DNA of 33,184 nucleotides. Origin: an uncultured bacterium (GTDB lineage: Bacteria; Verrucomicrobiota; Kiritimatiellia; RFP12; UBA1067). The number at the start of each line of letters is the position of its first letter. The first letter of the stretch is position 1. The notes below the pieces were generated by a model. That model was not told the origin of the DNA and made no database searches. It was given only the letters and a program-made list of their open reading frames with translations. The stretch is from assembly GCA_902803135.1 (NCBI GenBank), contig CADCPA010000295.1, forward strand, positions 1 through 33,184. The letters are read 5' to 3'. The position numbers were made by a program, and so were the translations under genes. Positions 1 through 33,184 of this stretch are shown piece by piece.

Positions 1-33
1 CCTCGGCTTCCGCCTTGCGGCCTCCCAGGATTG
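1..33 (+). repeat. DGR variable-region 3' end with IMH-like segment
   Basis: Bases 1-28 are identical to 1236-1263. After a single G/C difference at base 29, bases 30-33 match 1265-1268 as well. A near-identical 3' end with a small fixed difference between VR and TR is the expected pattern for the initiation-of-mutagenic-homing site (IMH in VR, IMH* in TR). The diversified upstream part of the VR is outside the window. Confidence 0.7.
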
Positions 34-34
34 A
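1..34 (+). CDS. 3' end of DGR target gene (FGE-sulfatase/C-type-lectin-like C-terminus), partial
   Basis: The first 34 bases read in frame 2 as LGFRLAASQD followed by TGA. LGFRLA is the usual end of formylglycine-generating-enzyme-like (C-type lectin fold) variable domains that serve as DGR targets. The rest of the gene lies left of the window. These bases repeat the 3' end of the template repeat at 1236-1268, so this is the tail of the variable region, and the HRDC and RT genes follow directly. The function of the full protein (surface binder or displayed ligand receptor) is inferred from the family only. Confidence 0.7.
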   Translation, partial: LGFRLAASQD

Positions 35-70
35 ACCGGTAAAGTCGGTAAGGGCGAGCGGCGGACGAGA

Positions 71-97
71 GCGTCCCGCGCGGACGCGCGGGTTCGC
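71..97 (+). repeat. GC-rich hairpin just downstream of the VR
   Basis: A perfect 7-bp stem, CCCGCGC (75-81) with GCGCGGG (86-92), encloses the 4-nt loop GGAC. The stem can be extended by three more pairs across a small internal loop (71-73 with 95-97). A short GC-rich hairpin with a 4-nt loop shortly after the VR stimulates retrohoming in the Bordetella phage DGR, so this may be its equivalent. It could instead be a terminator for the target gene, although no U-tract follows. Confidence 0.4.
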
Positions 98-137
98 GGA
101 GCGAAAGCTCGGCCGCTGCGAGCCTGCGAGGAGAGCG

Positions 138-587
138 ATGAGCCAGTTCAAGACATTTGTGTTGCCCAGCGAATCCGATGCGGCGTCAGAAGGCGCATTG
201 AACGCCTTCTTGCGGTCGCATCGGATCGTGTCTGTGGCGAAGACGTATGACGCTGGCGTATGGCGGTTCTGCGTTGAATGGATTGATGGCACACAGGGCG
301 AGTCGGGCGGATGTCAGTTGAAATACGCAGAGCGGATCGACTACATGAAGGTGCTTCCGCCGGAAGTGTTTGCCGTGTTTGCTCGTCTTCGCGAGAAGCG
401 AAAGGAACTGGCACAGCAGGCGGCCGTGCCGCCTTTCACCATCGCCACGGATGCGCAGCTGGCCGAGATGGCGAAGATCAAGGAGCCGTCTCTTGCAAAA
501 CTGGGTTCTATTGAGGGCATTGGCGAGGCGCGGCTCAAGTCGTATGGCGAGGCGTTTCTCTCCATTCTGGTCGAGAGTGTGTCGTGA
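138..587 (+). CDS. HRDC-domain DGR accessory protein
   Basis: A 149-residue protein. Residues about 75-146 read as an HRDC domain (helicase and RNase D C-terminal nucleic-acid-binding fold), with the LREKRKELA and GIGEARLKSYG segments typical of the fold. HRDC-domain proteins are a recognised DGR accessory type that replaces Avd in some systems; a role in assisting the RT/template RNA is family knowledge, not visible here. The start at 138 was chosen for the GAGGAGAG ribosome site just upstream; a longer in-frame extension would run back through the VR tail and hairpin. It overlaps the RT start by four bases (GTGA), implying coupled translation. The gene looks intact although the adjacent RT is not. 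Confidence 0.75.
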   Translation: MSQFKTFVLPSESDAASEGALNAFLRSHRIVSVAKTYDAGVWRFCVEWIDGTQGESGGCQLKYAERIDYMKVLPPEVFAVFARLREKRKELAQQAAVPPFTIATDAQLAEMAKIKEPSLAKLGSIEGIGEARLKSYGEAFLSILVESVS

Positions 588-1111
588 AGCGGGTCGGCTT
601 TCTCTTCAATCAGATCACTGACCGAGAGAATCTTCTCCTTGCGTATGCGAAGGCAAGTCGCGGGAAGTGTCTGCGGGCAGAGCGGGTCGCGTTCGGGGAA
701 AATCTGGAGGCAAACATCACAGCGCTTGGTCAGGGGTTACGTGAGTTGTCCTACCCCGTCGGAAACTATTCTCGCTTTACGATATACGATCCCAAGGAGC
801 GTGAGATTTGCGCCGTACCATTTGCGGAGCGGGTGGAGGCGTTCGCGAACGGCGAACTCGGACTGGAACTCAAGCAGAGGCCATTCGTCAATCGTACGTC
901 CGCAGGTATGGACTTTCTCGGGTTCAGGGTGTTCCCTGAACGTGTCGCGCTTTCGCGCGTGTCGGCGAGGCGATACGCCTCCCGTGTTCGCGGGATTACA
1001 CGGCATTGTGCGGATGAACAGACCGCGCAGATGCGGATGACGTCGATGACGGCGTTCGTCATGCAGGCAGATTCACACGCATGGAGGGCAAAGAAACTCA
1101 AGGATATTTGA
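584..1111 (+). pseudogene. DGR reverse transcriptase with catalytic core deleted in frame
   Basis: This 175-codon ORF starts at GTG (584) overlapping the HRDC stop. Its N-terminus (MKRVGFLFNQITDRENLL, then FTIYDPKEREICAVPFAERV) matches the start of DGR-type RTs. After residue about 84 the sequence jumps to the part that normally lies beyond the catalytic Asp-Asp box (LELKQRPFVNRTSAGMDFLGFRVFP) and on to the usual C-terminal tail. No YMDD-like box and no DGR-type SQ motif remain. Family members are usually well over 300 residues, so roughly 150-180 residues are missing. The junction lies near 827-841, where the flanking protein motifs (ERV and RVEAF) would supply short homology. The reading frame is preserved with no stops, so the loss is either recent or the stub is tolerated. 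It cannot work as a polymerase by itself. Confidence 0.75.
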
Positions 1112-1143
1112 AGGTGTGCGACGAGAAGGCCGGCAACTCCAAC

Positions 1144-1268
1144 CGCGTGAACCGGGGCGGCAGCTGGAACAACAACTCCAGGAACTGCACGGCGGGCAAT
1201 CGGAACTACAACAACCCCGACAACCGCAACAACAACCTCGGCTTCCGCCTTGCGGCCTCCCAGCATTG
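1144..1268 (+). repeat. DGR template repeat (TR), 5' limit approximate
   Basis: Read in the frame of the target gene this stretch gives RVNRGGSW, then a run dominated by Asn, then LGFRLAASQ. Twelve of the 23 codons between 1168 and 1236 are AAC or AAT, the hallmark of a TR whose adenines are mutated at reverse transcription so that Asn codons can become many others. The 3' end (1236-1268) matches window bases 1-33 with one mismatch. It sits about 30 nt after the RT stop, a common TR position. The 5' boundary cannot be fixed because the VR upstream of its last 33 bases is not in the window. Confidence 0.85.
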
Positions 1269-1271
1269 TGA

Positions 1272-1660
1272 TTTCGCGACCGGTTCACAATCCCCGACGC
1301 ATCCCTGATCTGCGGTGCGAATGGCACGGCGGCAACAATGGCTCAAATGATAGCATACGCAAATGGCGCGTGTGGTAGGGCGAGAGTGAATTCACTTAAG
1401 TTGGCTGGGATTGGAAATTACCAACAGAATTATATGCTTGTGCCTGCTTATGATGGACTTGCGCTTGGTCAGATCTTTGTAGTCTCAGGATGGTTCAACG
1501 GAGAGTATTGGAATAATGGAAATAGTACGTATCCTAGGCTAATATCGCGAAAGAGCATTAACTATAACGATCTTGGGAGTGGGAAATTACCTATCTGGAT
1601 ACTTATTTGACAATATCGGATGATGATGGTACGGGTGGCCGTTACAAAGGAGGTGGCGGA
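1272..1660 (+). pseudogene. LamG/concanavalin-like domain fragment with a frameshift
   Basis: From 1272 an open frame reads IPDASLICGANGT and continues to FVVSGWF, YPRLISRKSINYND, then meets a stop at 1608. Switching frame near 1570 gives SWEWEITYLDTYLTISDDDG, which continues a LamG-like beta-sandwich pattern (VSGW, RLISRK, W.W.I, L.IS). A single-base deletion there explains both halves. There is no convincing start codon or ribosome site; the fragment begins right behind the TR. Base composition is more AT-rich than the flanking genes. The LamG assignment rests on pattern resemblance only. The right end is uncertain because the second frame runs on into the toxin gene's antisense strand. Confidence 0.45.
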
Positions 1661-1672
1661 ATGAAAGACGGG

Positions 1673-1978
1673 CTAAAGTTGGCGTGGCGTTCTGATATTC
1701 ATGAGCGTGTGCCGAACAGAAAGGATTTCTACCTTATGTTTCTGAACGCGGTAGTAGATCCAGTAGCTGTAGTCTCGGCAGAGAATCTTCCGCAGTTCCG
1801 GGCGGTTGATTTCGGGAAAGGCCTCGCGCCCAAGTTGCGGATTGGCCGGAAGCATCAATGCCGCATTACGGGCATCGCTATCGAATTGAATTGCGTAATC
1901 GAGATAGAAGTTGTCGGCAATGTAATCGAAGGCGGATTGAAGCCGCTTGATGCCGCGCTTGGTCCATACAAGTTTCAT
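1673..1978 (-). CDS. RelE/ParE-family toxin
   Basis: A 101-residue protein of normal length for the ParE/RelE toxin superfamily. The start reads MKLVWTKRGIKRLQSAFDYIA (first helix pair), and the C-terminal strand block RDYSYWIYYRVQKHKVEILSVRH is characteristic. Family members either cleave mRNA on the ribosome or poison gyrase; which of these applies cannot be decided here. The ATG overlaps the antitoxin stop (ATGA, 1975-1978), giving the usual antitoxin-first operon with coupled translation. It lies inside a decaying accessory segment, where such pairs commonly persist. Confidence 0.8.
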   Translation of the reverse strand: MKLVWTKRGIKRLQSAFDYIADNFYLDYAIQFDSDARNAALMLPANPQLGREAFPEINRPELRKILCRDYSYWIYYRVQKHKVEILSVRHTLMNIRTPRQL

Positions 1979-2295
1979 ACGGCGACTTTCTTCTGCTTTG
2001 CCGCATGTTTGGCGATGTGCTTTTCCATCATGCGTTCAACTTCCTCTGCGGTGTACACCTCGTCCCGGTCGGCTTCACCCTCGGCGACAAGGAGATCCTC
2101 ATACGTTTCGAGCTTGTCGAGCTTCTCCTGGATTTCATCCCATGTGGAGGCGTTCACGAACACGCCGGCGGTGCGTCCGTTCTGCGTGACAATCACGGGC
2201 CGGCCGGTTTCGCGGGTCTGCGTGATGTACCCGGCGAGGTTTGAGCGGAATTCGCTGAGCGGAAGAATGTCTTCGTTGGCTTTGAAGTTGATCAT
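1975..2295 (-). CDS. Phd/YefM-family antitoxin
   Basis: A 106-residue protein starting MINFKANEDILPLSEFRSNL. The pattern PLSEFRSNLAGYITQTRETGRPVIVTQNGRTAGVFV (given here as family signature over residues about 10-47) is the Phd/YefM DNA-binding fold; the acidic C-terminal half (about 60-90) should wrap the toxin. The start at 2295 was chosen because AAGGAG lies six bases before it; a 20-codon upstream extension in frame would cover the promoter. It should neutralise the downstream toxin and repress its own promoter, where a palindrome overlaps the -10 box. Confidence 0.85.
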   Translation of the reverse strand: MINFKANEDILPLSEFRSNLAGYITQTRETGRPVIVTQNGRTAGVFVNASTWDEIQEKLDKLETYEDLLVAEGEADRDEVYTAEEVERMMEKHIAKHAAKQKKVAV

Positions 2296-2322
2296 GATGA
2301 GCTCCTTTCGTGGTGAAGGTGC

Positions 2323-2355
2323 GAATATTGTACAAAATTCGGTATGGCCTGTCAA
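2323..2355 (-). promoter_or_regulatory. Toxin-antitoxin promoter with palindromic operator
   Basis: On the minus strand TTGACA (2350-2355), a 17-nt spacer and TACAAT (2327-2332) form a near-consensus sigma70 promoter. An 18-bp palindrome (2323-2340), GAAT-A-TTGTACAA-A-ATTC with only one mismatched pair of positions, covers the -10 box. Phd-type antitoxins bind such dyads to autorepress, so this is the likely operator. The start codon follows at 2295 behind an AAGGAG site. Confidence 0.75.
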
Positions 2356-2370
2356 GGAGGCGGCATGAGA

Positions 2371-2398
2371 GAATTTGAAAAGATGAATTTGAAAAGAT
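2371..2398 (+). repeat. 14-bp tandem duplication
   Basis: GAATTTGAAAAGAT occurs twice back to back (2371-2384 and 2385-2398) just upstream of the toxin-antitoxin promoter. It is not inside any recognisable gene. Confidence 0.8.
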
Positions 2399-2411
2399 GA
2401 AGAGGATGAGC

Positions 2412-2535
2412 ATTAACCACGGACCTTCACCGACGGGGCGCACTAACGTTCGCCCTGATAATCTGAAAACTGCTGAGCGTAAGCGAGGCATGTCCGTGTT
2501 GGTCGGTGGTTAAATTAACCACGGACTACACGGAC
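2412..2535 (+). repeat. Palindromic element with 13-bp direct repeat
   Basis: The 13-mer ATTAACCACGGAC occurs at 2412-2424 and again at 2514-2526. The second copy is the right arm of an imperfect inverted repeat spanning 2492-2535, centred on GTGGTTAA-A-TTAACCAC (perfect 8-bp arms) and extending outward with one gap and a few mismatches to GTCCGTG/CACGGAC. It looks like a REP-type or remnant mobile-element end. The recognisable part of the AIM24-like fragment begins directly after it. Confidence 0.6.
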
Positions 2536-2540
2536 TGGCG

Positions 2541-2780
2541 GTTTGCTGGTCCGGGACGCTCGACTTTACGGTGGACCGTTCGTCCAAGTCCCTGCTCGGG
2601 TCAATGGTTAATGGCGAGGGCCTTGTCAACGTCTATCGTGGCACAGGTAAGATACTGATGGCTCCAACGCTTCCCGGAACTCTTGACGAAGGCACCAACG
2701 CCCCTAAAGCCGAAGATGCTGAGGCGACCAAGGGTATTGGCGCAAAGCTTCTGAAGGGGGTCTCAGGACTCGTTGATTGA
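2541..2780 (+). pseudogene. 3' fragment of an AIM24-family-like gene
   Basis: The frame is open after a stop at 2511. From about 2541 it reads CWSGTLDFTVDRSS, then SLLGSMVNGEGLVNVYRGTG and KILMAPT, resembling the C-terminal beta-strand repeat of AIM24-type proteins (conserved family of uncertain function). A Lys/Ala-rich tail ends at TGA 2778-2780. The N-terminal two thirds of a normal member are absent, and the left break coincides with the palindromic element ending at 2535. GTG at 2571 could start a 69-residue peptide but has no good ribosome site. The family call is tentative. Confidence 0.45.
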
Positions 2781-2839
2781 CGATCGACATCGTTTTACAG
2801 TTAACCGCAACACTATTCGCCCACACCCTTCGCAACATT

Positions 2840-2860
2840 TTCCCCCGCTCAACGGGGGAA
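2840..2860 (+). other. Perfect hairpin in the secA promoter region
   Basis: TTCCCCCG (2840-2847), loop CTCAA, CGGGGGAA (2853-2860): eight perfect pairs. It lies where the -35 box would be expected and ends seven bases before the -10 box of secA. It may terminate transcription arriving from the accessory region or serve as an operator. The downstream T-run (TTTATGC) is short. Confidence 0.5.
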
Positions 2861-2865
2861 TTTAT

Positions 2866-2873
2866 GCTATAAT
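2866..2873 (+). promoter_or_regulatory. secA extended -10 promoter
   Basis: GCTATAAT, preceded by T at 2865, gives the extended -10 form TGCTATAAT (TATAAT at 2868-2873). No -35 match is visible. The secA ATG is at 2883, nine bases after the box, so the predicted transcription start falls at or within about three bases of the start codon. No Shine-Dalgarno is present in the gap. Confidence 0.65.
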
Positions 2874-2882
2874 ATCATTCAT

Positions 2883-5800
2883 ATGGACATTCTGAAGAAA
2901 ATTTTCGGCACGAAGAACGCGCGCGACTTGAAGCGGATCAAGCCGATCGTGGAGGAGATCAACCGCCTCGAGCAGGAATTCGAGGCCCGGCATTTCACGG
3001 CGGAAGACTATCCTCGCATGACGGCCGAGTTCCGGCGCCGCCTCGCGGCGAAGGAGGTGACGCTCGACGGTCTGCTGCCCGAGGCGTTCGCGCTCGTGAA
3101 GAACGCCTGCCGCCATCTCGTGGGAACGACCGCGGAAGTCTGCGGCCACGTGCTGACGTGGGACATGATTCCGTTCGACTGCCAGCTCGTGGGCGGCATC
3201 GTGCTGCACCAGGGCAAGATTGCGGAAATGCAGACGGGCGAAGGCAAGACGCTCGTTGCGACGCTGCCGCTCTACCTGAACGCCCTCGAAGGCAAGAACG
3301 TGCAGCTCGTGACGGTGAACGACTACCTCGCCCGCCGCGATGCCACCTGGATGGGGCATCTCTACAAGTACCTCGGCCTCACGGTCGGCTGCATCCAGAA
3401 TTCCATGGACTCCGCCGAACGTCGCGCGCAGTACCAGTGCGACATCACGTACGGCACGAACTCCGAATTCGGCTTCGACAACCTGCGCGACAACGGCATG
3501 GCGCAGCAGCCCGAGCAGGTCGTGCAGAACGGCCATCATTTCGCGATCGTCGACGAAGTCGACTCGATCCTCATCGACGAGGCCCGTACGCCGCTCATCA
3601 TTTCGGGTCCGGCGACAGTTTCGACGAGCGCGCAGTACACGGCGATGAATCCGCTCGTCGCGAGCATCGTGCGCGTGCAGGTCCAGCAGTGCAACGAGTT
3701 CATCGCCGAAGCGAAGAAGTGTCTCGCCGCAGGCGACGAGTGGGGCTGCAAGCGTCGCATCTACCAGGTCTACCACTCGACGCCGAAGCACAAGCAGATG
3801 CTTCACATGTTCGAGGACGCCGCCATCCGCAAGCTCCACGAGGAAGTGGAGATGCAGATGCTCAGCGAACTCCATCGCGAAGAAGGGCGTTCGCTCAAGG
3901 CCGAGCTCTACTTCACGATCGACGAGCGCTCGCGCGAAGTGGCGCTGACGGACAAGGGTTGCGAGAAGATGAATCCGCAGGACCCGGAAACGTTCGTCAT
4001 CCCCGACCTCGCGAGCGCGATGAGCCAGCTTGACGGCAACAAGGACATGTCGCCGGAAGAGAAGGCCGAGAAGAAGAGCCGTCTGCAGTCGGACTTCATG
4101 GAACGCTCCGCACGTGTGCACGTCATCGACCAGCTGCTCCGCGCCTACTGCCTCTACGAGCGCGACGTCGACTATGTCGTGCAGCCCGACGAGCGCGGCG
4201 TGGGCCACGTCTACATCGTCGACGAATTCACGGGCCGCATCCTGCCGGGCCGCCGTTGGTCCGACGGTCTGCACCAGGCCGTCGAGGCGAAGGAAGGCGT
4301 CGAGATCGAGAAGGAGTCGCAGACGCTCGCGACGATCACGATCCAGAACTATTTCCGCCTCTACAGGAAGCTCGCCGGCATGACGGGCACGGCCGAAACG
4401 GAAGCGCGCGAATTCAAGGACATCTACAAGCTCGACGTCACGGTGATTCCGACGAACCGTCCGATTCGCCGCATCGACGGGAACGACCAGATCTACCGCA
4501 CGCAGCGCGAGAAGTACAAGGCCATCATCGAGGACGTGCGCAAGCGCCACTCGTACGGTCAGCCGGTGCTGCTCGGCACGGTGACGGTCGACACCTCCGA
4601 AATCCTTTCGCGGCTCCTCAAGGTCGCAAAGATTCCGCATGAAGTGCTGAACGCCAAGAACCATGCGCGCGAAGCCGAAATCGTGATGCTCGCCGGCCAG
4701 CCCGGCGCCGTGACGATCGCGACGAACATGGCCGGCCGCGGTACCGACATCAAGCTCGGGCCGGGCGTGGTGACGCTGCCGCAGGACGTTGTGAAGAGCA
4801 ATCTGTCGCTCAAGGACAAACTGCCGGGCACGAAGGATACGATCCAGCAGATTCTCGAAGCGCACCCGCAGGGCCTCTTCGTGATCGGCTCGGAGCGACA
4901 TGAGTCCCGCCGCATCGACCGCCAGCTGCGCGGACGCTGCTCGCGCCAGGGCGACCCCGGCGGTTCGCAGTTCTACATTTCGCTCGAAGACAACCTCATG
5001 CGTCTCTTCGGCTCGCAGAAGATCTCGGGCATCATGCAGCGTCTCGGCATGAAGGAAGGCGAAGTGATGGAGCACCGCTGGCTGAACAAGTCGGTGGAAA
5101 CCGCCCAGCGCCGCGTCGAACAGCAGAACTACGCCATCCGCAAGCGCACGCTTGAATTCGACGACGTGATGAACAAGCAGCGTACGATCGTCTACGATCT
5201 GCGCGGCCTGATCCTCATGGGGACGCCGGAAGACGTGCACGGCACGATCCTCGACGTCTTCAACGACATCGTTCTGATGCAGTCCGAACGCTTCCTCTCC
5301 GATCCGAAGGGATCGGGCGTGGAGGAGTTCCTCGCGTGGCTCGGCGTGACGTTCCCCGTGTCGGTGACGCCGGAAGACCTCAAGCCGTTCCTCGGCGAAC
5401 CCGGCAAGGCCGGCGAGTATGTCAACAAGCTCGTCGCCGAAGCCTACGAGGCCAAGTGCGCGATGGAGGATCCGCGCGTGCTGCCGCATATGGAACGCGG
5501 CGTGTTCCTGCAGTGCATCGACCGCGAGTGGCAGGACTACCTGCGCGCGATGGACGATCTGCGCCACAACGTGAACCTCCGTTCCTACGGTCAGCGCGAC
5601 CCGCTCATCGAATACAAGCGCGAAGCGTTCGACATGTTCGAGAACCTGATGACGACCATCAAGACGGGCGTCGCGAACATGGAATTCCGTTCGCATACCG
5701 AGATGGCGGTGCGCCGCATGATGGCGGCCTCCGAGCCGGCGCAGGCCCAGGCCCCGCACCGTCCGCCGCCGCCGCATCCGCAGCGCGGTCCGCGACTGGG

Positions 5801-6074
5801 GCCGACAATCGAAGCCGCCGCCGCGCTGGCCAGCCGCCAGCAGGCCGCGCAGCCCGAGCAGCCGGCCGAACCGCCGAAACCGGCTGAGGAGAAGCCGAAG
5901 ACCGCCTTGGACGTCTTTGCGTCGATGATGTCGCAGGTCTCCAAGCGCGAGGTGCGTGTCGTCAGGCAGGGTCCGCCCGCCGCCGCGGGCGCCGGGAAGG
6001 TCGGCCGCAACAGCCCGTGTCCGTGCGGAAGCGGAAAAAAGTTTAAAAACTGCTGCGGACGCAGTCAGTTCTAA
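2883..6074 (+). CDS. secA: Preprotein translocase ATPase SecA
   Basis: A 1063-residue SecA, about 160 longer than the E. coli protein. It drives export of unfolded preproteins through SecYEG. Visible motifs are Walker A MQTGEGKT (about 115-122), the DEVDS box (about 222-226), RRWSDGLHQAVEAKEG, AGMTGTA (about 497), ATNMAGRGTDI (about 613), QLRGRCSRQGDPG, and a C-terminal zinc motif CPCGSGKKFKNCC (about 1045-1057) for SecB/ribosome binding. About 100 extra residues (245-340, Lys/Glu/Gln-rich, helical) sit between the ISGPA segment and the FTIDE segment; similar insertions are known in Bacteroidetes and PVC SecA. A Pro/Ala-rich linker (about 945-1035) precedes the zinc motif. The start is the ATG nine bases behind the -10 box. 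Confidence 0.97.
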   Translation: MDILKKIFGTKNARDLKRIKPIVEEINRLEQEFEARHFTAEDYPRMTAEFRRRLAAKEVTLDGLLPEAFALVKNACRHLVGTTAEVCGHVLTWDMIPFDCQLVGGIVLHQGKIAEMQTGEGKTLVATLPLYLNALEGKNVQLVTVNDYLARRDATWMGHLYKYLGLTVGCIQNSMDSAERRAQYQCDITYGTNSEFGFDNLRDNGMAQQPEQVVQNGHHFAIVDEVDSILIDEARTPLIISGPATVSTSAQYTAMNPLVASIVRVQVQQCNEFIAEAKKCLAAGDEWGCKRRIYQVYHSTPKHKQMLHMFEDAAIRKLHEEVEMQMLSELHREEGRSLKAELYFTIDERSREVALTDKGCEKMNPQDPETFVIPDLASAMSQLDGNKDMSPEEKAEKKSRLQSDFMERSARVHVIDQLLRAYCLYERDVDYVVQPDERGVGHVYIVDEFTGRILPGRRWSDGLHQAVEAKEGVEIEKESQTLATITIQNYFRLYRKLAGMTGTAETEAREFKDIYKLDVTVIPTNRPIRRIDGNDQIYRTQREKYKAIIEDVRKRHSYGQPVLLGTVTVDTSEILSRLLKVAKIPHEVLNAKNHAREAEIVMLAGQPGAVTIATNMAGRGTDIKLGPGVVTLPQDVVKSNLSLKDKLPGTKDTIQQILEAHPQGLFVIGSERHESRRIDRQLRGRCSRQGDPGGSQFYISLEDNLMRLFGSQKISGIMQRLGMKEGEVMEHRWLNKSVETAQRRVEQQNYAIRKRTLEFDDVMNKQRTIVYDLRGLILMGTPEDVHGTILDVFNDIVLMQSERFLSDPKGSGVEEFLAWLGVTFPVSVTPEDLKPFLGEPGKAGEYVNKLVAEAYEAKCAMEDPRVLPHMERGVFLQCIDREWQDYLRAMDDLRHNVNLRSYGQRDPLIEYKREAFDMFENLMTTIKTGVANMEFRSHTEMAVRRMMAASEPAQAQAPHRPPPPHPQRGPRLGPTIEAAAALASRQQAAQPEQPAEPPKPAEEKPKTALDVFASMMSQVSKREVRVVRQGPPAAAGAGKVGRNSPCPCGSGKKFKNCCGRSQF

Positions 6075-6138
6075 GTTCGAGTCTGACCTATCCGGCCATC
6101 GGGACCGCTACGGGACCGCTTGAATAAAGGAGAAGAAC

Positions 6139-6615
6139 ATGAACAGCATCAAGAAAATCGGCGTTCTCGCTTTGGCTCTTTGCGCAACCTTCGCGGCGAG
6201 CGCGTTTCCGCATCACGGCGGTTTCTACGGCGGCTACCACCACCGCCATCATGTCGGCACGGGCTTTGCCATCGGCGCCGGCATCCTCGGCGCCGGTCTG
6301 CTCGCCTCGGCCATCTACGATGCCACGCATCCGTCCTACTACCGTTCGCCCGTCGTCGTGACGCCGCCGGTGGTGACGACGCCTGTGATCCAGCAGCCGG
6401 TCGTCGTACAGCAGCCTGTCATTCAGCAGCCCGTCATTCAGCAGCCCGTCATCCAGCAGCCCGTCGTGCAGGCGGCGCCGCGCTACGAGACCCGGACGCA
6501 GAACGTGTGGGTTGAAGGCCGCTATGTCGACCAGGTCAACGACCGCGGCCAGACGGTTCGCGTGTGGCAGCCCGGCCACTACGAACAGCAGCAGGTTCAG
6601 GTCCAGGTTCCCTGA
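6139..6615 (+). CDS. Secreted His/Val/Gln/Pro-repeat protein, unknown function
   Basis: A 158-residue protein with a signal peptide (MNSIKKIGVLALALCATFAASA). It continues with a His/Gly/Tyr-rich stretch (about 25-40), a Gly/Ala-rich hydrophobic segment (about 43-58, possible membrane or glycine-zipper contact), a VIQQP repeat tract (about 78-110), and a C-terminal block with WVEGRY and WQPGHYE, a pattern shared by small periplasmic proteins with repeated WxPGxY/W units. The ribosome site AAAGGAG lies eight bases before the ATG. The gene lies 64 nt behind secA with no visible terminator between them. Envelope or metal-related function is possible from the His-rich region, but unproven. Confidence 0.75.
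   Translation: MNSIKKIGVLALALCATFAASAFPHHGGFYGGYHHRHHVGTGFAIGAGILGAGLLASAIYDATHPSYYRSPVVVTPPVVTTPVIQQPVVVQQPVIQQPVIQQPVIQQPVVQAAPRYETRTQNVWVEGRYVDQVNDRGQTVRVWQPGHYEQQQVQVQVP
6409..6468 (+). repeat. 15-bp coding tandem repeat, four copies
   Basis: Four consecutive units of the type CAGCAGCCCGTCATT (6409, 6424, 6439, 6454) encode QQPVI/QQPVV. The units differ by one to three bases. Copy-number change would lengthen or shorten the protein by five residues without a frameshift. Confidence 0.85.
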
Positions 6616-6649
6616 CGCCGGGTGACCGGTTCACGCGCATCTCGTTGCC

Positions 6650-7468
6650 ATGAAGCATTCCAAGGTTGCGGTCATCGTCCTTGCCCTGGTGATGGTGTTC
6701 CTCTATCTTCCGATCTTCGTTCTGGTCGGAAACTCCTTCAATGCGTCGAAATTCGGAGGTGAATGGTCGGGCTTCACCCTGAAGTGGTACGAGATGCTGT
6801 TTTCGTCCCAAAACCGCGCGATCTGGCAGGCGTTCGAACGGTCGCTGATCATCGCGGCCGCTGCGACAATCGCCTCGTGCATTCTCGGCACGACGGCGGC
6901 TCTTGCGCTTCATCGGTGGAAGGACCGTTTGCAGGCCTTCCACTATGGTCTCATCTACACCCCGCTCGTGATGCCGGAGATCCTCATGGGCATTTCGCTG
7001 CTGATGATGTTCACGGCGGTCGGCATCGGATGCGGACTCTTCACCATCTGGATCGCCCACACGACGTTCTGCGTCTCGTATGTCGCGATGACCGTGCTGG
7101 CGCGTCTTCAGGATTTCGACGACCGCATCACCGAGGCGGCCTACGACCTCGGCGCCGGGCCGTTCTACACGTTTTTCCATGTCGTACTGCCGATCCTGCT
7201 GCCGGGCATCATCGCCGGCGGCCTGCTCGCGTTCACGCTTTCCATCGACGATTTCGTGATCACGTTCTTCGTCACGGGTCCGGGTGCGGACACGCTGCCG
7301 TTGAAAATCTACTCGATGATCAAGCACTCGAAACAGATGCCGGTAATCAACTCCCTGTCGACGTTGATGCTGGTCCTGACTTGCGTGCTCGTGGCTGCTT
7401 CGCGTTTCATGTCCAACCGCCGCCGTCGGCATCTGCCGAGCCTGAAGAGCGCCCGCGCGCTTTCCTGA
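6650..7468 (+). CDS. potC: ABC transporter permease, spermidine/putrescine PotC type
   Basis: A 272-residue inner-membrane permease with about six hydrophobic segments (the first at residues 6-28, the last near 238-256). The EAA loop that docks the ATPase reads EAAYDLGAGPFYTFFHVVLP (about 162-181), and SIDDFVITFFVTGPG is the usual PotC signature. Polyamine uptake needs PotA, PotB and PotD, none of which is in the window, so the partners must be encoded elsewhere or upstream genes have been lost. It starts at ATG 6650 with no clear Shine-Dalgarno, 34 nt after the preceding gene. Related permeases for other cationic or organic substrates are alternatives. Confidence 0.85.
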   Translation: MKHSKVAVIVLALVMVFLYLPIFVLVGNSFNASKFGGEWSGFTLKWYEMLFSSQNRAIWQAFERSLIIAAAATIASCILGTTAALALHRWKDRLQAFHYGLIYTPLVMPEILMGISLLMMFTAVGIGCGLFTIWIAHTTFCVSYVAMTVLARLQDFDDRITEAAYDLGAGPFYTFFHVVLPILLPGIIAGGLLAFTLSIDDFVITFFVTGPGADTLPLKIYSMIKHSKQMPVINSLSTLMLVLTCVLVAASRFMSNRRRRHLPSLKSARALS

Positions 7469-7512
7469 GTGCGCGGGAAATGTCTGCCGCCGCCTTTCGA
7501 CGAGGCGACGGC
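7452..7512 (+). other. Two hairpins at the end of potC
   Basis: CCCGCGC (7452-7458) pairs with GCGCGGG (7471-7477) across the stop codon. A second stem, GCCGCCGCC (7486-7494) with GGCGACGGC (7504-7512), has one mismatch. Neither is followed by a T-run, so they may attenuate or stabilise the mRNA 3' end rather than terminate. They could also be chance in GC-rich DNA. Confidence 0.25.
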
Positions 7513-7544
7513 CGGTCGGACAGTCGGGAATGAGGATTGTCAAG

Positions 7545-9383
7545 ATGAGTGAATGCATTTTCGGTCGGCTGCAACAGCTTCTGCACCTGTCCTTTCGTAC
7601 GATAGCGGCGGTCGCTCTGATTGGCCTCGGCGGGCGTCTGCGCGCCGCAGATCCCTACGTCGCCTACATCTATCCCTCCAGCCTTCAGGCCGGCACGACC
7701 AACCGCGTCGTCGTGGGCGGACAGTTCCTCGGCGGCCTTCGCGGCGGGGACGTCAGCGGGGCACGCGTCACGGTTCTTTCCGCCGAACTCGTCCCCGGCT
7801 TCCCGGCCCCGCCGACGTCGCAGCGGCGTTACCTGACGAAGTGGCTGGACCAGATTGCGGCCGGCGACCGTACCGCGCCGCCGCTGCCGGAAAACGAGGA
7901 TGCGCGCGTCAACGAATGGCCCAGCAACCGCTGGTGGTCCGTGCTCGGAACGCTTGACGCGCAGCAGATCTCCCTGGTCGAGCAGTACCTGTTCACGCCG
8001 CGCAATGCGCTTCAAATGTCTCCCGCCATGAGCCAGAAGGCCCTCGTCACCATCGCGGTTGATGCGGATGCCGCGCTTGGCGCGCGGGATTTCCGATTGT
8101 GGACGCCGAGCGGTTGTTCGCCGCCGCGTCCGCTGATTGTGACGAAATCCGCCCATCTCCAGGAACCGCTCTATACCGCGCCGCACCGCTCCCAGCCAGC
8201 ACGGCCGGAACTCGGCGCCGTTCCCTGCTGGCTCGACGGGCAGATCGACCCCGGCCAGACCGATGCCTGGCGCATGCCCGGTCTCGTCAAGGGCCGCGTC
8301 TTGACCTTTCAGGCGGTCGCCCGCGAGTTCCAGCCCTATATCGGCGACGCCGTACCGGGGTTCTTCAATCCCGTGCTCCGCATCGTCGACGATGCGGGAC
8401 ATGAAGTCGCGCTGGCAGACGATTTCTTCTACCATCCGGACAGCGTGCTCACGTTCACCGTTCCCGCGGATGGCGACTACACGTTGGAGATCCATGACAA
8501 CCTCTACCGCGGACGCGACGATTTCGTCTATTCGATCAAGGTGACGGAAGGGTCTGCGGCACGGCCGAAGCTCGGCGGACTTTCCCTGTCGCCGCTGCCG
8601 GATCTCGCCGTCCCCACGAATGCGCTGATCGCTTCCTTCACGGGCGTGGTGGCCCAGCCCGGCACCGTGGCGACGAATGCCTTTGAAATCGCCGAAGCCG
8701 GCGACTATGTGTTCGACCTGCTGGCCCGCCGCGCGGGTTCGCCCCTCGACGCCCGGTTCGTCGTCTATAACGCCGCGGGAACGGAGGTGTTCCGTTGCAA
8801 CGACGTCACCAACATCGTCCATCTCGGCAGCATCATTCAGGCGGAGTGCGACCCTGTCGGCCGAGTGCGTCTCGAAGCCGGTGCCTATACGGCCTGCGTG
8901 ACGGACGAGGCCCAGAAGGGCGGCGGCGCCTATGGCTACACGCTTCGCATCCACCGTCCTTCGCCCCGCTTCGATGTCTGGGCGAAAAAGAGCGGTCTGG
9001 TCCTCCGTCCCTGGGCAAAGGCTTCGCTGCCGCTGACAATCGTCCGACATGACGGTTTCGACCAACCCATCCATCTGGAGAACAACGCGTATCTCACCTT
9101 CAAGCCCCAGGAGATCCCCGCGGGGACGAATGCGTTCGTCGTCACGGCAACGATGAAGCCGCATCCGCCCGCCTATGAGCCCCATCTCGCCCTGTGGGCC
9201 ACGGCCAAACAAGGCGAGCGTTCGTGGCGTGTTCCCGTCGTGCCCGCCAACGAATACAACCAGGCTTTCGCCTGGAACCATCTTGTCCGTGCCCGCGGTT
9301 TTGCATTCCGTGCGCTTCCCGCACCGCCGCCGAAAAAGCCCCCGGCGAAGCCAGACGACAAGAACACGCCCAAACATCGCTGA
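7545..9383 (+). CDS. Secreted protein with PPC-like beta-sandwich domains, unknown function
   Basis: A protein of about 612 residues. A hydrophobic signal segment (TIAAVALIGLGG) precedes a predicted cleavage near LRAADPYV. The mature start (YVAYIYPSSLQAGTTNRVVVGGQFLGG) resembles an IPT/TIG-like opening. Two later stretches (about 270-330, ending TFTVPADGDYTLEIHDNLYRGRDDFVY, and about 375-465) resemble bacterial pre-peptidase C-terminal (PPC) domains, common in large exported proteins of Planctomycetes and Verrucomicrobia. The C-terminus is a Pro/Lys-rich tail. No catalytic domain was recognised. The ATG at 7545 has AGGA at good spacing; ATG 7530, in the same frame, is an alternative. Confidence 0.7.
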   Translation: MSECIFGRLQQLLHLSFRTIAAVALIGLGGRLRAADPYVAYIYPSSLQAGTTNRVVVGGQFLGGLRGGDVSGARVTVLSAELVPGFPAPPTSQRRYLTKWLDQIAAGDRTAPPLPENEDARVNEWPSNRWWSVLGTLDAQQISLVEQYLFTPRNALQMSPAMSQKALVTIAVDADAALGARDFRLWTPSGCSPPRPLIVTKSAHLQEPLYTAPHRSQPARPELGAVPCWLDGQIDPGQTDAWRMPGLVKGRVLTFQAVAREFQPYIGDAVPGFFNPVLRIVDDAGHEVALADDFFYHPDSVLTFTVPADGDYTLEIHDNLYRGRDDFVYSIKVTEGSAARPKLGGLSLSPLPDLAVPTNALIASFTGVVAQPGTVATNAFEIAEAGDYVFDLLARRAGSPLDARFVVYNAAGTEVFRCNDVTNIVHLGSIIQAECDPVGRVRLEAGAYTACVTDEAQKGGGAYGYTLRIHRPSPRFDVWAKKSGLVLRPWAKASLPLTIVRHDGFDQPIHLENNAYLTFKPQEIPAGTNAFVVTATMKPHPPAYEPHLALWATAKQGERSWRVPVVPANEYNQAFAWNHLVRARGFAFRALPAPPPKKPPAKPDDKNTPKHR

Positions 9384-9425
9384 TACGGCCGGTCGACTCG
9401 ACCTCCAGGAGAAGGAGAACATGTT

Positions 9426-10370
9426 ATGAAAATAGGTCTGATGGCGATGATTGTCGCCGTGGGTGCGACGATCTGGGCGGGTCCGCGCGAAGACGGACTC
9501 TTCATTTCCCATGTCCATCGCGGCGGCGGCAAGTTTGAGCGTCCCGACAATACGCTGGAAACGTTCCTCTGGTGTTGGGGCAACGGCTCGGCGCTCGAGT
9601 GCGACTGCCGGTGCACGAAGGACGGGGTCGGAATCATGTTCCACGACAACGATCTCAAACGGACGCCGCGGGGCATTCCGGAGGCGTGGAAGACGCGCAG
9701 GATCGACGAGATGGACTGGGCGGAACTCCGCGACATCGACGTCGGCTCCTATCTGGATCCACAGTATGCGTCGCAGCGCATTCCCACGATGCAGGCCGTG
9801 ATGGCGGCGATGGCGGGGCATCCGTCGTACCTCCTGTTCGTGGACGAGAAGGGGGCGGGGCCGGCGCGCATTGCCGCCGAGGCCCGCAAGGCCGGCGTGC
9901 TTGACCAAATCTACTACACCGGCAACAGCTATGCCAACATCGTGAAATGGAACGAGCTCGTGCCCGGGGGCAAATCGCTCCTTTGGATCGGCAAGTTCCC
10001 CAGATTCAAGGACCGCTTCGATCCCGCGGCGCGTGCGGTCTTGACGAAGACCGTGCAGGCGCATTTCGAGAAGTACATGGTCGAGCTGCGCAAGGCCGGC
10101 TTCAAGTACGTCACCGCCGTGTCGCTGCACACCTACTGGAATCCCGCGGATCCCGTGGATCCGTTCATCCTCGGCACGGACTACCTGAAGAAGCTCATCG
10201 ACGAGTTTCACGCGCATGGCGTGAAGGTCTGCTCGATTCCGTTCGAGGGCGGTGAAAAGGAAGAATGCTACTACCGCCTCTGGGAACTCGGCTGCGACGG
10301 CTTCTCGACCGACTATCCCTCCGTCATGTTCAAAGTCATCCACGATCTGAAAAGCAAGGGCGTCCCGTGA
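9426..10370 (+). CDS. Secreted glycerophosphodiester phosphodiesterase-like protein
   Basis: A 314-residue protein with a short signal peptide (MKIGLMAMIVAVGATIWAG). GDPD-family motifs follow: ISHVHRGGG...RPDNTLETF corresponds to the HRG..PENT box, ALECDCRCTKDGV to the metal-binding E.D....KDG box, and MFHDNDLKRT to the HD box (second catalytic His). The C-terminal half keeps the TIM-barrel pattern (GCDGFSTDYP near the end). Predicted to hydrolyse glycerophosphodiesters outside the cytoplasm; true substrates in this lineage are unknown. AGGAGAAGGAG lies upstream of the ATG. Its TGA overlaps the next start (GTGA, 10367-10370). Confidence 0.85.
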   Translation: MKIGLMAMIVAVGATIWAGPREDGLFISHVHRGGGKFERPDNTLETFLWCWGNGSALECDCRCTKDGVGIMFHDNDLKRTPRGIPEAWKTRRIDEMDWAELRDIDVGSYLDPQYASQRIPTMQAVMAAMAGHPSYLLFVDEKGAGPARIAAEARKAGVLDQIYYTGNSYANIVKWNELVPGGKSLLWIGKFPRFKDRFDPAARAVLTKTVQAHFEKYMVELRKAGFKYVTAVSLHTYWNPADPVDPFILGTDYLKKLIDEFHAHGVKVCSIPFEGGEKEECYYRLWELGCDGFSTDYPSVMFKVIHDLKSKGVP

Positions 10371-11833
10371 GCTGCTCCTTCGACCAGGCGCTGGACATCG
10401 TCACCCAGCTCCTCGACGCCCTCCATCGCGCCCATCTTGGCGAAGCGCCCGACTTCGACATCGTGCCAGACGGCCTGATCGTCAAGATGGACGATAACAA
10501 CCGTCCCGTCGTGCGCATCGACCTCGATCGGGGCGATGATGTGTGTCCGCCGAAGCCGCTGTCCCTTTGGCGCTACCGCGCACCGGAACGCTGGTGGGGC
10601 GCCGAGAAGAATTCGTGGACGGACCAATATGCGTTGGCGGCGTTGTTTGTCGAACTCGTCACGGGCGAGGCGCCGTTTGCCGACGTCTTCGCGACGGAAG
10701 ACGTGAACATCGTCAAGACGGTGCTGGCGAACCGGCCGCCGAACCTGCCAGCAGATCTTCCGCGGCGTGCGGTTCTGCTGCGTGCCCTGGCCAAGGATCC
10801 GCGCGCCCGCTATCGGAGCTGCTCGGCGTTTGTCGCCGCGCTTGCCGGCTTCCCCTCCGCGAAGACGGCGTCTTCTGCCGAACAGGCCGACGTACAGTCC
10901 CGCAAGACGCGTGTGCGACGCCCGCTGGCGAAGCGGACGATCGCCTTTGCCCTGGCGGCGATCGCCGCCCTCGTGTGGGGATTCAAGTCCGGTTGGCTGC
11001 AGCAGATGCTCGAGACGTACGGCAGCTCGCGTCAAGTCGACTACCAGAAGCGGGTGGACGCCTATGAGAAGGCGCGCGCCGCCGAACAGACTTCGTTCCG
11101 GCAGGACCGCGAAGCGAAACTCGCGGCACTGCAGGCGGAAATCGGACGGCAGAGCGCGGTCGCCGCCGCCGCGTTGAAAGAGTATCGGGATTTTCTCGCG
11201 AACGGGGGGTGTGCGGCCCTGTCCGTTTCACGCGATGTCCGCGCGCAAAAGGCCCGGAAGGCCGCCGAGGACCTCTCCACTGCGGAGAACGAGCTGACGG
11301 CGGACCGGACGCTGGAAAATGCGTTGATCTCCCTGCTGCAGTCCGGCAAATTCATGAGCGGTGTCGTGCCGCGGGCGATTCCGGCGGACTCCGAAGTCGT
11401 GGCCGCCTACCGGAATCTGATCGAGAAGGCGAAGTCCCTTGGCGACTTGCAGCTCAAATACACCGACAGGCATCCGTCGGTCATTGCCGCCCAGAAGAAC
11501 CATTCGGATGCCAAGATCCGTTTCACGACGGCGATCGATGGTGCACGGAAGCAGATCCAGACGCGCATCGAACTGCGTGAGAAGACGGTCGACGGGCTTC
11601 GACATGTGTCTGAAGCGGCCGAAAAGGAGTCGTTGTCGGCCGAACAGGCCTTTGCGGCGGCCGAGGCGAAGCAGTTTGCCCTCAAGCGAGCCGTCGAGCG
11701 CGAATCCGACCGTCTGGCCGATCTGCGACGCAAAGAGATCGAGCTTCGGTTCGGGATTCGGTTCGGGACGGCGTCCGCGTCGACAAATAGAGCCGAAAAA
11801 GCGGAACAAGTGGCGCGCGAACCTCACTTATGA
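10367..11833 (+). CDS. Truncated pseudokinase C-lobe with membrane anchor and long coiled coil
   Basis: A 488-residue protein starting at GTG that overlaps the upstream stop. Residues about 4-160 follow a Ser/Thr kinase C-lobe: helix E (FDQALDIVTQLLDALHRAH), a degenerate catalytic loop (DFDIVPDGL in place of HRDIKPSNI; Asp kept, Lys and Asn lost), DLDRG in place of DFG, an intact APERW, and TDQYALAALFVELVTGEAPF. The ATP-binding N-lobe with the Gly loop and VAIK lysine is absent. A membrane helix (TIAFALAAIAALVWGF, about 191-207) is followed by about 260 residues of Ala/Glu/Lys/Arg-rich coiled coil, predicted to lie outside the cytoplasm. It is probably a scaffold or sensor rather than an enzyme. 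The last codons overlap the dapA promoter. Confidence 0.7.
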   Translation: MSCSFDQALDIVTQLLDALHRAHLGEAPDFDIVPDGLIVKMDDNNRPVVRIDLDRGDDVCPPKPLSLWRYRAPERWWGAEKNSWTDQYALAALFVELVTGEAPFADVFATEDVNIVKTVLANRPPNLPADLPRRAVLLRALAKDPRARYRSCSAFVAALAGFPSAKTASSAEQADVQSRKTRVRRPLAKRTIAFALAAIAALVWGFKSGWLQQMLETYGSSRQVDYQKRVDAYEKARAAEQTSFRQDREAKLAALQAEIGRQSAVAAAALKEYRDFLANGGCAALSVSRDVRAQKARKAAEDLSTAENELTADRTLENALISLLQSGKFMSGVVPRAIPADSEVVAAYRNLIEKAKSLGDLQLKYTDRHPSVIAAQKNHSDAKIRFTTAIDGARKQIQTRIELREKTVDGLRHVSEAAEKESLSAEQAFAAAEAKQFALKRAVERESDRLADLRRKEIELRFGIRFGTASASTNRAEKAEQVAREPHL

Positions 11834-11839
11834 TATAAT
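11831..11839 (+). promoter_or_regulatory. dapA extended -10 promoter
   Basis: TGATATAAT is an extended -10 box (TATAAT at 11834-11839), overlapping the stop codon of the upstream gene. No good -35 is seen. A 28-nt leader with AAGGAG precedes the dapA ATG. Confidence 0.65.
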
Positions 11840-11867
11840 GAATAGTCTGCGAAAAGGAGTAGTCAAG

Positions 11868-12746
11868 ATGTTGAAGCTGAAAGGTACGATCACGGCGATG
11901 GTGACGCCGTTTGACGCGAACGACAATGTGGACTATGGCGCCCTGAAGGCCTTCGTCGACTGGCAGTGCGAGAGCGGGGTGGAAGGCATTTGCGCCGTCG
12001 GCACGAGCGGCGAGTCGCCCACGCTGTCCCATGAAGAACACCACAAGGTCATTGAGAAGACGATTGAATTTGCCGCGGGCCGCGTGAAGGTCATTGCCGG
12101 TACGGGCGCGAACTCCACGGCCGAAGCCATTTCCCTGACGCGTGCGGCCATCGCCGCCGGCGGGGCGGATGCCTCGCTTCAGGTGACGCCGTACTACAAC
12201 AAGCCGAACGCCGAAGGCATCTACCGTCACTTTGCGACAATCGCCGATCTCGGTCTGCCGGTCGTGCTGTACAACGTGCCGGGCCGCAGCGGCAGGGAGA
12301 TTCCGCTCGACGTCGTCGCGCGCCTGGCGCAGCATCCGAACGTGGTGGCGATCAAGGAAGCCGGCGGCAGCGTCGAGCGTGTGAGCGCGATCAAGCACAT
12401 CTGCCCCGACTTCACGGTTCTGTCCGGCGACGATTCACTGACGCTGCCGATGGTGAGCGTGGGTGCGGAAGGCGTGATTTCCGTCGCGTCGAACGTCATG
12501 CCGAAGGAAGTCGGCGATTTCGTGCGCCTCGCGCTGGCCGAAGATTTCCCCGCGGCCCGTGCGGCGCATTTCAAGCTCTACAATCTGTTCCATGATCTGT
12601 TCATCGACACGAATCCGATCATGGTGAAGGAAGCGCTGGTGCTGATGAAGAAGATCGGTCCGGGTTTCCGTCTGCCGCTGTGCGAGACGACGCCCGAGAA
12701 GCGCGAGCAGATGCGCAAGACGCTGGCCGCGCTCGGCCTCGTCTGA
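11868..12746 (+). CDS. dapA: 4-hydroxy-tetrahydrodipicolinate synthase DapA
   Basis: A 292-residue TIM-barrel lyase condensing pyruvate with aspartate semialdehyde, the first committed step to diaminopimelate and lysine. Signatures are AVGTSGESPTLSHEEH (near residue 40), VTPYYNKPN with the active-site Tyr (about 107-114), YNVPGRSG, and AIKEAGG carrying the Schiff-base Lys (about 162). Length matches the family. The start at 11868 has AAGGAG at good spacing. dapB follows 77 nt downstream, so the two consecutive pathway enzymes are likely co-transcribed from the promoter at 11831. Confidence 0.96.
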   Translation: MLKLKGTITAMVTPFDANDNVDYGALKAFVDWQCESGVEGICAVGTSGESPTLSHEEHHKVIEKTIEFAAGRVKVIAGTGANSTAEAISLTRAAIAAGGADASLQVTPYYNKPNAEGIYRHFATIADLGLPVVLYNVPGRSGREIPLDVVARLAQHPNVVAIKEAGGSVERVSAIKHICPDFTVLSGDDSLTLPMVSVGAEGVISVASNVMPKEVGDFVRLALAEDFPAARAAHFKLYNLFHDLFIDTNPIMVKEALVLMKKIGPGFRLPLCETTPEKREQMRKTLAALGLV

Positions 12747-12823
12747 GTTGCGGAAAGCGGGGGCGCCATGCCGGAGAGGACCGTGCGAGTGAATCCGGGA
12801 TGACTTTTGAAAGGATATTCAAC

Positions 12824-13561
12824 ATGAAGGTTGCGATTTTAGGCGCCGCGGGGCGCATGGGACAGATGCTGGTGAAGCTGGCCGAGGCCGACGCCGATTT
12901 GACGGTGGTCGCGAAGATCGACATTGCGCCGGGCTATGACGCGGAATGGCCGGCGGAGACGCAGGCCGTCATTGACTTCTCCTTTCACACGGCCGTGGCG
13001 CCGAACATCGAAAAGGCGGCCGCGCAGGGCATTGCCTACGTCGTCGGCACCACGGGGCTGACGGCGGAGGAGCAGGCGCGCGTCGACGCGTGCGCTGCGC
13101 GCATTCCGGTCGTCCAGGCCGCCAACTATTCGCTCGGCGTCAATCTGCTGCTCGACCTCGTGAAACGGGCGGCGGCCGTGCTCGGCCCGGCGTACGATAT
13201 CGAAGTCGTCGAGATGCACCATCGCCATAAGAAGGACGCGCCCTCGGGCACGGCGCTCATGTTGGCGAACGCTGCGGCCGCCGGTCGCAACGTCAAGCTC
13301 GACGATGTCGCGTGCTACGGCCGTGAAGGTCTGGTCGGCGAGCGTCCGGAAGGGGAAATCGCGCTCCATGCGCTGCGCGGCGGTTCCGTCGTCGGCGACC
13401 ACACCGTGATGTTCGCAGGCGAGGTCGAACGCGTTGAGATCACGCACAAGGCGCAGTCCCGCGAGGCCTTTGCCGCCGGCGCGCTGCGGGCAGCCTCCTG
13501 GGCCGCCGGACGCACGCCTGGCAAGTACGACATGCGCGATGTGCTCGGTTTCGACAAGTAA
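12824..13561 (+). CDS. dapB: 4-hydroxy-tetrahydrodipicolinate reductase DapB
   Basis: A 245-residue NAD(P)H-dependent reductase, the second step of the DAP/lysine branch. Visible features are the dinucleotide fold AILGAAGRMGQML at the start, VGTTGLTAEEQ (about 75), the EMHHRHKKDAPSGTA catalytic segment (His-His and Lys, about 130), and GEVERVEITHKAQSREAFAAGAL near the C-terminus. The N-terminal domain is somewhat short, as in the compact DapB group. The start at 12824 was chosen for the Rossmann motif directly after it and the AAAGGA upstream; an upstream in-frame extension would overlap dapA. Confidence 0.95.
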   Translation: MKVAILGAAGRMGQMLVKLAEADADLTVVAKIDIAPGYDAEWPAETQAVIDFSFHTAVAPNIEKAAAQGIAYVVGTTGLTAEEQARVDACAARIPVVQAANYSLGVNLLLDLVKRAAAVLGPAYDIEVVEMHHRHKKDAPSGTALMLANAAAAGRNVKLDDVACYGREGLVGERPEGEIALHALRGGSVVGDHTVMFAGEVERVEITHKAQSREAFAAGALRAASWAAGRTPGKYDMRDVLGFDK

Positions 13562-13570
13562 GGAGAGTCC

Positions 13571-14107
13571 ATGAAGCACACGAGTCCCGATAAAATGCTC
13601 GAGTGGGGCATCGCCGGCATCTGCAGCGTTGCGCTCCATGTCTTCATCATCGTCCTCCTGGTGTGGAGCGGACGTCCCAGCCGCGAGGCTGCTGCGGATG
13701 CCGATGTCGCCACGGCCTCGGTCATGCCGGCCCCGGGAACATCCGAAGTCGTGCCGGACACGCCGCGGGACGTCGCGTCGCCGCCGCCGGTCTCGTCCCG
13801 CGATTCCCAGCCTCTCGGAAATGCGCTCGAGACCCGCAACTTCGATCGGCCGGCGACGTCCCGTACGGGGACGACGCGTCCGGCGCGCACGACGAAGCCG
13901 AATGCCGCCGCCACTTCGGCACCCGCCGCGGGCGAAGGTGCGCCGAAGACGCGAAGCTATCGCGTCAAGGCCGGCGACAATCTGACGCGTCTTGCGCGCG
14001 AATGCGGCAGTACGCCGGCCGAGCTCGCGAAGCTCAACGGCGTGGATGAGAAAAAACTGGCGGACCTCAAGGTCGGCCAGACGATCAAGCTCAAGGTCAA
14101 CGACTGA
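13571..14107 (+). CDS. Membrane-anchored LysM protein
   Basis: A 178-residue protein. A short cytoplasmic start is followed by one membrane helix (GIAGICSVALHVFIIVLLVW, about 13-32) and then a Pro/Ser/Thr/Ala-rich linker (about 35-125). A single LysM domain forms the C-terminus (YRVKAGDNLTRLAREC through LKVGQTIKL, about 129-176). LysM domains bind the GlcNAc backbone of peptidoglycan. No catalytic domain is attached, so it probably tethers the inner membrane to the wall. It lies ten bases after dapB with AAGGAGAG as ribosome site, within an apparent dapA-dapB-LysM operon. Confidence 0.85.
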   Translation: MKHTSPDKMLEWGIAGICSVALHVFIIVLLVWSGRPSREAAADADVATASVMPAPGTSEVVPDTPRDVASPPPVSSRDSQPLGNALETRNFDRPATSRTGTTRPARTTKPNAAATSAPAAGEGAPKTRSYRVKAGDNLTRLARECGSTPAELAKLNGVDEKKLADLKVGQTIKLKVND

Positions 14108-14135
14108 CGATCTTCCACTTGAAAGGACCAGATCC

Positions 14136-15224
14136 ATGAATCTGAACCGCCGTCGCTTCCTGGCCGCATCCACCGCGTTCGCGGCGCTGTTCTGTCTGGC
14201 CGGATCGGGGGCGATTCCCGCGGCTGTCCAGTCGATGCTCGAGGAGCGCCTGCCGCTCTCGTTCTTCGCGACGCCGCGCGCCACGCGTGCGGCCAAGGTC
14301 TATCCCCTGGTGTCGATGATGAAGCGCCAGTACACGAAGAACATGTCCGTCAACGTCGAACAGGACGAGCTGGTCCTGTTGGAATTCTCGCCGGACAAGA
14401 AGGTCGTCAACGTCGCCTATCCCGTCGGTTCGTCGGGCGACTACCTGACGGGCTGGTTCAAGACCGAAGACGTCCTCGACCTCGGCCAGCTCAAGCTCAC
14501 GCCGCCAGTCGACTATGTCGCCCCGACGGGGACCGTGCGCCATTTCCTCTATCAGCCCCGTGCGACCGGTGCGCCGAACCTCGTCGGGTGCGCGCGCAAC
14601 ATGGACGGCGCGCTCAAATGTGGCGAACGCCGCGTGAAGAAGGGCGCCCGCGGGCGCGAGGAAGACATCTACACCCTGCTCTGCCTCCCGGCCGGCAATC
14701 GCACGCTGGGCGAGCACCAGCTCGCCGCCCGTCTGATCCTGGCGCGGGCGATTCCCGCATTCAAAGAGGAGAACTACCGCGCCCTCGTCGAGCAGATGGG
14801 AAGTGAATACGCCTTCCGTACCGGACGGTTCTGGGACAACAGCACGCACCCGATCGTGGTGAACAGCGGCAACGGCGGCTGCGCGGCGTTCGCGACCGAT
14901 TTCGCCGGCTACATCTTCGACGCGCACAACTTCAATTCCGGCGAGCGCTACGACGATCCGAACGAGATCCGCTCCGGCGACGTGCTCGCGCTCAAGGGAC
15001 ATTTCATCACCGTCGTCGAGCGCTATCCCGACGGACATCTCCTCACCTGGGACGGCAATTGCAACAGCTCGATTCGGCGCACGTCCGGAGCCTACTCGAT
15101 TGTCGACGGCAAGTTCCACGGCGCGGAGTTTCTCAACGGCTGGCACTATCTGACGAAAGAGCTGACGCCGGTTGGCGGCGAGAAAAACCGCAAGACCAAG
15201 ACCAAGTCGACGAAGAAGAAGTGA
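14136..15224 (+). CDS. Tat-exported NlpC/P60- or CHAP-like cysteine hydrolase (putative)
   Basis: A 362-residue protein with a twin-arginine signal (MNLNRRRFLAAS then a hydrophobic stretch to SGAIPA). Residues about 65-115 look like an SH3-type domain (SVNVEQDELVLLEF ... YLTGWFKTEDVLD). In the C-terminal third, GGCAAFATDFAGYIF (Cys about 249), SGDVLALKGHFITVVER (His about 289) and LLTWDGNC fit the Cys-His-polar order of NlpC/P60 or CHAP peptidoglycan amidases. The assignment is by motif order only; key spacing was not checked against a profile. The SD GAAAGGA lies upstream. Clustered with dapAB and LysM, so a cell-wall role is likely. Confidence 0.6.
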   Translation: MNLNRRRFLAASTAFAALFCLAGSGAIPAAVQSMLEERLPLSFFATPRATRAAKVYPLVSMMKRQYTKNMSVNVEQDELVLLEFSPDKKVVNVAYPVGSSGDYLTGWFKTEDVLDLGQLKLTPPVDYVAPTGTVRHFLYQPRATGAPNLVGCARNMDGALKCGERRVKKGARGREEDIYTLLCLPAGNRTLGEHQLAARLILARAIPAFKEENYRALVEQMGSEYAFRTGRFWDNSTHPIVVNSGNGGCAAFATDFAGYIFDAHNFNSGERYDDPNEIRSGDVLALKGHFITVVERYPDGHLLTWDGNCNSSIRRTSGAYSIVDGKFHGAEFLNGWHYLTKELTPVGGEKNRKTKTKSTKKK

Positions 15225-15261
15225 CTGGGCACGGCAATCCACAGCGCAGAGGAAATCAGAC

Positions 15262-17535
15262 ATGAAAACCAGAACAGTATTCCTCCCTTTCGCGTTCATC
15301 GGGACGTTGTGGGCGGCCGAGGTCGTGACGCCGGCCAACCCGCAGCCGGATCTTGTCATCGCCGAAGCAGTCCTGAAGGCCGCGGTCCCGGCAGATGCCG
15401 ACGACACGGAGCGGCTGCAGGCCGCACTCGACGAAGTCGGCCGGAAAGGCGGCGGCACGGTCTTTCTCCACCGCGGCAACTACACGATCACCCAGCCGAT
15501 CAACGTGCCGGTCGGCGTAACGCTGCGCGGCGACTGCGCCTTTCCGTCGATTGCCGGCAAATCGACGGTCATTCGCATCCGCGCCGGCCGCGGCGACGAA
15601 GACGGCACGGCCGCATTCACGCTGAATCCGGGTGCAGGCGTCATGGGCCTCGTCTTCTTCTATCCCGACCAGACGCTGGCCGATCCCCAGCCGTATCCGT
15701 GGACGGTTCGCACGGCCATCCATCCGCCGGTCGCGAACGACAACCAGACCGTCGACTCGTGTGTCTTCGTCAATTCCTGGAAGGCCATCTCGATCGGTCC
15801 GGAATGGAACGAACTGCACACGATCCGCAAGACGAACATCTGCGCGCTCAAGACCGGTCTCGCCATCGATTCCGTGACGGATATCGGCCGTGTCATCGAC
15901 ACCACCATCTCGCCGTTGCCCTGGCTGTGGTTCGGCAAGCAGGCGAAAGGAGCCCCGACGCCCGACGCCCTGGCCGGCTGGCTGTTGTCGCATGAAACGA
16001 CCGGCGTGGATTTCGGCCGGAGCGACTGGGAGTTCATGCGCGGCGTCGACGTGCGCAACTACAAGACCGGCATTCGCTTCCGCAAAGGCGTCAACGGCCT
16101 CTCAAACGCCGTCCTCGCCGGCAGCGCGTTCCAGATGTGCGAAACCGCGCTGGAGCTGGTCGAACTGAACGACGTCGGACTTGCCGTCTACGACACCTCC
16201 TTCAACGGGCGCGTGAAGAACGTCTCGTACGCACCGGACTTCAAGTCCGTCGTCCAGTTCTACAACTGTGCCTTCAAGGGGGCGCCTGAAACGAGCGGCC
16301 GCCATGTCATCGTGCGCGGCAAGCCGCCGGCGCGCCGGGTGGGCGGCATTCTGAAGGCCCGCCAGCCGCCGTGCCCGAAGGCGAAGGCTTTCTTCGACGT
16401 GAAGGACTACGGGGCTTCGTCCCGTGCCGAAGACAACACGGCCGCCTTCCAGAAGGCGCTCGACGCGGCGAAGGCCGGGGGCACGGTCTATGTGCCGGCG
16501 GGACGCTACCGCTTCCGCGGCAACCTCCGTGTGCCCTCGGGCGTCGAGCTGCGCGGCTGCACCGACGTGCCTCACCACACGTGCTCGGGCGGTTCCGTGC
16601 TCATGCCGTATCAGGGACGGAACGAAGAAGGCGGTACGCCGTTCATCAGTCTGGAGGCGAAATCCGGTCTGCGCGGTCTCGCGTTCTGGTATCCGGAACA
16701 GACGACGATCAACCCGTCGCCGTATCCGTGGACGGTGCGTTCGCTTGGCGTCGGGTGCTGGATTCGCGACGTGAACATCGGCAATGGCTGGCAGGGCGTG
16801 GACTTCGCGACACATCCCTCCGACGGCCATTTCATCACCTATCTCTCCGGCTGCTGCTGGCGTAAGGCGCTTTTCGTCGGCAAGGCGAAGACGGGCTATG
16901 TCGAAGACCTCCAGTTCAACCCCCACTATTCGCTCCGCCGGGCGCATCGTACGCCCGTGGCGCAGAATCCGCCGCCGCCGGAGGGCCAGCCGCCGGCCGC
17001 CGGCTGGGAGGCGGGCTATCTCCGCGACCATCTCGAAGGCTTCGTCTTCCGCGACTGTGCGGACGAGACGATTGTCGGCACGTTCCTCTACGCGGCGAAG
17101 GACGGCATTGCCTTCTACGGACAGAACCACGTGAAGCTGTACATCCACGGCACCGACACCGGTGCGCGCGGTCTCGTGCTCGACCAGAAGCCGGGCAGCA
17201 CGCTCGATGCCGTGCTGGCGCAGATCGTGCCGTGGGACCAGGGCGGGCATGACGAAAAGGCCGGCATCTGGACGGCGCCGACGGATCGCGGTGCGGCGAC
17301 GTTCCACGCCTCCCAGTTCTGGGCGGGTCCGAGGACGATGGTCCAGCGCGGCGAAGGCAGCCTCACGCTGGAGAGCCTCAATTCGCTGTCGGGCCCGATG
17401 GCCGTCTACGGTGGCAAGGTGTCCATTGACGGCGTCCGCTACGAGCGCAGACGGAATCAGTTTGTCGACGTCTACGGTGGTGCGGTCAAGGCCAACGAAA
17501 TCGACGTCCGAAAGGTCGAGAAGAAGGAAGACTGA
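15262..17535 (+). CDS. Secreted tandem right-handed beta-helix protein (Pectate_lyase_3 type)
   Basis: A 757-residue protein with a signal peptide ending near LWAAEV. Two homologous beta-helix units are visible. Unit A (about 40-330) opens DADDTERLQAALDEV.RKGGGTVFLHRGNYTI, and unit B (about 375-640) opens SSRAEDNTAAFQKALDA.KAGGTVYVPAGRYRF. Both then carry a VPxGVxLRGC/D segment and later the same heptapeptide PYPWTVR (about 143 and 486). This is the pattern of Pectate_lyase_3/glycosyl hydrolase family 28-like helices, so polysaccharide binding or cleavage is plausible. No lyase or GH28 catalytic signature was confirmed. It is followed one base later by panC. Confidence 0.8.
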   Translation: MKTRTVFLPFAFIGTLWAAEVVTPANPQPDLVIAEAVLKAAVPADADDTERLQAALDEVGRKGGGTVFLHRGNYTITQPINVPVGVTLRGDCAFPSIAGKSTVIRIRAGRGDEDGTAAFTLNPGAGVMGLVFFYPDQTLADPQPYPWTVRTAIHPPVANDNQTVDSCVFVNSWKAISIGPEWNELHTIRKTNICALKTGLAIDSVTDIGRVIDTTISPLPWLWFGKQAKGAPTPDALAGWLLSHETTGVDFGRSDWEFMRGVDVRNYKTGIRFRKGVNGLSNAVLAGSAFQMCETALELVELNDVGLAVYDTSFNGRVKNVSYAPDFKSVVQFYNCAFKGAPETSGRHVIVRGKPPARRVGGILKARQPPCPKAKAFFDVKDYGASSRAEDNTAAFQKALDAAKAGGTVYVPAGRYRFRGNLRVPSGVELRGCTDVPHHTCSGGSVLMPYQGRNEEGGTPFISLEAKSGLRGLAFWYPEQTTINPSPYPWTVRSLGVGCWIRDVNIGNGWQGVDFATHPSDGHFITYLSGCCWRKALFVGKAKTGYVEDLQFNPHYSLRRAHRTPVAQNPPPPEGQPPAAGWEAGYLRDHLEGFVFRDCADETIVGTFLYAAKDGIAFYGQNHVKLYIHGTDTGARGLVLDQKPGSTLDAVLAQIVPWDQGGHDEKAGIWTAPTDRGAATFHASQFWAGPRTMVQRGEGSLTLESLNSLSGPMAVYGGKVSIDGVRYERRRNQFVDVYGGAVKANEIDVRKVEKKED

Positions 17536-17536
17536 A

Positions 17537-18382
17537 ATGAAGACGTTCACCGAACCGAAGAAACTGCAAAAATGGTGCGCGGCCCGTCGGATGGAGGGCA
17601 AGAAGATCGCTCTCGTGCCGACGATGGGCTATCTGCATGAAGGGCATCTCTCGCTGATCGAGGCGGCGAAGGCGAAAGGGGCGGATGAAATCGTCGTCAG
17701 CGTGTTCGTGAATCCGGTGCAGTTCGGTCCGAACGAAGACTACGACAAGTACCCGCGCGATGAAAAGGCCGACCTGTCCAAGTGCCGCAAGGCGGGCGCG
17801 ACGGCGATCTTCTTCCCGACGCCGGCCAACATGTATCTCGAGTCCCATTCCGTCTATGTGAACGAAGAGACGCTCTCGGCCGGCCTCTGCGGCGCGCGCC
17901 GTCCCGGACACTTTCGCGGCGTGTGCACGGTTGTCGCCAAGCTCTTCAACCTCGTCCATCCGCACTTCGCCGTGTTCGGTCAGAAGGACTACCAGCAGGA
18001 GACGATCATCCGCCGCATGGTGCGCGACCTCAACTTCGATCTCGACATCGTCGTGGCGCCGATCGTGCGTGAACCGACCGGGCTTGCCCTCAGTTCGCGC
18101 AACACCTATCTCTCCGCCGAAGAGAAGAACCGCGCCCTGGCGCTTTCGCAGGCCCTCTTCGCCGCGCAGGCGGATGTCACGGCGAAGAAGACGATTCCGT
18201 GGAAGGGCTATCAGACGAAGATCGTGAAGAAACTCGAAGCGGCCGGCTTGAAGGTCGACTACGTCGAAGCCGTCGACGGCGAAACCCTTGAGCCCGCAAA
18301 GACGCTCAAGCCGGGCATCGCCATTCTCCTTGCGGTCTATTGCGGCAAGACGCGCCTCATCGACAACGCGGTCATGCGATGA
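17537..18382 (+). CDS. panC: Pantothenate synthetase PanC
   Basis: A 281-residue ligase that joins pantoate and beta-alanine with ATP to make pantothenate (CoA precursor). Motifs are PTMGYLHEGHLSL (HIGH-type nucleotide site, about 27-39), VFVNPVQFGPNEDYDKYPR, RPGHFRGVCTVVAKLFN, FGQKDYQQ (about 146-153) and PTGLALSSRNTYLS carrying the KMSKS-equivalent. Length is normal. The gene starts one base after the previous stop and its own stop overlaps the next ATG (ATGA), so it is part of a tight operon. panB and panD are not in the window. Confidence 0.97.
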   Translation: MKTFTEPKKLQKWCAARRMEGKKIALVPTMGYLHEGHLSLIEAAKAKGADEIVVSVFVNPVQFGPNEDYDKYPRDEKADLSKCRKAGATAIFFPTPANMYLESHSVYVNEETLSAGLCGARRPGHFRGVCTVVAKLFNLVHPHFAVFGQKDYQQETIIRRMVRDLNFDLDIVVAPIVREPTGLALSSRNTYLSAEEKNRALALSQALFAAQADVTAKKTIPWKGYQTKIVKKLEAAGLKVDYVEAVDGETLEPAKTLKPGIAILLAVYCGKTRLIDNAVMR

Positions 18383-19113
18383 TCGATTTCTCGAACGGAG
18401 AGTGGAAAGAGGCCTATCGTCTCGTGAAGGAGGCCGCGGCGCGCCCGGGCGACGAGTCGGCGCGCGCCGCCGCCTTCGATTTCCTGCGTACGGCGGAATC
18501 GAAACGGCTGCTCGCCCTTGCCCATCTGCTCCAGCCCGGGGCGACGACGCGGTCCATTCAGGCCGCGCTCGTGCCGCTGGAACGCGTCGACAAGCGCGCC
18601 AAGATCACGGACGCGGAAATGGGCATCCGCACGACGGACGGGCCCGGGCATGTGGACAAGGCGCCGTTCGTCGTCGTCGCGGACAACGTGCGCAGCGCGT
18701 TCAACATGGGCGGCATTTTCCGCACGGCCGATTTCTTCGGCGCCGAACGTCTCGTCCTCTGCGGCTATTCGCCGACGCCCGAGAATCCGCAGGTCAAAAA
18801 GACGGCTCTGGGCGCCGACGAGTCGACGCCCTGGGCGCAGGTCGGAGATGTGCGCGATGCAATCGACCGTCTCCGCGCGGAAGGGCGCCGCATCTATGCG
18901 CTCGAGACCGTCGACGGCGCAACGGACATCGCGCAGGCGAAACTTGTCTTTCCATGTGCCGTGCTGCTCGGCAACGAGCGCTTCGGCCTGGATCCCGACG
19001 TCGTCGCGCGGACGGACGAAGTGCTTGAAATCCGCTCGCACGGGTTGAAGAATTCGCTCAATGTCGTCAGCGCTTTCGCCGTGGCGGGCGCGTTCTTCCG
19101 CCGAGACGTCTAA
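18379..19113 (+). CDS. SpoU/TrmH-family RNA 2'-O-methyltransferase
   Basis: A 244-residue SPOUT enzyme. The three SPOUT motifs are present: NVRSAFNMGGIFRTAD (motif 1, AdoMet/RNA contact Arg; about 110-125), AVLLGNERFGL (motif 2, about 194) and EIRSHGLKNSLNVVSAFAVA (motif 3, about 218-237), forming the trefoil-knot cofactor site. An N-terminal helical region of about 85 residues replaces the RNA-binding domain of the longer RlmB type. Target (tRNA or rRNA) cannot be told from sequence. It overlaps panC by four bases (ATGA). Confidence 0.9.
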   Translation: MIDFSNGEWKEAYRLVKEAAARPGDESARAAAFDFLRTAESKRLLALAHLLQPGATTRSIQAALVPLERVDKRAKITDAEMGIRTTDGPGHVDKAPFVVVADNVRSAFNMGGIFRTADFFGAERLVLCGYSPTPENPQVKKTALGADESTPWAQVGDVRDAIDRLRAEGRRIYALETVDGATDIAQAKLVFPCAVLLGNERFGLDPDVVARTDEVLEIRSHGLKNSLNVVSAFAVAGAFFRRDV

Positions 19114-19131
19114 TTCCGACCGGGAGCATCT

Positions 19132-20070
19132 GTGGCTGAATCGCCTGTCATTTCCATCATCATCCCGACGTACAACCGCGCGTCGACGGTCTGCGGCTGC
19201 GTGGCGTCCGTACTCGCGGCAGACGGTCCCCCGCGCGAAGTGATCGTCGTGGACGACTGTTCGCCTGACGAAACGGGCACGCAGCTCGCTGCGCGCTTCG
19301 GCGGCGATCCGCGCGTCGTCTGCCTGCGGAACGAACGGAATTCGTTCCAGGCCGTTTCGCGCAACAACGGCGCCCGTCGCGCGAAGGGCGACTATCTGTT
19401 CTTCCTCGACGACGACAACCTCGTCGACAAAGACATCTTCATCGAACTGCTGGCGTGCGTGAAACGCCATCCGGAGGCCGGTCTCGTCGCGCCGCTTTCG
19501 GTGCATCGGCGTCCGGGCAAGCACGAACTCGTCTGGACGCTCGGAAGCGACTTCAGCCGCTGGACCTCGCGGCCGCGCGATACGCGTGCGAATCTGCCGT
19601 TTGCCGAACTTCCCGACGAACCCCTCGACTACCCGACGACCTACTCGCCCAATGCCTTTCTTGTGCCGCGCCGCGTCTACGAGGAACTCGGCGGCATGGA
19701 CGAGCGCTACGTGCAGATCTTCGAGGAGAGCGACTTCGGCTGGCGGGTCGGTGAGAGCGGACGGACGGCCTGGATCGCCGCGCGGGCCCGCACGTTCCAT
19801 CTCGGTTTTCTTGAACCCGGTTGCGTGCCGGAGCTGCGGCAGCTCGGTGTGGAGAAGCCGTACCGTACCTATTGCTTCGCCCGCAACCGCCTCCGCTTCG
19901 CGCGGCGGCATTTCAACGTGCTGCAGCTCCTCTCCGTCGCTCTGGTCTTCGCGCCGCTGTCGATCGGCTACTATGGTCTCGTCGCCCTGCGGAACCGGCG
20001 TCCCGACATTGCGCGGGCATATGCCAAGGGGACGATCGCGGGCATCCTCGGGCTTGAATCGCATTCCTGA
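19132..20070 (+). CDS. Family 2 glycosyltransferase
   Basis: A 312-residue GT-A fold enzyme starting at GTG behind GGGAG. Signatures are VISIIIPTYNRASTV at the N-terminus, VIVVDDCSPDET (about 35-47, nucleotide-sugar Asp), NNGARRAKGDYLFFLDDDNLVD (metal-binding DDD, about 92), and an EESDFGWRVGESG segment (catalytic-base region, about 200). A hydrophobic helix near the C-terminus (LLSVALVFAPLSIGYYGLVAL) suggests membrane attachment. Likely adds a sugar to surface polysaccharide or lipid; the nearby rfbC (dTDP-rhamnose pathway) hints at a rhamnosyl-type transfer, which is inference only. Confidence 0.88.
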   Translation: MAESPVISIIIPTYNRASTVCGCVASVLAADGPPREVIVVDDCSPDETGTQLAARFGGDPRVVCLRNERNSFQAVSRNNGARRAKGDYLFFLDDDNLVDKDIFIELLACVKRHPEAGLVAPLSVHRRPGKHELVWTLGSDFSRWTSRPRDTRANLPFAELPDEPLDYPTTYSPNAFLVPRRVYEELGGMDERYVQIFEESDFGWRVGESGRTAWIAARARTFHLGFLEPGCVPELRQLGVEKPYRTYCFARNRLRFARRHFNVLQLLSVALVFAPLSIGYYGLVALRNRRPDIARAYAKGTIAGILGLESHS

Positions 20071-20083
20071 ATTTTGCTATAAT
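20054..20083 (+). promoter_or_regulatory. rfbC promoter
   Basis: TTGAAT (20054-20059), an 18-nt spacer and TATAAT (20078-20083) preceded by TGC (extended -10). The rfbC ATG is at 20092, eight bases after the box, without a Shine-Dalgarno: a leaderless or near-leaderless transcript is predicted. The -35 lies inside the end of the preceding glycosyltransferase gene. Confidence 0.7.
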
Positions 20084-20091
20084 CTTCCGAG

Positions 20092-20640
20092 ATGAAGGTC
20101 ATTGAAACAGACATTCCCGGTGCGCTGATCGTCGAGCCCGACATCCATCGCGACGCACGCGGGTACTTTATCGAAACATACAACGAGGCCCGCTACCGCG
20201 AAGCCGGCATCGACGTCACCTTCGTGCAGGACAATGAAAGCCTTTCGCAGAAGGGCGTTTTGCGCGGACTCCACTGGCAGGCCGCGCCCTGGACGCAGGC
20301 GAAGCTCGTACGCGTCATTCGCGGTGCCGTGTGGGATGTCGCCGTCGACATCCGCCGCGGTTCGCCGACCTACGGCCGACACGTCGCCGTGACGCTCAGC
20401 GGCGAGAACGGACGCCAGTTCTATGTGCCGCGCGGATTTGCGCATGGTTTCCTCGTGCTGGAGAACGACACGCTGTTTTCCTACAAGTGCGACAGCCTCT
20501 ACCATCCCGAATCCGAACGCGGCATGCAGTTCGACGATCCGCAGTTGGCGATTCCCTGGCCGGTCCTCGACGTGCCGCGGATCCTCTCGCCGAAGGACAC
20601 GCGCCATCCGTCCTTTGCCGCCATCGAGCCCTGGGCGTAA
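20092..20640 (+). CDS. rfbC: dTDP-4-dehydrorhamnose 3,5-epimerase RfbC/RmlC
   Basis: A 182-residue cupin-fold epimerase converting dTDP-4-keto-6-deoxyglucose to dTDP-4-keto-rhamnose, a precursor of surface polysaccharides. Motifs are HRDARGYFIETYNE, SQKGVLRGLHWQ with catalytic His61, KLVRVIRGAVWDVAVDIR, FYVPRGFAHGFLVL and SYKCDSLYHPESERG. Length is standard. rfbA, rfbB and rfbD are not adjacent. Its own promoter and lack of a ribosome site set it apart from the upstream operon. Confidence 0.96.
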   Translation: MKVIETDIPGALIVEPDIHRDARGYFIETYNEARYREAGIDVTFVQDNESLSQKGVLRGLHWQAAPWTQAKLVRVIRGAVWDVAVDIRRGSPTYGRHVAVTLSGENGRQFYVPRGFAHGFLVLENDTLFSYKCDSLYHPESERGMQFDDPQLAIPWPVLDVPRILSPKDTRHPSFAAIEPWA

Positions 20641-20653
20641 GCGTCGCGGCATC

Positions 20654-20682
20654 TGTACAGAGTCCGCCTTCTGTGCTATACT
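20654..20682 (+). promoter_or_regulatory. Promoter of the SMP-30-like gene
   Basis: TGTACA (20654-20659), 17-nt spacer, TATACT (20677-20682) preceded by TGC (extended -10). A 25-nt leader with AGGAAAGGAA precedes ATG 20708. Confidence 0.65.
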
Positions 20683-20707
20683 TTCAACTGAGGAAAGGAA
20701 CCTGAAA

Positions 20708-21637
20708 ATGAAAATTCTTGCTCTTACGGTTTTGGCGACGGGGCTTGCGTGCGCCGCGACTCTCCAGATGCCGCCGACATGTACGCAGCCGGACGGCATG
20801 GCGATCGATCCCAGCGGGCGTCTCGTGATTGCCGCGCCGAACAACAACCACAAGCAGCCCGGCGCGATCTTCCGTCTCTCCGAGCCGGGGCAGACGCCGG
20901 TGAAGTGGTTCGACGTGCCGGCCTACGCCGAGAGCGGGTTCGCGGCGCCGATGGGCATCTGCTTCGGTCCGGACGGCGAGCTCTACATCTGCGACAACCA
21001 GAAGGCCGGTTCCGCGCGTCTCCTGCGCCTCACGTTCAAGGACGACAAGGTCGCCACGTGCGAAACAGTCGCCGCGGGCCTCGAGAACGCCAACGGCGTG
21101 AAGTACTACAAGGGCAAGCTCTACATGACGTCGGCGTTTCTTCGCAAGATTCCCGCGGAAAACAACGCACTGACGAGCGGCGTCTACATGTTCGACGCGA
21201 AAGACCGCAACGTACGTGTCACGAACACGGCGGCGGATCCGCAGCTCATCTTTACGGATGTCACGACCGGCAACGTCCAAGTCGGCTGCAACGGCATCGC
21301 CTTCAACTCGAAGGGCGAGCTCTTCGTCGGCAACTACGGCGCGAGCACCGTGTGGAAGTTGACGCTCGGCGACGACGGCAAGATCGCGAAGAAGGACCTC
21401 TTCGTCAAGTCCGACGCGGGCGTAAAGACGCCGGACGGCCTCTGCGTGGATGAAGACGACAACCTCTACATTGCCGACATGCACGGCGGTCAGGCTGTGC
21501 GCGTCACGCCGGCGGGCAAGGTCGAAATCCTGAAGAAGGGCGGTTTCAAGGCGCCGAGCGAGCCCGGCGTGTGGCGCGGCAACTTCTATATCTCCAACTG
21601 GGGCGGCACGACGGTCGAGGAGACGAAGCTGCCCTGA
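20708..21637 (+). CDS. Exported SMP-30/gluconolactonase-like beta-propeller protein
   Basis: A 309-residue protein with a signal peptide (MKILALTVLATGLACA). Repeated blade motifs are visible: PDGMAIDPSGRLVIA, MGICFGPDGELYICDN, NGVKYYKGKLYMT, CNGIAFNSKGELFVGNYG and PDGLCVDEDDNLYIADM, giving a five- to six-bladed NHL/SMP-30-type propeller. Family members hydrolyse sugar lactones or serve as binding scaffolds; the metal-ligand residues were not verified. Its stop shares one base with the tatD start (TGATG), so the two are probably co-transcribed. Confidence 0.82.
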   Translation: MKILALTVLATGLACAATLQMPPTCTQPDGMAIDPSGRLVIAAPNNNHKQPGAIFRLSEPGQTPVKWFDVPAYAESGFAAPMGICFGPDGELYICDNQKAGSARLLRLTFKDDKVATCETVAAGLENANGVKYYKGKLYMTSAFLRKIPAENNALTSGVYMFDAKDRNVRVTNTAADPQLIFTDVTTGNVQVGCNGIAFNSKGELFVGNYGASTVWKLTLGDDGKIAKKDLFVKSDAGVKTPDGLCVDEDDNLYIADMHGGQAVRVTPAGKVEILKKGGFKAPSEPGVWRGNFYISNWGGTTVEETKLP

Positions 21638-22455
21638 TGGAGTTCTACGATACGCACGCGCATTTCGGCGCGGACGATGACGTCGATGCGATCATCGCCC
21701 GCGCAACCGCGGCCGGGGTAACCCGCGTGTTGGCCGTGGGCGGAGATGACGCGCTCAACACGAACGCGCTGCGCACCCCCGGGGGCGTGGCGCTTGGTTT
21801 TGACCGGGATCAGGCCGGGCGGGCGGCCGACTTGCTGCCGACGCTGCCCGCGCTTCTGGATGCCCATGCGGCGCGGGTTGCCGCAATCGGCGAAATCGGT
21901 CTCGACGCCCACTACCGGCCCGACACGCTGAAGGCGCAGTGCGAGCTCTTGGCTGCACAGCTGGCTCTCGCGGACGCCCGTCGGCTGCCGGTCGTCATCC
22001 ACACGCGCGAGGCAGACGACGCCACGCTCGGCGTGCTCGACGAAGTGCCGTGGCACCACGGGGACCGCCTCCGCGGCATCATCCATTCGTATACGGGCGC
22101 GCCGCGCTTTGCAGGCCAGTTGCTCGACCGCGGCTTCATGGTGTCTTTTTCCGGCATCGCGACGTTCAAGAGCGCCGAGGAGGTGCGTGCCTCCGCGCGC
22201 TACGTGCCCGACGACCGCATTCTCGTCGAGACGGATTCGCCGTACCTGGCCCCTGTGCCGTTCCGGGGGCGTTCGTGCGAGCCGGCCTTTGTCGTGCACA
22301 CGGCGCGGCGACTCGCCGAGGAGCGGCAGACGCCGCTGGAGATTTTCGCCGCGCTGACGACCGCCAACGCGCTCGAGATGCTGGGCGGGCGCAAGCCGTC
22401 CCGATCTGCGCCGGACGAGGGGATTGCTTGTCCGCCTCCCGGGCTTTTGGTATAA
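21637..22455 (+). CDS. tatD: TatD-family metal-dependent hydrolase
   Basis: A 272-residue TIM-barrel deoxyribonuclase-family protein. Metal and active-site motifs are DTHAHF (residues 5-10), GEIGLDAHY (about 88), PVVIHTREA (about 122), IIHSYTG (about 148) and ETDSPYLAPVPFRG (about 200-213). TatD proteins act as 3'-5' exonucleases in DNA repair/turnover. The start at 21637 overlaps the preceding stop. The sequence is intact and of normal length. Its TAA stop (22453-22455) is embedded in the -10 box of the next gene. Confidence 0.94.
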   Translation: MEFYDTHAHFGADDDVDAIIARATAAGVTRVLAVGGDDALNTNALRTPGGVALGFDRDQAGRAADLLPTLPALLDAHAARVAAIGEIGLDAHYRPDTLKAQCELLAAQLALADARRLPVVIHTREADDATLGVLDEVPWHHGDRLRGIIHSYTGAPRFAGQLLDRGFMVSFSGIATFKSAEEVRASARYVPDDRILVETDSPYLAPVPFRGRSCEPAFVVHTARRLAEERQTPLEIFAALTTANALEMLGGRKPSRSAPDEGIACPPPGLLV

Positions 22456-22456
22456 T
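22428..22456 (+). promoter_or_regulatory. Promoter of the double glycosyltransferase
   Basis: TTGTCC (22428-22433), exactly 17 nt, then TATAAT (22451-22456). ATG 22466 lies nine bases after the box and no Shine-Dalgarno is seen, again predicting a leaderless or near-leaderless mRNA. The box overlaps the tatD stop codon. Confidence 0.7.
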
Positions 22457-22465
22457 ACCGAACCG

Positions 22466-24301
22466 ATGGAAACGGCAGCGGAATGGCAGAATGCGCAGGA
22501 GATCCTCACCGGGGATCTCCTGAGTGTCATTCTGCCGGTCTACCATTTGGCGGATACGGTCGAATCGAATCTCATGTCCGTTGCCGCCTGCCTCGACGCC
22601 GGCGGCATTCCCTACGAGCTCGTTCCTGTTGATGACGGCAGCGGCGACGGTACGGCCGCCGCGCTGCGGCGGGCGACCGCGGCGCGTCCGGATGTCATCC
22701 GTCCCGTGCTGATTGAGAAGAACGCCGGAAAGGGCAACGCCCTCAAGGAAGGCTTTCGCGCCTCCCGCGGCGGCTATGTGCTGCTGTTGGACGGCGACCT
22801 CGACATCGCGCCGAAGATGCTGCCGCAGTTCTTCGATTCGATGGCGCAGCACAAGAGCGACATCGTCATCGGCTCGAAGCGCCATCCGAAGTCGAACGTC
22901 CAGTACCCCTGGCATCGGCGCATCCCCAGTTTTGTCTACTATTCGCTCGTCCATCTCTTCATCGGCCTGCCGGTTACCGATACGCAGACGGGCATGAAGC
23001 TCTTCAAGCGCAAGCCGCTCGGCGAGGCGCTCGATCGCATGCTCGTGAAGACCTATGCGTTCGATCTCGAGCTGCTGGCGATTGCGTGCGGACGCGGCGC
23101 GAAGGTGAGCGAGGCGCCGGTCGAGATCCGGTTCGGACAGAAGTTCGGCGCGCTGAAGGTGCGCACCGTGCGCGAGATGGTGCACGATACGCTCGCCGTC
23201 TTCTATCGTCTGCGTCTCCTGCACTACTACGCGAAGGTCGAGGTGCCGCCGCCGCTCGAGAAGAAGCCGTTTGTCAGCGTCGTCATCGCCTGCCCCGCCG
23301 GCAGCTGGATGCTCGACGAGTGCCTGAGGGCGCTCTGCGACCAGACTTATCGCGACTTCGAAGTCATCGTCCTGCCGGATGTCGGGGCGCAGCCGCCTGC
23401 GGGCGAACTCGGCTATCCGTGCACCGTGCTGCCGACGGGCAAGGTGCGTCCGGCCGAGAAGCGCAACCTGGGCATCCAGCGCGCGAAAGGCGATGTCGTC
23501 GCGTTCATCGACGACGACGCATTCCCCGAACGGCACTGGATCGAGAACGCCGTCAAGTATTTCAGCAATCCGGAGATCGGCGGTGTGGGCGGACCTGGCG
23601 TCACGCCGCCCAACGACGGCTTCCTGGCCCGCGCAGGCGGCCGCGTCTACGAGAACGTCCTCGTGAGCGGCAACTACCGCTACCGCTATGTGGGCGGGCG
23701 CGTATTGCGCGACGTGGACGACTATCCGAGCTGCAACCTCTTCGTGCGCACGTCGCTCCTGCGCGCGTTCGGCGGCTACCGCACCGACTTCTGGCCGGGC
23801 GAGGATACGCTCCTCTGCAAGTCGATCGTGTGCGACATGAAGAAGCGCATCGTCTACGATCCGTGGACGATCGTCTACCACCATCGTCGCCCGCTCTTTG
23901 GCGCGCACCTGCGCCAGCTCGGGCGCTACGCGTTCCACCGCGGCTACTTCGGGAAGCGCTTCCCCGAGCACTCGCTGCATTTTTCCTATTTCGTGCCGAC
24001 GCTCTTCGTCATCTATTTGCTGCTGTTGCTGCTGTCCCTGATCGTCACGCCTTTTTGCCTGCCTTATTTTCCGCATGGTCCCTTGGGCGAATGGCTGCTG
24101 CCGATTCTGTTCATCCTCTGGCAGCCGATGATTGTCTATTTACCGCTCGTGGCCGCGACCACGTTCAGCTTCAATCCCGTCCAATGGCTCGTGACGGCTT
24201 TGGGCGTGTTCGCGACGCACGTGTGGTATGGCGTGCGCTTCATGCAGGGCTTCTGCGCGCGAAGGGCGCCTTGCGAATACATTGGCAAGGACCACGCATG
24301 A
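22466..24301 (+). CDS. Fusion of two family 2 glycosyltransferases with C-terminal membrane helices
   Basis: A 611-residue protein. The first GT2 domain (about 18-240) is DPM1/dolichol-phosphate-mannose-synthase-like: LLSVILPVYHLADTVESN, VDDGSGDGT, NAGKGNALKEGF, LLLDGDLD, and VTDTQTGMKLFKR. The second (about 272-480) opens FVSVVIACPAGSWMLDECLRAL, with KRNLGIQRAKGDVVAFIDDDAFPE and a GYRTDFWPGEDTLLC acceptor-site segment. Three or more membrane helices follow (about 505-595). It probably builds a polyprenyl-linked or surface glycan, with the first domain possibly making the lipid-linked sugar used by the second. ATG 22466 is preferred; an upstream in-frame TTG would overlap tatD and the promoter. 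Confidence 0.88.
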   Translation: METAAEWQNAQEILTGDLLSVILPVYHLADTVESNLMSVAACLDAGGIPYELVPVDDGSGDGTAAALRRATAARPDVIRPVLIEKNAGKGNALKEGFRASRGGYVLLLDGDLDIAPKMLPQFFDSMAQHKSDIVIGSKRHPKSNVQYPWHRRIPSFVYYSLVHLFIGLPVTDTQTGMKLFKRKPLGEALDRMLVKTYAFDLELLAIACGRGAKVSEAPVEIRFGQKFGALKVRTVREMVHDTLAVFYRLRLLHYYAKVEVPPPLEKKPFVSVVIACPAGSWMLDECLRALCDQTYRDFEVIVLPDVGAQPPAGELGYPCTVLPTGKVRPAEKRNLGIQRAKGDVVAFIDDDAFPERHWIENAVKYFSNPEIGGVGGPGVTPPNDGFLARAGGRVYENVLVSGNYRYRYVGGRVLRDVDDYPSCNLFVRTSLLRAFGGYRTDFWPGEDTLLCKSIVCDMKKRIVYDPWTIVYHHRRPLFGAHLRQLGRYAFHRGYFGKRFPEHSLHFSYFVPTLFVIYLLLLLLSLIVTPFCLPYFPHGPLGEWLLPILFILWQPMIVYLPLVAATTFSFNPVQWLVTALGVFATHVWYGVRFMQGFCARRAPCEYIGKDHA

Positions 24302-24334
24302 GATTCCGATTCGCGCGGAAACCGCGGTGCGGAC

Positions 24335-25864
24335 TCACTGCCCTGCCATCGACAGCGCGTTGGAGGCGAAATAGGGGTCGCTCGTGAAGCGGCAGCCGAG
24401 GCGGCGGAGACCGGCCTGGTCGCCGGGCGGCGCGATATGCGTCAGATGGACCTCGCAGCCGCGCAGCTCGACGAGCTTTTCCGTGGCAATCGCCGCGGCG
24501 GGATTCGTCGTGCAGGAGACGGCGAGACCGATCAGCGCCTCTTCCAGACTCAGCGACGGATAGGAGCCGCGCAGCAGGTCGCGCTTGAGGTGGGCGACGG
24601 ACTGGATCACGTTCGGGGCGATCAGATGGATCTGCGCGGGGATGCCCGCGAGCGTCTTGACGGCATTCAGCACCATGGCGGTCGTGGCATGCAGTTCGTT
24701 CGAGTTGCGACCGGTGATGATGCGTCCGTCCTTCAGCTGGATGGCCGCACCGGAGACGATGGCGGAGCCGCCTTCCTTCTCCTTGCCCTTGCCGGCGTCG
24801 CGGGCGTCCTGGGCGGCCTTGCGCGCGGACTCCACGGGGATGCGGTCTTCGGGCTTGACGCCGACCTTCTGCATCAGCGCATCGGCGCGGGCGACGGAGT
24901 CGCGGTCGGTCATGCCCATCGCGAAGTCCGTAATGGTGCGGAAGTAACGGCGGATGACCTCCTGCTTGGAGGCCTCCTTCACGACGTCGTCGTCGACGAT
25001 GCCGAAACCGATGCGGTTGACGCCCATGTCCGTCGGGGACTTGTAGGGACATTCGCCGTCCGTCATCTTCTCCCAGATGGCGCGGAGAAGGGGATAGGCG
25101 CCGACGTCGCGGTTGTAGTTCACCGTCTGGATGCCGTAGGCCTGGAGGTGGTAGGGGTCGATCATGTTGTAGTCCTTCAGGTCGATTGTCGCCGCCTCGT
25201 AGGCGACGTTGAGCGGATGCTCGAGCGGCATGTTCCACACGGGGAAGGATTCGAACTTCGAATAGCCGGCCTTGCGTCCCTGGCGGGATTCGTGGAAGAT
25301 CTGCGACAGGCAGGTTGCGAACTTGCCCGAGCCGGGGCCGGGTGCCGTGACGACGACAATCGGACGCTCTGTCGGAATGTAGTCGTTCTTGCCGTAGCCC
25401 TCGTCGCTCACGATCGTGGCGACGTCGCTCGGATAGCCCTGCGTGACGTAGTGGAACCACACGCTGATGCCGCGGTTCTCCAGGCTCTGGCGGAACTGCT
25501 GCGCGGCCGGCTGGCCGTCGTAGCGGGTAATCACAACGCCGCGCACCAGCAGGCCGAGAGACTTGAGATCGTCGATCAGCTTCATCGCATCGTCGGCGTA
25601 GGAGATGCCGAAGTCGGCGCGCATTTTCTTGTGCTCGATGTCGCCGGAATAGATGCACAGAAGAATCTCAGCCTGGTCCTTCAACGTCTGCAGCAGGCGC
25701 AGCTTGACGTTCGGGTCGTAGCCCGGCAGGCAGCGCGCGGCATGCAGGTCGTTCATCAGCTTGCCGCCGAATTCAAGATAGAGCTTGCCGTACTTCTCGG
25801 CGCGGCGGCGGATTTCCTCCGACTGCTCCGAAAGGTATTTCTCGTTGTCAAATCCAATCTTCAT
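24335..25864 (-). CDS. DUF1846 family protein
   Basis: A 509-residue protein matching the conserved DUF1846 family along its length: start KIGFDNEKYLSEQS, LYLEFGGKLMNDLHAARCLPGY, LKDQAEILLCIYSGDIE, VSDEGYGKNDYI, VVVTAPGPGSGKFATCLSQ (P-loop-like nucleotide-binding segment, about 170-190) and YKSPTDMGVNRIGFGI. A short Lys/Gly/Glu-rich break (about 355-370) separates it from a C-terminal domain. The biochemical role is not established to my knowledge. It lies downstream of nifU on the same strand with a hairpin between, and converges on the glycosyltransferase 33 nt away. Confidence 0.9.
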   Translation of the reverse strand: MKIGFDNEKYLSEQSEEIRRRAEKYGKLYLEFGGKLMNDLHAARCLPGYDPNVKLRLLQTLKDQAEILLCIYSGDIEHKKMRADFGISYADDAMKLIDDLKSLGLLVRGVVITRYDGQPAAQQFRQSLENRGISVWFHYVTQGYPSDVATIVSDEGYGKNDYIPTERPIVVVTAPGPGSGKFATCLSQIFHESRQGRKAGYSKFESFPVWNMPLEHPLNVAYEAATIDLKDYNMIDPYHLQAYGIQTVNYNRDVGAYPLLRAIWEKMTDGECPYKSPTDMGVNRIGFGIVDDDVVKEASKQEVIRRYFRTITDFAMGMTDRDSVARADALMQKVGVKPEDRIPVESARKAAQDARDAGKGKEKEGGSAIVSGAAIQLKDGRIITGRNSNELHATTAMVLNAVKTLAGIPAQIHLIAPNVIQSVAHLKRDLLRGSYPSLSLEEALIGLAVSCTTNPAAAIATEKLVELRGCEVHLTHIAPPGDQAGLRRLGCRFTSDPYFASNALSMAGQ

Positions 25865-25915
25865 GTTTGTCCCCCGCTCTCAAAACTGACACGCTGCGCG
25901 TGCTCAAATCAAGAA

Positions 25916-25942
25916 GCGCGGAGGGCTGTGGGCCCCCCGCGC
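25916..25942 (-). terminator. Hairpin between nifU and the DUF1846 gene
   Basis: An 11-position stem with a single A/C mismatch (25916-25926 with 25932-25942) and a 5-nt loop. Read on the minus strand it is followed by TTCTTGATTT, a weak T-rich tail. It lies just after the nifU stop, so it is a probable terminator or attenuator for nifU transcription. Confidence 0.5.
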
Positions 25943-25950
25943 ATCGTCGG

Positions 25951-26520
25951 TCAGTGCGTGCCGTTGATTTCGTCCAGGATGGCCTGGATCTTGACCCTGC
26001 ACTGTCCGCAGCCGCCGCCGGCCTTGGTGAAGTTCGTCACCTCTTCGACAGACGTCAGCGAGTTCTCCGTAATCACGCGGCGCACCTCGTTCTCGGAGAC
26101 GTTGTAGCACGTGCAGAGCTTTTCGTCTTCCAGATTGCGGTCGGCGCTCTCGCCGGTCTTGAAATTCTTGATGGCCGCTTCCAGCGCTTCGCGTCCCATC
26201 ACGGAGCAGTGCATCTTCTGGGGCGGAAGGCCGCCGAGGTAGTCGGCGATTTCCTGATTCGTGATCTTGGAGGCCTCTTCAAGGGTCTTGCCAATCACCA
26301 TCTCGGTGAGGGCGGAGGAGGAGGCAATGGCGCTCGCGCAGCCGAACGTCTGGAACTTCGCCTCGGCGATGCGGCCGTCAGGACCCAGCTTGAACTGGAA
26401 CGTGAGCGCGTCGCCGCACGCAAGCGAGCCGACCGTCGCGGTTCCGTCAGGGTTCTCGATCGTGCCGACATTCCGCGGATTGCGGAAGTGGTCCATCATT
26501 TTCTCCGAATAATTCCACAT
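25951..26520 (-). CDS. nifU: NifU-type Fe-S cluster scaffold (IscU-like domain plus BFD-like [2Fe-2S] domain)
   Basis: A 189-residue protein. The N-terminal IscU-type scaffold carries Cys35 (ACGD), Cys61 (FGCAS) and Cys105 (KMHCS), the cluster-assembly ligands. The second domain (about 134-186) has Cys136, Cys138, Cys171 and Cys174 in the CTCYNV ... GGGCGQC pattern of BFD-like [2Fe-2S] domains, the central part of NifU. The third, C-terminal NfuA-like domain of full NifU is absent. No nif genes are near, so it most likely serves general Fe-S assembly. Start at 26520 behind AAAAGGA; an upstream in-frame extension has no support. Confidence 0.92.
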   Translation of the reverse strand: MWNYSEKMMDHFRNPRNVGTIENPDGTATVGSLACGDALTFQFKLGPDGRIAEAKFQTFGCASAIASSSALTEMVIGKTLEEASKITNQEIADYLGGLPPQKMHCSVMGREALEAAIKNFKTGESADRNLEDEKLCTCYNVSENEVRRVITENSLTSVEEVTNFTKAGGGCGQCRVKIQAILDEINGTH

Positions 26521-26551
26521 CTTGACACTGTCCTTTTCTTCTCGAACGCGT

Positions 26552-26580
26552 ATTATAGCAAATCCGCAGAGCCGCGTGAA
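26552..26580 (-). promoter_or_regulatory. nifU promoter
   Basis: On the minus strand TTCACG (26575-26580), 17-nt spacer, TATAAT (26552-26557) preceded by TGC (extended -10). A leader of about 25-30 nt with AAAAGGA follows before ATG 26520. It is divergent from the promoter at 26595-26623, and the two -35 boxes are only 14 bp apart. Confidence 0.7.
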
Positions 26581-26594
26581 GGAGATTTGCTTCG

Positions 26595-26623
26595 TTGATT
26601 CATCGCGGGACTTGTGATATACT
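26595..26623 (+). promoter_or_regulatory. Promoter of the Gfo/Idh/MocA gene
   Basis: TTGATT (26595-26600), 17-nt spacer, TATACT (26618-26623) preceded by TGA (extended -10). A leader with AAAGGAGAAGG precedes ATG 26657. Confidence 0.7.
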
Positions 26624-26656
26624 AAATCATCTTTTTCACCTGAAAGGAGAAGGCAT

Positions 26657-28030
26657 ATGAATCTGACCACGCGCGATTTTCTGAAGCTCTCCGGTGGTGC
26701 CGCCCTGGCCGGTGCCGTTGACTCCGCTTTTGCCGCGGAAGCGGCGCCGCAGAAGAAAGTTCGCCTTGCCGCCATCGGTACGGACGGCCAGGCCAACGGC
26801 GACCTCCACAACTTCCTCAATTCGGGCCTGGCCGAAATCGTCTGCGCGGCGGACGTCTTCGCCCCGTCGCTCGACTGGGTGCGCAGGGAGCAGCCGAACG
26901 CGAAGTTCTACACCGACTATCGCAAGATGCTCAAGGAATGCGAAGGGCAATACGACGCGATCACGATCGTCGTGCCGGACCACATCCACTGCGCGGCATT
27001 CCTCGAAGCGGTGCAGTACAAAGTTCCTGTCTTTTGCGAAAAGCCGCTGGGCCATACGTTTGCCGAGACCGTGGCGATGATGCGCAAGGCCAAGGAGGCG
27101 GGCATCATCACCCACGTGGGCATGCAGGGCAATTCCTTCCCGACGACGCAGATCCTTCGCGAATGGTGTGAAAGCGGCGAACTCGGCCAGGCCCAGGAGG
27201 CGCATATCTACTGCAATGCCGTACGCTTCTTCTACTGCGAGTCGCCGGACAACATCAACGAGCATCCGGCCATCCCGAACGGCCTCGACTGGGAGCTTTG
27301 GCAGGGTCCCAACGGAACGCGCCGTCCCTATTTCAAGGGCATTGCGCCGGGCGGCCGCTGGCGCTGCTGGGCGCCGTACGGCGCCGGCTGCCTGACGGAC
27401 TGGGTCTGCCACATTCTCGGTCCGCTCGTGACGGCGCTCGACCTCGACATGCCGGTCGCGGTCACCTGCGACGCGCCGGGCTTCGATCCGGCGAAGACGC
27501 CGTATTCGTTCCCGCTCAATCCGCGCTACAAGTTCGAGTTCCCCGCGAAGGGCCCGCGCCACGCATTCACGGCGTACTGGTACGACGTCGACCGCGCGGC
27601 GCCGCGTCCCGAGGCCCTTGAGGCCGACCAGCGTTTCGACCCCGTGGCCGACGGCTGGGCGGGCGCCTGGGTCAAGTGCGAGAAGGAGACGATCATGTAC
27701 GGTTCGCACGGTGCGAGCGGCGTGCGCGTGATTCCGCAGGCCCGCATGCGCGCGTTCAAGCGTCCGCCGGCCAAGTACCCGCGCGTCCGCGACCACTATC
27801 GCGAGTTCCTCAATGCGGTGCTCGAGAAGCGTCCGACGAACACGCCGTTCGAACTTGGCGGCAAGGTTTCGCTGATGGGCCTGCTCGGCACGGTCGCGAC
27901 GCGCTTCCCGGGCCGCCGCCTGACGTTCGACGAAAAGACGATGAAGTTCACGAACTGCGAGGAGGCGAACGCGCTGCTGCGTCCGGACTGGTCCGCCGAG
28001 GCCATGGCCCGCTATGGCGCGGCGCTCTGA
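26657..28030 (+). CDS. Exported Gfo/Idh/MocA-family oxidoreductase
   Basis: A 457-residue NAD(P)-dependent oxidoreductase-like protein. The N-terminus (LTTRDFLKLSGGAALAGAV) has the layout of a Tat signal, but the first of the twin arginines is Thr. The Rossmann half contains VRLAAIGTDGQAN and the family box VPVFCEKPLGHTFAETVAMM (Lys of EKP is the usual catalytic Lys, about 129). The C-terminal half includes GAGCLTDWVCHI, matching the G..D.G.H region of PVC family members. Such proteins are abundant in Planctomycetes, Verrucomicrobia and Lentisphaerae and act on sugars or derivatives; substrate unknown. Confidence 0.88.
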   Translation: MNLTTRDFLKLSGGAALAGAVDSAFAAEAAPQKKVRLAAIGTDGQANGDLHNFLNSGLAEIVCAADVFAPSLDWVRREQPNAKFYTDYRKMLKECEGQYDAITIVVPDHIHCAAFLEAVQYKVPVFCEKPLGHTFAETVAMMRKAKEAGIITHVGMQGNSFPTTQILREWCESGELGQAQEAHIYCNAVRFFYCESPDNINEHPAIPNGLDWELWQGPNGTRRPYFKGIAPGGRWRCWAPYGAGCLTDWVCHILGPLVTALDLDMPVAVTCDAPGFDPAKTPYSFPLNPRYKFEFPAKGPRHAFTAYWYDVDRAAPRPEALEADQRFDPVADGWAGAWVKCEKETIMYGSHGASGVRVIPQARMRAFKRPPAKYPRVRDHYREFLNAVLEKRPTNTPFELGGKVSLMGLLGTVATRFPGRRLTFDEKTMKFTNCEEANALLRPDWSAEAMARYGAAL

Positions 28031-28071
28031 CCGATTTGGTTCTTGGGGTTTAAGGCGAAGGAACTGTCGCC

Positions 28072-29025
28072 ATGATGACGATCTACAAATGGGAAAACGG
28101 GTCTCTCACGAAGAGCGATGATTTCGGTCCTTCGTGCTGGATCAGTCTTTCGGAGCCTTCGACGGCCGAGCTCGAACAGGTGCTCAACTTCTCGAAGGCT
28201 CCGCGGGACTTCCTGACCGACCCGCTCGACCGTGAAGAACGTCCTCGTTTCGAAAGCGAGGACGGCTACAACCTCGTGATCGTGCACGTTCCTTTGCCTG
28301 TCCGCGGCGACGAAGACGATGAAAGCGTTTTGCCCTACGAGACGCTGCCGCTCGGCATCGTCCTCTTCGGCGAGAGCGTCATCACCATCTGCGCGCAGAC
28401 GACGCCGGTGACCGGCGCGTTCCTCGACCAGATTCGCCGCGTCTGCCCCCCGAACGAGAGCAACCGCTTCATGTTTCGCCTCCTCTGGCACGCGGCGGTG
28501 CTCTTCTTGCGCTACCTGCGCGACATGCATGCGAAGATCGAGGATCTTGAAGATTCGCTGCATGAATCCATCTCGAACGAGGTGCTGTTGAAGTTGCTCA
28601 CCTATCAGAAGTCGCTCGTGTACTTCACGACTTCGCTGAAGGCGGACAACATTCTCATCAACCGTCTCGACCGTGCCCGTCAGCTCAACCTCTCGGAGGA
28701 CGACTCGGACACGCTCGACGACGCAGCCGTCGAATACCAGCAGGCCCTTGAGACCGCGACGATCCACGCGAACATTCTCAACGGCACGCTCGACACCTTC
28801 GCCTCGCTCATCAACAACAACCTCTCCAACGTCATGAAGTACATGACCGCCGCGACGATTCTCCTCGCCGTGCCCACGGTCATCACCAGCGCCTACGGCA
28901 TGAACATCCCTCTGCACATGCAGGAATTCCCGCATGCGTTCGCCGTGCTCTCGTGCATTTCGGGCGTGCTGGCCATCGGCATCATCGGCACGCTCTTCTA
29001 CCTGTACAAAAAGCGGATCTTCTAA
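28072..29025 (+). CDS. corA: CorA-family divalent cation transporter
   Basis: A 317-residue protein of the CorA family (Mg2+ and related ions). A long soluble N-terminal domain with the stalk helix is followed by two membrane helices. The signature GMN (SAYGMNIPL, about 277-279) closes the first helix (YMTAATILLAVPTVITSAYGMN), and the protein ends with a second helix and YKKRIF, a usual basic C-terminus. The ATG is doubled (28072 and 28075); either may be used. It lies 41 nt after the oxidoreductase gene, with no riboswitch-like leader of useful length. Confidence 0.92.
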   Translation: MMTIYKWENGSLTKSDDFGPSCWISLSEPSTAELEQVLNFSKAPRDFLTDPLDREERPRFESEDGYNLVIVHVPLPVRGDEDDESVLPYETLPLGIVLFGESVITICAQTTPVTGAFLDQIRRVCPPNESNRFMFRLLWHAAVLFLRYLRDMHAKIEDLEDSLHESISNEVLLKLLTYQKSLVYFTTSLKADNILINRLDRARQLNLSEDDSDTLDDAAVEYQQALETATIHANILNGTLDTFASLINNNLSNVMKYMTAATILLAVPTVITSAYGMNIPLHMQEFPHAFAVLSCISGVLAIGIIGTLFYLYKKRIF

Positions 29026-29076
29026 ATCCAACGACCGCTGTACGCATTCATCGACCCTACATGGGATTTCAAGACC

Positions 29077-30516
29077 ATGCCTTGTTCCAGCGTCATCGCC
29101 ATCGTCGGCCGTCCCAATGTCGGCAAGAGCGCGCTTTTCAACCGCATCGCCCGCAAGCGCATCGCCATCGTATTCGACCAGCCGGGTGTCACCCGCGACC
29201 GCGTCGCCCGCGAAGTCGAGGCGAACGGGCGCCGTTTCCTCCTCGTCGACACGGGCGGCCTCGCCTTCGACCGCACCCCGGGCAGCGACGATCCGCTCGC
29301 CGCGGAAACGCGCCAGCAGGCCGCACTCGCCGTGATGGACGCGGCCGTGTGCCTCGTCGTCGTCGATACGCGCGCCGGCGTCACGCCCCTCGACGAAGAA
29401 GTGCTCAAGCGCGTGCGCGAAAGCGGCGTGCCGTGCGCCATCGTCGCCAACAAGTGCGACACGCCGGAGGACGACGAGAAGGCGGACGACTTCGTGCGTT
29501 TCGGCATCCCCGTCTATCCGTGCTCGGCCGAGCACGGTCGCGGCGTCGCCGAGCTCGTCGAGTTCGCCGTGGGCAAGCTGCCGCCGCCCTCGGCCGACGC
29601 CGAGTCCGCGCGACCGCTGCGCGTCGCCGTCGTGGGCCGTCCGAACGCCGGCAAGAGCTCGTACATCAACCGTCTGCTCAATGCCGAGCGCGTCATCGTC
29701 AGCGACATCCCCGGCACGACCCGCGACTCGGTCGACGTGCCGTTCACGATCGGCGAAGGTCCAACCGCGCGCCACTATACGCTTGTCGACACGGCGGGCA
29801 TGAAGAAGCATACCGCAATGTCCAAGACGAGCGTGGACAACTTCTCGCTCTTCCGCAGCGAACAGGCGATCGAGGAGGCCGACGTCGTGCTGCTCGTGAT
29901 GGACTCCGAGCCGGGTCCGACGAAGCAGGACATGCGCATTGCCGGCAAGATCATCGAAGCCAACCGCGCATGCGTCATCCTGATGAACAAGTGGGACCTT
30001 GCGCAGAAGAACCAGGTCAAGCAGGACGAGGCGACCGCGGTCATCCGCAAGATGATGCCGTTCCTCTCCTATGCGCCGATCGTCTACTGCAGCGCGAAGA
30101 GCGGCTACAACGTGCGGCGCACGGTCGACGCGATCGACGCCGTCGCGTCGAGCGTGCAGGCCAACCTGCCCACGGGCATGCTCAACCGCACGATCGAGAC
30201 GGCCCAGAAGAAGACGCTCTCGCCGATGATCAAGGGCAAACGCCTCAAGATCTACTACGGCCTCCAGGTCGGCACCGACCCGCTCACGATCCGCCTCTTC
30301 GTCAACGACCCGAAGTTGGTGACGGACGCCTACAAGTCCTATCTCGAAAAGGCGCTGCGTGCGCGTTTCGGTCTGGAAGGCGCGCCAATCCGCCTGTTCC
30401 TCAAGGCCCGTTCCCGCAAGGACGGCGCGACGCTCGGCTTTGAAATCGACAAGTTGAAGAAGGCGGCGCCCGCGTCGACGAAGACGCCCGCGAAGAAGCG
30501 ACGTCCGAAGAAATAA
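29077..30516 (+). CDS. der: Ribosome assembly GTPase Der (EngA)
   Basis: A 479-residue protein with two tandem GTPase domains needed for 50S subunit maturation. G-domain 1: GRPNVGKSALFNRI (about 9-22), DTGGL, NKCD. G-domain 2: GRPNAGKSSYINRL (about 186-199), DIPGTTRDS, DTAGM, NKWD. A KH-like C-terminal domain (about 365-450) follows, ending in a Lys/Arg-rich tail. NKCD in place of NKxD in domain 1 still fits the motif. No Shine-Dalgarno precedes the ATG at 29077. The ClC gene follows after 23 bases. Confidence 0.96.
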   Translation: MPCSSVIAIVGRPNVGKSALFNRIARKRIAIVFDQPGVTRDRVAREVEANGRRFLLVDTGGLAFDRTPGSDDPLAAETRQQAALAVMDAAVCLVVVDTRAGVTPLDEEVLKRVRESGVPCAIVANKCDTPEDDEKADDFVRFGIPVYPCSAEHGRGVAELVEFAVGKLPPPSADAESARPLRVAVVGRPNAGKSSYINRLLNAERVIVSDIPGTTRDSVDVPFTIGEGPTARHYTLVDTAGMKKHTAMSKTSVDNFSLFRSEQAIEEADVVLLVMDSEPGPTKQDMRIAGKIIEANRACVILMNKWDLAQKNQVKQDEATAVIRKMMPFLSYAPIVYCSAKSGYNVRRTVDAIDAVASSVQANLPTGMLNRTIETAQKKTLSPMIKGKRLKIYYGLQVGTDPLTIRLFVNDPKLVTDAYKSYLEKALRARFGLEGAPIRLFLKARSRKDGATLGFEIDKLKKAAPASTKTPAKKRRPKK

Positions 30517-30539
30517 GTTGAGAGGGAGAAGGGGAGTCC

Positions 30540-31958
30540 GTGTTTCGGAAACTGGGCATTGCGGCGTTTCGCTTCTTCATCGCCGGCGGAGGTTTCAGTG
30601 CCGGCAACGGACGCCTGTTCGTTCAGTCGACTCTGGTCGGCCTCGGAGTCGGTCTGGTGGCCGCTGCGTTTCATTGGATGATCGAAGCCCTCGATTCCCT
30701 GCTGCTCCATGGAATTGGCGCGCATGCCTCGCTCCTCGCCCAGGGGACGATGCTGCGCGGTCTCACGACAACGGCGGATTGGACCGACAGTCGCCGCTGG
30801 CTGCTGTTCGTCCTCCCGGCTGGCGGTGCGACGCTGGCCGCGTTGCTCATCAAATGGATCTCCCCCGGCACCCATGCCCGTGGTACGGATTCCGCCATCT
30901 ACGTCTACCATCGGCTGAAATGCCGCATGTCGTGGCGCATCATCCCCGTGAAGGCCGCCGCCTCCGCGCTCGTCATCGGCACGGGCGGCAGCGCCGGCTA
31001 TGAAGGCCCCATGACGCTCATTGGCGCGGCCTGCGGGTCGAACCTCGCCCGTCTGTTCCACTGGGACGGCGCGACGCGTCGACGCCTGATGATTGCCGGT
31101 CTTGCCGCCGGCATCGGCGCCTTGTTTCGCGCGCCTCTCGCCGGAGCGATCTTCGGCGCCGAGATTCTCTATTCGGGCCTCGACATGGAATACGAGGCCA
31201 TTCTGCCGGCGTTCATCGCCTCGGCGGTCTCCTATACGGTCTATGCGCTTTTCTACGGCTGGGCGCCGATGTTCACGATGCCGTCGTATGCCTACGATGA
31301 CGGACTCCGCCTGCTCCCGTATCTGCTCCTGGCCCTGATTGTCTCCCTCGGCGCCAAATTCTACATTGCGACCTTCCGCCGGGTCGCCGGTACGTTCCGC
31401 CACGTGAAAGGCCCGCCGTGGGCGAAGGTCGCGGTCGGCGGACTCCTCACCGGCTCGCTGGGTTTTCTCTTCCCCGATGTGCTGGGAACCGGCTACGATC
31501 TGATCCGCGTTGCGTTTCGCGCCGATGCACAGGGCCTCGTCTTCGGGTGCGGGGCCGGAACGGCCGCCGGACTCTTCTTCCTGGCGTTTGTGCTGAAGGT
31601 GCTGGCCACGAGCTTCACTGTCGGCTCCGGCGGTTCCGGCGGCGTGTTCGGTCCGGCCCTCGTCTGCGGCGCAACGCTCAGCGCAGCCTGCGGCGCGGCT
31701 TTCACGGCCATTTTCCCGACGTCGTTCGGCATTCATCCGGCCTCCGTCGCCCTCGTCGGCATGGCGGGATTCCTCGCTGCGACCATCCGTACGCCGCTGA
31801 CGGCCGTCATCATGGTCGCGGAGCTTTCCGGCAACCATGCGCTTCTGCTGCCGACCATGTGGGTCTGCGGGCTTGCCTTTGCGCTGAACAACGGGTGGTC
31901 GCTCTATCGCAGCCAGGTCCACCAACGCGAATCTTCCCCCGTTCACACGCGATTTTAA
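30540..31958 (+). CDS. ClC-family chloride channel/transporter
   Basis: A 472-residue multi-helix membrane protein starting at GTG behind GGGAGAAGGGGAG. ClC features are GTGGSAGYEGPMTLIGAACGS (gating Glu kept in GYEGP, about 159-162), AGLAAGIGALFRAPLAGAIFGAEIL, and VGSGGSGGVFGPALVCGA (the GxFxP region). In the first selectivity region the usual GSGIP is GTDSA, as in a subgroup of bacterial ClC proteins. No CBS domains follow. Whether it is a channel or an H+/anion (or fluoride) exchanger cannot be told. Confidence 0.92.
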   Translation: MFRKLGIAAFRFFIAGGGFSAGNGRLFVQSTLVGLGVGLVAAAFHWMIEALDSLLLHGIGAHASLLAQGTMLRGLTTTADWTDSRRWLLFVLPAGGATLAALLIKWISPGTHARGTDSAIYVYHRLKCRMSWRIIPVKAAASALVIGTGGSAGYEGPMTLIGAACGSNLARLFHWDGATRRRLMIAGLAAGIGALFRAPLAGAIFGAEILYSGLDMEYEAILPAFIASAVSYTVYALFYGWAPMFTMPSYAYDDGLRLLPYLLLALIVSLGAKFYIATFRRVAGTFRHVKGPPWAKVAVGGLLTGSLGFLFPDVLGTGYDLIRVAFRADAQGLVFGCGAGTAAGLFFLAFVLKVLATSFTVGSGGSGGVFGPALVCGATLSAACGAAFTAIFPTSFGIHPASVALVGMAGFLAATIRTPLTAVIMVAELSGNHALLLPTMWVCGLAFALNNGWSLYRSQVHQRESSPVHTRF

Positions 31959-31970
31959 GCCAATTCTCCA

Positions 31971-31999
31971 TTGACTTTCCCCGCAGAATGGTGTATTAT
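31971..31999 (+). promoter_or_regulatory. Sigma70 promoter of the surface-repeat protein
   Basis: TTGACT (31971-31976), 17-nt spacer, TATTAT (31994-31999). It is the best -35/-10 pair on the plus strand. A leader of about 35 nt with AAGGAG precedes ATG 32041. It starts 12 bases after the ClC stop and may also transcribe the tRNA downstream. Confidence 0.75.
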
Positions 32000-32040
32000 C
32001 TTCCACTGTCAAATGGATTTCTAAAAACTAAGGAGAACAA

Positions 32041-32763
32041 ATGAATCGTATCGTTAAAAGTGGTCTCTTCGCGTTCGCGCTTGCCGCGATCGCCGGACAG
32101 TCGACCTTCGCTCAGGATGCGGCCGCGGGTCGCGCCCCGGATCCCAAGTCCTATGGCTACACGGTGCTCGAAGTCGGTCTTGCGACGCCGTTCTCCCTGC
32201 CATGGGGTTTTGACTGGGACATCTACGGCCTCGACATCAACTTCCTCTACAGCGACTGCAACACGATGGACGGTATTGAAATCGGCGGTCTCGCCAACGT
32301 CGCCCGTCTCAACATGAACGGCATCCAGCTCGCGTCCTGCTGCAACCTCGCCAACCGCGACGCCACGGGTCTCACGCTCTCCGCCGTCAACCTCTGCAAC
32401 GGCGACCTCTGCGGCATCAACATCGACCTCGTCGGTGTGAACCGCCAGGTGTACGGTCTGACGATCGACGGCCTCGGCGCCTGCACGGACCGTTCGTTCT
32501 ACGGTCTCAGCATTGCCGGCATCACGAGCGCCGTGCGTGAAGACATGTGGGGCTGGCAGATCGCCGGCGGTGCGACGTTCGCGCGTCGCGTCCACGGTTT
32601 CCAGACGTCGATCCTCCTCAACATGACGGACGACCTCCGCGGTGCCCAGCTCGGCATCGTCAACTATGCGGCGACGTGCTCGGCCGGTTTCCAGATCGGT
32701 CTCGTGAACCTGATCATGGACAACACGGTTCCGTTCCTCCCGATCTTCAACTGCTTCTTCTAA
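32041..32763 (+). CDS. Exported surface-repeat protein resembling the LA_2272 type
   Basis: A 240-residue protein with a signal peptide (MNRIVKSGLFAFALAAIAGQSTFAQ). The mature part consists of short repeats with the pattern G-I/L-x-I/L-x-x-L/V-x-N (for example MDGIEIGGLANVA, MNGIQLASCCNLA, LCGINIDLVGVN, RGAQLGIVNYA, AGFQIGLVNLI), ending in PFLPIFNCFF. This resembles the repetitive surface proteins typed on Leptospira LA_2272. It contains several cysteines, including a CC pair. It has a strong promoter and ribosome site, so it may be abundant. The tRNA gene begins ten bases after its stop. Function unknown. Confidence 0.75.
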   Translation: MNRIVKSGLFAFALAAIAGQSTFAQDAAAGRAPDPKSYGYTVLEVGLATPFSLPWGFDWDIYGLDINFLYSDCNTMDGIEIGGLANVARLNMNGIQLASCCNLANRDATGLTLSAVNLCNGDLCGINIDLVGVNRQVYGLTIDGLGACTDRSFYGLSIAGITSAVREDMWGWQIAGGATFARRVHGFQTSILLNMTDDLRGAQLGIVNYAATCSAGFQIGLVNLIMDNTVPFLPIFNCFF

Positions 32764-32773
32764 GTTGCATGTT

Positions 32774-32850
32774 GCGACTGTAGCTCAATTGGATAGAGCG
32801 TTGGCCTCCGAAGCCGAAGGTTGCTGGTTCGATCCCAGTCAGTCGCACCA
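32774..32850 (+). tRNA. tRNA-Arg (anticodon CCG)
   Basis: A complete cloverleaf: acceptor GCGACTG (32774-32780) with CAGTCGC (32840-32846), D-arm TAGCTCAATTGGATAGAGC, anticodon stem TTGGC/GCCGA with 7-nt loop CTCCGAA (anticodon CCG, reads CGG), and T-arm GCTGG-TTCGATC-CCAGT. Discriminator A47-equivalent at 32847 and encoded CCA at 32848-32850. No separate promoter is seen in the 10 bases before it, so it is likely processed from the transcript of the upstream gene. Confidence 0.96.
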
Positions 32851-32853
32851 ACG

Positions 32854-32888
32854 AAAAGAGACACCTGCGCAAGCAGGTGTCTCTTTTT
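32854..32888 (+). terminator. Strong intrinsic terminator after tRNA-Arg
   Basis: A perfect 15-bp stem (32854-32868 with 32873-32887) with a GCAA tetraloop. The 3' arm ends in a run of five T (32884-32888). The A-run on the 5' side makes it potentially bidirectional. Confidence 0.93.
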
Positions 32889-32976
32889 GCGTGTTTTGAC
32901 TTCGACGTGGAACTCCGCGGCAAAACCGACGCGGACGCGTACCTGCGCGCAAAATCCAAGAGGGCTCGATTTGCGC

Positions 32977-33005
32977 TTGCGGTCCCTGCGCCGAAATGAT
33001 ATACT
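32977..33005 (+). promoter_or_regulatory. rpsU promoter
   Basis: TTGCGG (32977-32982), 17-nt spacer, TATACT (33000-33005) preceded by TGA (extended -10). A leader of about 50 nt with GAGAGGTGA precedes the rpsU ATG. The stretch 32889-32976 between the terminator and this promoter holds nothing I recognise. Confidence 0.65.
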
Positions 33006-33063
33006 TTCTGTCACTTTTTCGGGGCCCCAAGGACCGGAAATTTGAAAGAGAGGTGAAAAAGGC

Positions 33064-33184
33064 ATGGCAATCCAGTTGAAGCTGAAGAAGGGCGAAACCG
33101 TCGAACGCGGTCTCAAGCGCTTGAAGAAGATCCTCGACAAGGAGGGGATCATCAAGACGCTGCGTGATCAGCGCTATTTCGAGA
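33064..33184 (+). CDS. rpsU: 30S ribosomal protein bS21 (5' part, cut by window end)
   Basis: The first 40 codons read MAIQLKLKKGETVERGLKRLKKILDK... followed by GIIKTLRDQRYFE, matching the bS21 pattern (basic helix, then RR/Q-R-x-F/Y-E). bS21 is a small basic protein of the 30S platform near the anti-Shine-Dalgarno region, involved in initiation. Full proteins are about 60-70 residues, so roughly a third is missing to the right. It has its own promoter and ribosome site. Confidence 0.85.
   Translation, partial: MAIQLKLKKGETVERGLKRLKKILDKEGIIKTLRDQRYFE

Follow-up and report, generated by a model that had tools for sequence, protein, structure and literature searches.

A diversity-generating retroelement of the HRDC type whose reverse transcriptase gene, as assembled, lacks its catalytic core

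The left end of the window (the whole stretch of DNA analysed here, 33,184 nucleotides, which is the entire contig C295 of a 3.1-Mb assembly in 348 contigs that is 81% complete) carries a cassette that is a real diversity-generating retroelement (DGR) by ancestry. A preliminary description had read this end as a DGR and that identity stands, but a currently working cassette is unsupported, because the catalytic motifs are missing from the assembled reverse transcriptase (RT). The element formerly worked: a variable repeat (VR) on a second contig, C232, is the product of adenine mutagenesis from the template repeat (TR) in the window. The cassette has probably been either silenced recently or mis-assembled.

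Results

Template repeat, variable repeats and targets

Contig C295 ends at window base 1, inside VR1, the repeat of an adjacent target gene that is cut off there and that the preliminary description had taken for a putative diversified surface protein. The repeat features, all on the + strand, are:

1..33, +, 3′ end of VR1 (adjacent target gene), ending in the IMH (CCTCGGC...CAGGATTG), the same as the VR tail on C232
32-34, +, VR1 stop codon TGA, overlapping the VR1 end
34..65, +, post-VR segment, present exactly in the remote target on C232 too (sequence identity)
1128..1268, +, TR with IMH* (CAGCATTG), from a 141-nt match to VR2 on C232

The preliminary description had the VR tail at 1–33 agreeing with the 3′ end of the TR but for one difference, and repeat comparison returned the same value (32/33 identical against 1236–1268). 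The TR is rich in Asn codons, as had been reported, with AAC or AAT making up 12 of 23 codons at 1168–1236. The repeat had been placed at 1144–1268; it is real, but its homology to the VR starts farther upstream, near 1128.

A search of the same assembly with window 1–1340 led to contig C232, at the end of which lies a 91-amino-acid open 3′ gene fragment, without its N-terminus, that ends at a VR. The fragment has an FGE-sulfatase domain (E 8e-20; formylglycine-generating-enzyme, C-type-lectin-like), in line with the lectin-like or FGE-like target that the preliminary description had given as known for such elements, and the VR thus sits at the 3′ end of a C-type-lectin/FGE-fold open reading frame, as in other DGRs. 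This VR2 (141 nt, ending within the stop codon) aligns gap-free to window 1128–1268 with 20 mismatches, 19 of them on TR adenines (37 adenines in the TR; hypergeometric P about 2e-12), comprising 12 A>G, 4 A>C and 3 A>T changes. The sole non-adenine difference is the C/G in CAGCATTG/CAGGATTG, a position that distinguishes IMH from IMH* in known DGRs. Aligning the 3′ end of the target gene to the TR was the check that the preliminary description had proposed; made via C232, it returned the DGR hallmark of mismatches concentrated at TR adenines, and past adenine-specific mutagenesis is borne out.

The VR tail and the next 32 nt are identical between C232 and window 1–65, beyond which the sequences diverge; there are therefore at least two targets, an adjacent one, which the contig end truncates, and another lying remotely on C232. 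Within the same assembly, an adenine-masked 90-nt TR pattern matched only C232 and the TR itself (0 mismatches), and a loose VR-tail pattern gave chance-level matches only, fewer than its control.

HRDC accessory gene

138..587, +, HRDC-domain accessory protein, 149 amino acids (Pfam PF00570, E 6e-18)

The HRDC accessory gene of the preliminary description was recovered by Pfam. Its stop and the start codon of the RT gene overlap (GTGA), and both the open reading frame and the overlap are intact, so that the HRDC gene is linked to the RT gene as in HRDC-type DGRs. HRDC homologues were found in 46 of 53 related DGR loci. Together, the HRDC gene, RT gene, TR and GGA-loop hairpins fit the known HRDC-type DGR lineage.

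Hairpins downstream of the variable repeats

57..117, +, compound target-site structure, an outer stem AGCGGC/GCCGCT (57-62/112-117) around two GGA-type-loop hairpins (descriptor scan)
75..92, +, hairpin 1, CCCGCGC-GGAC-GCGCGGG (score reached by about 1% of shuffles)
93..105, +, hairpin 2, TTCGC-GGA-GCGAA, a GRA-type triloop that includes GCGGAGC (descriptor scan, 7-mer enrichment)

Hairpin 1 is the one named in the preliminary description; its coordinates are as given there, and the last base of its GGAC loop departs from the GRNA consensus. With IMH and IMH* at the repeat 3′ ends (CAGGATTG versus CAGCATTG), these GC-rich GGA-loop hairpins after the VR are features expected of a DGR. By descriptor scan, the compound structure occurs once in the 33-kb window and twice in 54 other loci, each time just after a VR, and a descriptor of outer stem plus two hairpins is too strict as a general model (3 loci).

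Scored regardless of structure, GCGGAGC was the top-enriched of 4215 seven-mers in the 150 nt 3′ of 45 VRs (16 VRs versus 0.7 expected), and a second VR set from the same phylum agrees, more weakly (4/17 VRs versus 0.54 expected); P values for this motif overstate independence because the loci share descent. Bases beside GCGGAGC pair more often 3′ of VRs than at other GCGGAGC sites. Across HRDC-type DGRs of several phyla, GGA-loop hairpins with this core are strongly enriched ≤150 nt 3′ of VRs, with the core almost only on the sense strand (relatives L076, L079, L082, L085 and L090). GRA triloops are known from archaeal DGRs (PMC4372165), GRNA tetraloops from phage DGRs (PMC3240598) and GNA loops from exceptionally stable DNA mini-hairpins (PMC4686876); the window hairpins are therefore consistent with a known class, this DGR lineage favouring GGA.

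No Rfam families were found in window 1–5000. The interval that separates the DGR from a secA-like gene, beyond the 3′ end of the TR, holds ParE-like toxin and Phd/YefM-like antitoxin genes (1673–2355, minus strand). About 90 nt at 2413–2522 are repeated on contig C195 with 82% identity, part of them matching inversely too, and a short open reading frame at 2571–2780, similar to the C-terminal end of AIM24 protein under the Pfam cut-off, is probably a gene fragment.

Loss of the reverse transcriptase core

584..1111, +, DGR RT remnant, 175 amino acids, catalytic core deleted in frame (BPP-1 RT match and comparison with relatives)
830..838, +, deletion junction, after ...FAERV, with about 145-150 codons missing (alignment with relatives)

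The RT-related gene noted in the preliminary description does match the solved BPP-1 RT, in two separated stretches (residues 4–86 and 227–313) that abut in the 175-amino-acid product, but the catalytic core is absent. Pfam RVT_1 gave no match in the product of 584–1111; it is detected in intact relatives. Among related loci in which both RT halves could be placed (42, or 39 after dropping three same-contig duplicates), all 42 have 127–195 residues between the halves, mostly 144–154, compared with none in the window. By alignment, everything after ...FAERV up to EAFANGELGLELK is missing, including KxDxRKYFDS, GxPIGxLTSQ and YMDD (positions 133, 179 and 210 in P0001, an intact relative). This set comprises the catalytic motifs together with the SQ motif by which DGR RTs are recognised (PMC3521204). 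A functional DGR has a complete RT with YxDD and GxxxSQ motifs; here both are deleted.

RVT_1 was likewise absent from the entire 81%-complete assembly, and an intact relative's RT used as query on that assembly matched just the two RT halves, with no core elsewhere. At this completeness and in 348 contigs, an intact RT allele or a second RT could be missing. TR and VR agree at all non-adenine sites but the IMH base, and the RT loss, if real, must therefore be recent. Reading continues in frame through the junction, as happens by chance in one deletion in three and as is equally expected of a protein still under selection. A deletion between short repeats encoding 'ERV' was considered and is unsupported, as relatives share too little sequence at the junction.

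Elsewhere in the phylum, two loci in other genomes (L139 in G402 and L161 in G424) carry DGR-type RT genes with in-frame stop codons, and broken DGR RTs may therefore not be rare there.

Discussion

We consider it likely that the cassette is an HRDC-type DGR with a core-less RT, now inactive and with its targets frozen. A chromosomal element ordered target, hairpin, HRDC, RT and TR would have acted by mutagenic retrohoming, in which TR RNA would be copied inaccurately at adenines into cDNA, which would replace the VR, the 3′ segment of at least two FGE/C-type-lectin-like target genes. The assembled strain would then have undergone an in-frame loss of about 145–150 RT codons (the palm core with its YMDD and SQ motifs), and the inactive cassette would leave its targets in their last variants. 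We infer that the cell itself carries the deletion, that the loss happened recently, and that no RT beyond the assembled sequence is at work.

The main competitor, to which we give appreciably less credence, is that the deletion is an assembly artefact or a minority strain variant, the RT being intact and the DGR active in the population. A simple collapse of repeats is unlikely, because no long repeat is seen at the deletion junction in the window, and the RT core was found on no other contig; yet the assembly is metagenome-like, with 348 contigs, C295 starts within VR1, a place at which repeats or strain variants interrupt assembly, the reading frame is preserved, and outside adenines the VR/TR pair is perfectly clean, as it is in active elements. 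It is improbable, in our judgement, that the DGR is non-autonomous, its deleted RT dead or non-catalytic and a complete RT elsewhere driving the TR in trans. About 19% of the genome is missing, so that such an RT could come from the unassembled part, a prophage or a plasmid, and some genomes of the phylum have several DGR-type RTs (G423, G424), but neither RVT_1 nor a DGR RT core occurs in the assembled part, and relatives of the same order mostly have one DGR RT. Slimmer still is the chance that the core-less RT (N-terminal part and thumb) aids the complex, for example in binding TR RNA or HRDC, while a catalytic RT elsewhere does the copying. That there is no DGR at all, only chance repeats within an Asn-rich FGE paralogue, can be dismissed: FGE domains have a GGSW...GFR ending in common, hence paralogues look alike, but the adenine-biased mismatches (19/20 on template adenines, P about 2e-12) refute this reading, and the RT remnant, HRDC and TR are as in tens of related DGRs.

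A cassette that looks complete by order and repeats can thus be without its driving enzyme, and DGR activity calls therefore need a check of the RT core. Should the deletion prove real, diversified relatives could be compared with a naturally frozen state in this strain. The GGA-loop hairpin recurring after VRs of HRDC-type DGRs is a small, testable cis-element for locating remote targets.

Comparison with known systems

Inactivated RTs, HRDC partners and remote targets have each been published before for DGRs. HRDC/RT overlap has been described in Treponema denticola DGRs (PMC4891356), where, as in the window, an HRDC gene overlaps the RT gene and one TR serves several targets, including remote ones; some T. 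denticola isolates, comparably, have targets without RT or TR. There, however, the accessory gene separates TR from RT, whereas the window has HRDC, then RT, then TR, and keeps its RT gene in the form of a core-less remnant. The DiGReF survey (PMC3521204, Fig. 4) likewise found broken RTs with intact VR/TR pairs showing adenine changes only, and took these as very recent inactivation; those RTs were broken by nonsense mutation, frameshift or transposon, and the window RT by in-frame core deletion.

Intact HRDC DGRs of the same order (L076, L079, L081, L082, L084 and L085) have HRDC homologues and RT halves 47–61% (N) and 34–52% (C) identical to those of the window but, unlike the window, complete RTs. 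All except L084 have a VR 5′ and a TR 3′ of the RT with adenine-specific VR/TR differences; in L079, L081 and L082 the HRDC gene is downstream of the TR, whereas in the window it lies between VR and RT. The Bordetella phage BPP-1 DGR differs in having Avd rather than HRDC, a GAAA loop, a phage-borne location and an intact RT, and shares with the window its RT family, adenine-specific VR/TR differences, the IMH and a hairpin after the VR.

Follow-up and report, generated by a model that had tools for sequence, protein, structure and literature searches.

The gene at positions 10367 to 11833 codes a protein in which the C-terminal lobe of a Hanks-type Ser/Thr kinase, devoid of the N-lobe, is joined through one predicted transmembrane (TM) helix to a helical hairpin of the type found in PCP-2 polysaccharide co-polymerases (PCPs). 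The C-lobe homology, the absence of the N-lobe, the loss of the catalytic-loop Lys and Asn, the homology of the rod to a PCP coil and purifying constraint on both modules are all established by sequence comparison. The window, i.e., the whole 33,184-nucleotide stretch analysed, is an entire contig of an 81%-complete assembly (G000), and a full-length homologue occurs in a second genome of the same genus (G001). The first-pass annotation of this DNA had described a half kinase with a membrane helix and a coiled coil; the homology of that coil to the PCP-2 helical region had been missed. The features concerned are the following.

9426..10370, plus strand: glycerophosphodiester phosphodiesterase (GDPD) gene, upstream (PF03009, 8.5e-17); orthologue elsewhere in G001, not a conserved neighbour
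10367..11833, plus strand: CDS, 488 aa, GTG start, C-lobe pseudokinase, TM and PCP-type helical hairpin (open frame, full-length G001 homologue)
10367..10846, plus strand: kinase C-lobe, helix alphaE to alphaI, residues 1-160, probably cytoplasmic (phmmer to PknF/PknA/PknB, alignment with full kinases)
10451..10474, plus strand: degenerate catalytic loop DFDIVPDG, residues 29-36, HRD Asp kept, Lys and Asn lost (alignment)
10526..10534, plus strand: DFG-equivalent DRG, residues 54-56 (alignment)
10580..10588, plus strand: APE motif, residues 72-74, 15 residues after DRG (alignment)
10847..10936, plus strand: basic linker, residues 161-190, near-neutral evolution
10937..10993, plus strand: predicted TM helix, residues 191-209, N-in (hydropathy and flanking charge)
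10997..11752, plus strand: helical hairpin, residues 211-462, homologous to the PCP-2/Wzc-type coil, probably periplasmic (profile searches, hhalign, AF2)
11868..12746, plus strand: downstream gene, which from its sequence we take to be dapA; orthologue in G001:C258, not a conserved neighbour

A kinase C-lobe devoid of the N-lobe

In phmmer searches against PDB chains, residues 8-159 matched PknF (7naa, 2.8e-10) and residues 4-172 matched PknA (4x3f, 6.8e-9), with PknE and PknB entries also found; these alignments begin at chain residues about 114-135, which correspond to helix alphaE. The window protein scores 16.3 bits (E 0.0066) against a PF00069 gathering score of 31.7, which the G001 homologue passes (43.2 bits, 4.2e-11, profile positions 93-251 of 263). 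Judged from these alignments, the kinase resemblance is beyond chance. The protein starts at alphaE, and G-loop, beta3 Lys and alphaC Glu are all missing; the G001 homologue, a 500-aa open reading frame (ORF) starting at the kinase hinge, has no N-lobe either, so the earlier description of a C-lobe-only pseudokinase is borne out.

The catalytic loop reads DFDIVPDG in the window protein versus HRDIKPSN in related kinases: D31 is kept, while V33 and G36 replace the Lys and the Asn, as had been noticed from the sequence alone. The losses are common to both copies (V or I for Lys, G or T for Asn), and both Asp are kept. The DFG position aligns with DRG, in which D54 and G56 are retained; thus, of the two changes previously claimed at this motif, the loss of the Phe stands, whereas the change of the Gly is not supported by this alignment. 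The segment between DFG and APE spans 15 residues in both copies versus 26 in the related kinase L052, i.e., 11 fewer. The APE motif, the alphaF Asp and the alphaH-alphaI Arg have structural roles in the C-lobe scaffold, and all of them (A72-P73-E74, D86 and R148) are kept and shared with G001, in agreement with the view of a well-kept scaffold; alphaD is also lost in the window copy as compared with G001.

Standard phosphotransfer would not be expected of a protein that has neither an N-lobe nor this Lys and Asn. A split kinase, whose C-lobe is still catalytic and receives its N-lobe in trans, would account for the HRD and DFG-equivalent Asp kept in both copies; it is very improbable, given the loss of the catalytic-loop Lys and Asn in both. 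Moreover, the three matches to the first part only of PF00069 (G000:C49, G000:C165 and G001:C304) have coordinates at the ends of their contigs and are probably cut genes, although absence is no proof in incomplete metagenome-assembled genomes. Structure prediction of the kinase half had low confidence: AF2 with the two-row alignment gave a pLDDT of 27-52 in blocks of ten across residues 1-200, and the G001 kinase half modelled alone had a mean pLDDT of 46.8, with a Foldseek list headed by kinases (E 7.7e-5) that, at an rmsd of 8.5, lends slight support at most. For this reason, the case for C-lobe homology is a sequence-based one.

The reading frame is open upstream of the GTG start to an ATG at 10265 (34 extra codons); however, this DNA belongs to the GDPD coding region, and conservation of GDPD runs to its end in the G001 orthologue, so that no room is left for an N-lobe upstream of 10367. 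A hidden upstream N-lobe was thus ruled out by the end of GDPD in the window and by that of citrate synthase in G001. Both assemblies are fragmented (348 contigs in G000 and about 440 in G001), which could in principle produce a chimeric contig or a wrong start; such an artefact is hardly credible, since the same layout recurs in two assemblies with different neighbours and at 40% identity, and the upstream DNA is taken by other genes in both. Elsewhere in the window, a 978-codon open frame (7407-10343, minus strand) runs antisense to GDPD and its neighbour and is probably a G+C-rich artefact, and a small ORF (6139-6615, plus strand) contains a PVIQQ-type repeated stretch.

Bilobal Ser/Thr kinases of the same family (PF00069; e.g., L052 in G011:C1 and L050 in G005:C49) resemble the pair in C-lobe sequence, the window protein reaching up to 45% identity over 154 columns (L092), and many of them carry a hydrophobic stretch after the kinase domain. 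They differ from the pair by the presence of the N-lobe, HRDxKPxN, DFG and a 26-residue DFG-APE segment (in L052), and their tails are also different: Sel1 in L050, FGE-sulfatase in L091 and a sub-threshold Lcl_C in L052. G-loop, beta3 Lys and HRDxKPxN were seen in most of the listed rows of the related-kinase alignment. In a 36-row tree, from which L054_990 was left out, the window and G001 proteins form a pair at 99/98, nested inside a 19-row set at 99/99; the branch of the window copy is long (1.41 vs 0.63 for the G001 copy), which makes the finer placement of the pair unsure. Among the fetched frames matching the kinase half elsewhere, which cover part of all matches, six start at contig ends and give no indication either way; the others, except that of G001, have at least 108 residues upstream of the match, and no other N-lobe-less relative was found in this set. 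Because both copies are without the N-lobe while the related kinases examined are bilobal, the N-lobe was lost in an ancestor of the pair. The contrary scenario raised in the first-pass annotation, a loss in this copy only with a full kinase in close relatives, does not agree with the sole full-length homologue.

Two further degenerate kinases were observed among the relatives. L091 (555-2819, G133:C212) is a separate, full-size pseudokinase with no HRD, an altered G-loop and an FGE-sulfatase domain, and it adjoins two other kinase genes. L034 (1218-2993, minus strand, G023:C218) reads HRAIKPSN for HRDIKPSN, the catalytic Asp being replaced by Ala, and its N-lobe is present.

The membrane helix and the PCP-2-type rod

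Outside the kinase part, the sole hydrophobic segment corresponds to residues 191-209, in agreement with the single membrane helix described earlier; its 19-residue Kyte-Doolittle mean is borderline in the window protein (1.58) versus 2.34 in G001, and the two TM helices of PCP-2 proteins are thus not both found. The 15 residues that precede it include seven K/R and no D/E. Since the N-side of the segment is strongly basic, the charge pattern suggests an N-in topology with a cytoplasmic C-lobe and a periplasmic rod, which makes the extracytoplasmic rod proposed earlier probable.

AF2 predicted helices at residues 211-280, 282-325, 343-364 and 370-462, with a pLDDT per ten residues of 81-96 over 241-460, except for 71 at 321-330, and of 50-76 at 211-240. 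A weak match to the polysaccharide chain-length determinant TIGR03007, far below the cut-off (8e-4, residues 297-460), was found in NCBIfam. Coil matches are present in many relatives, usually in one large frame per genome, mostly of 600-980 aa and some shorter. Three of these large frames were scanned with Pfam: L017 showed a sub-threshold Wzz at 59-131, GNVR at 408-479 and AAA_31 at 561-695, while L002, from the same genome as the window, and the L130 frame of G001 had matches close to the cut-offs for AAA_31, CbiA, GNVR or Wzz. The coil-matched region of L017 (198-433) lies between Wzz and GNVR.

A profile (A3) was built from 17 PCP coils, the window protein not being included. Run over the whole G000 and G001 genomes at E<=10, it gave exactly two matches in each (seven scored candidates each), namely the PCP (2.0e-104 in G000, 1.1e-120 in G001) and the pseudokinase (5.0e-15 in the window, 7.8e-27 in G001). 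In the opposite direction, the coil profile of the pair matched, at E<=10, only the pair and PCP-like frames among 1010 frames of at least 150 aa from 103 fetched loci, and no other kinase frame in this set; G019:C47, a candidate for a second fusion of kinase and coil, was dropped, its profile match being confined to the kinase part. The hhalign comparison gave a probability of 99.4 (E 2.4e-21). With the PCP profile the window coil scored 56.2 bits, while none of 1000 shuffles, 500 of which keep the heptad position, exceeded 11.3; the reading of the PCP-profile search in this set covers the last 25 of its 37 rows. A stretch characteristic of these PCPs, GxxxxxIPxxSEVxxAY...K[YF]TxxHPxV, is also preserved in the coil. 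By the reciprocal profile searches and hhalign, the rod and the periplasmic helical region of PCP-2/Wzc-type co-polymerases are homologous.

The likeness to the Wzc-GumC co-polymerases (Wzz PF02706, GNVR PF13807, AAA_31 PF13614) concerns the helical region between Wzz and GNVR; the window protein differs in having no Wzz, GNVR or ATPase match, one TM instead of two, and a kinase C-lobe and TM in front. No Pfam match to the Wzz region or GNVR was obtained at E<=1 for the window protein; in the scanned PCPs themselves, Wzz stays below threshold in L017 and L002 and is not listed for G001, and GNVR reaches its cut-off in L017 alone. Neither coil alignment retrieved Wzc from the PDB in profile searches, which returned only weak unrelated coiled coils. 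Foldseek run on the full model listed coiled coils of a generic kind; none reached E<=0.001, and the 50 listed rows contained no PCP. Wzc did not stand out in these searches by either sequence or fold; the case for homology of the rod is built on the PCPs of the same lineage.

Each genome also has a PCP proper, which the pseudokinase gene does not adjoin in either of them: the PCP neighbour in G000 is a gene with a sub-threshold Wzy_C match, and in G001, where the PCP is on contig C128, the neighbours are genes for an outer-membrane barrel and a nucleotide-sugar epimerase. This lack of linkage, together with the missing Wzz region and second TM, would fit a hairpin that is a mere rod or oligomerisation spacer, the protein being a docking platform that is anchored in the membrane, serves Ser/Thr kinase signalling and is uninvolved in polysaccharide export. 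The kinase-domain matches are indeed many (15 to PF00069 in G000 and 22 in G001, fragments included), and the parent-family kinases vary in their tails and have hydrophobic stretches on the C-terminal side; however, the PCP-typical stretch of the coil would be unnecessary for a mere spacer, and this reading is considered somewhat unlikely.

Distribution, constraint and gene neighbourhood

In the first homologue search, which covered 59 genomes (G000 and 58 relatives), the G001 protein was the only full-length match outside G000, at 40-41% identity and with window residues 5-478 aligned; its contig is the public JAUNMP010000297.1. The pseudokinase was found in two of the 16 genomes of the genus. 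Two-row profile searches gave no further full-length copy in the family (114 genomes), the order (161) or the class (345), and none was found outside G000 in an even draw of 387 genomes of the phylum at a stricter cut-off; up to four candidates per genome were scored in the class and phylum searches, with cut-offs of 1e-32 and 1e-40, respectively. Two phylum matches, in frames of 1111 and 1199 aa (G537 and G539), reach profile positions 270 and 306. Searches for related loci with the single window protein and a viral scan found no relative, and the related-loci search with the two-row profile A1 returned only the G001 contig and a weak Myxococcota kinase match. The distribution of the fusion of C-lobe and PCP hairpin is therefore very narrow.

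Between the two copies, dN/dS (NG86) is 0.53/1.19 = 0.45 for the C-lobe and 0.62/1.45 = 0.43 for the coil, while for the linker and TM (residues 161-212) it is 0.90/0.91, about 1. Comparison genes of the same genomes have values of 0.13-0.21 (GDPD 0.12/0.83, dapA 0.08/0.64, gltA 0.14/0.68). C-lobe and coil are under purifying constraint, weaker than that on these three genes, and the linker is not constrained. No stop or frameshift interrupts the 488 and 500 codons, despite a high synonymous divergence (dS 1.31); because this divergence exceeds that of the core genes, the relation between the copies may be other than simple orthology. The claim of a real gene, and not debris, holds in view of the same fusion in G001 and of the constraint on both modules.

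The GTG start overlaps the TGA of GDPD as GTGA, as had been reported, but the coupling with GDPD, taken at first as a sign of a functional partner, does not extend to G001, where the GDPD orthologue (84%) is on another contig (C192) with no pseudokinase behind it. The suggested search for homologues with the same truncation and a GDPD neighbour recovered an N-lobe-less copy, although in a different setting: the G001 gene lies 12 bases 3′ of a gene for a presumed citrate synthase (gltA) and is followed by what we take, also from the sequence, to be argJ. Of the 15 gltA loci compared in the genus, three (G003, G004 and G014) have argJ directly adjacent and no pseudokinase, that of G001 has the pseudokinase between the two genes, and the other 11 show no argJ within the examined flank. 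Neither GDPD nor the pseudokinase was found in the flanks examined of 12 dapA loci of the genus, including G001:C258. The pseudokinase gene therefore occupies different gaps in the two genomes, and the coupling with GDPD is seen only in G000; a common locus of origin was not supported by comparison of the gltA loci. Loci L053, L144, L145 and L146 show the two gltA-argJ arrangements, direct neighbours in G003, G004 and G014 and a split pair in G001.

The occurrence in two of 16 genus genomes and two of 345 class genomes, the different neighbours, the greater divergence of the window copy with its lost alphaD, and the unconstrained linker could all be expected if the gene were a relic, under relaxed selection or in decay, of a fusion between kinase and PCP that two genomes happen to have retained. 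Yet the intact frames at this synonymous distance, the dN/dS of both modules and the conserved scaffold residues argue against decay, and a relic is regarded as quite unlikely.

A possible adaptor for polysaccharide export

The reading preferred here, tentatively, is that of a dead C-lobe acting as a membrane-tethered docking scaffold, which through its PCP-type periplasmic hairpin would modulate polysaccharide polymerisation or export. In this mechanism, a catalytically dead, N-lobe-less C-lobe on the cytoplasmic face would be tethered by one TM to a hairpin descended from a Wzc/GumC-type PCP-2; the C-lobe could offer a docking surface to an active Ser/Thr kinase or another cytosolic partner, the hairpin could, on the periplasmic side, make contact with the PCP or with the machinery for export, and the protein may thus work as a phosphorylation-independent transmembrane adaptor. 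In Wzc, the ring in the periplasm owes its cohesion chiefly to a beta motif that is not part of the bundle of helices (PMC8285477), so that the protein would not be expected simply to co-assemble into such a ring; since the protein has the PCP helical part alone, an adaptor or competitor at the helical bundle would be favoured over a ring subunit.

An analogy of working is offered by EcpK of Myxococcus xanthus, a BY pseudokinase which is proposed to scaffold a PCP without phosphorylation (PMC12004946); EcpK is of the tyrosine (BY) type and a separate protein, whereas the window protein has a Hanks-type C-lobe fused to the PCP-type coil. EssB/YukC and MviN-type proteins are also membrane-anchored bacterial pseudokinases with a short activation loop; they have an N-lobe, with a degraded glycine-rich loop in EssB/YukC and N-lobe constraints in MviN being described (PMC12599244), unlike the window protein. 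Among the titles and abstract openings listed from the open-licence PMC literature, none concerned a C-lobe-only kinase, and no kinase literature on Kiritimatiellota or Verrucomicrobia was found in the same collection.

Discussion of pseudokinases usually concerns complete, two-lobed folds. A conserved form reduced to the C-lobe would show that selection can favour the lower lobe by itself, presumably for docking. That the N-lobe-free C-lobe is a maintained domain wired to a PCP stalk, in a chimeric regulator linking Ser/Thr-kinase docking to periplasmic control of polysaccharide export, is an unlikely proposal as a whole. The joining of the C-lobe to a PCP-type coil suggests that Ser/Thr kinase signalling and polysaccharide export, which is otherwise linked with tyrosine (BY) kinases, could be connected by a direct physical path.
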